Shown here: positions 1 to 64,000 of the stretch, one piece after another
Layout: every line of letters starts with the position of its first letter
Position numbering within the stretch: the stretch's first letter is position 1
From: Lachnospiraceae bacterium
GTDB taxonomy: Bacteria; Bacillota; Clostridia; Lachnospirales; Lachnospiraceae
Direction of reading: 5' to 3'
Assembly: GCA_029067205.1 (NCBI GenBank)
Contig: JAIEEY010000078.1
Location: 25,203-89,202, forward strand
Length of the DNA: 64,000 nucleotides
Position numbers and translations under genes: made by a program
The notes under the pieces: generated by a model
What the model saw: only the letters and a program-made list of their open reading frames with translations
Told to the model about the DNA's origin: nothing
Databases searched by the model: none

Positions 1-1
1 G

Positions 2-3000
2 AAAAAAAATCTGCGTCCACTGGATGTTTTTGGCGTCTATAAACTTACAGGACAGGAAATACAGGTTGCCGACCTTGCAGTCACACAGGCATACCTTGAA
101 AAGAATGCGTATAAACAGAAAGCTCTTCTTAATCTGTCAGATGAAAACAAGGAACAATATGAGCCTGTCTCCCTGTCGAGGCAGTATTTTTTCGCTGGAA
201 CGTATCCGATAGGAGACATTGCCCTCTATGAAAAGATAGAAGAGCGTGTAGTCAGGATGAATGAGGTTTTTTATCCAGAACTTAAAACACTTTCAAAATC
301 TGATAATTTCGGACTTTACAGATTGCGTCAATATATTGGATCGGACAGCTATGATCGTCTTGCCCGGCAGCTCTCGTGGGAGATCAGGGATAATAATCCT
401 GTTGTAAATGAGCAGGCCATCAGGAATGCGATTACAATATGTCAGGATCTCGAAAGGCGCGGGCTGCCCTTTACAATTGAGAAGGACAGTAATGCCGGAC
501 AGTTGAAGGCAACAGTATCTCTTGGGAAAAAGGATTCCATTGACATCAGGATTTTTGACTATGAAAATCCTAATTATGTAGGGCGTACCTTTAATGGGAC
601 TGCATCATATTTTCGGTTTGCATCCAAGTCATCTGATGGAATAAAATCTGATATTTATTTTCCGAATGAAGATGATGTTCTTGTTCTGCTTGCACATAGT
701 CTGGGCGAGCATCCGCAAACGCCTGAGCCAAAACCGGATGGTACGCACTTTATGGTGGGAGAAAACGGGGATGTCAGGCAGTATGATGGCAATACATCAG
801 TTCCGGTATTGACACGAAACAATGAACATTACAATATGGCATACTGGTCAGCTGAGAATTCCAATACATTTTATAAACTGGTCCGCAACAATGACGGATA
901 CATACAGCCCGTATATATCTATAATGAAGGCTACAGCAAAGCAGGAACAGAGAACAGGAAATTTGAAACTCCTGATGATGCAAGGAAATATATTGATGAG
1001 AGCATAGAGCTGGCAAAACAGAATTTTCAAAATGTAACGCTTGGAGCTGGGTTTTCGGAAAGAGCTGAAACAACAGGAGCAGATTTTCCAGACTCTTATA
1101 TATCAGATATCAAGAAACTGCAGCTGAAATATCGTGAATATCTTGATTATGATGATGTATTACTGCAGGAAGCCGGGGAATCGAACGAAGCATATTCACA
1201 AAGACTGGAGGAATTTAGACATGATGAAAATGCAGAACTGCCTGATCATGCAGAAAAGCGGGCAAAAATAATTGAACACAGCAGTGAGACAGCCCGCATT
1301 CTCCTCGGACATTCTGAAGGCACTGGTTCTGAAGATAACCCTGTTACACTGAATGTCGCTGCAGTTGCCGAATATTCCGGTGAACGTGAGACTGACCTGA
1401 TCGCTGCAATGAAAGCCTGTGGCACGGATACAAAATTTGACCTGATGCAGACGGATGAATTTAACATGAACCGGATACGTGAGATGCTCGTCACATATGA
1501 TGAAGGTTCTGGCGAGTCCATGCTGGAAAATAGCAGTCTGTCGCCATTCATGTCGCATATCAGGGATACAGTCCTTGATTCACTGGCGGCACAGGGAGTT
1601 GGGGTATCTGCTTTAGATATTGACCAGAATGGGATCATACGGTATGAGGGTACTGTTGTCAATAAAATGCTGCATGATGGAGACATGGAACCGGAAACCA
1701 GACAGATAACAGGTTATATCGGGCAGGTTTTTGAGCCTGATGAGAGGGGAGTGATTGTAACACGGTATAACCATGATGATAACCGGGCGATCATTCCAAA
1801 GTATACGGCAACGGTTGAGAGACCTGATCCTGAAACAAACCTGTCTTTGGAAAACCGAACGATATGCTGTGGTTATGAGGAGATGCTTGACCGTAGAATA
1901 AGGCTGAATATACACCGTGATTTTGCGGGCAGAACATTTGATTCGGATTTTAATACAACACAGCTGAATGGCATTTACCGCGAATTGTATTCTACAAAGA
2001 TACCGGCAGATTATATGACCTATTACCGCGCAAAAGGAATGGATGATGAATATATAGAAGCACTGATTAAAACCCAGAAATCAATTGTGAGGTATCCGAC
2101 ATCCTATATAGAAAACTCAACACTTAATACGTGGTATGACCTGAAAAAAAGAAATTTCATCAATGACATAAATAAGGATAATTCCTCCGTTACTCTTGAA
2201 AATATTGCCATTCTGAAAGATTGTGAAGCGTTTGATTCATTGGCGACTGGAAATGCCAGAAATCAAGGAATTTTACGCTATATGAGGGAACACGCGTACG
2301 TCAATCCTGATACGGGACATTTGGAACCGCCCCGTAATCCTGATGGCACAATCAATGAAAGTGATAAAATGGCGTTGCTGAATCTCCCAATGTTCCGCTA
2401 TATTGACTATAATCCGGCAGACAGGGTGGTCATGGTGGTTGGAAACAGCATTGATTGTTTACAAGTTGACAAGAAAACTGCCATAGCGCATATGGCTATT
2501 GAGGGATGGTGTATGGATGACGCTTATGTTGTTTCCAAAGAGTATGCGGAGCGCCATCTTGTCAATTCCGGTGATGCAGACACAACAAAGAAATTAGATT
2601 TGGATGTTATCAAGCCACATATCTGCGATTCTGACGGTTTTCTTATGACATCATTCGGTGAGGATGGGCAGGAATTTGTGCAGTTTTATGGCCATAGTTA
2701 TCCGCTTGATGAAGTCAACAGCAGATTTGACAAGCCTGAAAATGAGCAGTCAAGGGAAGAATTATGTGCTGAATATATCAAGGAAGAGCTTATTGCGAAT
2801 GATATAGGGCTGCGCCCGCTAATGGCGGGAGATAAAATTTGCGATCTGGGCGGCAATAAAGGCGTCATATCACTTGTCGTTGACAGAAATATGCCGCAAG
2901 AAACTGCAAAACGACTGAACCTGGAATATGAGGTTGAATTGTTTAAAATCAATGATGAACTTGAAGTCGTGGGAGCGCCTTTTACAGCACCAAGCCGTAT

Positions 3001-6000
3001 GAATGCGGGTACTGTAAGGGAGATGATGGAAAACGCAAGGGAATTAAAGCTTCCGGACGGGACAGTGATCGAAGGCGGAATGGGTACGGCCAGTATGATC
3101 ATTACGGACAAGCTCGTCGATGAAAAAACGCATATTTATGATGATGAAACGCATGGCGACGGAAAGGGCAGGAATGCGTCATCACAGTTTGCATGGCAGC
3201 TTCAGGCAAAACACGCTGATACATTCATGCGGTTAATATATGGTCAGAATGACAAGAATTTTGGAAAGGTGCGCGAACGTCTGATTGCTCTTGGCTATGA
3301 TATGGACGAAAGCAATTGTCCGATAAAGGGATACTCGCCGCATAGCATTACAGTCAATGATGATTCAGGGGAGAGAGTCGTTAATGAGACAAGGAACATA
3401 ATTGAAATAGGGGAGGCGGAAATTTATCCATCAAAGGATGGTTTACAGAACCGGACAGATTTAAAGGAGGCAGTCAAAAAGTTACAGGGAGAACTATCAC
3501 AAAAAGGAGGTTTTATCAGAATCCCGTTTGAGATCGAACTGGAATCAGGTGTAAAGACAGAGCCGGCATATGATGGAAAAGGCGGTTATCTTATGCCCGT
3601 TCTCTCACCACTGATGCGTGCGGATGAGACATATGATGACGGCTCGAAGATAATACATGATTATACGCGCAAATATCTCAGCATTGCGCGCCATGCGCTT
3701 GATTACAAGGCAAAAGATGCCCAGATCAGGGAGTACCGCCGTCTGCTCAATAATGAACCTGATGAGGATGGAAATTATGGAGTCAGCAAAAAGGTTGCGG
3801 TGGAGCGGAAAAGTAAGGGCCAGATATTAAAAGGCGCAGAGGTATACCGGTATAAGATAAGAAAACCGATAAGTGAAAAAGATGATATACAAAAGAAGGC
3901 ACAGGCTGCATATAACGAACTAGCAAAAAATCTGCATGATACCTATTTTGTTGGTAAGAAAAATGTATGTAAAACAGAGCTGATGTGCAGGATGATCCAA
4001 AACTCTGCCACTGCAGTATGGTTTCCTGATCCGCGTCTGAAAATTGATGAATGCCGCATGACTGATGAGATGATGAAAAAGCTTCATCTGAAAGAAGGTG
4101 ACAGGGCTCTTTTGTGGCGTGATCCTCTGTTGAGGCCCGAAGGGGTTGCCGTACTGACGGTAAGGCGCTGTGCCCCGGGAGACCAGCCCATTGTTGGCAT
4201 TGCTGTCAATCCAGTAATAGACAAACGGTTTGATGGAGATTTTAATGGTGACAGTGTTGCTGTCTGCTCGCTTTCAAATGCAGTATTCCTGAAAGATGTT
4301 GGAAAAGCAGATCTCCGTGTAAACAGACTTCTAAAAAGAATTGAACAGATGCAGGCAGATGATCCGGAAAACCAGGAACAGCTTGAACGGCTTGAAAAAC
4401 AGTTTTCAAAGGCAAAAAAAGATTATGACATGGCATGCGAGGATCTGGAGTTTTTTAATGGTGCCAGGGATGAAGTGATCGATAAGTTCAGTGTCGTAAA
4501 TACACTTACAGATCTTGCGGAGACTCCCGATGATCCAAAAACACCTGAAGAAGTGGTTTTTGCTTTAAATTTTGGTCTTGACATTGCATCTGCAAAGGGT
4601 AAGATCCAGGAAAGCGGTCAGACAGTTATGGTCCCTGATTCGGAAGGGAACATGACAGATGTCCTGGAGCTGCCCGAGCTTGCAAAATATGACATTATCG
4701 AAGGAAATAATGCGGCGGCGCTTGGCAAACTCAATATATATGTGCAGACATTGTTTGGATATGCTGACGCATCAGATTACAATGATTACAGCAGCTGGGA
4801 AAATTATTATGAATCACAGAACCGCATGATTGTTGACCATAAAGCAAAGGGAAAAATGAAGTCAATGGTTGAATGTGCGAAATATGCTAATACAGGAGTG
4901 ACCTTTGTGTGTGATGGTGATGACCATATATATACAGCAGAGGAAATGAATGAGCGTATGGACAGTGATAAGAGTGCAATCTTCCGCATTAATACAGCTG
5001 ACGGGGCAGTAACGGACTATGGGACGCCTGTTATCCATGTTGAGATCAATAATCCTAATCTTAGTGAGGAACAGAGGAATGAGATCATCCGACGAAAAGA
5101 TGAGATGAAGGATATGATAAGGCAGGTACAGCTTGCAACAGCGATCAAAACAATCGGAACCGGAACTGCGGGGGCTTTTTCCCAAAAGGGTATCAAGATA
5201 ACACGTGACAATGAACCGCTCAACACGCTGGAGATTACATATGGAGCCACGCAGGGTATCCTGCAGGCAAAACATGATGCCGTGCAGGCAGAGCAGCTCT
5301 ATACCATATTAAGGGATACACTGCCATCACTGTTAAGGGGAAAGCCCATTTTGAATGATCCTGATAAGGGATGGATACCGCACGCAGTAAATGGAGATAA
5401 AAATCTCAGTAAGAATGAATTTATACAACAGTATTATGATCTGTGCAATTCCCCGGACGGATTAAATTATAACGTCTGCAGGCAGAGGATTGAGAATCTT
5501 GCCAATGTTCTTTATACAGTCGATGAGGGTGGAAAGGAGAAATTTATAAGCTTTTATGATGACGAATATGCATCCAATCTTGACAGGTGTGCCTATCCAA
5601 AAGGAAATGACAGCCTGAAAGTAATAAAAGAGATTGCAGAGCTGAATATGGATCTGCCAAAAGATAAGCGCAATTCTATATTTAACAGCAGGGCTTCAAA
5701 GCAGTTTGTCCCAGATAAGGACAGTGCAAGATTTGAAATAAGTACAGTGCAGCATGTCAATGATATGCAATTAGAAGCAGCAAATTCCATGGATGAGGAT
5801 AAAAATTCAGAAAAGTGTGTCATTCAGGATGACAAAGGTGCTAAAAAACAAAATAGTGACCGTAAATCCGGCAGAAATCTTGATAACCGCATCCTTGTGA
5901 TCGGACCAACACCGGAAAAGCTGTATGGAAATGATATGGACAGAAAGGCAATAGAAAAATACAAAAGATTAAATCAGGAATTGAAGGGATATACCCAGAA

Positions 6001-6535
6001 GCTGTACGAAGACGGCTATCGTGAGTTTGTTACAATCTCGGCGCCTGGTTATAACAAGCTTTTATTTGAGGCTGTTAATGATCTAAAAGAGAAACATCCC
6101 GGAGAGGTAAAGAGTTTTGTCCTGTGTCCGTCCAAAGACTGTTATAAGGATTATACGGAGGAGGAAAATCACTTGTTTGTATCTAAAGGTATCAAAAAAA
6201 TGATCGATGAATCAGATAAGTACATTGATGTGTCGGAAAAATTAAAAGGCGGAATGGATGAAGCTGTCGCTATCAGCAAGCATGTATCTGTAATGTATCC
6301 GGAAGGCGGTAATTCATGGCACAAGAGAAGAGATGATGTATTGGCGCGATATATGCAGATTGTGCATAAATATGGAAATGATCTGAAACAGCATGAGTTT
6401 TTCCCAGAGGATACAAATGCGTACAGGGAATATCACAGTTCTGTTGGAAAGCAGGCAAGATGTGATAATCTGGCTTTATATGATGCACAAGAAGCGCATT
6501 CCAAAAATAATGACAAGAGTATGCAGTATAACTGA
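2..6535 (+). CDS. Giant single-chain RNA polymerase-like protein (beta-type DPBB followed by beta'-type DPBB), 5' end outside the window; possible C-terminal SLOG/DUF1273-like domain
   Basis: Frame of the 2092-aa ORF is open without a stop back to nt 2 (KKNLRPLDVFGVYKLTGQEIQ...RVVRMNEV). Motif LMAGDKICDLGGNKGVI + APFTAPSRMNAG resembles RNAP beta GDK..GRHGNKGVIS...PSRMNIGQ; LLWRDPLLRPEGVAVLTVRR...NPVIDKRFDGDFNGDSVAV resembles beta' NRaPTLHR...NADFDGDQMAV. Confidence 0.8.
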   Translation, partial: KKNLRPLDVFGVYKLTGQEIQVADLAVTQAYLEKNAYKQKALLNLSDENKEQYEPVSLSRQYFFAGTYPIGDIALYEKIEERVVRMNEVFYPELKTLSKSDNFGLYRLRQYIGSDSYDRLARQLSWEIRDNNPVVNEQAIRNAITICQDLERRGLPFTIEKDSNAGQLKATVSLGKKDSIDIRIFDYENPNYVGRTFNGTASYFRFASKSSDGIKSDIYFPNEDDVLVLLAHSLGEHPQTPEPKPDGTHFMVGENGDVRQYDGNTSVPVLTRNNEHYNMAYWSAENSNTFYKLVRNNDGYIQPVYIYNEGYSKAGTENRKFETPDDARKYIDESIELAKQNFQNVTLGAGFSERAETTGADFPDSYISDIKKLQLKYREYLDYDDVLLQEAGESNEAYSQRLEEFRHDENAELPDHAEKRAKIIEHSSETARILLGHSEGTGSEDNPVTLNVAAVAEYSGERETDLIAAMKACGTDTKFDLMQTDEFNMNRIREMLVTYDEGSGESMLENSSLSPFMSHIRDTVLDSLAAQGVGVSALDIDQNGIIRYEGTVVNKMLHDGDMEPETRQITGYIGQVFEPDERGVIVTRYNHDDNRAIIPKYTATVERPDPETNLSLENRTICCGYEEMLDRRIRLNIHRDFAGRTFDSDFNTTQLNGIYRELYSTKIPADYMTYYRAKGMDDEYIEALIKTQKSIVRYPTSYIENSTLNTWYDLKKRNFINDINKDNSSVTLENIAILKDCEAFDSLATGNARNQGILRYMREHAYVNPDTGHLEPPRNPDGTINESDKMALLNLPMFRYIDYNPADRVVMVVGNSIDCLQVDKKTAIAHMAIEGWCMDDAYVVSKEYAERHLVNSGDADTTKKLDLDVIKPHICDSDGFLMTSFGEDGQEFVQFYGHSYPLDEVNSRFDKPENEQSREELCAEYIKEELIANDIGLRPLMAGDKICDLGGNKGVISLVVDRNMPQETAKRLNLEYEVELFKINDELEVVGAPFTAPSRMNAGTVREMMENARELKLPDGTVIEGGMGTASMIITDKLVDEKTHIYDDETHGDGKGRNASSQFAWQLQAKHADTFMRLIYGQNDKNFGKVRERLIALGYDMDESNCPIKGYSPHSITVNDDSGERVVNETRNIIEIGEAEIYPSKDGLQNRTDLKEAVKKLQGELSQKGGFIRIPFEIELESGVKTEPAYDGKGGYLMPVLSPLMRADETYDDGSKIIHDYTRKYLSIARHALDYKAKDAQIREYRRLLNNEPDEDGNYGVSKKVAVERKSKGQILKGAEVYRYKIRKPISEKDDIQKKAQAAYNELAKNLHDTYFVGKKNVCKTELMCRMIQNSATAVWFPDPRLKIDECRMTDEMMKKLHLKEGDRALLWRDPLLRPEGVAVLTVRRCAPGDQPIVGIAVNPVIDKRFDGDFNGDSVAVCSLSNAVFLKDVGKADLRVNRLLKRIEQMQADDPENQEQLERLEKQFSKAKKDYDMACEDLEFFNGARDEVIDKFSVVNTLTDLAETPDDPKTPEEVVFALNFGLDIASAKGKIQESGQTVMVPDSEGNMTDVLELPELAKYDIIEGNNAAALGKLNIYVQTLFGYADASDYNDYSSWENYYESQNRMIVDHKAKGKMKSMVECAKYANTGVTFVCDGDDHIYTAEEMNERMDSDKSAIFRINTADGAVTDYGTPVIHVEINNPNLSEEQRNEIIRRKDEMKDMIRQVQLATAIKTIGTGTAGAFSQKGIKITRDNEPLNTLEITYGATQGILQAKHDAVQAEQLYTILRDTLPSLLRGKPILNDPDKGWIPHAVNGDKNLSKNEFIQQYYDLCNSPDGLNYNVCRQRIENLANVLYTVDEGGKEKFISFYDDEYASNLDRCAYPKGNDSLKVIKEIAELNMDLPKDKRNSIFNSRASKQFVPDKDSARFEISTVQHVNDMQLEAANSMDEDKNSEKCVIQDDKGAKKQNSDRKSGRNLDNRILVIGPTPEKLYGNDMDRKAIEKYKRLNQELKGYTQKLYEDGYREFVTISAPGYNKLLFEAVNDLKEKHPGEVKSFVLCPSKDCYKDYTEEENHLFVSKGIKKMIDESDKYIDVSEKLKGGMDEAVAISKHVSVMYPEGGNSWHKRRDDVLARYMQIVHKYGNDLKQHEFFPEDTNAYREYHSSVGKQARCDNLALYDAQEAHSKNNDKSMQYN

Positions 6536-6559
6536 TGATCAGTAAGTGAAAGGAAAAGT

Positions 6560-7072
6560 ATGGGAATTTTATATGAGACAGCAACATTAACACAACATAA
6601 TACCAGGGAGGGCAAATTTTTATTTAACAGAAGTCTTGAAACAAGGGAAAGAAATGATCCTGATAGAAAATTTGATAACGAATTTCAGGAACAGAAAGGG
6701 CAGATGTTAAGCGAACAGATTCCAGAATTACAAGTACCCATAAGGAACTATGCGTCCATAGGTTCTGATGTAAAAAAGGTGCTTGAAAAAGCAGAACAGT
6801 TGGACGATAAGAAAGATATGTCATATGGGCAGCCTGCATTAAGCGATTCAAATGAAAGGGCAGCGCAGCAGCTGATCGTCCACAGGACTGAGGCATATGG
6901 TTATTTTGATGAACTGGGTAAAAAACTTGGAAAGATCGCAAAGAATACTGAAACAAAGGAAGATGACAGATACGCCGAGTCCCTGCGTGGGAGATTAGGA
7001 GCGGAGCTTGCAAACATCAATTCAGTTTCAGTAGGGGATGTTGAAAATGCTTTTTATGAATTATCAAAATAA
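6560..7072 (+). CDS. Hypothetical protein, co-directional with RNAP-like gene
   Basis: 170-aa ORF, RBS-like gaaaggaaaag upstream, 24-nt gap from the preceding gene. Confidence 0.6.
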   Translation: MGILYETATLTQHNTREGKFLFNRSLETRERNDPDRKFDNEFQEQKGQMLSEQIPELQVPIRNYASIGSDVKKVLEKAEQLDDKKDMSYGQPALSDSNERAAQQLIVHRTEAYGYFDELGKKLGKIAKNTETKEDDRYAESLRGRLGAELANINSVSVGDVENAFYELSK

Positions 7073-7084
7073 GGAGATCACAAA

Positions 7085-9625
7085 ATGTTCGAAGTCAACA
7101 GGGCAATTAACAATTTCAAAGTAAATTATTCCCAGGCAAAGAGCCGTGCTGCTCTGGTAAAGGGCGAGACTACATGGCAGTGTCCTAATAATCCGGGCGG
7201 GTATTTATATCGAAGCCCGGATGGTGCGGTGGGACCTCTGGCAGAATTTGATGCTCAATTTAAGAGTTCAATGTACAAATTTTACGAAGATGATAAAAAA
7301 ATGAACAGATATAAAAGGGAAATGCATGATCTTATTAAAAAGGGCAGGAAGTATGACTATATGGTCAGTTTATCAGAAGAAGCAGCTAAAAGTGATCTTG
7401 AAAACCGGATAGATTTTACGCAGGAAAGAGTGGATAAGATTCCTGCAGAATTATTGGAAACGGGATTGGAGAAAGGTGTTTTCATTATCAGGGACCAGGA
7501 GAACCATATAGTTGATTTACCCAAAGCCCCCGACTGCAAATATGATGCAGAATATCTTCATTTTGATAAGCAACGGCAGATGGCAAGAATGGCAGAACTG
7601 CTGTGTGGTAAAGGTCATAAACTTGCCAAGAATCCAATTTCTAAAAATGTAAACAGTAAAAATCATGAGCGTCTGCGTAGGGATGTGGATCATATTGAGA
7701 ATGGGATAAATCCTGATATTGCCCGTTTCAATGAGAAATATGGTACGAATATTGACGCAGTGCTACAAGATTATGAGAAATTAAAGGGCAATCATTTCAA
7801 TATAAATGGACAACGGTTTATCAATGATGATTTTACAAAGGAAGAAGAAGCATTTGCGTTATTTAAGGCAATCGAACATTTTAGTGCACCAAGCAGGGAG
7901 GAATTATACGAATATTTTAATGAGATACGCAGAGTTGCTTCATCAGATAAGAAAAATCAAATGAAACAGGATAACCGGCATCTTGAAGAAGCACCTATGG
8001 AAGATCAGCAGAAAAAGGTTCAGGACGGGGAAAAAGAAAACAAACAGACTAAGGATGCTTCATGGGATGCCCTTATCCAGAAATTATGTCAGTTTTTTAT
8101 TGACTATACAAGAGATCCAGCTGAAACTCTTAATAAATTTATGGCGGAATATTCTGATGCACTGCACAAGATTCAGGATGATTCGGATAATTCCTATCAT
8201 AGTGAATTAAATGAGCTGCTAAATACAAGTAAGAAACCAATCATTAAACATATCTCGGATGAACTGGCAAATGAAAGGACATCAAAAGAGTACATAACAC
8301 TTGATAAGTATCTGAAGGCAAAAGATAATCATATCGAAATATACCGTGGTTTTCTATCAGATGAGGATAACGCCGATATCAGGTTTGTGGATACTGATGG
8401 AAGAGAAGTAACTATCAAAAATGTCACAGACATGAATAAAACCGAAATGGAGGCATTGGTTGACCTGATCGATGACGGTAAAATAAATATGTCATTAGAT
8501 GGCAGGATTCTTGACAGTTTAACAAACGATGTATATATGAATGTGTATTGTGATCAGAATTTGTTACAAATATTTGAAAAACAGAATATGCAGCTGTTGA
8601 AGGAAGAATTGAATATGTTCCGTTCCATGGATAACAGGCAGAAAAAAGAGTATATTGAAAAGAGTGGATTTGATCCGGATGCTGCCAGAGATGCATATCG
8701 TTATTCATCCAGTAAGGTTAATGCTATAGAGCATGGTCAGGATATTACCAGTGCAGCTATGGAACAGTTAGGGTTATCTGTTGAAAAGAAAGATACTATT
8801 TTGAATAAAAGAATCAATGCATATCTCGCATCACAGGCTCTTCATTATGAACATTATAATCATGCATTCGAGAAGGCGATTGAGTCAGGAGAGCCTATTA
8901 CAGTCTATAACTACAAAAATAAAAGTATGAATCCAATAAAAATAGGGGAATTAAGTGAGCTTAGTCCAACTGACAGGATGGCTTTGGTTGATCTGATCGA
9001 CCATGACCGTATATTCATGTATGTGGGTGAAAAGAAGATAGAACCAATATATGATAAGTATACGAATCCAGACAATTACAAACAGGGTGGGGATTTTTAT
9101 TCACCAGAAATATCTGAAACAGAATTTAAGGCTATGGCTGAATTGCATTCGATTAGAGATATCAATGATAAAATAAGCAATTTAGATAAGATTCCTGCTA
9201 ATGATGGTTTAAGAAAAGAGCTGGAATCAGAAAAGATATACAGGAAAAGTATAGCAGATCATTTAAAGTGTGAGGATGCAAAGAGTACAGACACTTACCT
9301 GGTTTCGGCTAAGCATTTATGGCTTACTAAAAAGATAAACAATACAGGTAATCTAAGCGAATATTATAAAAGAGATAGTGCTGATATACAAAGGATGGTA
9401 TCTGACCGGGTAAAAACGGATACGGACAAAGATGCCCGGCATCCGGAACCCTGCAGTACCCCCCATTGTTTAAAAGACAACGAGGATTGGAATATCCGGC
9501 ATCCGGACCCGGATGCAGCGCCATTTTCCGGTCGTCTTGTAAGTGAAGCGTTCCAGATTTTAAACCAGGAGCAGATAAACAGGAATGATTTGCAGGATGA
9601 AGATTATGTGTTATGCTTTCATTAA
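7085..9625 (+). CDS. Large uncharacterised protein with an internal repeated module
   Basis: 846-aa ORF, RBS aaggag; internal similarity EMEALVDLIDDGKINMSLDGR vs DRMALVDLIDHDRIFMYVGEK. Confidence 0.7.
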   Translation: MFEVNRAINNFKVNYSQAKSRAALVKGETTWQCPNNPGGYLYRSPDGAVGPLAEFDAQFKSSMYKFYEDDKKMNRYKREMHDLIKKGRKYDYMVSLSEEAAKSDLENRIDFTQERVDKIPAELLETGLEKGVFIIRDQENHIVDLPKAPDCKYDAEYLHFDKQRQMARMAELLCGKGHKLAKNPISKNVNSKNHERLRRDVDHIENGINPDIARFNEKYGTNIDAVLQDYEKLKGNHFNINGQRFINDDFTKEEEAFALFKAIEHFSAPSREELYEYFNEIRRVASSDKKNQMKQDNRHLEEAPMEDQQKKVQDGEKENKQTKDASWDALIQKLCQFFIDYTRDPAETLNKFMAEYSDALHKIQDDSDNSYHSELNELLNTSKKPIIKHISDELANERTSKEYITLDKYLKAKDNHIEIYRGFLSDEDNADIRFVDTDGREVTIKNVTDMNKTEMEALVDLIDDGKINMSLDGRILDSLTNDVYMNVYCDQNLLQIFEKQNMQLLKEELNMFRSMDNRQKKEYIEKSGFDPDAARDAYRYSSSKVNAIEHGQDITSAAMEQLGLSVEKKDTILNKRINAYLASQALHYEHYNHAFEKAIESGEPITVYNYKNKSMNPIKIGELSELSPTDRMALVDLIDHDRIFMYVGEKKIEPIYDKYTNPDNYKQGGDFYSPEISETEFKAMAELHSIRDINDKISNLDKIPANDGLRKELESEKIYRKSIADHLKCEDAKSTDTYLVSAKHLWLTKKINNTGNLSEYYKRDSADIQRMVSDRVKTDTDKDARHPEPCSTPHCLKDNEDWNIRHPDPDAAPFSGRLVSEAFQILNQEQINRNDLQDEDYVLCFH

Positions 9626-9676
9626 GAGTCCGCTGCTCCATAGGATAAAGCAAGGGGGAGTTCCCTCCCCCGTAAA

Positions 9677-10501
9677 TTATTTTACCAGGCCGTAAACTTC
9701 ATCAAGTATCCCGTCGATTATGCATTCATCAACGTCCATATACTTTTCTATAACAGCTTCCCTCGCAAGGGCGGAATCCTGTTTAAATTTATAATATGTT
9801 TCCGCCATATTTCGGATGCCTTTCTTCTGCTCCTCAATTCTTTCTTCAGCCCTTTCATCAGCTACATACTGTTCAAATAAAGTCGCCATAATCTTAACCC
9901 CTTCCTTCTTGTGCTTGAAGTAATCCACCCTGCTGCACAGCTTTGCAAATTTCTTGTTTGTGCCCCTGCTGTCTTTAAAATACTTCATCAGCTCCGCTAT
10001 TTCAGATCCGTCATCAATAGCAATATTCGCATAAATCTCATGTACGCCGTTGTCCACTGTTTCGCCCGTTTCGTCAATCACCCTGCTGATGTGGTAGACT
10101 GTCCTGCCCCTGTCAAAAACGTCAAATCTTGATATGAATACCATGTAAACGTCGGGCAGATTCTTGTATTTTATACCCTTCTCGGTAAACGTGGTGTCGA
10201 TATTGGACTGGTTGAAGCGCACCCGCTTTTGGTGGTCGTCATCATCAGCCTTTTGTACTTCTATGTTGGCCATTGAGCCATCATTCATCTCACACAGGGC
10301 ATCCAGTACCACCGAATGCGCTCCGTTATTCCGTAAAAAACGCTGTACCTGACACTGGATTACCCTTAACCTGGGCTGTTCCAAAATGATACGAAGCATT
10401 TCCCCGCATACCTCTCTGTCTTCCGCTACCTTGTGAAAAAATACATCATCTATCACATTTAAACTCTGAACAAGCGCCATCTGTTCGTCTAAAGTCTTCA
10501 T
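9677..10501 (-). CDS. Rpn-family PD-(D/E)XK nuclease / putative transposase
   Basis: DDVFFHKVAEDREVCGEMLRIIL...ALCEMNDGSMANIEVQ...KRVRFNQSNID pattern typical of the family; likely start MKTLDEQ. Confidence 0.8.
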   Translation of the reverse strand: MKTLDEQMALVQSLNVIDDVFFHKVAEDREVCGEMLRIILEQPRLRVIQCQVQRFLRNNGAHSVVLDALCEMNDGSMANIEVQKADDDDHQKRVRFNQSNIDTTFTEKGIKYKNLPDVYMVFISRFDVFDRGRTVYHISRVIDETGETVDNGVHEIYANIAIDDGSEIAELMKYFKDSRGTNKKFAKLCSRVDYFKHKKEGVKIMATLFEQYVADERAEERIEEQKKGIRNMAETYYKFKQDSALAREAVIEKYMDVDECIIDGILDEVYGLVK

Positions 10502-10773
10502 AAATGCCCCCTTTGAATAGTATTGTATCATGCGTCCTATTGGATTGCCACTACTTTCTTTTTAAATTTTCTGCTATCCAAACAGAATTGCGCCGTTGCC
10601 CTGTACTTTATCCATATTGAAAAACTTCCCAACATATTCTGCATTCAAAATCGGGAGTGCAGGATTGTCCATTGACACAGGATATAATGAATTGTATTTC
10701 GTTAACGCTCATGAATTGATGTTGATAAATACGTTTACTTATGCTAACATTATACCCATAAATGGGATAATAA

Positions 10774-11199
10774 ATGAGAAAGGAAATGCGTGCTATGGCT
10801 AGAAGACCAAGAAATGAATATGCAAACTGGATACATCTTCTTTCTGAGACCTCAGCAATAAGAGAACTTCTTGTTGCCGAACTGGAAAATCTGTCACCGG
10901 ACTGTAATACAAAGTTTATAAAGGAATCAATCATGGGGTCTCCAGGAATTGGTGACAAAATAACAAAGAAGGTTTTTGATACCTTTATTGAACTTATAGG
11001 CGTAAAAATAATGGAATCACAGGATAAGGAATTTTATATACCAAATTTTGGGACATTTGCTGTAAAGACGCACAGGGGACATAAAATGAAACTTAATCCG
11101 CGAGAAGAAGATGGACAGGTTGTTGATATTCCAGATTATAAAATGCTTCGGTTTAAGCCGGATGACAAATTTAAGTCTGATGTTTTAATGATTGATTAG
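10774..11199 (+). CDS. HU/IHF-like DNA-binding protein
   Basis: FYIPNFGTFAVKTHRGHKMKLNPREEDGQVVDIPDYKMLRFKPDDKFKSDV matches the HU beta-arm/C-terminal pattern (GFGTF...R..NP.tg....p....FKp); start may be 10795 (MARRPRNEY). Confidence 0.75.
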   Translation: MRKEMRAMARRPRNEYANWIHLLSETSAIRELLVAELENLSPDCNTKFIKESIMGSPGIGDKITKKVFDTFIELIGVKIMESQDKEFYIPNFGTFAVKTHRGHKMKLNPREEDGQVVDIPDYKMLRFKPDDKFKSDVLMID

Positions 11200-11242
11200 T
11201 CATTAGTAAATTACGGCTCTGTATACGGGTATTTGGAAGCTT

Positions 11243-11400
11243 TTATAACCTAAATTCCGCAAAAATTATAACGAGCCAGTATTTACAAGGGTTTGAAGCA
11301 TATCTCGTTATAAACGAATTAAAACTATGCATTTTTGTATCCCCGTGTTTACAAGGATTTGAAGCCCTCGTTATAACTCGATGCGGAATTTAGGTTATAA
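11243..11400. repeat. 158-bp repeat with 19-bp perfect terminal inverted repeats and nested direct/inverted repeats
   Basis: ttataacctaaattccgca (11243-11261) vs tgcggaatttaggttataa (11382-11400); internal ttataacgag/ctcgttataa; direct units GTATTTACAAGGGTTTGAAGC and GTGTTTACAAGGATTTGAAGC. Confidence 0.85.
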
Positions 11401-11473
11401 TTTTAAGCAATTGTAATTTATTAAATCATGGTAGATTATGTGAATAATGAATTTTAGTTATTGGGAGTAAATT

Positions 11474-12070
11474 ATGCAGCTGGAAAGATTCAGGAATGAT
11501 TTTATGCTAAATCGTCTTTGTGAAATTTTTGAATACCCGGTCTGCTGCTGGAATGGTGCAGATTGTCTAAAACTCTATGAAACTGAAAAGACCTCAGCTA
11601 TTGTTGATAAAGATATAGATTGGCGTAAAACTTTGGAGGAAATTTGCATAGAAAATCAATTTCCGGTAATTTATTACGAGAATGAGTTTACGTTTTTTGG
11701 ACTTTTTAAGACAAGCAAGGGTGTCTTTTTCAGTATTGGCCCGGTAGTACGGGAAACGGCAAAATCTGCATTTATAGAATATTATCGACGAGAACATCAT
11801 ATTAAAGAGAGTTTGGAATTAAAAAGATCCAGTCTGGCTTCTATGACAAAACTTTTAGTTATGCTGTTTTACCAATGTCAGGGAGAGAAGATACAGTATC
11901 AGGATATCATTATGAGAAGCAGCAATACGAAACTTGATTCATGGCGCTACGAGAGTGAGTTGGAATTTTACCAATTGGAACAGTCGGAATATGACAGAGA
12001 ACACTACAGCGGAAGAAAGTTTGAGTTAGAATTATACGAAAAGGAGATATTGATGGCGTTAAAAGAATGA
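11474..12070 (+). CDS. AraC-family regulator, N-terminal part (split gene)
   Basis: N-terminal sensing region ends at TGA overlapping the ATG of the next ORF; homologous genes normally continue into the HTH part. Confidence 0.55.
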   Translation: MQLERFRNDFMLNRLCEIFEYPVCCWNGADCLKLYETEKTSAIVDKDIDWRKTLEEICIENQFPVIYYENEFTFFGLFKTSKGVFFSIGPVVRETAKSAFIEYYRREHHIKESLELKRSSLASMTKLLVMLFYQCQGEKIQYQDIIMRSSNTKLDSWRYESELEFYQLEQSEYDREHYSGRKFELELYEKEILMALKE

Positions 12071-12666
12071 TGGGCGGCATGGTACCGGATATGCAGATGG
12101 CTGGCTCGGTTGCAAGGCGGCTGGATAAACAGAGTGAATACCTGACGGTTGTATTGGTGACACTTTTGTCCAGAGCAGCCATAGAAGGAGGAGCAGATTC
12201 GGAGGCAGCTTATGAATTGGGTGATATTTATTTACGCAGGGTTGAAATGAGTAGCGTCGGAGGTGGGAATTTTAATACAATTGGTTTTCAGGCTGCCTGT
12301 GAATTTACAGAAATGGTTATTAAAGCCCAGAAACATACAAATGACTATCATATTGATGCGTGTAAGAGTTACATAGCAAAAAATCTGAGAAAGGATTTGA
12401 AAGTAGGAGACATAGCACCAGCAATCGGAATCAGCAGAACCTATCTGGCCCATAAATTCCGCGAAGCAGAGGGAATTACGGTTCAGGAGTATATCCTCCG
12501 GGAGAAATGCGGACATGCTGCTAATATGCTGACGTATTCTGATTATCCAATTTCTATTATCGCTGAGTATTTTTGTTTTTCTTCACCAAGCCATTTTGGG
12601 AATTGTTTCAAAAGGATTTATGGAATGACGCCCAAAGCTTATAGATTGAAAAACTTTAAAAAGTGA
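12067..12666 (+). CDS. AraC-family transcriptional regulator, C-terminal HTH part
   Basis: TLLSRAAIEGGADSEAAYELGD...CKSYIAKNLRKDLKVGDIAPAIGISRTYLAHKFREAEGITVQEYI...FSSPSHFGNCFKRIYGMTPKAYR. Confidence 0.85.
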   Translation: MMGGMVPDMQMAGSVARRLDKQSEYLTVVLVTLLSRAAIEGGADSEAAYELGDIYLRRVEMSSVGGGNFNTIGFQAACEFTEMVIKAQKHTNDYHIDACKSYIAKNLRKDLKVGDIAPAIGISRTYLAHKFREAEGITVQEYILREKCGHAANMLTYSDYPISIIAEYFCFSSPSHFGNCFKRIYGMTPKAYRLKNFKK

Positions 12667-12854
12667 AAATGTAATTTAGAAATACAAGAGTTTGTCATGG
12701 TTGGCAGGCTTTTTTAATTTCAAACAACATACATAGATGCAATTTAAAGCACACAAATGATAGAAAGGATGCTTTATTTATTTTACTATTTGGTTATGGA
12801 ATAAAGTGGCGGTGAAACAAAGCAACCATTATAAAGCACACAAATGTAAGGAGA

Positions 12855-14359
12855 ATGAGTATGAAAGAAAAAACAAAAAAAGTTAGCGACCCCGGTTCAT
12901 TTAAAGTCTGGAAGGTTCCTGCATGGGCATCCAGAGCGGCAGCATTGACTGTCAACATTGCTGTTTTGCTGCAGGTTACATATTATTGTACGGATGCGCT
13001 TGGAATGGCTCCCGGCTTGGTCGGTATGCTTTTACTGGTATCAAAACTTTTTGACGGATTTACCGATTTGGCTGCAGGGTTTATCATTGACAAGACACAT
13101 TCAAAATTGGGGAAAGCAAGACCTTATGAATTTTGGGCGTGTTTCAATTCTAGTTGACAAATGCATGTTTACAAATTGCCATGGAAAGCTTTTAAATACG
13201 ACAAAATAGGACGCATCTGTTTCTGTAATTTGTCAACTAATCATTGTGGATTTTGAAACACGCCGAATTTTGTATTCTTTTGGCATGGATTTTTACAGTA
13301 CTTATGTTCAGTACCCCGACAAATTTTAGCATGACAGGAAAATGTATATGGGTATTTGTCACTTATACTATGATCTGTTCAGTGTTCCAGACATTCCTGA
13401 ATGCTTCGGATGCAGTGTATATGGCAAGGGCATTTACAGCGCAAGATACACAGACTAAAATCCTTTCCTTTGCATCTCCGATCCAGATGATCTGCAGCAT
13501 TGCCGCAGGAGCAACGTTACCGATTATGATTAATTCTTTTGGAAGAGAACCGGGCGGCTGGACGAAGATCGGTCTGATTTTTGCAGTTCCTTATGGTATT
13601 CTCGGTCTTGCACGTTTCTTTTTCATTAAGGAACTTGACATTGAAGAAACACAGCAGGAAAGCAGCCAGCAGAGTTTAAAATCCCTGTTGAATATCATCA
13701 GGCAGAATAAGTATATCTTCATTATTGCTGTCTTTACTTTAGTCGGCGGATTGATCCAAAATATTGGAAGTGCAGTTACAAATTACTATTTTCAGTATGT
13801 TTATGGCGATCTGAATATTGCCGGACTGTTTGGGGCACTTAGTATCATTTCACCATTTCTGCTGGTTATTATGCCGGTCTTGTTAAAGAAGAATTCATTG
13901 GCAAAGCTTACTATGTTTAGCTGTGTGATTGGTGCATTAGGCAATCTGTTGAAATTCGTAGGCAAAACCAGCCTGCCACTCCTGATTGTAGGTAATCTGC
14001 TTACTATGGTACCGCTGATGTTTTCCTGCATGATCAACATATTCCTGATTGAATGTATGGATTTCGGAGAGTGGAAGAATGGTGTCAGGGTAGAAGGCGG
14101 TCTTGGTTCTATTAACGGTTTTGCCAGCAAGTTAGGTACGGGTCTGTCCTCAGTTATTGTTGGGTTTGTGATGCAGATTGCAGGATATGACGGGACACTG
14201 GCACAGCAGTCTCAATCAGCGAATTTTGCAATTATAGCATTGTACTCCCTCATTCCTTTAGCTTTGTTTGTTATCCAGTTTTTGGTTATGAAGCAATATG
14301 ATCTGGATAAAAAGCTTCCGCAGATCCGGGCTGAACTGGAAGAGAGACACAATGCATAA
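12855..14359 (+). pseudogene. GPH-type sugar:cation symporter (MFS) interrupted by a 129-bp MITE-like insertion
   Basis: ORFs 12855-13157 (WASRAAALTVNIAVLLQVTYYCTDALGM...KARPYEF) and 13244-14359 (...WIFTVLMFSTPTNFS) rejoin in frame after removing 13136-13264 and one 8-bp duplication. Confidence 0.85.
13136..13264. mobile_element. MITE-like non-autonomous insertion, 129 bp
   Basis: 12-bp TIR GGCGTGTTTCAA/TTGAAACACGCC, subterminal 12-bp IR TAGTTGACAAAT (13151-13162)/ATTTGTCAACTA (13228-13239), flanked by 8-bp duplication GAATTTTG (13128-13135, 13265-13272). Confidence 0.9.
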
Positions 14360-14378
14360 AGAAAGGCAGGAATTGTAA

Positions 14379-15230
14379 ATGAAAGATTATTTTGGCTATG
14401 AAGGAAAGATATGTGTCGTGACCGGAGCATCTTCCGGTATGGGTAAAGCCGCCGCCGCTATGTTAGTAGATTTAGGGGCAAAAGTCTATGCTATAGCACG
14501 CAGAAGATGCGAGGTTGAAGGATTGGTCTGTAGTATTCAGGCTGATTTGAGTAAAAAAGAAGAAATTGATGCTGCATTTGGGCAGATCCCTGAGCATATT
14601 GACAGTTTCTTTGGAGTTGCAGGATTGTCCGGCAGTAAATCTGATTATATGACTACTTTCAATGTAAACTATACCGCGAATCATTATATTACGGAAAAAT
14701 ATCTGAAAACGAGGATGCAGGAGGGCGGTTCCATTCTGTTTGTGACTTCTACCTCCGGTGTGGCATGGCGTGAAAATCACCGGGAAGCGGAAAAGATTCT
14801 AAGTATGGGAGACTGGCAGGAAGTACAGGAGGGAATGGAAAAACTGGTTAAGCCGGGAACCCCTGCGCAGGTGGCCTATATGTTATCTAAACGGGTCGCA
14901 AATGCCTATGCGTGTTCATTGGCTGTGGAACTGGGTGAACGCCACATCCGCGTCAATGCGGTTATGCCCGGCAGTACGGATACCGGTATGAAAGATGAAT
15001 TTGCAATGATGGCTGGAGGATTGGAGAATATGATTCGTTTTGCGGGAAAAGCTGGTCGTCTCGCAACTTCCGAAGAGGTTGCCATGCCTATTGTATTTTT
15101 GAACAGTAACATGGCAGGATTCATCAGTGGCGAAGAACTTATTGTAGATTATTGTGACAATGCCATGAAGAAACTGGATTTAAAACCAGAAGTCTGTGGG
15201 GCACCAGCGCTTCCTGAAGAAGTGCTATGA
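14379..15230 (+). CDS. SDR-family oxidoreductase
   Basis: VVTGASSGMGKAAA (TGxxxGxG), ...YMLSK (YxxxK), NAVMPGSTDTGM. Confidence 0.85.
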   Translation: MKDYFGYEGKICVVTGASSGMGKAAAAMLVDLGAKVYAIARRRCEVEGLVCSIQADLSKKEEIDAAFGQIPEHIDSFFGVAGLSGSKSDYMTTFNVNYTANHYITEKYLKTRMQEGGSILFVTSTSGVAWRENHREAEKILSMGDWQEVQEGMEKLVKPGTPAQVAYMLSKRVANAYACSLAVELGERHIRVNAVMPGSTDTGMKDEFAMMAGGLENMIRFAGKAGRLATSEEVAMPIVFLNSNMAGFISGEELIVDYCDNAMKKLDLKPEVCGAPALPEEVL

Positions 15231-15293
15231 AAACTGTTTCAATTCTGGAAATTTAATCTGAGCGCCATTAGATATAAAAAGGAGAAAAAGCTT

Positions 15294-17687
15294 ATGTTAC
15301 AGATTGACTTTTGTAAAGATTGGAAATTTAGGAAAAAGGGGGAGGAAGAGTTTACAGTTGTAACTCTGCCCCATGACGCTATGATATGTGAAGAAAGATT
15401 TGCGGAATGTGAGAGTGGGGCTGCCGGAGCCTATTTTCCCGGCGGCGTTTATGAATATGAGAAAGAATTTGAGGTCCCGTCAGAATGGGAAGGGAAAAAG
15501 ATTTTAATCCGTTTCGAGGGGATATACCGCAAAGCTGAGATATCTGTGAATGGAGTGCGTGTTGGAAAGATTGTAAACGGATATACGGAAAGAACTTTTG
15601 AACTGGCACCGGCTCTGCATTACGGAACAAAAAATACGATGAAAGCAGTCGTGGATAACTCCGAAGTGCCGAACAGCAGATGGTACAGCGGTTCCGGCAT
15701 TTACCGTCCGGTTACCCTCTTTGTACTGGAGTCTGGACATATTGAGTTAGACGGTATCAGGATCAATACGATTTCCTATGCACCTGCAAAGATTGCAGTA
15801 TCTGTGAAACACACAGGAGGGGCAGCATCAGTGTCTGTTCTGGATGAGGGTAAGGTTGTAGCATCGGTTGCAGGTGATGTAGTGGAATTGGAGATTCCGG
15901 ATGCAAAGCTGTGGAGTGAGACAGATCCATTTCTGTATATATGTAAAGTGGTATTAAAAGACGGCGAGGTGATTACAGATACCAGAGAAGCTTCTTTTGG
16001 AATCAGGAAGATCGAGTGGAGTCCAAAAGGTCTTTTGATTAATGGGCAGGAAACATTGTTGCGTGGAGGATGTGTCCATCATGACAATGGTATTCTTGGT
16101 GCCTGTGCCTATGCAGAGGCGGAAGAGAGGAAAGTCCGTATTATGAAAGAATATGGCTACAATGCTATCCGTTCTTCCCATAATCCCTGTTCCCGCGCGA
16201 TGCTGGATGCCTGTGATCGTTTAGGTATGTATATGATAGATGAGACTTGGGATATGTGGTATCAGCATAAGAGCAAATATGACTATGCGGCTGATTTTAT
16301 GGATAACTATACGGATGATATTGACAGTATGGTGCAGAAAGACTATAACCATCCATGTGTACTCATGTATTCCATCGGAAATGAGATTTCGGAGCCGGCG
16401 AAAGAAGAAGGCATAGAACTTGCCCGCAAAATGATAGGGCATTTACATGGGCTGGATGATTCGCGTCCGGTCACAGCCGGTTTGAACCTGATGATTGTGG
16501 CAAATGCCTCCAAGGGACAGGAAATGTATAATGAAGACGGTGGTGTCAATGCGGATACTGCAAGTGAAATAGGTGGTGTACCTGATGAGGGCGCGTCACA
16601 AATGCCGGATATGAGCCAGATGAACAGTACTATGTTTAATCAAATGGCCATGATGGTAGGTGCCGGCATGAACCATTCGGCTGACAGTGAAGAGGCTGAT
16701 AAGGCAACCACTCCGATTTTGGATGCCTTAGATATAGCAGGATATAATTATGCTTCCGGAAGATATCCGTTGGAGGGGGAGGCACACCCAGACCGTATTG
16801 TATTTGGCAGTGAGACCTTCCCGCAGGATATTCCCGTGAATTGGGCTATGGTAGAACAGTATCCGTATTTAATCGGGGATTTCATGTGGACTGCATGGGA
16901 TTATCTTGGAGAAGCGGGACTAGGGGCATGGGCTTATACAGAAGATGCAATGAGCTTTAATAAGCCGTACCCATGGCTTTTAGGCGGTGCCGGTGTCATT
17001 GACCTCATCGGGCATGGCGATGGAAGTGCATTGCTTGCAAAAGCGGTATGGGGGAAAAATAATGGACAGATAGGCATTGCAGTAACACCGGCAAACCATC
17101 CGGGTATTGAAGTAATTAAATCCGCATGGAGGGGAACCAATGCTATTCCGAGTTGGTCGTGGAAAGGTTGCGAGGGCAATCCTGTTACTGTGGAAGTATA
17201 TACGAAAGCAGCGAAAGTTGTTCTTTCCTTAAATGGAAATGTGATTGGTGAGACTGCCCCAGAAAACTGTAAAGTGTGCTTTGAAACGATATATCAGCCC
17301 GGTGAATTGTCAGCAGTCGGGTATGATCAAAATGGTGCAGCCATAGAGAGCGGTTCTTTATATTCAGCAGTTGGTAATAATAAGATTTGCCTGCGGGCGG
17401 AAAGCAGTGCAATTGCGAATGATGCCGTGGTTTTTGTTGAGGTCAATATCTGTGGAGAAAATGGTGTGGTTGAGTCCAATGCGGATGAAATGCTGACAGT
17501 TCGTGCAGAGGGTGCTGAAATCCTAGGTTTTGGCAGTGCACAGAGGCGTACGGAAGAATCATTTGTTACATTCGGTTATACCAGTTATTATGGAAGGGCA
17601 TTGGCGGCAGTGCGTATCACGGATGCTGAACATGTAAAGATAGCCGTTAAAGGTGCGACTTTGGAAGAACAGGAAATTTTATTGTAA
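15294..17687 (+). CDS. Glycoside hydrolase family 2 protein (beta-galactosidase-like)
   Basis: SRWYSGSGIYRPV, LLRGGCVHHDNG, NAIRSSHNPCSRAMLDACDRLGM, MYSIGNEISE. Confidence 0.9.
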   Translation: MLQIDFCKDWKFRKKGEEEFTVVTLPHDAMICEERFAECESGAAGAYFPGGVYEYEKEFEVPSEWEGKKILIRFEGIYRKAEISVNGVRVGKIVNGYTERTFELAPALHYGTKNTMKAVVDNSEVPNSRWYSGSGIYRPVTLFVLESGHIELDGIRINTISYAPAKIAVSVKHTGGAASVSVLDEGKVVASVAGDVVELEIPDAKLWSETDPFLYICKVVLKDGEVITDTREASFGIRKIEWSPKGLLINGQETLLRGGCVHHDNGILGACAYAEAEERKVRIMKEYGYNAIRSSHNPCSRAMLDACDRLGMYMIDETWDMWYQHKSKYDYAADFMDNYTDDIDSMVQKDYNHPCVLMYSIGNEISEPAKEEGIELARKMIGHLHGLDDSRPVTAGLNLMIVANASKGQEMYNEDGGVNADTASEIGGVPDEGASQMPDMSQMNSTMFNQMAMMVGAGMNHSADSEEADKATTPILDALDIAGYNYASGRYPLEGEAHPDRIVFGSETFPQDIPVNWAMVEQYPYLIGDFMWTAWDYLGEAGLGAWAYTEDAMSFNKPYPWLLGGAGVIDLIGHGDGSALLAKAVWGKNNGQIGIAVTPANHPGIEVIKSAWRGTNAIPSWSWKGCEGNPVTVEVYTKAAKVVLSLNGNVIGETAPENCKVCFETIYQPGELSAVGYDQNGAAIESGSLYSAVGNNKICLRAESSAIANDAVVFVEVNICGENGVVESNADEMLTVRAEGAEILGFGSAQRRTEESFVTFGYTSYYGRALAAVRITDAEHVKIAVKGATLEEQEILL

Positions 17688-17773
17688 AATAAAAGTATAA
17701 AAAGCAGAACGGTTATGAAAATGGGTATAGTCTGCAGGCCTGTACCCATATAGTAATATGATAAGGAGGATTT

Positions 17774-20356
17774 ATGGCTAAATTTCATGCAACAACATCA
17801 CCTGAAATGAGCGGCAGGGAAAAGAGGAACATGGAGCGGGTCAGAAAGATTGTACCGCACGGAATGGTACTTTTGGAGAATGACGGAGTGCTTCCGCTAA
17901 AAAGTAATCCGGAGAAGATTGCACTATATGGAAGTGGAGCCAGGCGGACTGTAAAAGGAGGAACAGGGTCGGGAGATGTCAACAGCCGACAGGTAATCAC
18001 TGTGGAAGATGGTCTGGAACAGGCAGGAATACTCATAACCACAAAAGCATGGATGGATTTGTATGACAAAATGTGTAAAGAGCACATGGATGAGCATATG
18101 GCTAAAATTGGAGAACTTCTTGCAAAAGAGGGGCAGGCTGGTATAGCAAAGATTCTTGATATGCCTTATAAAGAGCCTGAGGAACCATTGATATCAGACA
18201 GTGATATTGCATCAGGGGAAGCGGAGATGGCAGTGTATGTATTGTCACGCAATTCCGGGGAAGGCAAGGACAGAAAAGTTGCGGAAGGTGACTATCTGCT
18301 GTCAGATCATGAAAAAGAGAATATTAGAAAGCTGGCAGGAAGCTACAGTAAGTTCATTGTAGTTCTAAATGTCGGAGGGGTAATTGACACGGAATTTCTT
18401 AAGAAGCAGGATGGGATCAATGCAATCCTGCTTATGAGTCAGGCTGGAAATGTGGGAGGACTTGCATTTGCAGATGTTTTAACCGGCAAGGCATATCCTA
18501 CAGGTCATCTGACTGCTACATGGGCGGAAAAATATTCGGATTACCCTTCTGCGGATACTTTCAGTTATCGAAATAATGATACGGATGATGAGTATTATGA
18601 AGATGGAATTTATGTAGGCTATCGGTATTTTGATACTTTCAATGTGAAACCTGCATATCCGTTTGGGTATGGTTTATCTTATACTGAGTTTGCTCTGCAT
18701 GATATGAGTACGATCATTAGCGAAGACCAGATCCGAGTTTCTGTAGAAGTTGAAAATACCGGAAATCATCCGGGAAGGGAAGTGATTCAGGTATATTACT
18801 CTGCCCCGGATGGGAAGATAGAAAAACCTTATCAGGAGTTGGCAGGATATAAAAAGACAAAGGAACTTCTGCCAGGCAAAAAAGAACTGGTTGAGATAAG
18901 CTTTGATATAAAGAATATGGCATCTTATGATGAGGAGAGCGCTTCTTATGTCATTGAAAACGGGGAATACCTTATAAGAGTCGGCACTCATTCAAGAAAT
19001 ACAAGAATCGTAGCGGTTCTGTATGTGGATGAATCTAAAGTGATATGGGAGTTAGAAAATAAGCTGAAACCCGATTGCACTATTACAGCGCTTTCTAAAA
19101 AAGGTGTTGCACCATATTCTTATGAGAATGAAGAAACAGAATTAAACAGCGCAGTCAGAATAGATATGATCTTAAATAAAATCGATGTAAAATCCGTAAA
19201 TTATTCTGAAGGCGACACTGCAATGAGCCTGAAAGTGGATAAAAGTCTGACCTTGGATGATGTGAAAAGAGGTAAGATTACTATAGATGAACTTATAAAT
19301 TCTATGGATGTCACAGAACTGGCAGCATTGTGTGTCGGAACTTCCCGTGGTGGATTAGGCAGTGTTTCTGTAATAGGTGCAGCTTCTGCAGCCTGTCCGG
19401 GGGCGGCGGGAGATACAACATCAGAGCTTATTGATACCAGAAAGGTTCCCAATATGGTACTTGCAGACGGGCCTGCCGGACTTAGATTATCCAAGTCATT
19501 TGTAGCGGATAAGGAAGGAAATTTAGTCCCGGGCCTTGGCGAATCGGCGCTTGGAGGGATTGAATTTCTTTTAGGAATGCAAAAGCCGGAGCGTCCGGAT
19601 GACGCAGTTGATTATTATCAATATTGCACAGCAATTCCGATTGCGACCATGCTGGCGCAGAGCTGGGATGAAGAGTTGATTGAAGAGGCTGGAGATATTG
19701 TAGGAGAAGAGATGGAGGAGCTTGGGATTCATTTGTGGCTTGCTCCGGGAATGAATATTCACAGAAACCCGCTTTGCGGAAGAAATTTTGAGTATTATTC
19801 AGAAGATCCTCTTATTTCCGGAAAATGTGCGGCGGCAGATACAAGAGGCGTGCAAAAGCATAAAGGGAAAGGAACTACGATCAAACATTTCGCCCTTAAC
19901 AATCAGGAGGATAACAGGTCTCACCTTAATGCACATTGTGGAGAGAGGGCTATCCGTGAGATTTATCTACGAGGATTTGAAATTGCGATCAGGGAATCTA
20001 ATCCACTTTCGCTCATGACTTCTTACAATCTGTTAAATGGGATTCATACAGCAAATAATTATGAGCTGGTGACTTCTATATGCCGGGATGAATGGGGATA
20101 TCAGGGACTGATCATGACTGACTGGGGAACAACCGGTGGAGGAGATATAAGTCCTGACTATGATAAGAAATATGGATTTTCAAGTGCGACAGGCTGCATC
20201 AAGGCCGGAAACGATCTGATTATGCCCGGAAGCCAGAAGGATATAGATGACATTATATATGGTGTGGAACATCCAGAAGAGAATCTGCTTACATTGGGAG
20301 AACTCCGTCAATGTGTAAAACGTATCATCAATACTATTTTAGTCACAGAAGAATAA
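17774..20356 (+). CDS. Glycoside hydrolase family 3 protein, GH3-C domain preceding GH3-N domain
   Basis: N-terminal VLLENDGVLPLK...GSGARRTVKGGTGSGDVN; C-terminal LADGPAGLRL...KHFALNNQEDNR...GLIMTDWGTTGG. Confidence 0.9.
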   Translation: MAKFHATTSPEMSGREKRNMERVRKIVPHGMVLLENDGVLPLKSNPEKIALYGSGARRTVKGGTGSGDVNSRQVITVEDGLEQAGILITTKAWMDLYDKMCKEHMDEHMAKIGELLAKEGQAGIAKILDMPYKEPEEPLISDSDIASGEAEMAVYVLSRNSGEGKDRKVAEGDYLLSDHEKENIRKLAGSYSKFIVVLNVGGVIDTEFLKKQDGINAILLMSQAGNVGGLAFADVLTGKAYPTGHLTATWAEKYSDYPSADTFSYRNNDTDDEYYEDGIYVGYRYFDTFNVKPAYPFGYGLSYTEFALHDMSTIISEDQIRVSVEVENTGNHPGREVIQVYYSAPDGKIEKPYQELAGYKKTKELLPGKKELVEISFDIKNMASYDEESASYVIENGEYLIRVGTHSRNTRIVAVLYVDESKVIWELENKLKPDCTITALSKKGVAPYSYENEETELNSAVRIDMILNKIDVKSVNYSEGDTAMSLKVDKSLTLDDVKRGKITIDELINSMDVTELAALCVGTSRGGLGSVSVIGAASAACPGAAGDTTSELIDTRKVPNMVLADGPAGLRLSKSFVADKEGNLVPGLGESALGGIEFLLGMQKPERPDDAVDYYQYCTAIPIATMLAQSWDEELIEEAGDIVGEEMEELGIHLWLAPGMNIHRNPLCGRNFEYYSEDPLISGKCAAADTRGVQKHKGKGTTIKHFALNNQEDNRSHLNAHCGERAIREIYLRGFEIAIRESNPLSLMTSYNLLNGIHTANNYELVTSICRDEWGYQGLIMTDWGTTGGGDISPDYDKKYGFSSATGCIKAGNDLIMPGSQKDIDDIIYGVEHPEENLLTLGELRQCVKRIINTILVTEE

Positions 20357-20371
20357 AAAAGGATAATGTAG

Positions 20372-21064
20372 GTGTGCAGGAAAATGGAAGAAACAAACAG
20401 TCAGGAAAATATAATGAAAATATTACAGGAGTCCGCAATCCGCGATCAGATGGATAAGTTAGAGCGGTATCGGGTGCTGAATCAGGACGTAAAAAAGGGG
20501 CAGATACTTTTTGTGGGTTCGTCTCTTATGGAGCAATTCCCAATCAATGAACTGCTTATGACTGCTGGAATTGACAAAGTAATTTATAATCGGGGCATTG
20601 GGGGATTTACTACAGCCGATATGCTGGAGCATATGGAAGAGATGGTGTTCTCAGTAGAACCTTCAAAGATATTCATTAACATCGGAACAAATGATATCGG
20701 CAGTCCGGAATACTGCTTGGAAGAACTGATGGAAAATTATGGAGAGATTATTCGGCAGATACAAGAGAGACTTCCTGATGCAAAGATTTACATGCTGGCT
20801 TACTATCCGGTTAATGAGACAGATAAAATGCCGGATGAGAATATGAGAAAAATTATGTTCAGCACCAGAACAAACGAGAATATCTCCATTGCAAACAAAG
20901 CGGTGGAAAAACTTGCTGAACAGTTAGGATGCTGTTTTATCAACGTTAACAAAGGTTTGTCAGACGAAATGAATAAATTAAAGACGGAGTACACTATAGA
21001 GGGCATTCATATGTATGCAAACGGGTATAGAGTAGTGCTGCAGAACTTAAAGGAGTTTTTATAA
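20372..21064 (+). CDS. SGNH/GDSL-type esterase or lipase
   Basis: ILFVGSSLMEQFPI, NRGIGGFTTADML, NIGTNDIGSPE, EGIHMYANGY. Confidence 0.8.
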   Translation: MCRKMEETNSQENIMKILQESAIRDQMDKLERYRVLNQDVKKGQILFVGSSLMEQFPINELLMTAGIDKVIYNRGIGGFTTADMLEHMEEMVFSVEPSKIFINIGTNDIGSPEYCLEELMENYGEIIRQIQERLPDAKIYMLAYYPVNETDKMPDENMRKIMFSTRTNENISIANKAVEKLAEQLGCCFINVNKGLSDEMNKLKTEYTIEGIHMYANGYRVVLQNLKEFL

Positions 21065-21212
21065 ACCCGTAGGAAAGTTATTATATAATCAATGTAACGA
21101 AACACTCGGAGTTAGATAAGTTGGAGGCAGTGTAAAAAATTAGAGATTTTTCACGCGCCAAATTTGTGCTTGCACCCAAATTCGCGGGTTTGAGCAAGAA
21201 TGGGGGATTAAT

Positions 21213-23021
21213 ATGAAACATAAATACAGATGCAACCCAATAAATATAGAATATAAATATCAGTTTTTTAAGGTTCAGCCCGAACAGGATGATTTGTGTG
21301 AAATACACCGGGAGGCAGCTGACCCATCGCTGATCTGCTTTAAAGAAAAGTATTATATGTTTCCGTCCATGTCTGCTGGATTTTATATCAGTGATGATCT
21401 TGCCGACTGGGAATTTCATAAATTTAACAATGAGATGCCGATATATGACTATGCGCCAGATGTACGGGTGATTGGCGGATATATATATTTTTGTGCTTCA
21501 AAGCCAGATGAAAACTGTTCCTTTTACAGAACATCAGATCCTATAAATGGAATATTTGAAGAAATACCCGGTACGTTTCCGTTCTGGGATCCAAATCTGT
21601 TCTGGGATGATGATGGAAGACTTTATTTTTATTTGGGATGTTCCAATATAGAACCTATATATGGAGTCGAGCTTGATGCGGTCACTTTTAAACCAATTAG
21701 TGAGAAGAAAGTAATCATGAAAGCAGATACAGATAATATCGGGTTTGAAAGGGTTGGAGAGGACCACGTTCCTGAAAAAACGGAGGAAGAAATTGAAGCA
21801 ATGATTGAAGCAATGATTGCAAATGCACCGAAGGAACAAATAGTTGATGATGACTTAAAAAAACAGCTTCGCGGATGGTTTGGGAATTATCCCTACGTAG
21901 AAGGTGCCTGGATGACAAAGCATGATGGAAAATACTATTTTCAGTTTGCAACTCCGGGAACGGAATATAATACATATGCAGATGGGGTGGGTATAGGAAC
22001 ATCCCCGCTGGGACCGTTTGAGCTTGCGAAAAACAATCCGTATTCATATAAACCGGGTGGATTTGTCTGCGGAGCCGGACACGGATCCACAGTTAAAGAC
22101 AAGAATGGGAACTGGTGGCATACATCTACTATAAGAATATCTAACAACCATAATTTTGAGAGACGGGTAGGTTTATGGAAGGCAGGTTTTGACAGCGATG
22201 GCGAGTTGTTCTGTGACCAGCGGTATGGCGACTGGCCTTACGCGGTGGATGCAAAGCCTTGGGATAAGCCGGATTTTATGTTATTATCCTACGGAAAAAA
22301 GGTGACTGCTTCATCCGGTGAGAATACTCCGGCTGTTACAGACGAAAATATTAAAACTTTTTGGCAGGCGGAAACCAACAGCCTTGATGAAGAGCTTTGC
22401 ATAGACCTTGGGAAAGAGAGCGATATCAGGGCAATACAGGTTAACTTTTCAGACCATTGGAAACAACATCCTGAAGACGGGATGGAGTTCAGTTTTAATG
22501 GACAAAGCTATCGTTCCATAAGCGGTAAGCATCATACAACGTCATTTGTGCTTGAAGCCGCAGGAGAAAACGGTGAGTTTGAAATTATCTGGGATACAAG
22601 AAAGGACAACAGCGATTTGTCTCATAATTTCCATGTGTGGGAAGATGGTAACAGATACCGTTATATACGTATATCTAAAATGAGTCTGCCATATCAGCAA
22701 AATCCATGTATCAGCGGAATCAGGGTGTTTGGACATGGCGATGGTAAACTTCCGCAGCAATCAAAAAATGTTAAAGCTAAACTGCTGGCGGATGCGCCAA
22801 TGGAGGCAGTTGACATGGAAGTAAGCTTTGAATGCGATGATTGTACAGGCGCCAATATTTTGTGGGGATATTCGGAAAATAAACTTTATCACAGCTATAT
22901 GGTATTTGGCAAAACAACACAGGTTATTCGTGCTTTGGTTAAAAATCAATGCATATTTGTCCGTGTGGATACTTTTAATGAAAATGGAATTACAGAGGGA
23001 AAAACAATAAAAGTAAGATAG
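21213..23021 (+). CDS. GH43-family glycosidase with C-terminal F5/8 (discoidin-like) region
   Basis: REAADPSLICFKEKYYMFPSM...YAPDVRVIGGYIYFCAS...WDPNLFWDDDGRLYFYLGCS; C-terminal VTASSGENTPAVTDENIKTFWQAE...ELCIDLGKESDIRAIQV. Confidence 0.85.
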   Translation: MKHKYRCNPINIEYKYQFFKVQPEQDDLCEIHREAADPSLICFKEKYYMFPSMSAGFYISDDLADWEFHKFNNEMPIYDYAPDVRVIGGYIYFCASKPDENCSFYRTSDPINGIFEEIPGTFPFWDPNLFWDDDGRLYFYLGCSNIEPIYGVELDAVTFKPISEKKVIMKADTDNIGFERVGEDHVPEKTEEEIEAMIEAMIANAPKEQIVDDDLKKQLRGWFGNYPYVEGAWMTKHDGKYYFQFATPGTEYNTYADGVGIGTSPLGPFELAKNNPYSYKPGGFVCGAGHGSTVKDKNGNWWHTSTIRISNNHNFERRVGLWKAGFDSDGELFCDQRYGDWPYAVDAKPWDKPDFMLLSYGKKVTASSGENTPAVTDENIKTFWQAETNSLDEELCIDLGKESDIRAIQVNFSDHWKQHPEDGMEFSFNGQSYRSISGKHHTTSFVLEAAGENGEFEIIWDTRKDNSDLSHNFHVWEDGNRYRYIRISKMSLPYQQNPCISGIRVFGHGDGKLPQQSKNVKAKLLADAPMEAVDMEVSFECDDCTGANILWGYSENKLYHSYMVFGKTTQVIRALVKNQCIFVRVDTFNENGITEGKTIKVR

Positions 23022-23126
23022 AATCCCTGTTGGACTTTCCACTTTTAAAAATGACGCCATAGTGAGAAGAGAAAACACCGGAACGATGCACAGCCACAGA
23101 AAGGCATTCTATGAATAAGGCATAAA

Positions 23127-23303
23127 TCAATAGTGGTATTTTCCTCGTTTCACGACCAAGAATACCGTACCAAGTACAAGGGACATAAATTCAGCAACTA
23201 CCACCGAGACCCAAACACCATTCAACCCCCAGATCACAGGAAGGGCAAGGATTGCGACGGTTTGAAAAACCAAAAAACAACAATATTGAGAACAAGGAGG
23301 CAT
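23127..23303 (-). pseudogene. MATE efflux protein C-terminal remnant
   Basis: VAILALPVIWGLNGVWVSVVVAEFMSLVLGTVFLVVKRGKYHY* resembles a MATE C-terminus; no upstream MATE sequence. Confidence 0.6.
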
Positions 23304-23461
23304 TGATATATGAAAGGATACATTCCCCTGATGGCAAAACTGTTTAAAATTACTTTGTATAAAAATGATGAGTGAGCAATCATTAAAAGTTTTTAAGGCT
23401 TCGAAAGGCTTATTAATAATTGCCTGATATATTGGAAGCGCCAAAGAGGTTGTAATTTGTT

Positions 23462-23680
23462 ATGGAGGTAATACTTGTGAAATCAAAGAAGTATGCTGTC
23501 GTAGATGAAAAACAGTGTGTAGCATGCGGTGAATGTACTTTCTCCTGCAGGAAAGGCGCTGTTTCAATTAAAAATGGATGTTTTGCATTTGTTGACAGGG
23601 ATAATTGTGTTGGATGCGGATTGTGCAGTAAAAGCTGTCCTGTTGGATGTATTAAATTAGCTGAGAGTGGGGAAGTGTAA
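23462..23680 (+). CDS. Small 4Fe-4S ferredoxin
   Basis: CVACGECTFSCRKGAV and CVGCGLCSKSCPVGCI. Confidence 0.9.
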   Translation: MEVILVKSKKYAVVDEKQCVACGECTFSCRKGAVSIKNGCFAFVDRDNCVGCGLCSKSCPVGCIKLAESGEV

Positions 23681-23714
23681 ACATGCGTAGAAAATGGTAT
23701 GATTATCTGTGGAT

Positions 23715-25346
23715 GGTAGTGTAAAATAGTTTGTGTCTTTGGAAAAAATTTCCTCTTTTTTGGTAAGAATAAAGATATGACGATTCTTATCAAAAAGGAG
23801 GATTTTTATGCCAGTAGCAAAGGAACAGATTCGACAGATTATTGCAAATAACAACTTAAGCAGTGTGGCTGATGTTTACGCCCTGCTCAAGGACAGCTTC
23901 AAGGATATTCTTCAGGAACTTATGGAAGCTGAACTTGACGCTTCCCTAGGTTATGAAAAAAATCATAAGGGTGAGCTAAAAACATCTAACAAGCGTAATG
24001 GCCATTCCCAAAAAACACTCAAAAGCCAGTACGGTGAATTTCAGATAGATGTTCCCAGAGACCGTGACGGGGAATTCGAACCAAAGCTTATCCCCAAATA
24101 TCAAAGGGATATTTCTGGAATCGAAGAAAAGGTGCTGTCCCTCTATGCAAGGGGAATGAGTACAAGGGATATCCATGACCAGATACAAGACCTTTATGGG
24201 ATGGAACTGTCCGCAGAAATGGTCAGCAAGATTACGGACAGAATCCTGCCGGAGGTCAGGGAATGGCAGTCACGCCCGTTAAACCCGGTCTATCCTTTTG
24301 TATTTATGGACTGCATCCATTATAAAGTCAGGGAGGACGAACGTATCCTCAGCCGTGCCGCTTATATCGTCCTTGGCGTTACTGCAGAAGGGTATAAGGA
24401 TATCCTAAGCATCACTGTGGGAGCCAACGAGACCAGCAAATTCTGGCTGGGTATGCTCAATGACCTGAAAAACCGCGGTGTACAGGATGTGCTGTTCTTC
24501 TGTGTGGATGGGCTGAACGGATTTAAGGAGGCTATAGGGGCGGTCTATCCAAATGCCCAGATACAAAGATGCGTCATCCATATGCTGCGCAACTCTTTCA
24601 AATATGTAAATTACAGTGACCTGAAGAAATTCTCTTCTGATTTTAAAGCTGTATATAATGCCCCAAGTGAAACAGCCGCCCTTGCAGAACTGGAGGCTGT
24701 CAGGGAAACATGGGGTAAAAAATACCCGTATGCACTCAGCAACTGGGATAATAACTGGGAAGATGTCAGTTCCTTTTTCCAGTTTTCAGATGATATCCGG
24801 CGTATTATGTATACGACCAACATCATAGAGGGGTTAAACCGCCAGTATAGGAAGGTTACAAAGACCAAAAGCGTATTTCCAAGTGACAGCGCTTTAGAAA
24901 AGATGCTTTATCTGGCCAGCGGGAATGTGATCAAAAAATGGACGCAGCGTTACAGAAACTGGGACAAGGTATTGAACCAGCTGATTGTTCTTTATGGAGA
25001 ACGGCTGACCCAGTATCTGTAAACAGAAAAGCAGGAACGATCCGCCTAACTGCAAAGGTTGTTCCTGCCTTATTCCATCGACATCAACAGTATTGCCAGA
25101 AAACCCCAGCCTTATTCCGGAGACCGGGTGTGGGCAGAGCCCACAAAAACGGGATTACAGTTGATGTCTTATTTGGTATACAAAAAAATCAAAAAAGATG
25201 TATAATACCCAAATAAATGGCAATACTATTATTAGAAAAGAAAATCGACAACATAAAAGAACTGATTTCCGACAACAAATTTTTACATATCTGATTCATA
25301 TCAAGAAAGATTTTTTATCTATAGACACAAGATTTTTTACATCCTC
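23715..25346 (+). mobile_element. IS256-family-like insertion sequence
   Basis: Encodes a mutator-type transposase; imperfect ends tgtaaaatagtttgtgtct (left) / agacacaagattttttaca (right); flanked by 8-bp duplication CTGTGGAT (23707-23714, 25347-25354). Confidence 0.85.
23808..25022 (+). CDS. IS256-family (mutator-type) transposase
   Basis: AELDASLGYEKN, YARGMSTRDIHDQIQDLYG, YPFVFMDCIHYKVRED, CVDGLNGFKEAI...TTNIIEGLNRQYRKVTKTK. Confidence 0.95.
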   Translation: MPVAKEQIRQIIANNNLSSVADVYALLKDSFKDILQELMEAELDASLGYEKNHKGELKTSNKRNGHSQKTLKSQYGEFQIDVPRDRDGEFEPKLIPKYQRDISGIEEKVLSLYARGMSTRDIHDQIQDLYGMELSAEMVSKITDRILPEVREWQSRPLNPVYPFVFMDCIHYKVREDERILSRAAYIVLGVTAEGYKDILSITVGANETSKFWLGMLNDLKNRGVQDVLFFCVDGLNGFKEAIGAVYPNAQIQRCVIHMLRNSFKYVNYSDLKKFSSDFKAVYNAPSETAALAELEAVRETWGKKYPYALSNWDNNWEDVSSFFQFSDDIRRIMYTTNIIEGLNRQYRKVTKTKSVFPSDSALEKMLYLASGNVIKKWTQRYRNWDKVLNQLIVLYGERLTQYL

Positions 25347-25887
25347 CTGTGGATTTGGCCAATACTGTATTTTGCCTTGGGTTTTTTTAATATCCTGTTT
25401 GCATGGCTTGGCATGATTGATTTTTTAGTGCCGCTGATCTTTGCCGTTGCTGCCGGAAACAAAAGTTTTTGCAATCGTTATTGCGGAAGAGGACAGCTTT
25501 TCCGTAAGATTGGGAGTGCATGGAAATGTTCAAGAAATAAACCGACGCCTAAATGGCTGTCATCAAAGTGGTTCCGATATGGTTTTTTGATTTTTTTCCT
25601 TACTATGTTCGGGAATATGGTGTTTCAAACATATCTTGTGGGCGCCGGTGCATCATCATTAAAAGAAGCAGTCAAATTGTTCTGGACATTCAGAGTGCCT
25701 TGGGGCTGGGCGTATTCCGAGGGACTGGTTACTGACTGGATTGCACAGTTCAGTTTTGGTTTTTATAGTCTGATGCTGACATCCACCCTGATCGGTCTGA
25801 TTGTGATGGTCTTATATAAGCCGAGGAGCTGGTGTACATTCTGTCCAATGGGAACTATGACTCAGGGAATCTGTAAGCTGAAATATC

Positions 25888-26367
25888 ATGGAAAGGAAAT
25901 ATGAGATGGGAAGACTGAAAGAACTGCGGAAATATGTGGACGGTGAACTTAACAAAATGGAAGATGAGGATGAGAGGAATTCCGCAATCGTACACCTTTA
26001 CGGAGTTTCTCTTGCTGCTACGATGATAGCCAAAAAAAGAGGTCTTGATCCGGAAATCGCCTCAATGGCGGCGATGCTGCATGATTTTCATGCCTATAAG
26101 ACTGGTTCTTACGACGATCATGCACATAAAGGTGCAGACCTTGCGAGGGAGATATTGGGAAAGCTTAAATTGACGGATGATGTAGAGACGGAGCTGATCT
26201 GCTCAGCTATATATCATCACAGTGACAAGCTGGTTACGGACGATCCAATGGACGAGGTTCTGAAGGATGCGGATGTCATCCTTCATTGCATGAATGATCT
26301 GTCAAAGGCGATAAAGGAGGAGGAACAGGCGCGATTCGAGAATCTGTGCGCTGAGTTTGGTATATAA
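25888..26367 (+). CDS. HD-domain protein
   Basis: VHLYGVSLAATMIAKKRGLDPEIASMAAMLHDFHAYKTG...ICSAIYHHSDK. Confidence 0.75.
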   Translation: MERKYEMGRLKELRKYVDGELNKMEDEDERNSAIVHLYGVSLAATMIAKKRGLDPEIASMAAMLHDFHAYKTGSYDDHAHKGADLAREILGKLKLTDDVETELICSAIYHHSDKLVTDDPMDEVLKDADVILHCMNDLSKAIKEEEQARFENLCAEFGI

Positions 26368-26416
26368 TGTGATATAGATACGTTTTCTGCTCTTTAGCTG
26401 AGAAGAATGTAATGTT

Positions 26417-27508
26417 GTGTACGCAATCTTAAATGAATTTAGCGATAAGCTTGGTTTAAGCGGCAGATTTTCGTTTGATGAGGCTGCGGGTGAAAGCTTT
26501 AAAGATTGCCTGAAGGAAATAGATGAGCGTTTCAATCAGAAGAAATTATATTCTCTTGATGCAAAGATGTCGAAATTCCTCGGAAATGTATTTCAATGGC
26601 TGGGGTACAGTTCGGAATATGCAGATTGGTGTGATGAAAATGACAGAGGGGTAGAAGACCGTCTTGCCGTTGTGCTTTCCATATTGAAGAAGACTTTCCC
26701 AAAAAGTAATAGAGAATATTCTGCAGAGGAGCTTACGTTTTATGGAATGATCCTTCATTGTGCAAGCGCAATGACGTGCAATTCGTCTTGGCTGGCTGAA
26801 ACGCTCAGGACATTGGCTTATGGAGAATCTGGGACATTTTATTATGATGAATTTCCGCCGATGTTTCATCCGGAGGATGTGCAGGTCAAGGCTGGCAGAC
26901 CAGGGAATGTTAAGACAGAAAGACAGGTAAAGGAATATGCAGAACCTGCCGGAACAAATGAATGCAGGCATGATGAGTCTGTGCTCTTTGAGGAAGTGGA
27001 TAAATTACGCCGTAAAGTTCACAAGCTTGAATCGGATAATAGTAGTCTGCGTGCCAGTCTAACTGAGAAAAGAAGGCTTGAAGAGGAATTAAAAGATATC
27101 AGAAAACAGCTGGAGGCATCGAACCATGAGCTGGCAGTGCTTAGAAATTATGTGTATAATTTGACAGAAAGCGATAATCCCATAACAGATAAGACGATTG
27201 AAAGTATGAAGGAGTCGATTGCCGGTTACCGGATCGTTATAGTGGGCGGACATTCCAATTGGTTATCGAAGATGAAGAAAGAATTCCCGAACTGGATATT
27301 TATCAATCCAAAGGCCAGTGGATCGACAGATGTTTCGATTGTTGACAAAGCGGATTATGTCTATTTCTTTACTGATACTATTAGCCACTCGAAATATTAT
27401 CAATTCATGAATGTAATACGTGAGAGAAAAATAAACTTCGGCTATATTCATGGAGTAAATATAGAAAAGAATATCCGGGATATTTATGTGGACTTTGAAG
27501 AAGATTAG
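26417..27508 (+). CDS. DUF2325-like protein with coiled-coil middle region
   Basis: C-terminus YRIVIVGGHSNWLSKMKKEFPNWIFINPKASGSTDVSIVDKADYVYFFTDTISHSKYYQFMNVIRE. Confidence 0.65.
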   Translation: MYAILNEFSDKLGLSGRFSFDEAAGESFKDCLKEIDERFNQKKLYSLDAKMSKFLGNVFQWLGYSSEYADWCDENDRGVEDRLAVVLSILKKTFPKSNREYSAEELTFYGMILHCASAMTCNSSWLAETLRTLAYGESGTFYYDEFPPMFHPEDVQVKAGRPGNVKTERQVKEYAEPAGTNECRHDESVLFEEVDKLRRKVHKLESDNSSLRASLTEKRRLEEELKDIRKQLEASNHELAVLRNYVYNLTESDNPITDKTIESMKESIAGYRIVIVGGHSNWLSKMKKEFPNWIFINPKASGSTDVSIVDKADYVYFFTDTISHSKYYQFMNVIRERKINFGYIHGVNIEKNIRDIYVDFEED

Positions 27509-27546
27509 TCTTGCATAAATGGAATAAAGATGGATTATCATACAAA

Positions 27547-27600
27547 AAGGTGTATCGTGACGAAGTGAAAACTTCTGATATGATACACCTTATTTGTGTT
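27547..27600 (+). terminator. Intrinsic terminator-like hairpin after the DUF2325-like gene
   Basis: aaggtgtatc...gatacacctt with internal gaagt-gaaa-acttc, followed by T-rich sequence. Confidence 0.7.
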
Positions 27601-27988
27601 GGATTAGAGAGCGTTGGTCAATTCTGTCCCTTGTTCGTATAGACAAAAAGTGATAAAATATTACAAAGTATTCATACATGAAATGACAATAGTAGTAACA
27701 ATAGGACCCAAGAATGGATTTTGTTAAAAGCCAAACACGGCAATAGGAAAAGAATGAAAGATAATCAGGAGTTATCTATCGAATTGTAAACATAAAGGCA
27801 TCATAAAATGACATTTTCCTTTTGACTCAATTCACTTGCGATATCATACTATACTGTAGCAAAGTGTACCAGTTGATCAGGAAGTATCCTTACTGGTTTG
27901 GGGTAAAATGAATTCATATTTTTACACGGAGGCATGCCATTTCAAAATCTACTAGAAAGTTTCAAAATACTTTTGTCATATATTAGAT

Positions 27989-28259
27989 ACACCAGTTTAC
28001 AACATTTTAACGATTTGCTTTTTCAAGACATCTTGAATAAAGTAGCTTTAATTTGTTCTACTGATTTTTCTGCGTTTCGAGGTTTACTCCCAAAGTGGTA
28101 AATAATATTTTGTGCTCAAATTTTAGTTTTTTAGCAGGTCAAATATAGTATCCTATAACAAAATTTGCACCTTGTAAATTAGAAAAAGCTGTATTTTCAA
28201 GGATTCTGATAGCAGAATCGATGTCTGAACAAAAATATAAAAAAGTTGTAAAGTGGTGT
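27989..28259. mobile_element. MITE-like or decayed IS, 271 bp
   Basis: ACACCAGTTTACAACATTTT (left) vs inverted ACACCACTTTACAACTTTTT (right), 18/20; flanked by 7-bp duplication ATTAGAT (27982-27988, 28260-28266). Confidence 0.8.
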
Positions 28260-28705
28260 ATTAGATACTTAAAAATGAAATTTTGGTTCTGGCTTGTCTA
28301 GGCTAGGATAAGTACCTGATAATCATTTTCAGAATCTCATAGCTCATGGCGAAAAGGGTTGTCCCCGTCCAAGAGATGCGTCTTGCAGCTCTTGATTTCG
28401 GCAAAGTCTTTTAGATGAGGACACTCACGGTGAAGGATTACCTTATCAAGAGCCATATCATGATCATTTTTGCAAGCATATGGGACATCAGACAAGGAAA
28501 TGTGACAACTAAGGAAACTCTAGGCGATAGAGGTAAACGGCCTAAGTATCGGGACGGAGAGCGGTGATAATAACACTCTTGCACTAGTAGGCAAGGGATA
28601 GATTTCTAAAACAATAAAAGATTGAAGGGATGCTACATTTTAGACATAAATACAAGGTATTGAGGGAGGTAGTCTGCCAATTTCTTGAATAATAGGCATT
28701 GTCAT

Positions 28706-28800
28706 ATACCTCATGATATGTTGTCATATTCATATCTGGCGATAAAACGTAGCATCCATATCCGCATAGATACCTCATGATATGTTGTCATATTCATATC
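28706..28800. repeat. Two exact 31-bp direct repeats separated by 33 bp
   Basis: ATACCTCATGATATGTTGTCATATTCATATC at 28706-28736 and 28770-28800. Confidence 0.9.
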
Positions 28801-29044
28801 AGTAGGCGGTAATGAAGTACCGCTTTGGTTATTATACCTTAAGCGTTTTTTGCACCCAAAATTAAAAAGATGGCAGCTCAAGTTTATCTATTTTATCTCT
28901 TGAGTCATTTGTGCTGGTGAGAAAATTTATCAAGAACGAAAAAGAAATTACGGATACAGAAATCGTTTAGTGAAAGTGGGGTGATTTTCAAAAATTTCAT
29001 TTTACCGCAAAATTGCTTTTGCGGCAGAAAGGAGAGTAGAATTA

Positions 29045-30478
29045 ATGAAAAATGAGACAAAATTGCGTATCGTATCTTTGACACTCCCATGCCTTTTAAC
29101 CGTAATTTTTTCCACCATTTACTCTTTGGGAATATGGTCGTTGTTTCAGCTTGTTAATGTTAATATTTTATGTACTGCACTCATTGCTTTAGAGTTGGCG
29201 CAAGCATTTACGGAGAGGATCAACACATGGAAGGTGTGCGGTTTTGTTGGTTCTAGTGCCATCAGCGGAATTGCCTCAGCACTCAATGTTCTTAATAATA
29301 TCCAAAACGAAACATTTATTTTGCGGCAGTTGTCCCTCTGGGGGTGGCTGTGGATTGGGCTGTTAGTTACGTGTGTAATTGCTTTGTTAGTAATTCTTAT
29401 CCGTATCCTTCGCTGGAATCAGGAGCAATGGGAAGAGATTCGTAAGTGGCGGCAGGATTACAGAAAAGAACAGATGGAAGCTCGGCGAAAGTTGAGAATT
29501 TCAAGGAAGGAATATATGCAGGAGTTGTTAAAAGAGAAGGCTACTGCAAAAATTAGCAAACAAAAGGATCAGGCAGATAAAGATAGTATAGTCCGAGATC
29601 AAAAACACGAACAATGGATGGAACGTCATAAAGATAGGGAGAAACATTGGGAAAGCACGAAAACCTCGGTTTTAGAGTATACAAAGTTCTTGAGTGCATT
29701 TGTGGCATCCATTATGATGGCACTCTTATTTATGGTTATCCCATGTTCTGGAACCCTCCAATCTGTTGCATTTAGTTGGTTTGACGCTGTAGGCGCGTTG
29801 GCATCTTTAATCAATATTATCCCGCTGGATGATGATAAAGGATTTTTCCAGGCATTTGCAAACTATACAATTTTTTATATATTCCTTATCGTTGCAATCT
29901 GGTTACTTATATTTTTTTGCCGATATATTTATAAAATCCTTACAAATAGTCGAAAAGAGGAGAGAGAAGAAAATAGTTCAGAAAGCAAAAATTTACTTGA
30001 GGAATATGATACCGCAATTGCTGTCTTGACTGTATTTACTGCTTTTATGTTCGCATTAGGAACTAGTAAATCTCCCTTCATTGATCTTACAGATAAGTGG
30101 ACTACTTTATTTACAGTTATTTTGTTTATCTTGGTTATCTTTGTGTCTGTTGAAATTGTGCGGCTTGTTGTAGAGCAAATTGGGCAGAAAAATTCGCTAT
30201 TAAAACAACTTGTTCGCCTAATTTTTGTGGCGACATTAGAGTTCTTAACTGGCTTGCTTTTAGGAGTCATTATCAATTTCCAAATTGAAAAAGTCTTATC
30301 ATCACTATTCACTATAGTATTTCCCCAAAAGGAACTTTCTTTTGCAATCAAAGTACAAGAGAAGTTCAACGAAATGTTCGACAAGGAGTTAAGAGATAAT
30401 AGCTACGATGGCGATGATATTTTTACACCACCATGTTTCTCAAAAAAACATATTTGGAGGAGGTATTACAAGAAATGA
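29045..30478 (+). CDS. Uncharacterised multi-TM membrane protein with long charged helical segment
   Basis: 477-aa ORF, RBS aaggaga, several hydrophobic segments flanking KWRQDYRKEQMEARRKLRISRKEYMQELLKEKA. Confidence 0.75.
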   Translation: MKNETKLRIVSLTLPCLLTVIFSTIYSLGIWSLFQLVNVNILCTALIALELAQAFTERINTWKVCGFVGSSAISGIASALNVLNNIQNETFILRQLSLWGWLWIGLLVTCVIALLVILIRILRWNQEQWEEIRKWRQDYRKEQMEARRKLRISRKEYMQELLKEKATAKISKQKDQADKDSIVRDQKHEQWMERHKDREKHWESTKTSVLEYTKFLSAFVASIMMALLFMVIPCSGTLQSVAFSWFDAVGALASLINIIPLDDDKGFFQAFANYTIFYIFLIVAIWLLIFFCRYIYKILTNSRKEEREENSSESKNLLEEYDTAIAVLTVFTAFMFALGTSKSPFIDLTDKWTTLFTVILFILVIFVSVEIVRLVVEQIGQKNSLLKQLVRLIFVATLEFLTGLLLGVIINFQIEKVLSSLFTIVFPQKELSFAIKVQEKFNEMFDKELRDNSYDGDDIFTPPCFSKKHIWRRYYKK

Positions 30479-32598
30479 AAAGCAATCAACAACATAACAG
30501 CGGTGTTTTAACCTTGCTTCGTATTTGCACGTTTCTGTTAGCTGCCGTCTCCTTCTGGGCTACAGCTCAGGGAATGAAAGAGTACACTTTCCCTGATAAC
30601 TGGCAGGCTTATGCAGCTTCCCTTGGAATACAGGGACTGCTCTTAGGATTAAATTTTTCGTTTTTTAAATTCTGGGACAGATGTCAAGCGAATTACCACA
30701 AGGTAGTATTATTGATTCTCACTTTTGTTGTCCTGTTTTGTTCATCTTGGTTCAGTTACCTTTATATTGCTAAGCAGGCTTATGACCAATCTTGGGATAC
30801 CGAGAGTAGACTTTTGGCGCAAGATGCCTATCGGAGTGAACTTTTTGCCGCAGATGCATATCTTGAGCAGTATGGTGAGGAAATGGAGCAATCATTGACA
30901 GACCAAATTGTAGCATTATATGCCCAAGCAACAGAGATGGATTCCGATAAGGTGGACATTGCGGGGAACCTAGATTGGGTTATTGAAAGAAGTATCTATG
31001 CCCAGAACGATTTTGCCGCCAAAGATATTATGTTGTCGATTATTGATGCCATGGAACAGGCTACGGCAGAGAACACTGCACAAGATGCGCGACAGCAATC
31101 AGCAGAAATCATTGAATCCATGCAGACTGCTTTACAAAACGCTATCTCATCATTGGATACACAAATTGCTGATGCAGATGCGAGCGTTACGCGGGCAGAA
31201 AATTCCTTGATAAGTGCACAGAATAGAATGAATAATGCCCCAGCAGGTACAGATTTAACACCCTATCAAAATGCCGTGAACACTGCAGCGAGAGCATATG
31301 ACGCAAGCATTACACGACAGAGTGAACTTGTAAAACAACGGCAGGATTATCAAAATGCTCTTCAGCGTACAGTTTATTATGCTAGCGTTTTAGGGATGTC
31401 CGAAGAAGGTGTATCCAGTTACTTTGTGGGGGCAAATCTTCGAGAAATTCAGCGGGAATTGTTTGGAAGCAATCCTGATTCTGATAGGATGATGGCGTTA
31501 GCAACGGAGATTTTTGACCGTTTACAAAGTGCTGTTGATTTGGAGGTAGATGAAACTGGGAACAACAACTATCAAACATTCTTGGCGAACATGAATCAGT
31601 TTGTGCGGTTTGTTGAAAACTACCGTTCCATAAAAGAACTTGATTCTGAGATTCAAGGATTGACTGATGAGTTGTCTAACGGAATGATTCTTTCAGTGAA
31701 TGAGAACAATTCTAACTGGAAAGCATCTTGGAGGAAACAGTTCAATGACTTGAAATCAAAAATCAGTGGTTTGCCGATATACACCTTGACAGGTAATAAT
31801 GCGACACTGGAATCTTTTGACCGTGCTGCGTCAACACGTCGACTAGACAATGCAACACGTAATTACCTCACGGAGCACAATCCAGCGCAACAGGGATTGG
31901 TGTACTTATACAGTCCCTATCGTGAAATTGCAATTTTTTCACTTTTCATTGCGCTTTTATTAGATATTGCTGCATTTGTCACAGGTTTCATTATTGATAG
32001 GTCAGACGAGGCTGATTCAGATTTCAAGCAAGAAAACACAGGGAATTATAGTGGTAATATCGGCGTGGCATATGCACCACCTAAGAAAGAGTCAGTCTGG
32101 GATATGGATCAGACTTTGAACTGGAACGCTATACCACCTCTAAATAGGTATACATTTCTAACCGGCGACCATCAATACTTAGATGGAACTATGACCTACA
32201 AAGCTATCGAAAATGGAAAGGTTGTAGAAGTGGATTACCCCGATTCAAAGTTGCAGACAGGTTTCTATTACTGGAAAGACAGTAGCATTTATCAGGTTTG
32301 CCCTGCTGAGCTTCGCTATAAAGGCACTCCTGGTGGACCAGAGGACGGTGTTTATGAAAATGCCATTCTTCGATATGAAGATCAGCTTTTGATTATCGTT
32401 CAAAATACAGAGGGTAAACACTTAGGAACCGTTGATCCATACACGCCTGTATATTATTTATCAAAAGATGCATATGATTCTTTTCCGGCTAAAGAAATTC
32501 AGAATGCGCAAGGTAGCAGGATTGTTATTAGTTTAAACAAAACTGGGACGCGAATCATAGCGATTTATGTAATCAAAGAGAAAGAGCCTTCAATATAA
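30475..32598 (+). CDS. Uncharacterised membrane protein with coiled-coil-like central region
   Basis: ATGA overlap with upstream gene (start MKSNQQHNSG within the 30433 ORF); N-terminal TMs, Ala/Gln-rich helical region, TM near residue 500, hydrophilic C-terminus. Confidence 0.75.
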   Translation: MKSNQQHNSGVLTLLRICTFLLAAVSFWATAQGMKEYTFPDNWQAYAASLGIQGLLLGLNFSFFKFWDRCQANYHKVVLLILTFVVLFCSSWFSYLYIAKQAYDQSWDTESRLLAQDAYRSELFAADAYLEQYGEEMEQSLTDQIVALYAQATEMDSDKVDIAGNLDWVIERSIYAQNDFAAKDIMLSIIDAMEQATAENTAQDARQQSAEIIESMQTALQNAISSLDTQIADADASVTRAENSLISAQNRMNNAPAGTDLTPYQNAVNTAARAYDASITRQSELVKQRQDYQNALQRTVYYASVLGMSEEGVSSYFVGANLREIQRELFGSNPDSDRMMALATEIFDRLQSAVDLEVDETGNNNYQTFLANMNQFVRFVENYRSIKELDSEIQGLTDELSNGMILSVNENNSNWKASWRKQFNDLKSKISGLPIYTLTGNNATLESFDRAASTRRLDNATRNYLTEHNPAQQGLVYLYSPYREIAIFSLFIALLLDIAAFVTGFIIDRSDEADSDFKQENTGNYSGNIGVAYAPPKKESVWDMDQTLNWNAIPPLNRYTFLTGDHQYLDGTMTYKAIENGKVVEVDYPDSKLQTGFYYWKDSSIYQVCPAELRYKGTPGGPEDGVYENAILRYEDQLLIIVQNTEGKHLGTVDPYTPVYYLSKDAYDSFPAKEIQNAQGSRIVISLNKTGTRIIAIYVIKEKEPSI

Positions 32599-32637
32599 CA
32601 TCTGTTGTTGACCAAAATAGATGTTATATTGAAGGCG
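32587..32637 (+). terminator. Long AT-rich hairpin overlapping the stop codon of the membrane-protein gene
   Basis: ccttcaatataacatct / agatgttatattgaagg, perfect 17-bp arms, 15-nt loop, no clear U tract. Confidence 0.5.
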
Positions 32638-33539
32638 TAGTACAAGGAGGGTAGGACGCCCAATAATTGAACCATGCAGAAATTCATAGAGTGAGTATCG
32701 TTGCCGAAAAAATCCGGTTGTTGGTATCTGCTCTTTTTTGTTTCCATAGATGACTACATAGACGGGTATTTCACCCATTGAGGAGCTGTGGTACATGCCA
32801 TTTTTGTTGTATGTCTAACATGGCATTAATCTTGCTGGTATAAGTTCAGCTACTGGTAATTACCGCCATGTGTAGCAAACCATAAATTGGTGTTAGTAAT
32901 TGAAAGCGAAGCTCAGCAAATACTTAAAGCAAGGCAAAGCAATAGCAAGACCGCTGGCAGTTACGGTGAAGCGAGTGAATAAAATTATACAGGAAGGATT
33001 AATTACTTCAGAATCGGTATAATGGAATAATTTATGGAAGAATTCAGACAGGGGCTAAGACATAATTAGGGAAATCCCGCCTTTCTCAGCTGGGCTCAAT
33101 CCAATCTTGTATAAGTTTGTTGTATTACATATCTGTCTAAGTTTAAATACAACAGCCTTAAAAAGTGTTGCATTCAAATCTAGAAAATTGCATTAAATTT
33201 TACGTATAGTTTTATGTTATAGTAGAGCAATGTAGACTATTCGCAAAAGGCTAATTTAAAGAATAGTTTATGCAATAATTGTATTATACACTTATTAGTT
33301 ATATCACTTTGGCCACTAAAAGTCACAATCATAACTTTATCCAATCACTGTATATATTAAGATTCTTTTGACAAAATATTGCGATTTATAACCATCGAAG
33401 TAATACACTACTTTACAACATTTGGAATCCAACTTAATTTATTAGCATATTGAATTTTGCGAACATTTGTTCTATATTAATTTTATATTTTAAGTAATTA
33501 AAAAAAGAGACAGGGTAATTGGCAAGGGAGGCATAAAAA

Positions 33540-35072
33540 ATGGAAAACAATCATATCTATATCGCAATTGATCTGAAATCCTTTTACGCTTCCGTTGAGT
33601 GCGTCGAAAGGCAGCTTGATCCCATGGACACAAATCTTGTTGTTGCGGATGCATCAAGGACAGAAAAGACCATCTGCCTTGCGGTCTCCCCATCCTTAAA
33701 GTCATTCGGCATTTCAGGACGAGCAAGGCTGTTTGAAGTTGTGCAGAAAGTCAGGGAAGTAAATGCCCTGCGGAAATGCAAAGCCCCAGACCACAAATTT
33801 CTCGGTGAATCCTACCTTGCCAGAGAATTGCAAGAACATCCCGAATTTTCACTGTCCTATATCATCGCCCCACCCCGCATGGCGTACTACATGGAATACA
33901 GCACAAAAATCTACGAGATCTATCTCAAATACATTGCTCCAGAAGATATCCATGTATATTCCATTGATGAGGTATTTATGGATGTGACCGCATACCTGAA
34001 AACCTATTCCCTCTCTGCAAGGGAACTTGCCGCGAAGATCATACTGGATATCCTTTCCCAGACAGGCATCACCGCTACTGCTGGCATAGGGACAAACCTG
34101 TATTTATGCAAGATCGCGATGGATATTGTGGCAAAACATGTCGAACCGGACAAAAACGGAGTGCGCATTGCCCAGCTGGATGAAATGAAATACAGGGAGC
34201 TTTTATGGGATCACCAGCCAATCACTGACTTTTGGAGGGTCGGGCGCGGATATGCCAAAAAACTTGCGGAACATGGAATGTTTACGATGGGTGATGTTGC
34301 AAGATGTTCCATCGGAAATGACCGGAATTATTATAATGAAGATCTGCTTTACAAGCTGTTTGGCATCAATGCGGAACTGCTGATAGACCACGCATGGGGA
34401 TGGGAACCCACAACTATTGACCTTATCAAACAGTACAAACCAGAAACAAACAGCCTGTGTTCCGGTCAGGTTCTCCAATGCCCTTATGATCCCACAAAAG
34501 CCAAACTCGTTGTAAAGGAAATGACAGACCTGCTCGTGCTTGTTCTGGTAGAAAAACAGCTGGTCACTGACCAGCTGATGCTCACTATCGGATATGACAT
34601 TGAAAACCTGACCAATCTGGAAACCGCTGGTAAATATAAAGGTGAAGTCACCACAGACCGTTACGGACGAAAAGTCCCAAAACATGCACATGGAACTACG
34701 AATCTGAATGTGCCATCTTCCTCAACAAAACTGATCATGGATGCAGTCATGGCGCTCTATGACCGCATTGTTGATAAAAACCTGCTGGTACGGCGGATTA
34801 CCGTGGCTGCAAATCATCTGATTGATGAAGCTGCTGTCCATGCAGACAAGCAGGATGATTTTGTCCAATTAAATCTGTTTACCGATTATGAGGCATTGGA
34901 AAAGCAGAAACAGGAAGAAGAGGCAAAGATGAAAAAAGAACGGGCCCTGCAGGAAGCCGTTTTATCCGTAAAGAAGAAATTCGGGAAAAATGCCATCTTA
35001 AAAGGCATAAATTTGGAGGAAGGCGCAACAGGTAAGGAAAGGAACAACCAGATTGGAGGGCACAGGGCATAA
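33540..35072 (+). CDS. Y-family DNA polymerase (DinB/UmuC-like)
   Basis: YIAIDLKSFYASVECVERQLDPM, YSIDEVFMDVT, TATAGIGTNLYLCKIAMDIVAKH. Confidence 0.95.
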   Translation: MENNHIYIAIDLKSFYASVECVERQLDPMDTNLVVADASRTEKTICLAVSPSLKSFGISGRARLFEVVQKVREVNALRKCKAPDHKFLGESYLARELQEHPEFSLSYIIAPPRMAYYMEYSTKIYEIYLKYIAPEDIHVYSIDEVFMDVTAYLKTYSLSARELAAKIILDILSQTGITATAGIGTNLYLCKIAMDIVAKHVEPDKNGVRIAQLDEMKYRELLWDHQPITDFWRVGRGYAKKLAEHGMFTMGDVARCSIGNDRNYYNEDLLYKLFGINAELLIDHAWGWEPTTIDLIKQYKPETNSLCSGQVLQCPYDPTKAKLVVKEMTDLLVLVLVEKQLVTDQLMLTIGYDIENLTNLETAGKYKGEVTTDRYGRKVPKHAHGTTNLNVPSSSTKLIMDAVMALYDRIVDKNLLVRRITVAANHLIDEAAVHADKQDDFVQLNLFTDYEALEKQKQEEEAKMKKERALQEAVLSVKKKFGKNAILKGINLEEGATGKERNNQIGGHRA

Positions 35073-35569
35073 TGGGAAAATATGATGATATTATCAATCT
35101 GCCACACCATGAATCCACAAAGCATCCAAAAATGCCTGCATTGGACAGAGCTGCTCAGTTCTTGCCTTTTGCCGCACTGACCGGACATGATGCGGCTGTC
35201 CGGGAAACAGCGCGGCAGACGAACAATAAAATGGAACTGGACGAGATCAGAAAGGAAGAACTGGATGAACATTTACCGCTGATCAGGGAACATCTGATGC
35301 AAAAGCCGCAGGTAAACATTACTTATTTTGTTCCTGACAGGAAAAAAGAAGGCGGTTCCTATCTTACCATAACAGAAGCTATAGGAAAAATAGAGGAACA
35401 CTGGCATCAGGTCATTATGGAAAACGGAACCGTTATTCCAATGAATGATATTTGCCGCTCTATGCCTCCAAACCCGGTGGAGATGGCATATTATTATAAT
35501 AAAAAATCGCAATCATCTTGCTTCATTCAACTCCAATTTTGTAATCCATTCTACAATACTCTCTTTTGA
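35072..35569 (+). CDS. YolD-like protein, probably 3'-truncated
   Basis: MGKYDDIINLPHHESTKHPKMPALDRAAQFLPFAALTGHDAAVRETARQT is typical of YolD-like partners of Y-family polymerases; last ~20 codons overlap a convergent gene. Confidence 0.75.
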   Translation: MGKYDDIINLPHHESTKHPKMPALDRAAQFLPFAALTGHDAAVRETARQTNNKMELDEIRKEELDEHLPLIREHLMQKPQVNITYFVPDRKKEGGSYLTITEAIGKIEEHWHQVIMENGTVIPMNDICRSMPPNPVEMAYYYNKKSQSSCFIQLQFCNPFYNTLF

Positions 35570-36256
35570 AGCTCCGCCTTCAAATCTTTTTCCGTCTGCC
35601 CACACTGCTGATTCAGAACAAAGGACATGGAGATCGCTTGCACTGGAACCAATCCCGCTGCTATGAGAAGTGCAGAACGGTATGATTATCTTCCCAGAGA
35701 AGTCATAACTTTCTAAAAATGTGCTAATAATACGGGGAGCCTGACCGTGCCAAATCGGATAACCGAGAATTATGGTATCATATTCTTCCATATTCTCCAC
35801 ATCACCTGAAATTACAGGACGCATATCAGGATCATTTTGTTCCTGATCAGCCCGACTGTTCGTATAGTATGACAAGTCTGCCTCTGTATATGGATTTTCA
35901 GGTACAATCCCGTAAATATCAGCTCCTAAAATCTCTGTAATATACTCCGCTACAAGTTCCGTAGTTCCTGTACACGAAAAATATACAACCAATATTTTTG
36001 TACTCACGTCTGCTTCCCGTTCCTCTGTCAAAACGGATTCAGACAGCTCCGTTTCCATTTTCGTTTCTGTATCGGACTGTTCTTCTGTTTCATATTTTTC
36101 CTTCTCTGTCCCATTCTGAAGTGTTCCAGACTGTTTATCTGTTTTCTGTACAGCAGGCTGTATTTCCTCCTGCTTTTCAGATTCAGTAAATTGACCGCAG
36201 GCCGTCAAAACAAAAACTATAACATAAGAAAGCAATAAACTGACTGTTCTTCTCAT
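35513..36256 (-). CDS. Flavodoxin-domain lipoprotein
   Basis: Lipobox-like signal VLTACGQ; KILVVYFSCTGTTELVAEYITEILGADIYGIVPE...YDTIILGYPIWHGQAPRIISTFLE. Confidence 0.85.
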   Translation of the reverse strand: MRRTVSLLLSYVIVFVLTACGQFTESEKQEEIQPAVQKTDKQSGTLQNGTEKEKYETEEQSDTETKMETELSESVLTEEREADVSTKILVVYFSCTGTTELVAEYITEILGADIYGIVPENPYTEADLSYYTNSRADQEQNDPDMRPVISGDVENMEEYDTIILGYPIWHGQAPRIISTFLESYDFSGKIIIPFCTSHSSGIGSSASDLHVLCSESAVWADGKRFEGGASKESIVEWITKLELNEAR

Positions 36257-36388
36257 TAGCTATTCCACCTTTCTTCCAGTACCTTCAACAGGTATGCCAT
36301 ATTCCGACCAGGATTTCCCATTGTATCAGGACCTCCCTCATCTTTCTGGACATCTCCCGGCATTTGTCCATGTGCCATTACCCAGTAA

Positions 36389-36546
36389 GGAACTGTTCAA
36401 AAATAACTTGCACACCTTGACTTGTCTATTTCTTCGAGGGTGCAGGTCAAAAAGCCTCGCCGTAGCCCGCTACGCCTACGTTTTTTGGCCTGCACCCTCG
36501 AAGAAATATCCTACGCAAGTTACACATGTTATTTCTGAACAGTTCC
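36389..36546. mobile_element. MITE-like palindromic element, 158 bp
   Basis: TIR GGAACTGTTCA[A/G]AAATAAC; inner IR tatttcttcgagggtgcaggtc.../...ggcctgcaccctcgaagaaata; central cgtagcccgctacg; 3-bp TAA at both flanks. Confidence 0.85.
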
Positions 36547-36571
36547 TAAGGGGGACCAGCTACAAACCTTT

Positions 36572-37651
36572 TTAATACCAGTCATGTTTCTCGCCACGGT
36601 CAAGGGCATTGATACGCTCCATCTCCTCCTCCGACAACTCAAAATCAAACAATTCCGTGTTTTCCTGAATATGATCGGGATTGCTGGAGCCGGGAATCAC
36701 TACGACACCTTTTTGCAGATTCCACCGGAGGATAACCTGTGCCGATGATTTCCCATGCACTTTGGCAATCTCCAAAATCACTTCATTCCCAAGCAGTTCT
36801 GCCGTATATCCCCTGCCGCCAAGAGGATACCAGCCCTGCACCACGATCCCAAGGCTATGAATGTATGGGATTACATCATTTTCCTGATAATACGGGTGTA
36901 TTTCGTTCTGGACAAGGGCAGGCATAATGTTTATCTGAGGTAAAAATTCCTCCAGTTCTTCCACATACCAATTTGATAGACCTAGTGAACGGATCTTACC
37001 ATCTGCGACCGCTTTTTCCATTGCGAGGTAAGCTTCCACATCGCCTGCTCCTGGGTGGTGGAGCAGCATCATATCAATGTATTCTATATCTAATTTAGAA
37101 AGTGCCTCCTCAATCGCAGCTTCCGGATCAGAAAACTGATTCGGGTACAGCTTTGTGATCACAAAGATTTCTTCCCTCGGTATGCCGGAATTCCTGACAG
37201 CTTCCCCTACGCTTTCCTCATTACGATACATATAGGCAGTATCAATCAGACGGACTCCGCAGTTCAATGCCGATGCGACGGACTTCACACAGGTATCCCC
37301 GGTCAGGCTGTATGTGCCAATCCCATATATGGGCATTTCATACCCACTGTTCAATAAAACCGTCTTTGTTTCAAAGTTAAAAGAAATATCCCCTGCCACT
37401 GTATTACCGCCTTCCTGTATTTGTAGCTGCTGTTCTTCCCCTCCACCCAAATCATATCCCATCTGTATCCCGGTTTGTATGGTTTCTAAATCTGCTGACT
37501 GTTCTGCCACCCCTGTTGTTCCGCCACTCTCTGTCTGCCCATACTGTCCGGCATCCTTATCTACAGCGGATTCTGTCCTTGCCCGTTTCCCGCAGGCTGA
37601 TAACACAGCTATAAGCAGAACGACCAGCATAAAATTAATCAACCGTTTCAT
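36572..37651 (-). CDS. Aldo/keto reductase with lipoprotein-type signal peptide
   Basis: MKRLINFMLVVLLIAVLSACGKR; GYEMPIYGIGTYSL, LIDTAYMYRNEESVGEAVR, LHHPG, SLGLSNW. Confidence 0.9.
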   Translation of the reverse strand: MKRLINFMLVVLLIAVLSACGKRARTESAVDKDAGQYGQTESGGTTGVAEQSADLETIQTGIQMGYDLGGGEEQQLQIQEGGNTVAGDISFNFETKTVLLNSGYEMPIYGIGTYSLTGDTCVKSVASALNCGVRLIDTAYMYRNEESVGEAVRNSGIPREEIFVITKLYPNQFSDPEAAIEEALSKLDIEYIDMMLLHHPGAGDVEAYLAMEKAVADGKIRSLGLSNWYVEELEEFLPQINIMPALVQNEIHPYYQENDVIPYIHSLGIVVQGWYPLGGRGYTAELLGNEVILEIAKVHGKSSAQVILRWNLQKGVVVIPGSSNPDHIQENTELFDFELSEEEMERINALDRGEKHDWY

Positions 37652-38246
37652 GGCGCTCCTCCTTTTCTTCCCGAATGACCTTTAACACTTTTGCAGGAAC
37701 GCCTCCAACTACTGTCATGGCAGGAACATCCCGCGTAATCACGGCTCCCGCCGCAACCACCGCCCAGTCGCCAATCGTTACTCCTGGCAATATCGTTGCG
37801 TTAGAGCCAATCCAAACATGAGCGCCAATCTTTATCGGTGCATAATGATTTTTTCTGTTTTTCACCGGATTCAGGTCATGGTTGATTGTCGCCAATACAA
37901 CATTATGGCCAATCAGGGTTCCGTCCCCGATTTCAATTCCGCCCTGATCCTGAAAATGGCATCCTGAATTGATAAAGACATCTTTCCCAATTGTGATATT
38001 TTTACCAAAGTCTGTATAGAACGGAGGGAACAGCCGGAAGGTATCATCAATCTTTTTCCCCGTCAGCCGCCCCATAATCTCCCGGAGTTCCTCCGGGGTA
38101 TGGTACTGATTATTCAGTTCCATGCCAATCCGGATTGCCTTCTGACAAACGGCATCAAAAAATTCCCTCCACTCTGGATTCTGCGCAGCGTTTCCTTCTT
38201 CGCCCTGGAACGCTTCCAATATATCTTCTAAAGCCAAAACAAACAT
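37635..38246 (-). CDS. Sugar O-acetyltransferase (left-handed beta-helix, maltose/galactoside acetyltransferase type)
   Basis: PFYTDFGKNITIGKDVFINSGCHFQDQGGIEIGDGTLIGHNVVLATINHD...IGSNATILPGVTIGDWAVVAAGAVITRDVP. Confidence 0.9.
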   Translation of the reverse strand: MFVLALEDILEAFQGEEGNAAQNPEWREFFDAVCQKAIRIGMELNNQYHTPEELREIMGRLTGKKIDDTFRLFPPFYTDFGKNITIGKDVFINSGCHFQDQGGIEIGDGTLIGHNVVLATINHDLNPVKNRKNHYAPIKIGAHVWIGSNATILPGVTIGDWAVVAAGAVITRDVPAMTVVGGVPAKVLKVIREEKEERHETVD

Positions 38247-38264
38247 CCCCTTCCGTGTTTTTTC

Positions 38265-38795
38265 TTATTTCAGCGACCGTCCGAAATCCCTTAACTCATC
38301 CAGCTTTTCCCTTGAACCGTTTTCGCTGCCATATGCCGTGAACACACCCATATTTTCCAGTCCAAGATAGCCTAGAAAATCTCCTTTAAAAGAAAATAAA
38401 GCCCCCTCATACATATCCGGATCACCGGAACTTAAAATCGTTGCAGTCTTTTTCAAACAGGACGGTCCGACAGGATACGCGGCAGAATAAAAGCGGTCAA
38501 TTACACATTTCAACTGCCCCGATATGCCATGATAGTAAATAGGGGACGCAATCACTAACATTTTTGTATTTTCAAGCAGCTTATAAACCTCTTGCATATC
38601 ATCTTTCTGTATGCAGACACCCATTCTCTTTGTATGGCAGTATTCGCAAGCCATGCATCCTCCAATCTTCATTTTGCAGATATCTGCTACTTCTACATTA
38701 TGTCCTACAGATACAGCGCCCTCCCGAAAGGCGTCAGCCATCTGTCTTGTATTTCCCCTTGGACGCGGACTTCCATTCAGAACTAAAATATTCAT
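38265..38795 (-). CDS. Flavodoxin-fold NAD(P)H-dependent FMN reductase family protein
   Basis: MNILVLNGSPRPRGNTRQMADAF...KMLVIASPIYYHGISGQLKCVIDRFY. Confidence 0.9.
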   Translation of the reverse strand: MNILVLNGSPRPRGNTRQMADAFREGAVSVGHNVEVADICKMKIGGCMACEYCHTKRMGVCIQKDDMQEVYKLLENTKMLVIASPIYYHGISGQLKCVIDRFYSAAYPVGPSCLKKTATILSSGDPDMYEGALFSFKGDFLGYLGLENMGVFTAYGSENGSREKLDELRDFGRSLK

Positions 38796-38971
38796 ACCAT
38801 TTCCTCCTGACCTATGATAGAAACTGTTTCACATTTTCTATTATCTAAGTTCTATTGTAATTCACCATAAACATAATATCAAATACATATATAGAATGGC
38901 GTTCCATACTTGAAAAGTATGGTTCTTTTTGTTATTGTAAAGATAACGACATTATCAGGGAGGTTTTACAC

Positions 38972-39847
38972 TTGGACATTCGGGTATTACAGTATTTCCT
39001 TGCAGTTGTAAGGGAAGAAAGCATAACAAAGGCAGCGGAAGCCCTGCGCATGACGCAGCCGCCGCTTTCTAGACAGTTAAAGGATTTGGAAGAAGAATTA
39101 GGAAAACAGCTTCTCATTCGCGGAAGCAAAAAAGTCACCCTGACCGAGGACGGAATGCTGCTCCGGAAACGTGCGGAAGAATTAGTTGATTTAATGGAAA
39201 AGACAAAGGCAGAACTGGCATCTTCCAATGAGAACATAAGCGGCGATATTTATATCGGCTGCGGAGAAACGGAAAGTATTTCCTATTTAGCACAGGCAGC
39301 TTGTGATCTGCAGAAAAAGCACCCTCTCATTCATTATCACATTTATAGCGGCGATGCAGAACGTGTCATGGAAAAACTGGATAAAGGGCTAATTGATTTC
39401 GGGTTATTGGTTGGAGCCGCGGACATCAGCAAGTATGATCACCTCAAACTTCCCCAAAAAGATGTATGGGGTGTCCTGATGCGCAAAGACAGTCCGTTAG
39501 CAGGAAAGGAAACGGTCTGCGCAGAGGATTTATGGGATAAGCCTTTAATCGTATCCCATCAGACCTCAAACAATACGGAAATGTTCCACTGGTTAAAGAC
39601 GGATATTTCCAGGCTCAATATTGTTGCAACATATGATCTGATCTATAACGCCGCACAATTTGTCAAAAGGGGCTTTGGATATGTGATCGCCTTGGACAGA
39701 CTGATCAACACGACAGGGGACAGCAATTTATGTTTTAAACCGCTTTCCCCCGCATTAGAAGCAGAACTTTGTATTGTTTGGAAAAAGTATCAGGTTCTTT
39801 CAAGAGCCTCCAGTGCATTTCTTCAACAATTGAAAACAGATACATAA
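38972..39847 (+). CDS. LysR-family transcriptional regulator
   Basis: MDIRVLQYFLAVVREESITKAAEALRMTQPPLSRQLKDLEEELGKQLL. Confidence 0.95.
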   Translation: MDIRVLQYFLAVVREESITKAAEALRMTQPPLSRQLKDLEEELGKQLLIRGSKKVTLTEDGMLLRKRAEELVDLMEKTKAELASSNENISGDIYIGCGETESISYLAQAACDLQKKHPLIHYHIYSGDAERVMEKLDKGLIDFGLLVGAADISKYDHLKLPQKDVWGVLMRKDSPLAGKETVCAEDLWDKPLIVSHQTSNNTEMFHWLKTDISRLNIVATYDLIYNAAQFVKRGFGYVIALDRLINTTGDSNLCFKPLSPALEAELCIVWKKYQVLSRASSAFLQQLKTDT

Positions 39848-39852
39848 AAATG

Positions 39853-40209
39853 TTACCTACACAATGCACGAAAGTAATCCTTTTTCTTTAGTATTTCCTC
39901 CTGTCTGTCTTTAGAAAATGTTCGAAATATTTCATCGTACTCCAGTGCTTCAAACGGCGTTCCCAATACAGGCGTTAAAACTTCATGTTCATACCATTTC
40001 TGCCAAAGTTCTTCAAATAGCTTCGAACTGTCTGAATATATCGCAGCAGAATCAAAGTTTTCACCCTCATTGAACCATTGTAGACGGACAAAACCGAACC
40101 TTCCGGCATCTGCTACCATCACATCCGTCTGCTCATACAGTTCATTGAAAGCATCTGCTACTTTTTGGCATCTTACCCGCTGTTCCTCCGTAATATATGT
40201 TTCTGCCAT
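39853..40209 (-). CDS. Hypothetical protein
   Basis: 118-aa ORF between annotated genes. Confidence 0.5.
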   Translation of the reverse strand: MAETYITEEQRVRCQKVADAFNELYEQTDVMVADAGRFGFVRLQWFNEGENFDSAAIYSDSSKLFEELWQKWYEHEVLTPVLGTPFEALEYDEIFRTFSKDRQEEILKKKDYFRALCR

Positions 40210-40357
40210 AAATGATCCTCCTAACCACTTCTGAACAATATTTCAAAATTATTTGTTTCCCTTTTAACAGTAAATCGTGCAGAGTCCAATATATAGCACG
40301 TTTATGTGGGGCATTGCAAAAAACATTCACTTTTATACGACTAATTACACATAAATA

Positions 40358-40591
40358 TTATACTAAATAGTCTCTCAGCTTCTCGACAACTTTTTCTGCA
40401 TCTTCCCTATCCTTGTGGATACGGAGTTCAACGGGTTGTGATAAGTTAATCGTAAAAATTCCCACAATGGACTTCGCATTAATGACATATCGACCACAAA
40501 TTATATCCATGTCTGCATCTAACTTTGATACAATGCTTGTAAACTTCTTTGCGCGGTCAATCGAATTTATTAATATTTTTACCGTAAACAA
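40358..40591 (-). CDS. HPr-like protein lacking the canonical N-terminal phospho-His motif
   Basis: NAKSIVGIFTINLSQPVELRIHKDREDAEKVVEKLRDYL resembles the HPr C-terminal half; no HAR motif in the N-terminal half. Confidence 0.6.
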   Translation of the reverse strand: MFTVKILINSIDRAKKFTSIVSKLDADMDIICGRYVINAKSIVGIFTINLSQPVELRIHKDREDAEKVVEKLRDYLV

Positions 40592-40655
40592 GATTCCTCC
40601 TAATTTGACAAAATTATTTTGTATTATGTATCATTGCATTCCATTCCATATTCTC

Positions 40656-42929
40656 CTATGAGGAAGTTTCAACAATATGTATCTGCCATGCCTGAAATCC
40701 CTGTGTCACATCTGGAATTACCAGACCACATTGCTGCAACGCCAAACCGGTAATCTTTTCCCCTTCCTTATATCCATAGGGCAGATTCTTCATAAACCAT
40801 TCTCTTGCCTGATCTGGCAGTGATTCCATGCCATCCGTATTTAGGTGTATCTGATAATTTGCATTTGCCTTCAGGCCATATACCTTCACGATAACGGGCG
40901 CAGCATTTGCCATCACATGATGATATACCACGCTTACCAAAGCCTCCCGTCCCTCTGGATCTGCCATTTCCCATGCAGTACACTGCTCATCAGAAGGGGA
41001 CAGCAGCCGGTAATACTCACCATACTGAATCAGATCATAATATTCCTTGAAGGTTTCAATCTGTCGCCGAACTTGCTCTTTTTCTTCTTTAGTCAGCTTT
41101 GTGACATCCAGCTCATAGCCAAAAGTTCCCGCCATTGCCACACAACCTCTTGTTGAAAAAGGTGTGATACGGCAGGTTTGATGATTGGGCACTGCAGAAA
41201 CATGTGCCCCCATAGTGGACACAGGGTAACAGAAAGAAGTACCATACTGTATCCCGAGTCTGGCTATCGCATCAGTATTGTCACTGCACCAAATCTGCGG
41301 CGTGTAATACAGCATGCCTGTATCAAACCGTCCGCCTCCGCCACTGCAGCCCTCAAACAGAATATGAGGAAACTTTGTAGTCAATATCTCTAGTACACGA
41401 TAAAGTCCAAGCACATACCGGTGGGCAAATTCCCCCTGCCCCTGTGCATCAAGTGCCTTGCTGTATTTGTCACACACGCTTCTGTTAAAATCCCATTTCA
41501 CATAAGTAATCGGTGTATCTGCAAAAATAGCTGACATGCGGTCTATGATATGGTCCTGTACATCTTCCCGCGAAAAATCAAGAATCAACTGGTTTCTGCT
41601 AAGTATCGGCTTTCTCCCCGGTATCGCCACAGCCCAATCAGGATGTTCACGGTACAGATCGCTGTCTTCTGAAATGCACTCCGGCTCGAACCAGAGACCA
41701 AACTGCAAGCCACATTCCACAATCCTCTCAGCCAGTTCTTTTAGCGTACATCCCAGTTTCTTCTCATTGGGGAACCAGTCGCCAAGACCTGAATTGTCAT
41801 CATCACGCTTTCCAAACCAACCATCGTCAAGCACAAAAAGTTCTACCCCTAAATCTACAGCATCCTTTGCAATTGCAACTAATTTTTCCCCTGTAAAATT
41901 GAAATACGTCGCTTCCCAGTTATTGATCAAAACCGGGCGCCGATTCTCCTTCCACTCTCCACGACAGATATTCTTCCGTATGGTCTTATGCAGGTTTCTG
42001 CTGACCGCACCAAATCCGTGTGCGCTGTAAGTCATCATGACCTCCGGTGTGTCAAATGCTTCACCTGGCCGTAGATTCCACGCAAAATTATCCGGATGGA
42101 TGCCACAGATCAGTCTGGTCTGATCTACCTGGTCTTTTTCAGCCTCCATCTGAAATTCCCCGCTATAAAGAAATGAAAATGCATAGCATCCGCCCTTCTC
42201 CTCATCTGTATTTTTCTCACTGACAAGTACAAATGGATTGTAATGATGGCTTGAAGTGCCGCGCACGCTTCCTATAGAATGTATGCCGTGGTCAAGCTCA
42301 CTTCTCTGCACGGTCCTTTCCTTAACGTGTCCACCATAAAATGTTATCCAGTCATATTCGCCATTGATCCAGTCCAGATTCATACTGGCGGCCTTCTGTA
42401 ATACAATATTTTTGTCCCCCTGATTCATAATCTTTACTGCACGGGTAATGATATCATTCTCTTCCAGGACACCGTACAACAGATGCACTTCCACCTTTGA
42501 ATACGAATCTTCCAGAATGATTTCCAACGTGTCCGCAGTCCCGTCCTCCGCATAAACAGCTGGCAGATTCGGTATGGAATACTTCCCCTTATGAATGTTA
42601 TAACCCCTGTAACAAAGAACTGATGCCAGGCTCCCATCTTCATTCTGTATTTTTAATGCACTGATACGGAAATCGCCTGTCCCAAAACAGCTGTACTCTT
42701 GTGGAAGGATATCCAAAGAATATGCCCTGTTTTCTTTTCCCAGCTCATAAGGATTACCCGAAAATCCTCTGTCCCTGATGTACACTACATAGGATTTATC
42801 GCTGTCATCTGACCTTTCCCCGTAATAAACATGGAGAAAGGTACCCTGGACATCTGCTTTCATCTGATATGTTGTATTTTTTGTGTGTAAAGTAAATATC
42901 TTCTCTTTCTCATCTACTATGATAGACAT
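40656..42929 (-). CDS. Alpha-galactosidase, GH36 type
   Basis: LINNWEATYFNFTGEKL, LFVLDDGWFGKRDDDNSGLGDW, YVKWDFNR, LFEGCSGGGGRFD. Confidence 0.95.
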   Translation of the reverse strand: MSIIVDEKEKIFTLHTKNTTYQMKADVQGTFLHVYYGERSDDSDKSYVVYIRDRGFSGNPYELGKENRAYSLDILPQEYSCFGTGDFRISALKIQNEDGSLASVLCYRGYNIHKGKYSIPNLPAVYAEDGTADTLEIILEDSYSKVEVHLLYGVLEENDIITRAVKIMNQGDKNIVLQKAASMNLDWINGEYDWITFYGGHVKERTVQRSELDHGIHSIGSVRGTSSHHYNPFVLVSEKNTDEEKGGCYAFSFLYSGEFQMEAEKDQVDQTRLICGIHPDNFAWNLRPGEAFDTPEVMMTYSAHGFGAVSRNLHKTIRKNICRGEWKENRRPVLINNWEATYFNFTGEKLVAIAKDAVDLGVELFVLDDGWFGKRDDDNSGLGDWFPNEKKLGCTLKELAERIVECGLQFGLWFEPECISEDSDLYREHPDWAVAIPGRKPILSRNQLILDFSREDVQDHIIDRMSAIFADTPITYVKWDFNRSVCDKYSKALDAQGQGEFAHRYVLGLYRVLEILTTKFPHILFEGCSGGGGRFDTGMLYYTPQIWCSDNTDAIARLGIQYGTSFCYPVSTMGAHVSAVPNHQTCRITPFSTRGCVAMAGTFGYELDVTKLTKEEKEQVRRQIETFKEYYDLIQYGEYYRLLSPSDEQCTAWEMADPEGREALVSVVYHHVMANAAPVIVKVYGLKANANYQIHLNTDGMESLPDQAREWFMKNLPYGYKEGEKITGLALQQCGLVIPDVTQGFQAWQIHIVETSS

Positions 42930-42931
42930 GA

Positions 42932-44503
42932 TTATTTTCCTCCATACATCTCATTTACTTCTATAGTGGCCTGATCCCCACCTGCATCTTTCCACTGTTG
43001 TACTAAAACATCAAAATAATTTAAATCTTCTTCTCCAAGAATGATTTTTGTGAAACCTTCATTTAAGATACTTTCCAGCAGATCCCCTCGTTCTAAATTT
43101 GTAGGGGTACTGATTCCCCATACCTCATTACGAACATAAGCTTCCTGCTCTAATAACTCCACCGCAATGCCATAAGCTGACTTTTCATTTCCCTGTTGAA
43201 GCCAGTCCCCAATATTATCAGGATTCTTCTCCGTCTTCCATCTAATGCAGCTATAATATTTTACAGCATCCTTGCCCAATTCTGTAACATCCGCATTCCC
43301 GCCTTCTGCAAGTGCAGTTTTCACTCTCTGAAACTGATTATAGTCCGTCTGAGGATTAATTACAGTAAATGCATAAGGGATATTTGTATAAGAATGGTCA
43401 AACAGGGAACTGATAAACTCCGGCGATTCTGTTTCCGCTGCCTCATCCATCATATATACATAAAAATTGATCAGTTCCATGACTGCCTCTGGGTGCTCAC
43501 AATTTTTGTTGATTACAATATATCCCCTATTCCCGGAACTGATATTCTGGTAAACATTTTTGGAATTGGCAGAGGGAATTGGATAAGGTTCAAAAAAAGC
43601 ATTTTCCCCCTGTTTTCTAATAACATCAGGCATTGGGTCATAACCCATCCATTGTGCCATAGGACAAACTCCGGTTTTTCCTTCCACCACATCCTGAAAC
43701 ATCTTACGCGAATCATAAATAGGAAAATCTAGATTAATGATCCCCTGCTCATACCATTCTGCATATACTTCCAGCACTTCTTTCATTTCTGGCTGTACAG
43801 AACCATAACCTATGGTTCCGTCCGCAAGCCTGATCCAGATTCCTGGATTGGCTCCCCACGCCGGAGCCAGCCGTTTCATACATTCCAGTGAACTGTCTTC
43901 CGTTATTGGATATCCGCCAAAGACTTCCGCAAATTCCTGTGCAATCGCCACTACATCATCCATTGTTTCCGGATCACTGGCCTGTATCTTTTCCTTCCAA
44001 TCCTTACGGATCCATATATATTGAAACTGGTCAATGATTCCATAATTCAGCTGTGGGATTCCCCACAGCTGTTCGTCTTTCCATGCCGTCTGAAAAGTAT
44101 AATTGTCATATGCCATGTACCCTTTTAATGTATCAGAAGCATACTGCTCAAAAGTATCTGTCAGATCCATGATCAACCCCATCTCCTGCAGTCTGCTGAA
44201 TTGTACCTCGTTTACCTGAAAAACATCAGGAAGCTCGCCATCAGTAATAGATATATCCAGCTTTGTGGTATAATCATTGGAAACCCACAAGTTTCTTACT
44301 GAAATGTGAAAGCGCTCTTCAAATGCCCTATACCATGTATTGTCATCATAGGTATCACCATTCTGAAACTGTGTACCTACATTTTCCATCACTACAGTAG
44401 TCAGGATAATATTGTCTTCCTCATATTTTCCCGCATTACATGCAACCAAGGATACCATCAAAATACTCAGGAATAAAACACTTATTTTTTTCATCACCGG
44501 CAC
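42932..44503 (-). CDS. ABC transporter sugar-binding lipoprotein
   Basis: Lipobox VSLVACNAG; close similarity to 46431-48107 product. Confidence 0.85.
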   Translation of the reverse strand: MPVMKKISVLFLSILMVSLVACNAGKYEEDNIILTTVVMENVGTQFQNGDTYDDNTWYRAFEERFHISVRNLWVSNDYTTKLDISITDGELPDVFQVNEVQFSRLQEMGLIMDLTDTFEQYASDTLKGYMAYDNYTFQTAWKDEQLWGIPQLNYGIIDQFQYIWIRKDWKEKIQASDPETMDDVVAIAQEFAEVFGGYPITEDSSLECMKRLAPAWGANPGIWIRLADGTIGYGSVQPEMKEVLEVYAEWYEQGIINLDFPIYDSRKMFQDVVEGKTGVCPMAQWMGYDPMPDVIRKQGENAFFEPYPIPSANSKNVYQNISSGNRGYIVINKNCEHPEAVMELINFYVYMMDEAAETESPEFISSLFDHSYTNIPYAFTVINPQTDYNQFQRVKTALAEGGNADVTELGKDAVKYYSCIRWKTEKNPDNIGDWLQQGNEKSAYGIAVELLEQEAYVRNEVWGISTPTNLERGDLLESILNEGFTKIILGEEDLNYFDVLVQQWKDAGGDQATIEVNEMYGGK

Positions 44504-44600
44504 TCCTTTTATTGTAGAAACTACTACCCAGTCTATCTTGAATATCTATGTATATATTACATAATATATCCGTTTTAGTAAACTACTATCAAGGAGATTC

Positions 44601-45485
44601 TTAGCCCTTTACACTTCCCAAAACCAATCCTTTGGTAAAATATTTCTGAAGGAACGGATACACCAGCATGATCGGCAGGGCGCCCAAAAACATCTGCGCC
44701 GCACGGCCTGTTCTTGCATTCATCATGGACAGCAGCGCCTTAATGTCGTGGGTGCTGTCACCCATCAGCAGCGTCTCAAAATTTTTTAACAGAGACTGCA
44801 TATAGGTCTGCAGCGGATATTTTGAGGTATCGCTCATATAGATCATGCCGCTAAACCAGTCATTCCAATGTCCTACCATACAGAACAGACCTACAGTAGC
44901 CAACGATGGCTTTAAAAGAGGCAGGATAATCTTTACCAATATCTGAAAAGGATTTGCACCATCAATAGATGCTGCCTCCTCCAATTCTTCCGGAAGTCCC
45001 CGGATAAAGTTCATCAAAATGATCATATTCGATACCGGAAGTGCGCCCGGCAGGACCAGCGACCAGATGGTATTTCTTAACCCAAGGCTGGACACAAGCA
45101 GGTATGTAGGGATCATGCCACCCCCTATCAGCATGGTCGTGACAAAAAATACCACATAAAATCCCCTGCCATATAATTCCCCTTTTGGTCTGGATAACGG
45201 ATAAGCTGTCAGAACTGCCAGTGTCAGATTCAGTAATGTACCCAAAATAACCCGCTCAAAGGACACGAGCATCGCGCGGAAGAACCTGCCATCCTCCAAT
45301 AAATATTTATAAGAGGCGAGCGTAAAATCAACGGGTAAAAATCCTACATTTCCTGCCGACACTGCCGTGCTGCCACTGAAAGAGACTGCCAGAAGATTTA
45401 CAAATGGAAGGACACAAGTCAGACATACAAGGCCAAGAAAAACAGCCAATACGATATCAAAGAGACAAATTTTTTTCTTCTCCAT
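44601..45485 (-). CDS. Carbohydrate ABC transporter permease
   Basis: EELEEAASIDGANPFQILVKIILPLLKP EAA motif. Confidence 0.9.
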   Translation of the reverse strand: MEKKKICLFDIVLAVFLGLVCLTCVLPFVNLLAVSFSGSTAVSAGNVGFLPVDFTLASYKYLLEDGRFFRAMLVSFERVILGTLLNLTLAVLTAYPLSRPKGELYGRGFYVVFFVTTMLIGGGMIPTYLLVSSLGLRNTIWSLVLPGALPVSNMIILMNFIRGLPEELEEAASIDGANPFQILVKIILPLLKPSLATVGLFCMVGHWNDWFSGMIYMSDTSKYPLQTYMQSLLKNFETLLMGDSTHDIKALLSMMNARTGRAAQMFLGALPIMLVYPFLQKYFTKGLVLGSVKG

Positions 45486-45499
45486 AATCCATTTCCTCC

Positions 45500-46453
45500 T
45501 TACAAAATCCTATATCCGGCAACTTTATCCGCAATAATATAAGAAGCGATCACCAAAACACAGGACACAAGTGACTTAAACAAACCTACGGCAGCACCGA
45601 TAGAATACTGTGCCTGCTGGATACCAAGACGATATACATAGGTATCAATAATATCACCCGTAGAATATACTACCGGGGCATACAAGTTATAAACCTGGTC
45701 AAATCCTGCATTCAACACCCCTCCAGGTGCCAGCACCAACATTAAAACAACTGTAGGCTTCAACAATGGAACAGTAATAAAGCGTATTTTCTGCCATCTG
45801 GTGGCACCGTCCAATGTTGCGGATTCATAGAGTCCCGGGTCAATTCCCGTAAGCGCTGCCAGATATACAATCGTACCATATCCAAATCCCTTCCAGATGT
45901 CACTGATGATCATCGTCCATGGAAATATCTTAGGATCTCCCAAAAACGAAACAGGGTCAATTCCAAATTTCCCAAGAAAGCCATTGATCATACCATCCGT
46001 ACCCAAAATTTCAATCATGACACCAGCCATAATAATCCATGACAGGAAATTGGGAATATAAATCAGCGTCTGATAAACCCTTTTTAACTTGTCAGAAACC
46101 ATTTCATTGAGCAGCACCGCAAAAGTGACGGGAACCGCAATTCCCAAAAGCAGCTTGAACACTGCTATGTATAATGTATTCCATATGGTCTGTATAAAAG
46201 CGGGCTGTTTAAACAGAAATTCGAAATTCTTAAATCCCACCCAAGGGGAGGAAAAACCCATCCCCACATTATAATCCTGAAATGCGATAATGACTCCATA
46301 CAATGGAATGTAACAAAAGATAAAAGTCACAATGACACCAGGCAGGAGCATCAAATGATACATGCCCTGATTTTTCAATTTTGTTCTGGATTTTTTCTTT
46401 TTCTGCATAATCCATTTCCCCTTCCAAAAATTAATTTTTTCCGTAAATTTCAT
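45500..46453 (-). CDS. Carbohydrate ABC transporter permease (LplB-like)
   Basis: YESATLDGATRWQKIRFITVPLLKPTVVLMLVL; likely start MQKKKKSRTK within the ORF. Confidence 0.9.
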   Translation of the reverse strand: MKFTEKINFWKGKWIMQKKKKSRTKLKNQGMYHLMLLPGVIVTFIFCYIPLYGVIIAFQDYNVGMGFSSPWVGFKNFEFLFKQPAFIQTIWNTLYIAVFKLLLGIAVPVTFAVLLNEMVSDKLKRVYQTLIYIPNFLSWIIMAGVMIEILGTDGMINGFLGKFGIDPVSFLGDPKIFPWTMIISDIWKGFGYGTIVYLAALTGIDPGLYESATLDGATRWQKIRFITVPLLKPTVVLMLVLAPGGVLNAGFDQVYNLYAPVVYSTGDIIDTYVYRLGIQQAQYSIGAAVGLFKSLVSCVLVIASYIIADKVAGYRIL

Positions 46454-48107
46454 TTACTTCAGCCGTTACCTGGTCTCCGCCCGCATCCTTCCAGTTCTGT
46501 ACCAGCGTATCAAAGTAATCAATATCCTTTGTTCCCTGAACAATTTCGATGAAACCTTGCAGTAAAATATCCCATAAAGTAGAACCGTAACTCTGCATCA
46601 GGGGTGTATCCATACCCCAAACGGCATTTTTCACATAGATCTCGTTATCCACATACTCTTTTGCAATACCATAGGCGGATTTATCATTTCCCTGCTGGAG
46701 CCAGTCGCCTACGCCTGAAGAATCATGCTCCCTCACCCATGCTACACAGCTATTGTATTTTGACGCATTTGTTCCTAATGCTGTTACATCCTCGTCCAAT
46801 CCCCGTGCAAGTGCTTCTGTCACCTGAATGTACTGATTATAGTCCGTATTCGGATTAATGACACATAATCCATATGGAATGTTGGGATAATTATTGTCAA
46901 ACAGAGAGCTGATAAATTCCGGATCTTCTTTTCCTGCCGCATCATCCATCATATAGCACCAGAAATTGATGAGTTTGATCGCTGCTTCCGGATTCTTGCA
47001 TTTACTGCTGATCACGATATAACCACGATTGCCGAAACTGACGCTTCCCTTTACCTCTTTACCATTAGCAGAAGGAATGGCATATGGCTCAAAAATTGCT
47101 TCCGCTCCCAGATTATCTACGATATTCGGTCCCGGATTATAGCCAAACCACTGCGCAAAGGGAACCACACCGCATCTGCCATTAATTACATCCTCACACA
47201 TCTTCTCATACTTGGTCGTAGCAAAATCCGGATTCACGATACCATCCGCATACCACTGTGCATAAGCTGCGAGCGCTTCTTTCATCTCAGGCTGGATGGA
47301 ACCGTATTCGATCGTACCATCTTCCTTCTCGATCCAGATACCTGAATGCGCACCGAAACCAAGCGCCAGCCGAAACAGGCTATCCAGGGACTGATATTCT
47401 GCCAGGGCATACTCGCACTCACTGTAATTCTCCTGAAACGCCTTGGCAATGGCCATCACGTCATCCATCGTCTGAGGGTCTGCCAATCCCAGCTCATCCT
47501 TCCAGTCCTTTCTGATCCATACATACTGGAACTGGTCAATGATACCATAACTAAGCTGCGGTATACCATAAAGCTTCCCATCATAGCAGCCTGTCTCATA
47601 AGTATCTTTCTCCTGCTCCATATAGCTCTTTAAGTTGTCTGAAGCATATGTATCAAACAGCTCTGTCAGATCCATGATCAGCCCCGATTTCTGCAGTTGT
47701 TCCAGCTGTTTACCATCTACATGGAACACATCGGGAATATCCTTGTCGGCAATGGAAAGATTCAGTTTTGTTCCATAGTCGTTGCTTACCCACAGGTTCT
47801 TGACCTGAATGTTGAATCTGTCCTTATATGCCCGATACCATGTGTTATCGTCATAAGTGTCACCATTCTGAAAATTTGTCCCTGAGTTTTCCTCCACTAC
47901 AGTAGTCAGAACCACTACTTCTTCATAGGGATCCCATAAGCCTTCCGGAATTGCAACAGCCTGTGATGCACTGTTTCCCGCTTTGCCTCCCTCTTTGCCT
48001 CCGCATCCTGCCATACTGAATGCCATAATTGCTACCAATCCTATAGCTGTCAGTCGTTTCCTCCATGTTTTTCCCATCATTTTAACTTCCTCCTTTTTAC
48101 TTAACAT
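46431..48107 (-). CDS. ABC transporter sugar-binding lipoprotein
   Basis: Lipobox AFSMAGCGGK; NGDTYDDNTWYRAYKDRFNIQVKNLWVSNDYGTKLNLS. Confidence 0.85.
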   Translation of the reverse strand: MLSKKEEVKMMGKTWRKRLTAIGLVAIMAFSMAGCGGKEGGKAGNSASQAVAIPEGLWDPYEEVVVLTTVVEENSGTNFQNGDTYDDNTWYRAYKDRFNIQVKNLWVSNDYGTKLNLSIADKDIPDVFHVDGKQLEQLQKSGLIMDLTELFDTYASDNLKSYMEQEKDTYETGCYDGKLYGIPQLSYGIIDQFQYVWIRKDWKDELGLADPQTMDDVMAIAKAFQENYSECEYALAEYQSLDSLFRLALGFGAHSGIWIEKEDGTIEYGSIQPEMKEALAAYAQWYADGIVNPDFATTKYEKMCEDVINGRCGVVPFAQWFGYNPGPNIVDNLGAEAIFEPYAIPSANGKEVKGSVSFGNRGYIVISSKCKNPEAAIKLINFWCYMMDDAAGKEDPEFISSLFDNNYPNIPYGLCVINPNTDYNQYIQVTEALARGLDEDVTALGTNASKYNSCVAWVREHDSSGVGDWLQQGNDKSAYGIAKEYVDNEIYVKNAVWGMDTPLMQSYGSTLWDILLQGFIEIVQGTKDIDYFDTLVQNWKDAGGDQVTAEVNEIYGKN

Positions 48108-48354
48108 GCCTTACAAAACTTTTGTTTTTAAGTTAATATAGATTTTATAGAATGTGTGGAATTTTATCTTTGTATTATCTTTACATTTTTTTAAAATTTG
48201 TACTTCATTTTTTAATAATCAAAAGATTTCTTAAAAAAGTAAAAATATTGCAAATCTACATAGCTATACAATTCTTATTTCTCATGATAAGATAAAAACA
48301 TGATCCTGATACAAATTATCAAATCAAAATAAAATATGTCGGGAGGGAATAACA

Positions 48355-50115
48355 ATAAAACTACGCTATCATCTCATACAAAAAATCACAATTTTATTAT
48401 TAACTTTATTCATTCCTGCAAGTAGTATCAGTTTCCTATTCCTGTACCATGCAAATAAACAACTGGAGGAGCAGACACTGACCGCCATCCATGACAGCAA
48501 TGTTTCCTATATGCATCAATTGGATGAAAGTTTACAGCAGTTGTATCACATGGACTATCGGCTTATGGGAAATTATGAATGGATACATTTTAAGGAAAAG
48601 ACTGTAGATATGGGCAATTATGAAAATTTCTCGTTTATAAATTCCTTGAGGAACCAGCTTACATCCATTAAAAACTTTCATCCGCTGTTAGAGAGTGTGC
48701 ATATTCATTTTCCAAACACATCAGAGATGTACCATTCGTCAGCATATGCATATGGGTCCTTTACTGTTTTGGATCAATCGCAAAACCAGCAATACATCGA
48801 TTTATCTTCTGCAAAAGCCCATTTGCAATATTACATGGATCCCATCAGTGATAATTATGCCCTTTCCCTGATCATGGAACCACTATCCTCCGCTATAGAT
48901 TACAACATAATCCTGACTTTATCCCTGGATACTCTCCAACAGTCCATTGCTGATAACTGCACGTATGAATATGACTACTATTATTTTTCCACCGGAAATG
49001 ACTTCGCTTTATCTAATATGGAACCTGAAATGAAAGCGGAAGCGGTTAGACTGGCACAACAAATGATCGCACAAAACGATCATGGGACAGACTACCCTCT
49101 TTACCAGAAAACTACCATTCATGATCAGACATATTATGCCTTTTACTATTTTTTGACATATTCTGGTGCTTATTATGTGCGGCTCCTTCCCACTTCGTTC
49201 CTGTCAAGCGTGATATCCTCCAGTTATATCATGATAATCATCTTCTGCTTTGCAATCCTGTCAGCCTGTATTCTTTTTTTGTTTGGCATATACCGAATGG
49301 TACACAAGCCTTTTACCCAGTTAACCAAGGCTTTTATACAGGTAGAGCAAGGTGATTTTACAGTACAGACAGAATTGACCAACGGTTCCGATTTTAATTA
49401 CGTATTTAATGGATTCAATCACATGGTCAGCCAGTTAAATACTTTGATTGAACAAAACTATACCCAGACTATGTTATTGCAAAAGGCAGAGCTGAAACAA
49501 TTACAGGCACAGATTAATCCACACTTTTTGTACAATAGTTTCTTTATGCTGCAGAAAATGATTCGTTGGGATTCGGAACAGGCAGAAGAAATTGCCAACG
49601 CATTGGCAAGATATTTCCAATATATTACCAGAAACAGCAATGATTTAGTGCCATTATCCGCTGAATACTCCCACGCCAGAGACTACATTTTTATACAAGA
49701 GCTCCGGTTTAGTGGCCGTATCCACATTGAAGCAGCAGAACTTCCAGAAAAGTATACCAGTTTGCCGGTTCCAAAGCTGATCCTTCAACCTGTATTAGAA
49801 AATGTTTTTAAACATGGTCTGAAAAATACAGAGGAACACGGTCTGGTGCAGATCTCTTTTCATCCAGACCAGGATACTTTGAAAATAGTGATCGAAGACA
49901 ATGGAAACGGACTTGAAGATGATACATTAAATATATTGACAGAACGTTTAACAGCTTCAAGAAGCCCTCAGTTCACTGGAGAAATGACCGGAATATTGAA
50001 TATTCAAAAAAGATTAATACTTTTTTCCCATTTGACTACACCTATGTCCGTATTCCGTTCAGAACTTGGTGGACTGGCTGTAGAGATCACGCTTTCCATA
50101 AATGATGGCCTTTAA
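48355..50115 (+). CDS. YesM-like sensor histidine kinase, apparent ATA start
   Basis: INPHFLYNSFFMLQKMIRWDSEQAEEIANALARYFQYI, PVPKLILQPVLENVFKHGL; frame open upstream of ATG 48511 and encodes TM ITILLLTLFIPASSISFLFL. Confidence 0.8.
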   Translation: MKLRYHLIQKITILLLTLFIPASSISFLFLYHANKQLEEQTLTAIHDSNVSYMHQLDESLQQLYHMDYRLMGNYEWIHFKEKTVDMGNYENFSFINSLRNQLTSIKNFHPLLESVHIHFPNTSEMYHSSAYAYGSFTVLDQSQNQQYIDLSSAKAHLQYYMDPISDNYALSLIMEPLSSAIDYNIILTLSLDTLQQSIADNCTYEYDYYYFSTGNDFALSNMEPEMKAEAVRLAQQMIAQNDHGTDYPLYQKTTIHDQTYYAFYYFLTYSGAYYVRLLPTSFLSSVISSSYIMIIIFCFAILSACILFLFGIYRMVHKPFTQLTKAFIQVEQGDFTVQTELTNGSDFNYVFNGFNHMVSQLNTLIEQNYTQTMLLQKAELKQLQAQINPHFLYNSFFMLQKMIRWDSEQAEEIANALARYFQYITRNSNDLVPLSAEYSHARDYIFIQELRFSGRIHIEAAELPEKYTSLPVPKLILQPVLENVFKHGLKNTEEHGLVQISFHPDQDTLKIVIEDNGNGLEDDTLNILTERLTASRSPQFTGEMTGILNIQKRLILFSHLTTPMSVFRSELGGLAVEITLSINDGL

Positions 50116-50194
50116 TTGTATGATCATAGTGATCACGAATCATAGTAATATAATGGGTTTGAAGTGATGAAACAGATGAAAGGAATATAATAAG

Positions 50195-50962
50195 ATGAAT
50201 TTATTAATTGTGGATGATGAACATCATATTGTGAATTATATGGCTGCATTTGCGGAAGAACACTGCGGAAATGTATTGGAAGTTTACAAAGCCTACTCTG
50301 GCATGGAAGCTTTAAAGATTCTGGCAGATATTAAAATTGACATCATTCTTCTGGATATTCAAATGCCTGGTTTGACTGGTTTGGAATTAGCTGATAAAAT
50401 TTCTAAGACATGGTCCAACTGCCGGATTATTTTCCTGACAGCATATGATAATTTTGACTATATATACAAAGCTACTGATTTGCCTCATATTTCTTATCTG
50501 TTAAAGACGGAGCCTGAATCAGTGATTCTTGACACCCTTTCCCAGGCTGTCGGTGATATTATAGAGGAACAAAAACAGCAGACAATATTAGATGATACAC
50601 TGAAAAGAAACAAGTACCTTTCACATTTGCTTATTCAAAATACATTGCGGATACTTCAATCCGGAATGCCGATGGAAACACTGCATTCGGAAAACACTTT
50701 TTTAGAATCTGACAATCCATTAGACCTTAATGCACCTGTCTACCTGATCTATATGAATATACGCCACAGAAGCTTTAAAGACTGCCGCACATGGGATTAT
50801 AATCAGTGCCTGCAATATCTTCATTTAGCTGAATTTTATGCTTCTAACCGGTTTAGCTGTTTTTTGCTGCAGCTTGATAACGGAGATGGATTATGGTTTT
50901 TTCAATGTCGTGAAAATGCTGATTTTGGAGTATCTAATCCCATTTCCTTTTTAAAAACATGA
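50195..50962 (+). CDS. YesN-like response regulator, receiver part (split gene)
   Basis: MNLLIVDDEHHIVNYMAAF...IIFLTAYDNFDYIYKAT receiver domain. Confidence 0.85.
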   Translation: MNLLIVDDEHHIVNYMAAFAEEHCGNVLEVYKAYSGMEALKILADIKIDIILLDIQMPGLTGLELADKISKTWSNCRIIFLTAYDNFDYIYKATDLPHISYLLKTEPESVILDTLSQAVGDIIEEQKQQTILDDTLKRNKYLSHLLIQNTLRILQSGMPMETLHSENTFLESDNPLDLNAPVYLIYMNIRHRSFKDCRTWDYNQCLQYLHLAEFYASNRFSCFLLQLDNGDGLWFFQCRENADFGVSNPISFLKT

Positions 50963-51834
50963 CTGACAGCCTGGCTTCCGACATCGAGAAAATAATTCGC
51001 AAAAAAGTGGTGTTACTTTTCTATACCAGTCCGGTGAACTGCCCGGAAGTACACGAAATCTTTTATCATTTCCAGACTGTTTTAGAAAAAATGGATTTCT
51101 CAGTCATGTTCCCCACTGTGGTATTGTGCCATCATAATGATACTATGAATGAACAAACCCTATCTAAAGAGCATGAACCAAATAATGAGTCGTTGTTACG
51201 TGAATTAAATTATTGTCTTATTCATGGAAATCAACAGGATTATTTCACTATTCTCAAGCAATTATGGGAAATCTGCCTAAACAGACATAGTATGCATAAT
51301 CTTTACTGTGTTCGGATTTACCAGACAATTGCCCTAGACCTATTGAATTATATTGACTCTTATCAATTGCAGGAAGAGCTGTCAACCCATAATGCTATTT
51401 ACCCGCTTTACTATGTTCAGAATTTTACAGACTGGAATCAGGCCTTTCAATATTTACAGTCGTGTTCACAAAATGTCTTCCGTATTGTTGAAAACAAAGG
51501 CAATTCCCGCAACAACTCTACAATAGAGAAAATACAAAAATACATACAGTCCAACCTGCATGAACAGCTAAATCTATCCAATATCGCAGCGCTTGTGAGC
51601 TATAACGAAACCTATGTTTCTCGGCTTTTTAAACAAAACACTGGAATGAAAATTAGTGATTATATTTTACAGGAGCGGCTTTCAAAAGCAAAGCAGCTGC
51701 TTTCCACTACTGAACAGAGCATCAATACAATTGCGGAAAACTGCGGCTTTGATAGTATCCATTATTTTTCTTATACGTTTAAGAAAAATATGGGAATATC
51801 ACCGAGTGACTACAGGAGAAACAGCAGGGCATAA
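50959..51834 (+). CDS. YesN-like response regulator, AraC HTH part (split gene)
   Basis: IEKIQKYIQSNLHEQLNLSNIAALVSYNETYVSRLFKQNTGMKISDYILQERLSKAKQLL. Confidence 0.85.
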   Translation: MTDSLASDIEKIIRKKVVLLFYTSPVNCPEVHEIFYHFQTVLEKMDFSVMFPTVVLCHHNDTMNEQTLSKEHEPNNESLLRELNYCLIHGNQQDYFTILKQLWEICLNRHSMHNLYCVRIYQTIALDLLNYIDSYQLQEELSTHNAIYPLYYVQNFTDWNQAFQYLQSCSQNVFRIVENKGNSRNNSTIEKIQKYIQSNLHEQLNLSNIAALVSYNETYVSRLFKQNTGMKISDYILQERLSKAKQLLSTTEQSINTIAENCGFDSIHYFSYTFKKNMGISPSDYRRNSRA

Positions 51835-51867
51835 AAATCAAATAATGTAGAATTCTTCCCCGATCCG

Positions 51868-52082
51868 AAAACAGCTGGCAGATACAAAGGCGAAGTCACT
51901 ACAGACCGTTACGGACGGAAAATCCCCAAACATGCACATGGAACTACGAATCTGGATGAGCCATCTTCCTCAAAAAAGCTGATTATAGATGCAGTCATGG
52001 CACTCTATGACCGCATTGTTGATAAAAACCTGCTAGCACGGCGGATTACCGTGGCTGCGAACCATCTGATTGATGAGGCTGG
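51868..52082 (+). pseudogene. Fragment of a Y-family polymerase gene, second copy
   Basis: Aligns by eye at nucleotide level to 34619-34832 (cagaccgttacggacg..aaacatgcacatggaactacgaatctg...gatgcagtcatggc.ctctatgaccgcattgttgataaaaacctgct). Confidence 0.85.
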
Positions 52083-52088
52083 ATATTA

Positions 52089-52310
52089 ACAACCAATACC
52101 TGCCATCCGCCACTCATGGGCATAATAATTATGCCGCAGGCGGAATAACGTCCGCTGCATACCATAAAGAGATGTCGTACAGATAAAGTTTGCCCCAAGC
52201 GAACCCTGATCCTGGTCTGTTGAAATAACCTTATCTATATTGATCGTGATAAGCTCCCCATTCCTGTCACGAAAGCGGAACCGTATTGGTGTTATTTTTC
52301 CATTTGTATC
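52089..52310 (-). pseudogene. Remnant of a small element-encoded protein
   Basis: Minus strand reads PIRFRFRDRNGELITINIDKVISTDQDQGSLGANFICTSLYGMQRTLFRLRHNYYAHEWRMAGIGC*; upstream reading frame degraded. Confidence 0.4.
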
Positions 52311-52702
52311 CGTGCACGAAATATATCATCAGCACGGGAGTATCTATGCACAGGATTGTTTCCATTATCGATTCCTTCACATATTAAAAACACAAATTCT
52401 TAATATATTATTTCGGATTTTGATGAAAATATAACGTATACAATCCTGTCAAACTGAACAAAAGCTTTTATTTTTTCTATATATCACTTTCCACCATAAA
52501 TAGGACATGTTTTACTACATCAGGATTTTTCAGATCTGCAGCTGCACAGATGTCATTAATCATGGCCAGCAGACAATTCTTCTGTCAGGTTTTTAAGCGT
52601 CTTCTTCTTATACCTTGTTTCCTTAATTTGAAAATCCGCTCTATGTCTCCAATCCCGCCGGTTATCTGAGCAGTCTGTACAGTATCCTCTCCTTTCTGCC
52701 CG

Positions 52703-53326
52703 TCATATCATTACACGCACTTCTATCCTGCTGTCTACAAGTTCTGCAAACTTTTTCCCATCATCAGGTGAACCCACGACTGTCCCATAGTGTGTAGGAA
52801 CTGCAAGCTTCGGTTTCATACGGTTCACAAGATTGGCCGCTTCCTTGCAGTCCATTGTGTATTTTCCACCGACAGGAATAAGTGCCACATCACATTTTAT
52901 GTCCTGGTTATCGGGTGTCATGTCGGTATCTCCAGCCACATAATACCTGACATCATCCATTGTCATCACGTATCCTGCATAGCCTTTTCCTTTTGTATGA
53001 AACGGCTTTAGCCTGTTGTATGCAGGAACTGCATTTATCATAAGCCCTTTTGCCTCGATTATTCCGCTAGGATGGACAAATTTACATTTAAGGTTCCTCA
53101 AGTTTTCCCCATGTCCTTTCATACTCTCTGGCATGATGATCCAAGTGTCTTCGTCTGCTACTTTTTTAATGTCTTCCGGCGAAAAATGATCATGATGATC
53201 ATGGGTTATAAATATAAGATCTGCATCATGGCTTTCTTCCTTAACCTCAAAAGGATCAAAATATATCACCCTTTTTCCTGTTATTTTTATGCTGCTGTGT
53301 GTTAAAACTTCTACTTCTTCAAACAT
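52703..53326 (-). CDS. MBL-fold metal-dependent hydrolase
   Basis: FITHDHHDHFSPEDI, YVAGDTDMTPDN, VPTHYGTVVGSP. Confidence 0.9.
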   Translation of the reverse strand: MFEEVEVLTHSSIKITGKRVIYFDPFEVKEESHDADLIFITHDHHDHFSPEDIKKVADEDTWIIMPESMKGHGENLRNLKCKFVHPSGIIEAKGLMINAVPAYNRLKPFHTKGKGYAGYVMTMDDVRYYVAGDTDMTPDNQDIKCDVALIPVGGKYTMDCKEAANLVNRMKPKLAVPTHYGTVVGSPDDGKKFAELVDSRIEVRVMI

Positions 53327-53603
53327 TACCCTGCTCCTGCTTCCATTTTTTTTATCTGACTTATTTTATTGGCAGTCAGATATCAGCACCGATTAATTTT
53401 AATGATATTTTATCACGTTTTTAGTGGGAAATCAAAAATACAAAAGCTGGTTTTTATCAATGCTAAAAAAATGAGATTTAAAAGGCCACAAACTGGGCTC
53501 TTTTGAAATCTCATCTCTTTAATTTTTACAAATTCATATTTATAATACAACAAATATTAAGTATTTGAATTATTCTTTTAAATTTTAATGATTATTTAAT
53601 GTG

Positions 53604-54422
53604 TTAGTTTTCTGCTAGGTTTTGTTGTAATTCCAGTATACGGGATTCTGGAAGCCTTGAATATAGTATGATTTTAGATATGGGCATATTGTCTTTCAGC
53701 ATACTGATTGCCGTTTCCTCTCTCTCCGCTTTTCTGGCTTCTTCTCGACCTTGTTCCTTGCCTTCTTCTCTGGCTTCCTCTTTTGATTCTTCAAGTTCTG
53801 AAATCCATGCCATATATTCGCGCCTCCATTCTTTGTTTTCTCTTGCTTTTTCCACTTCTTCATACAGTTTCTTTGTAAAATCACTCTGGATTAATTCCTC
53901 TTTTAAGTATTCAAAGAAGGCCTTAATTCCCTCTGATAACCCTTTTGTATCGCCATAGGGGTTTACAAATACTTTTGTTGTTTCATCGCCAAGTTCCAGA
54001 TCCGGCATTTCCATGCAGCGATTGGAAAAGGTATAAATTGGCAGGTTCTTCTCAAATGGGTCGAACATACATATGAATATAACATAACTCTTTTTCAAAG
54101 AGTTATACCTGGCTCCCTTCTCTATTGAATTAAGATCGATCATTCCCTGATAATATCTTGAACGTTTCGGGAGGTTCCGTTTTGCTGCAACCTGCATTTC
54201 GATATTGTATACGGCACCTTTACTATCCTCCACGTAAATATCGAGCCGCACGCTTTTGCCGTCAGGTGTGATATCCAGTACTTTTTCCTTGTCCGCAAGC
54301 TCTACTTTCATTATTTTAACGCCAAGTATAAGTTCCAGGAGCTGCCGGCATAAATCTAGATTATTTTCCAGAACCTTACAGAATACAAAATTATTAGTGA
54401 ATGTCAGTTTATTGTAATCCAT
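53604..54422 (-). CDS. Rpn-family PD-(D/E)XK nuclease / putative transposase
   Basis: NFVFCKVLENNLDLCRQLLELILGVKI...VRLDIYVEDSKGAVYNIEMQ...RSRYYQGMIDLNSIEKG. Confidence 0.85.
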   Translation of the reverse strand: MDYNKLTFTNNFVFCKVLENNLDLCRQLLELILGVKIMKVELADKEKVLDITPDGKSVRLDIYVEDSKGAVYNIEMQVAAKRNLPKRSRYYQGMIDLNSIEKGARYNSLKKSYVIFICMFDPFEKNLPIYTFSNRCMEMPDLELGDETTKVFVNPYGDTKGLSEGIKAFFEYLKEELIQSDFTKKLYEEVEKARENKEWRREYMAWISELEESKEEAREEGKEQGREEARKAEREETAISMLKDNMPISKIILYSRLPESRILELQQNLAEN

Positions 54423-54565
54423 GCGCTACTTCTCCTGTAAATATATAATTTTGTCATTTGTCAAGTCATTACATATTTTTATTGTATCGTTTTTAAAATC
54501 TACTGTCAATATCCAGTAAAATGGTGTCCACTATATAAAAAATATAAGACACAGCCTCTTTTTTA

Positions 54566-55183
54566 TCACCTGATGAAATGGGTCCATACATGTTCCTCAG
54601 TTTCCGGCAGACCGATCTGCGCCTTCCCCAGCGCTATACATTTCATCAGAAATGACATGTTCCTCGCAAGTACACGCATTGTCTGCTTCCCTTCTTCGTC
54701 CATGTCTGCCTGCCCTGGCTCCCGCCCATGGATGCTGTTCCAGTACTGGCTGGAAGCGACTGGCATGTTGGAGATTGTAAAATATTTATTGAGTTCGTCA
54801 AATGTTGCCGAACAGCCGCCCCTTCTCGCACAGACGACGCTTGCCCCAACTTTCATGGTCTTGTCAAAGTGTGTGCTGTAAAACAGACGGTCCAGTACGG
54901 CAATCAGGGTTGCATTTGCAGAAGCATAGTAAACTGGGCTTGCAACAACCAGACCGTCTGCTTCTTCAAACTTAGGGGCAATCTCATTTACAATATCGAT
55001 AAACACGCATTTTCCCGCCTTGGCGCATTGTCCGCACGCAATGCATCCACGCACATCCTTGTTTCCAACCTGAACGACATCTGTTTCAACACTCTCGGCA
55101 TGAAATGTCTTTACCATTTCATCAATTGCAATGGATGTATTTCCATTTATTCGTGGACTTCCGTTAATGATCAAAACTTTCAT
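54566..55183 (-). CDS. Flavodoxin-fold NAD(P)H-dependent oxidoreductase
   Basis: MKVLIINGSPRINGNTSIAIDEM...GCIACGQCAKAGKCVF...GLVVASPVYYASANATL. Confidence 0.9.
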   Translation of the reverse strand: MKVLIINGSPRINGNTSIAIDEMVKTFHAESVETDVVQVGNKDVRGCIACGQCAKAGKCVFIDIVNEIAPKFEEADGLVVASPVYYASANATLIAVLDRLFYSTHFDKTMKVGASVVCARRGGCSATFDELNKYFTISNMPVASSQYWNSIHGREPGQADMDEEGKQTMRVLARNMSFLMKCIALGKAQIGLPETEEHVWTHFIR

Positions 55184-55334
55184 TTGCTATCTCCTCAGAA
55201 TGTCAACTATATAATTTTTTATATTATAGCAGATAACACTTTCATTTCCAACTATGATTATGAAAATGTTATCTGCATTTTTTGAATTACTGTTTTTAAC
55301 TTTGCTTGTCAGACATTTTATTGCATTTGTGTTA

Positions 55335-56921
55335 TCAGCTGGCATTCATTTCTAAACATGGGATAGAATTCATCGGATTGTAAATAAAGTAATCCTGTTT
55401 TTGCAGGGTATACGCATAGTTGTCTTTTCCTTCAAATTCATCAATGACAATCTTTTCTTCTGGCAGCATTTCATCATACGTTTTCTTTCCATATCCAGGC
55501 GGCAGCCATTTTTTCTGCTGGCTTCCAAAGATATTTAGTTTTTTCAATAGATCCTCATTAGTAAATTCAATATGGCATGTTCCCTTTTTATAAAAGGTCA
55601 CATAAAAATATTTAAGTTGTATTTTTCGTGTCTGTCCTGTTTCTTGTGCAGCTCTTAAACACAGTTCCATATTCCTGCCATCTGTTATGCCGCCATCTAA
55701 ATAGTTCAGTGCCTTCTCAATATCTGCTAACTGTGATTTTATTTGGTAATTCGGATCAAACTTTCCGCTCCAACTGCTAAAGGCATTCATGTGTGGCAAA
55801 ATGACTTTTTTATTGATGTACCATGCTTTGTTTGTTTTCCATCCATTATAATAATGAATATTGTTCTGGAGTTCATCACTGTATGCATATTGGTGTGACA
55901 ATTTATCAAACAATTCAATGATGCAATCCTCAATGCCTTGTACCAGATTCTTGCTCATTTCTATCTGTATTGTCTGAATATTATATTCGGAAAAATCGTA
56001 ATCTACAAGCTCCGCAACCTGGTTATAGTATTTATTGGACAGATTTGATGTCATTTTCCCCGTGAATTTAGGATTGTTAAACAAAGCTGTCCAGTATTTG
56101 CGCCTGACTTCCTTGACAAAAGCATTTGTTGAAAGAGGTCTGTCATAGATCTTCATCATCAATATTGGCTGATTATACGAACTGTCTTTTAAATCCTGTA
56201 AAATATAAGGAGCCATTGCTTTATATTCCATGATCAGTTTTATTCCAGCTTCTACCTCCATATTATACTTCTGTACAGCTGCTTTTATAAAATCGTTTGG
56301 TGCTAAATCCGTCATATCCTGATATGAATTTTCCTGATATGTTTTCCTTCTTAAATCTTCATATATAAAACTTTTCTTGTCTTCTTCTGGAACAAATACC
56401 TTTACTACAGCAATTTCGACTCCTGTAGGACGCTCTGCTGATAAGAATTGACCTTCCATATACTCAACTTCCGCATTCATTTTTTCCAGTCTGGAGACAA
56501 GATCTTTCCTCTCATTTGTATACGGATTTCTGATAGTTTCTGCATTTAGAATGCAGATGAGTCCAAAATCATCCTTCTGAAGTGATAAGGCATGTAAAAG
56601 GTGCCTGCATCCATCTCTAAACGGAGGATTCATAATGATCAAATCATAGTGTTTAAAGGTATGGAATGTTAAAAAATCATTATGTACTACCCTTAGTTCT
56701 TTTCCTTTCAGCGTTTTTTGAAGGTTATCATCAATCTCAATGCAGTCAATATCCAGATTGTCGTGATATGTTTGATTTTTATATATTTCTTTTATGTAGT
56801 CTGCAATATCACCTTTTCCTGCAGATGGCTCTAACACTGAACGAATTATCTTCCAATCTATTCCGTCCGTAATCTTGTCTAATAACTTCCTTGGTGTAGG
56901 ATAAAATTCTTTTGGTAACAT
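55335..56921 (-). CDS. DNA N6-adenine methylase-like protein (DUF4942-type)
   Basis: FYPTPRKLLDKI, VLEPSAGKGDIADYI, DLIIMNPPFRDGCRHLLHAL (NPPF motif). Confidence 0.85.
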   Translation of the reverse strand: MLPKEFYPTPRKLLDKITDGIDWKIIRSVLEPSAGKGDIADYIKEIYKNQTYHDNLDIDCIEIDDNLQKTLKGKELRVVHNDFLTFHTFKHYDLIIMNPPFRDGCRHLLHALSLQKDDFGLICILNAETIRNPYTNERKDLVSRLEKMNAEVEYMEGQFLSAERPTGVEIAVVKVFVPEEDKKSFIYEDLRRKTYQENSYQDMTDLAPNDFIKAAVQKYNMEVEAGIKLIMEYKAMAPYILQDLKDSSYNQPILMMKIYDRPLSTNAFVKEVRRKYWTALFNNPKFTGKMTSNLSNKYYNQVAELVDYDFSEYNIQTIQIEMSKNLVQGIEDCIIELFDKLSHQYAYSDELQNNIHYYNGWKTNKAWYINKKVILPHMNAFSSWSGKFDPNYQIKSQLADIEKALNYLDGGITDGRNMELCLRAAQETGQTRKIQLKYFYVTFYKKGTCHIEFTNEDLLKKLNIFGSQQKKWLPPGYGKKTYDEMLPEEKIVIDEFEGKDNYAYTLQKQDYFIYNPMNSIPCLEMNAS

Positions 56922-56941
56922 TTCATATTCCTCCTTTAATT

Positions 56942-56980
56942 AAAAAGCATTTGGATATTTCATTTCTCCAAATGCTTTTT
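56942..56980 (-). terminator. Intrinsic terminator for gene 56987-57505
   Basis: aaaaagcatttgga ... tccaaatgcttttt, perfect 14-bp arms; U run on the minus strand. Confidence 0.75.
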
Positions 56981-56986
56981 ATATTT

Positions 56987-57505
56987 TCATTTATTCTGTG
57001 TTATAAACGTCTTTGGTCTCTTTGTACTTGCGTCAAAATGCGGATATTTAGCAAGCATTTTATTTTGCTTTTCCACTGATAAAAAGTTTCCATTAGCATC
57101 AAAACAATAGTCTCTAAAGTCATATAGCCAACGATGGACACCTGATGGATATACAGTTCCATTAACCTGTGGATCTATAAAAATGCCAATAACATTTGTA
57201 TGTATATTTTCAATTTCTTTTAATGTTTTTTCTGCAATGGGAATTAATTTGTATTCTTGATAGTCCTTAAAAAATTTTTCTGCATCAATTCCATTAGCAT
57301 CAAAAAAATGTGCCGGATTTTTCTTGTATAATTCATTGGTGGCATCCATATCATTAAAATAATCTGCATATTCCATACAAAACTTGTTTACATAAATTAA
57401 ATATCTTTGCAGTGCTTCTTTTATAGTATCTATCTGTTTTTGAGATATTTTATATGATTTCATATTATCAACCATATCCCTCCCTTGTTTCAGGTAATTT
57501 AGCAT
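56987..57505 (-). CDS. Hypothetical protein
   Basis: 172-aa ORF with terminator-like hairpin downstream. Confidence 0.6.
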   Translation of the reverse strand: MLNYLKQGRDMVDNMKSYKISQKQIDTIKEALQRYLIYVNKFCMEYADYFNDMDATNELYKKNPAHFFDANGIDAEKFFKDYQEYKLIPIAEKTLKEIENIHTNVIGIFIDPQVNGTVYPSGVHRWLYDFRDYCFDANGNFLSVEKQNKMLAKYPHFDASTKRPKTFITQNK

Positions 57506-57521
57506 TTATAACCACTATAAA

Positions 57522-57553
57522 AAGGCATTAACGTGCATTTCCGATAATGCCTT
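57522..57553 (-). other. Hairpin upstream of gene 56987-57505, downstream of 57575-58348 (likely terminator)
   Basis: aaggcatta ... taatgcctt followed on the minus strand by TTTATAG. Confidence 0.6.
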
Positions 57554-57574
57554 CATAGTAGCAGGTTTAAAACC

Positions 57575-58348
57575 TTATTTATGTATGCCTGAATCAACAT
57601 GTCTGTTATTTGATTTTTCCAACTGTTCACTTATTTCATGAAGGGAAAGCTTTCCATAAACATTCCATTTTGTATTTGCTATATCTTCTGCTTTTTCCAA
57701 TAGAACGAATTCTTTCCAGATATCAGGATATGCCCTTTTTATCTCTTTAAATTCAGCTGGCTTTGCATTTGGACAGAACCAGCAGCCTCCCCGCTTTGAG
57801 AACTCATAACATGGACTGAGCAGGCCATATTCACGGCATTTCTCCATAGCCATTTGTTCTGAATATCTGTATTTTTCGAGTAGTGACACCATGTTTGCCT
57901 GTTTATGCAGGCTGTTAAGTCTTTTCTTTTCTTCTGGGCATATTCCGATGTACTGGATGATCTGATCATCTATGGATGCCAGGTAATCATTTATGGCTTT
58001 TTCCTTACAGTCCCGTTTCACTCCGCATAATTTAGTATTCGGAAATCCAAAACGTAATCCCTTGTGCTCTTTATGTTTCGTGGGATTTTGAATGACATGG
58101 TTGAAAAATCCTAAATAATCTTTTGGCGATCTTAATATTACAACCTGATACCCCCAGGATTCAAACAAGGGTTTTGCTGTATCATGGATAAATGCTATAT
58201 GTTTGGGATTTTCCCCGCTTATTCCCCTTCCATGGTCATACATGACTTCCGCAAACAGGATGATATCCAGTGGTTCTTTGTTTTCGTGCGCCAAGATGAT
58301 TGATGCAGTTGAATCTTTTCCACCACTCCAACTACAGATATATTTCAA
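57575..58348 (-). CDS. PAPS reductase/DndC-like PP-loop protein
   Basis: MKYICSWSGGKDSTASIILAHEN (SGGKDST), ...GGCWFCPNAK Cys cluster. Confidence 0.85.
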   Translation of the reverse strand: MKYICSWSGGKDSTASIILAHENKEPLDIILFAEVMYDHGRGISGENPKHIAFIHDTAKPLFESWGYQVVILRSPKDYLGFFNHVIQNPTKHKEHKGLRFGFPNTKLCGVKRDCKEKAINDYLASIDDQIIQYIGICPEEKKRLNSLHKQANMVSLLEKYRYSEQMAMEKCREYGLLSPCYEFSKRGGCWFCPNAKPAEFKEIKRAYPDIWKEFVLLEKAEDIANTKWNVYGKLSLHEISEQLEKSNNRHVDSGIHK

Positions 58349-58458
58349 CAGAATTATGCTGCTGCATAACTCTCTGCCTCTCGACTTCGATTAGAAAGCT
58401 GTCTTTCCCCAAGTGTTTTGGCATTTACATCAGTCACAACTCGCTATCCCGATAAGTT

Positions 58459-58728
58459 TTATGTCAGTACAGGCTCCATTCTGTTGTTATTCTCAATCAT
58501 CTTTTTGGCACGTCTTTTTTCTACCTTTGTCTGTTGGAGCATCCGCCTCCATTCCGCGACTTCTTTTTTGTCTCCAACGTCAATGTTATACTCAATCATA
58601 GACATGATCTCCAGTATCGCATCATCATAATCTGATAGTTTTACATTTTCATTGATACCAAAACACTCACAGCCGATAAGATCTGCCATAAGCTGCTTTT
58701 GTTCATAGACTGCATCTGATTTATTCAT
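58459..58728 (-). CDS. Hypothetical protein
   Basis: 89-aa ORF with Gln/Lys-rich C-terminus; upstream gaggaat RBS-like sequence. Confidence 0.5.
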   Translation of the reverse strand: MNKSDAVYEQKQLMADLIGCECFGINENVKLSDYDDAILEIMSMIEYNIDVGDKKEVAEWRRMLQQTKVEKRRAKKMIENNNRMEPVLT

Positions 58729-58769
58729 GGTTATATTCCTCCAAATCTAAATCTCCACAAATGCATAAA

Positions 58770-58807
58770 AAGCGATACCTGTTTACATTTTTAAACAAGT
58801 GTCGCTT
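58770..58807 (-). terminator. Intrinsic terminator downstream of the small basic ORF
   Basis: aagcgatacctgttta / taaacaagtgtcgctt (14/16), U run on the minus strand. Confidence 0.65.
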
Positions 58808-58884
58808 CTGTTTACTGCATTATGTTATTACATCTTAACTAAAGTTCCAGCTGTCTATACCATAAAGATTATGACTTTTTCTGG

Positions 58885-59016
58885 TTAGTGAATACTTATC
58901 ACATTGATCAATATCACAGCTTTTTTAGCAGCCCGCCGCATACCTCTTGATGTACTTCTTTTTGCAAAACGCTTGAATCTAATGCCTGCAGACCGGTTTT
59001 TATGATACATACCCAT
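58885..59016 (-). CDS. Small highly basic protein (43 aa), absent from supplied ORF track
   Basis: MGMYHKNRSAGIRFKRFAKRSTSRGMRRAAKKAVILINVISIH; RBS gggaggg upstream of ATG, terminator hairpin downstream. Confidence 0.55.
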   Translation of the reverse strand: MGMYHKNRSAGIRFKRFAKRSTSRGMRRAAKKAVILINVISIH

Positions 59017-59089
59017 TTTTTATTTACCCTCCCTTGAATTAGAATGGTTTTTCCGTTTATTTTCAACCTCACGTGTAGAATAGTTTGAT

Positions 59090-60268
59090 CTATAACGCAT
59101 AATGTAAACTCTTTTCACGTACTTTCCGGATCTCAAGATGATCTACGAGCAATTTCTTAATCTTTTCGACCAGTTCATCATCATACTCTTCATCATATGT
59201 GATCTTCAGCTTTTCACCAGCAATTACAGAGCAGTTATTTTTCATATCATACTCACTGTCTGCTATCCAGAATCCCACAGTAAGGATTTCATGATAATCA
59301 TCTTCTGAAAAGCACACACTGATCTCCTCATCCTGAAAGAAATCTATATTCCGATTACCTACATGCATTGGTGCACCGTTTTTAAAGTGCATTGTCAGAT
59401 TGTAACGTTCCTCAGCCAGATTGACTATGTTTAAGTCTTCAATGGCATTACGCAGGCTCTCCCCATTATTTATTTCAAATGCAATGGCTCTGAGACAGTC
59501 ATAATTGAGATCAACCTTTCTGGAAAAAGAGACGATGGAATCAATTACATTGTGATGTGCTGCTTCTAACTGATCGGATAGATATGTCCGGATCTCATCT
59601 GCTGATGGATAATCGAAACGGAAATGATAATGGAAACGTCCCGGGCGGTTTACTATGAATTCATTCAGTTTACGTATATCATTACATGTTATAACAAACA
59701 GCTTCTTTCCCTGTGCTATCCCGTCAAACAGACCTAGCAGCGCCGCCTGTGGTTCAACTTCCCCCTCGACTGGTTTGACATCGGCAAATGTCTTGTCAAA
59801 TTCGTCAAAGAGCACCATTACATTCTGATCAATGGTCTCTATGTATGATGCGATTCCCGGGATATACTGGTCAACCACAATGATCGGGATGCCGTTTTTT
59901 ACTGCTGCTTCCGAAAGTAACCTGGCAAACATGGATTTTCCGATGCCCTTGTACCCACTTAATATTACACCTAAATTTCTATCAAACTTTTCATACGAAT
60001 GTAAAACCTTCTGTACTTTTTTCAGACGCTCTCCATAGACCTTATCCTCTTTTACCTGGATATCAGGATATTCTTCCAGATAAAATCCTGTCATTTTTTC
60101 AAATCTTACAATGTAAGACCTAGCAGGCAGTTCATTGTAGGTTACCACGGCATCATTATAAATTTCAACTTTTGTTCCTATTTTTATTGCTTTCATATGA
60201 TTCTCCTTTACTATTATCATTTGATTGGTTAAAAAGCATGACTGGTCTTTTTCAGATTTTGTATACAT
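59090..60268 (-). CDS. AAA-family ATPase
   Basis: Walker A GYKGIGKSMFARLL, Walker B VMVLFDEFDKTF, sensor ITCND; likely start MKAIKIGTK. Confidence 0.85.
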   Translation of the reverse strand: MYTKSEKDQSCFLTNQMIIVKENHMKAIKIGTKVEIYNDAVVTYNELPARSYIVRFEKMTGFYLEEYPDIQVKEDKVYGERLKKVQKVLHSYEKFDRNLGVILSGYKGIGKSMFARLLSEAAVKNGIPIIVVDQYIPGIASYIETIDQNVMVLFDEFDKTFADVKPVEGEVEPQAALLGLFDGIAQGKKLFVITCNDIRKLNEFIVNRPGRFHYHFRFDYPSADEIRTYLSDQLEAAHHNVIDSIVSFSRKVDLNYDCLRAIAFEINNGESLRNAIEDLNIVNLAEERYNLTMHFKNGAPMHVGNRNIDFFQDEEISVCFSEDDYHEILTVGFWIADSEYDMKNNCSVIAGEKLKITYDEEYDDELVEKIKKLLVDHLEIRKVREKSLHYAL

Positions 60269-60307
60269 GCATGGTTATGGTATATTTCTTTAATCCCCTT
60301 TAATCCC

Positions 60308-62257
60308 TTATGCTATGCATTTTGCCCGTTTAAATTGTTCTACGAAATCAGTTACATCAGATTCAGGGTTTTTATTGCCAAACCCTCTTACCTGTACAAT
60401 CTTATTTTTTTTGACCTCCACTGTTACATAGGGTTTGTTAGGTGACTCTTTCCTGCGGATAAACAGTATCACAGTATTCCCTTTTGCAACCTGTGGGACA
60501 TAATTGCCAACACAGTGATGCAGAGCCTGTCCTTCATATATTATATCCTGTCCCGAGTCAGGAGCTTTAATCAATAGGTTATCATTACTAAAGTCATATT
60601 TATTGTGCATATCCGGCAAAAGCTCTGCGATAATTTTGCATTCTTCCGCGAGTTCCCTGCTCCTTACGTTTGCTGCGGCCTTGTCATGTGCCTTTTTAAA
60701 GTCCTTGGGATATAGTACGACATCAGAAGTCATATCGTAGTTGAGAGATTCGCAATTGCGCATATAATCAAAATAGTCAAAAATAAGGTTATTTCTTCCT
60801 GCTTTCCCACAGTCCAGGCTGTCAAGATACTTTGAAAGTTTCCGTAGTCTGCTGTCTGACAAGGCAAAAGCATATTCTTCTCTCCCACTGTATTCCTTAG
60901 CAATCCTAAGTATGTCACTAATGGAACGGTCCCTGTCAGTTGTATCATTGTAAGTTTGAATATGATCCAGCTCCTCGCTGTTAATGTTTAATGCAATAGC
61001 CTCCCGGAGCTGCACCCGGTTCTTCAATCCGAGTATTTTGATGATTGATTGTTCGTTCTTATTGATTCGGGAAAACGAATAACGTTTATTACCATTCATA
61101 TAGTCGGCTACAAGGTTATATAAGCCGCACTTTGCTATTGGTTCGAGAACTGGATTGGCTGCAAGATGTTCAAGATATCTTATATGCTTATAACAGGAAT
61201 CGAAAGAACCTGATTTAATGAATTTATTAATTTGTTTCCAACCCTGCAGGCGGTTTTCCATGTCTGACAAGCGTAATTCATTTGTCAGGCCTGCCTTATG
61301 TAGTTCGCCCTTTAAAAAGAAATGATGGAATCCTTCCGGATTAAACATGCTGCACTGTGGGAGGCACCAGCGTATTGTTCCGTTATAGTAGTACCACTCG
61401 TAATCACGGACACTTTGTTTATCATAGTCAATGAGCGTTCTGATCACTTCCTTTACAGTTACTTTTGGAACTTGTGAGTTGTTGTAATCATATGTTATAT
61501 GAAAATATCTTGCGATCAGTATATGATATGCATATTTTTGCACCAGAACTGCCATGCCTTCATCATAGGTATTGTAACGCTGCCTTTTCGCCTCTGATCT
61601 GTACATGATTTTTTCACCACATCCGGGACACTTACCAGACTCTTTATCCTTGAATTTCGGCAGGTCTGAAAGTTTCATTACTGATCCACAGCAAGAACAC
61701 GTTCCAAGATTATTTTTTCTGTCATAAAAGATGTAATGTGAATAGGACATTGTTTTTTTTACAGTGTCCTCAAATGATTTTGGGACTTTTCTTACTTTCT
61801 GCATGATGCTGTCTATTTCAGCACATTTTTGGTCTTTTCGGAGCTTGCTGCGTATGCCGGAACGCCACCAATCGTAAGCGTCAATGATATCCCTGACTGA
61901 ATCACTTTTACTATCAGGGCGGATATATTGCTTTAATTTTTCTTTTTCTTTTTCAGTTGCCGTTACAATGTCTTTATACCAGAAGACGTTTTTCAGATAT
62001 CCATTAGTAATCTTATTCGTCCTCACATTATACAATAGTGCATTATGATGCTTTATAAAATATCTGTAATGTAACGATACTTCACCTTCCTCATTTTTAG
62101 AGAATACATTGACCACTACATTGTTTTTCACCTTTCCAGAAGTAACCACAAAGGTTTTATGCTCCGCATTCTGCAATGCAAGGGTTTTTGTCTCATGGGT
62201 TATTCTCGGCATGGGAAGGGATCGGATTTTTTTATTAGTTAACATATTATTCACCAC
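60308..62257 (-). CDS. PcfJ-like protein
   Basis: CGSVMKLSDLPKFKDKESGKCPGCGEKIMYRSEAKRQ and ALHHCVGNYVPQVAKGNTVILFIRRKESPNKPYVTVEV...VRGFGNK. Confidence 0.85.
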   Translation of the reverse strand: MVNNMLTNKKIRSLPMPRITHETKTLALQNAEHKTFVVTSGKVKNNVVVNVFSKNEEGEVSLHYRYFIKHHNALLYNVRTNKITNGYLKNVFWYKDIVTATEKEKEKLKQYIRPDSKSDSVRDIIDAYDWWRSGIRSKLRKDQKCAEIDSIMQKVRKVPKSFEDTVKKTMSYSHYIFYDRKNNLGTCSCCGSVMKLSDLPKFKDKESGKCPGCGEKIMYRSEAKRQRYNTYDEGMAVLVQKYAYHILIARYFHITYDYNNSQVPKVTVKEVIRTLIDYDKQSVRDYEWYYYNGTIRWCLPQCSMFNPEGFHHFFLKGELHKAGLTNELRLSDMENRLQGWKQINKFIKSGSFDSCYKHIRYLEHLAANPVLEPIAKCGLYNLVADYMNGNKRYSFSRINKNEQSIIKILGLKNRVQLREAIALNINSEELDHIQTYNDTTDRDRSISDILRIAKEYSGREEYAFALSDSRLRKLSKYLDSLDCGKAGRNNLIFDYFDYMRNCESLNYDMTSDVVLYPKDFKKAHDKAAANVRSRELAEECKIIAELLPDMHNKYDFSNDNLLIKAPDSGQDIIYEGQALHHCVGNYVPQVAKGNTVILFIRRKESPNKPYVTVEVKKNKIVQVRGFGNKNPESDVTDFVEQFKRAKCIA

Positions 62258-62978
62258 CTTGTAAAAGAGTAAAAAGATTCATCTGACCGTCAAGGGTATT
62301 GGCAAGTTCCATCTCCAGCTCTACTGAAGCTTCTGTAACACATATCTCAGAACTATTATCCTGATCTTGGGATTCGCCTGGTGCTGCATCTTCCTTTTCA
62401 TCAATTGCCGGAGAAACAGCACTGCTTTTTGCAGTTGATTTGTTGGATTTACGGGAATCACTTGTTTTAAGTGACTTTATCTTCGATGCAATCTTCTTCT
62501 TTTTTTCTTCGTCAGATAGATCATCCCATCCACTTTGCTTACTAAGGATGTCAAGTGCTCTTTTTTCATATTGGGATTCTTTTTCTTTCGCTTCCTTTTG
62601 TTTTTGTTCTGCTTTTGCCTTTTCTGCTCTTTCTTTCATTACCGCCTCTCTGTCATCAAGGAAATAGTATTCACGCGCCCACGCATACACTACTTCTTCC
62701 GTTAAGCAGCAGGATGCAATCTGGCCATGTCTTAGAGCCATCTTTTCTGCATTTGACCATATGTGTTTCAGCATACGCCCTGCACTTTTCCATTCAAGTG
62801 ATAATGCGGCATCAAATTCTGGATTGCTGCAGCTTTCCTTCTCAATGAACTTACTGATGGCGCCGATCATAATCTTATACGTGGCAACTGCTGCAATTTT
62901 GTCCGATGTATTATTTGCTTCTTCCTTTTCTGTGTTCTTCAAAATCTGGTCTATCTGTGCTTTATAATCTGAAATCAT
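62247..62978 (-). CDS. PcfK-like / AcrIIA9-family-like protein
   Basis: AGRMLKHIWSNAEKMA...AWAREYYFLDDREAV followed by a Lys/Glu-rich tail; 11-nt overlap with PcfJ-like gene. Confidence 0.7.
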   Translation of the reverse strand: MISDYKAQIDQILKNTEKEEANNTSDKIAAVATYKIMIGAISKFIEKESCSNPEFDAALSLEWKSAGRMLKHIWSNAEKMALRHGQIASCCLTEEVVYAWAREYYFLDDREAVMKERAEKAKAEQKQKEAKEKESQYEKRALDILSKQSGWDDLSDEEKKKKIASKIKSLKTSDSRKSNKSTAKSSAVSPAIDEKEDAAPGESQDQDNSSEICVTEASVELEMELANTLDGQMNLFTLLQGGE

Positions 62979-63029
62979 ATATTTCCTCCATTCTTTATAT
63001 CATTGTCTGCTGTTTTGATAGTCTGCAGG

Positions 63030-63461
63030 TCACACCGCTTTTTCGTTTAGCATGAATTCCACATATTTATCTGCATATTCCCTGACCGCTTTTGTAAATT
63101 CTGCTTTCAGACTGTCTTCATCGGCGATTCTTGTGATTTCAGCAAAGCGGTCATGACTGTTATCAATTGTAATCTGGATGATCTGTGCTAATTTTTCACC
63201 TTCCCTGGTGTTGGGCAGAAACGGAAACATTTTTTTAAGTACTGAACCAAGCTGTTCCAGTTCTATTGCGACGGTGCCTGAAATGAGCTCCGAAAAACTT
63301 TTAAAATACTTTCCGCCTGTTTCAAGCGCTTCAGGGATGCCATTTGTCTGACAGAATTCAATGTTCTTTTTGATCAGGTCAATCTTTCCATCAATCTCCT
63401 CAGAAATGCGGGGTTTCTTAACTTCATTTTCCATATAACTTTTCTCCTGTTCTATTTTCAT
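63030..63461 (-). CDS. Hypothetical protein
   Basis: 143-aa ORF, co-directional with the PcfJ/K block. Confidence 0.55.
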   Translation of the reverse strand: MKIEQEKSYMENEVKKPRISEEIDGKIDLIKKNIEFCQTNGIPEALETGGKYFKSFSELISGTVAIELEQLGSVLKKMFPFLPNTREGEKLAQIIQITIDNSHDRFAEITRIADEDSLKAEFTKAVREYADKYVEFMLNEKAV

Positions 63462-63470
63462 TTTTGTATT

Positions 63471-63506
63471 AAAAAAACAGGAAACTTTATGGGAGTAAGT
63501 TCCTGT
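63471..63506 (-). terminator. Intrinsic terminator after gene 63524-63952
   Basis: aaaaaaacaggaaact ... agttcctgt; minus-strand hairpin followed by U7. Confidence 0.7.
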
Positions 63507-63523
63507 TCTTATAATCGTGATAT

Positions 63524-63952
63524 TTAATTAGGTGCGCATGCGTTTTCATACTCCAGGATAATCCTGTTTGTATTCATCAGCATCATTTTGATAAAAAATT
63601 CAAGATAAATATCCTGAAACTGTTTTTTTGCCTCAATATACCTGGGATTGATCGTCTGTATAAAACTATCACTATTGTCAGTCGTAGCTTTTACACTTTC
63701 CAGATAAATGATAAACTTATACAATTCATTCATAAATTGCGGCTCAGGCATGATCCCTGACTGTACCAGCTTGTCACACACGCCCTGCAGGTCCGGATCG
63801 ACGGCATCTCCGATCGGAATCCCATTCATTACATGATAATCAATCACAGATTTCAGATCCCTGATGTATTGAAGTATATATTCTTTTGACATTTTTTCCT
63901 CCCTTGTAAATTTTGAGTATCCAAATATTAATATGGACTGGTGGTTAAACAT
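63524..63952 (-). CDS. Hypothetical protein
   Basis: 142-aa ORF; likely start MSKEYILQYIRDLK. Confidence 0.55.
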   Translation of the reverse strand: MFNHQSILIFGYSKFTREEKMSKEYILQYIRDLKSVIDYHVMNGIPIGDAVDPDLQGVCDKLVQSGIMPEPQFMNELYKFIIYLESVKATTDNSDSFIQTINPRYIEAKKQFQDIYLEFFIKMMLMNTNRIILEYENACAPN

Positions 63953-64000
63953 GAATCAGTAATATGACCGGCTGCGATAAGCAGCAAAAAGTATTATTCA

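Follow-up and report, generated by a model that had tools for sequence, protein, structure and literature searches.

Phages and the linear plasmids of yeasts are known to encode RNA polymerases of their own. Single-chain RNA polymerases with two barrels are, as such, also already known: YonO of SPbeta is a reduced single-chain, two-barrel enzyme with RNA polymerase activity, which is lost when the triad is mutated (PMC5467207). For mobile elements, 'NCgl1702-like' RNA polymerases were mentioned as having no flap (SBHM) insert and were placed with RdRP/YonO (PMC7824862). A survey of the polyvalent proteins recorded RNA polymerase modules of the N4 type only, all from phages (PMC5512222).

The gene described here lies at the left end of the window, the whole stretch of 64,000 nt that was analysed, on contig C481 of a Lachnospiraceae assembly (504 contigs, completeness 97.9%, contamination 8.7%). 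Positions 2-6535 of the plus strand form one stop-free frame of 2,177 aa. The initial annotation had described the product as a single-chain, two-barrel RNA polymerase-like protein of more than 2,170 aa, largely extended at both ends and encoded by an accessory element. The protein turned out to be even longer, as the gene begins outside the window, 907 nt 5' of it, and encodes 2,480 aa; the two-barrel description was supported by profiles, by AlphaFold and Foldseek and by about 50 relatives. The motifs were re-read at 2828-2872, 2975-3010 and 4109-4144, which confirmed their positions and the beta-then-beta' order. The features of the locus are as follows.

5' of the window, plus strand: first 303 aa of the protein, including DUF488-N3a (aa 11-119), from the contig reading and Pfam
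2..6535, plus strand: single-chain RNA polymerase-like gene, with aa 304-2480 of 2,480 inside the window
2231..2281, plus strand: segment resembling the beta PVETPEGxNxGLI region (FDSLATGNARNQGILRY), a weak stretch in the beta-half profile match, conserved among relatives
2504..2551, plus strand: counterpart (GWCMDDAYVVSKEYAE) of the beta motif GYNFEDAIVISE, from the beta-half profile and the core alignment
98 aa following GWCMDDAYVVSKEYAE in the window copy, plus strand: segment in the place of the flap of cellular beta, from the core alignment
2828..2872, plus strand: beta-type barrel, GDKICDLGGNKGVIS, with conserved Lys at aa 1248 and aa 1256, from Pfam, profiles and the core alignment
2975..3010, plus strand: beta-type barrel, APFTAPSRMNAG, from profiles and the core alignment
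3584..3676, plus strand: beta' LPVLPPDLRP-type segment (GYLMPVLSPLMRADETYDDG...), from the profile and hhalign to RpoC
4109..4144, plus strand: beta'-type barrel, LLWRDPLLRPEG, from profiles and the core alignment
4238..4252, plus strand: catalytic triad site DFNGD, aa 1716-1720, with the Asn codon AAT at 4244-4246 and Asp in relatives
5120..5278, plus strand: conserved K..Q..TQ..KHD region, aa ~2010-2062, from conservation among relatives; it may hold the position of the bridge-helix/trigger-loop region
5954..6178, plus strand: YpsA/SLOG-like domain, a weak match (Pfam E 0.0011, under the gathering score)
6560..7072, plus strand: 170-aa element protein conserved in Lachnospiraceae relatives, from the synteny comparison
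7085..9625, plus strand: 846-aa element protein conserved in Lachnospiraceae relatives, from the synteny comparison
9677..10531, minus strand: PDDEXK-family transposase-like ORF in a stretch without counterpart in relative L013
10774..11199, plus strand: HU/IHF-like gene; the stretch homologous to the relative's element stops near 11174

Scans detected the DUF488-N3a domain (aa 11-119, Pfam 3.4e-17 in the window protein) here and in the near relative L015, but not in three members at a greater distance, which points to a probable gain within the Lachnospiraceae lineage. Both additional parts were under constraint, with dN/dS of 0.03-0.09 for DUF488-N3a and 0.06-0.09 for the SLOG-like end. The Lachnospiraceae members are thus fused to DUF488-N3a and, by a weak match, to a SLOG-like domain.

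Several independent comparisons indicated that the family consists of RNA polymerases, and we regard this identity as close to certain. The window protein alone gave no useful phmmer match to the PDB and a Pfam Rpb2_6 match in its middle (E=2.9e-5). A profile built from 35 relatives matched solved beta' at 3.5e-14 over about 210 positions, and a beta-half profile matched solved beta at 5.2e-14. Other members matched RpoB (1.5e-13) and RpoC1 (1.3e-5) in NCBIfam, and in Pfam they carried Rpb2_6 followed by Rpb1_2, so that the two subunits were matched in the expected order. In the window protein itself, the beta-barrel motifs GDK..GNKG and PSRMN precede the beta'-barrel motifs WRDP and DFxGD. 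Both lysines expected from beta (GDK, GNKG) were present, as annotated initially, and did not vary among the 35 core alignment rows; the triad DxDxD/DFDGD was intact in 34 of them, the exception being the window copy. The core was under purifying selection, with a dN/dS of 0.087 relative to the nearest relative.

The structural checks proposed with the initial annotation pointed the same way. The AlphaFold model of the core had a pLDDT of 79.6 and a pTM of 0.78, and its best solved matches in Foldseek were RNA polymerase beta' (E 1.6e-7, probability 1.00), the named viral structural matches also including RNA polymerase subunits. The whole-chain TM-scores were low (~0.2) because a single chain was aligned to one subunit per match. 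The two barrels would be expected to face each other, and family members may synthesize RNA. For the N-terminal region (model pLDDT 67, pTM 0.51), no structural match under E 0.2 and no sequence match was obtained.

The initial annotation had compared the protein with YonO and crAss-like phage polymerases. The common layout, a single chain with two barrels in the beta-then-beta' order, was borne out, whereas sequence kinship was not: hhalign gave a probability of 0.1% for YonO and 0.2% for gp77 of phi14:2, which we take to be the crAss-type virion RNA polymerase; both were entered as single sequences, which leaves room for a very distant kinship. The same family profile aligned with RpoC at 97% (3.7e-11, 202 columns) and with RpoB at 90% (1.5e-6). 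In sequence, cellular RpoB/RpoC are thus clearly closer to the family than either YonO or the crAss-type virion RNA polymerase is. In whole genomes, the profile matched 341 of 349 Bacillota genomes, covering RpoC-type positions at ~1e-13 in the matches listed, among which only the genome of origin gave a near-full-length match; in a Nocardiopsis genome the family member came first, then RpoC and then RpoB, ~2 kb away.

The protein is one chain, unlike the multi-subunit enzyme, in which beta and beta' are distinct polypeptides accompanied by alpha and omega. No alpha subunit of its own was detected on the contig of the window or in the other loci examined, with one exception beside a Streptomyces member. 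A plasmid-borne alpha subunit was rejected as a general partner, having been seen once and being absent from the other loci examined. The segment between SKE and GDK, the place of the flap in cellular beta, had a length of 22-24 aa in 25 of the 35 rows and of 84-98 aa in the remaining 10, which comprised Lachnospiraceae (the window included) and several Bacilli.

A species scan identified 48 loci in Bacillota and Actinomycetota, and plasmid relatives were present in Streptomyces, Gordonia, Rhodococcus, Staphylococcus and Lactococcus. No phage relatives were detected in a phage collection or in two viral scans. The closest relatives of the window protein came from Lachnospiraceae, and the family is rare: one of 250 Lachnospiraceae genomes contained it, namely the genome of origin, with a single match to the window protein, and among 297 sampled Actinomycetes the seed genome alone gave a strong match. 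In the tree, Actinomycetota and Bacillota rows were split by one change (98/90) and several branches were long.

The genes upstream of the polymerase gene on C481 encode a phage-tail-lysozyme-type protein, a MobL relaxase, a Clp-type double AAA ATPase, a 743-aa protein and a VirD4/TraG coupling protein (T4CP). These neighbours identify the carrier as a conjugative element, in agreement with the accessory location proposed initially. The module can be written as (MobL)-Clp AAA-q743-T4CP-RNAP, and the order AAA-q743-T4CP-RNAP recurs across Lachnospiraceae, Bacilli and Actinomycetes, so that linkage to the relaxase, AAA ATPase and coupling protein holds in separate lineages. In most loci, the polymerase gene lies directly 3' of the coupling-protein gene. 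In staphylococcal plasmids, it follows T4CP, a membrane protein and a q618 homologue, and the arrangement on a Lactococcus plasmid departs from the module order. Polymerase distances correlated with those of T4CP (r=0.92), AAA (0.93) and q743 (0.97), with none of 2,000 permutations as high, although these correlations partly reflect common host ancestry. The polymerase gene is a regular member of the module and is inherited with its partners.

In Lachnospiraceae bacterium A4, the homologous stretch was located at 222,344-257,342 of its contig. To the left of it, ORFs resembling ParA, ParB and a replication initiator were noticed by eye; the element there may therefore be plasmid-like.

A sigmaA-type promoter, TTGACA-17-TATCAT or TATTAT, was conserved in three Lachnospiraceae genomes ahead of a small membrane-protein gene that heads most of the transfer run, the polymerase gene included. 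Host RNA polymerase can thus start this run. In Actinomycetes, most gaps between module genes were ~70-190 nt, and in several loci a strong stem-loop, followed by a conserved block near TATGATCTATA, preceded the polymerase gene; with such a leader, the gene may be expressed separately. A k-mer search of the Actinomycetes gaps for a common promoter motif gave at most marginal excess over shuffles.

We consider it fairly probable that the family is a sigma-independent, element-dedicated single-chain RNA polymerase that acts together with conjugative transfer. One DNA-dependent RNA polymerase polypeptide would combine the catalytic portions of beta and of beta', and its facing barrels would form the usual active site from two Lys of the beta barrel and three Asp of the beta' barrel. 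Since the sigma-docking flap segment is mostly reduced, initiation probably proceeds without host sigma. The enzyme would most likely produce RNA from the element's own DNA around transfer, whether in the donor, in the recipient soon after the DNA arrives, or in both. Its use in transfer and its action on element DNA are inferences, as is the earlier proposal of a transcriptase for its own genes. Against this explanation counts the sigmaA-type promoter of the Lachnospiraceae transfer run, on account of which the enzyme is not needed for expression of the module there, as do the catalytic Asp missing from the window copy and the lack of an element-specific promoter motif above shuffles.

Among the alternatives, one confines the enzyme to the donor, where it would read a set of element genes from element-specific promoters and play no role in the recipient. 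YonO, which serves the late SPbeta genes, provides a precedent (PMC5467207), and the separate leader in several Actinomycetes loci, together with the module gaps, would suit such a switch. However, the Actinomycetes gaps held no common motif above shuffles and the Lachnospiraceae run has a host-type promoter, and we find this alternative rather improbable.

The polymerase might also accompany the DNA strand through the type IV channel, to transcribe entry genes in the recipient. The virion RNA polymerase of phage N4 serves its phage likewise as an injected polymerase. Such export would be a special case of the explanation preferred above, and we see it as a tentative one, slightly less probable than a donor-bound enzyme. 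It would account for a gene placed directly after that of the coupling protein in most loci and for a very large multi-domain protein, with additional DUF488-N3a and SLOG-like domains, that resembles the polyvalent proteins thought to be transferred (PMC5512222), but the neighbourhood fits donor-side roles equally well. In its full form, which is to be taken as equally tentative, the proposal is that Gram-positive conjugative elements encode single-chain beta-beta' RNA polymerases of a class of their own, with a deep divergence, which are exported with the transferred strand or await it and transcribe it without host sigma; they would be to conjugation what an injected virion RNA polymerase is to a phage.

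Less probable still is an enzyme that lays RNA primers on single-stranded DNA for synthesis of the complementary strand. Many conjugative elements rely on host priming, and the family is close to processive cellular RNA polymerase, both of which count against a primer maker. Conjugative elements often carry primases (PMC5512222), and family scans of the transfer genes revealed none, which would leave room for one; yet several transfer genes gave no match to any family in these scans.

The window copy itself is damaged. Its triad reads DFNGD, in which the middle catalytic Asp is replaced by Asn through one G-to-A change, whereas the other 34 core rows and the plasmid relatives have Asp at this position and the motif, wherever it was read in a relative, was D-F/H-D-GD. 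The three nearest relatives (97%, 89% and 89% identical over the core) have GAT at the codon in question. An assembly error is possible. With one of three metal-binding Asp changed to Asn, the window copy is probably inactive. Moreover, the end of the T4CP gene of this element is missing, cut off by a repeat of ~262 bp, a stretch with at least 40 matches in its own genome (three near full length among the matches listed), and a PDDEXK-family ORF is placed where the relative has nothing comparable. Functional conclusions therefore rest on the family and not on the window copy. That the whole family is catalytically dead and binds only nucleic acid or other proteins, as the missing Asp of this copy might suggest, is very unlikely, given that the triad and both Lys were retained in the other rows across a long divergence and that the single change is absent from the 97%-identical relative and sits in an otherwise damaged element.

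Given the conservation of the family, elements of this kind seem to come with a transcription machine of their own. In the literature searched, largely open-access papers, no report was found of the place in a conjugation module, of the closeness to cellular beta/beta' or of the DUF488 and SLOG-like fusions. If a two-barrel beta-beta'-like enzyme does recur as a component of bacterial conjugation modules, some plasmids would rely on more than host transcription, and the question of who first transcribes an incoming plasmid would become directly testable. A natural one-chain, reduced form of the universal enzyme would also be a tool to ask what in beta and beta' the enzyme cannot do without.

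The family shares both barrels and the catalytic residues with cellular RpoB/RpoC, including the beta-beta' fusions of NCBIfam PRK09603, as well as the beta GYNFEDAIVISE- and beta' LPVLPPDLRP-type segments and the beta-then-beta' order. It differs from cellular RNA polymerase in being one chain, with a mostly reduced flap segment, an unmatched N-terminal region, extra domains and a location on conjugative elements. The phi14:2 gp77 protein is likewise very large (2,180 aa), but it is the product of a phage structural gene. The NCgl1702-like enzymes, compared here by description only, are mobile-element RNA polymerases like the family; the 48 loci from a scan with strict patterns included none of Corynebacterium, which is weak evidence on this point, and it is possible, though rather doubtful, that the two groups are the same. 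The polyvalent proteins of conjugative elements and phages also are very large and combine unlike domains in one chain (PMC5512222). YonO, like the family, has a beta-type followed by a beta'-type barrel in a single chain, and the triad and a few residues are shared by function (PMC5467207), but YonO is a phage-borne protein of ~100 kDa, whereas the family members are giant and reside on conjugative elements.

The gene of the VirD4/TraG coupling protein, located upstream of the window on the same contig (C481; the locus is also numbered as L003), was broken by a repeat with hairpins.

C481:23625-23889 (= L003:3626-3890), ahead of the window: the repeat, ~262 bp long

Within its own genome, 40 matches to this repeat were listed, and among the matches listed, many covered its ends only and many sat where a contig begins, C481 itself being one of these contigs.

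Coupling-protein genes were also found to be split in relatives, by two group II introns in Virgibacillus (L018:1598-9050) and by two group II introns and a group I intron in Evansella (L022:128-8511).

Beyond the element, the window contains an ordinary polysaccharide-use cluster, in which the sugar transporter was spread over two ORFs (window 12855-13157 and 13244-14359).

Window 12855-21064: sugar transporter pieces, short-chain dehydrogenase, GH2 and GH3 glycoside hydrolases, GDSL lipase-like protein

Plasmids of Clostridioides difficile, ~97-150 kb in size (NZ_CP149721.1 and others), contained genes with an rpoB annotation. An RNA polymerase alpha gene, seen in none of the other family loci examined, was detected as an extra copy on the Streptomyces plasmid NZ_CP109461.1 (L098:16402-17427), where it and the family member were located ~27 kb apart.
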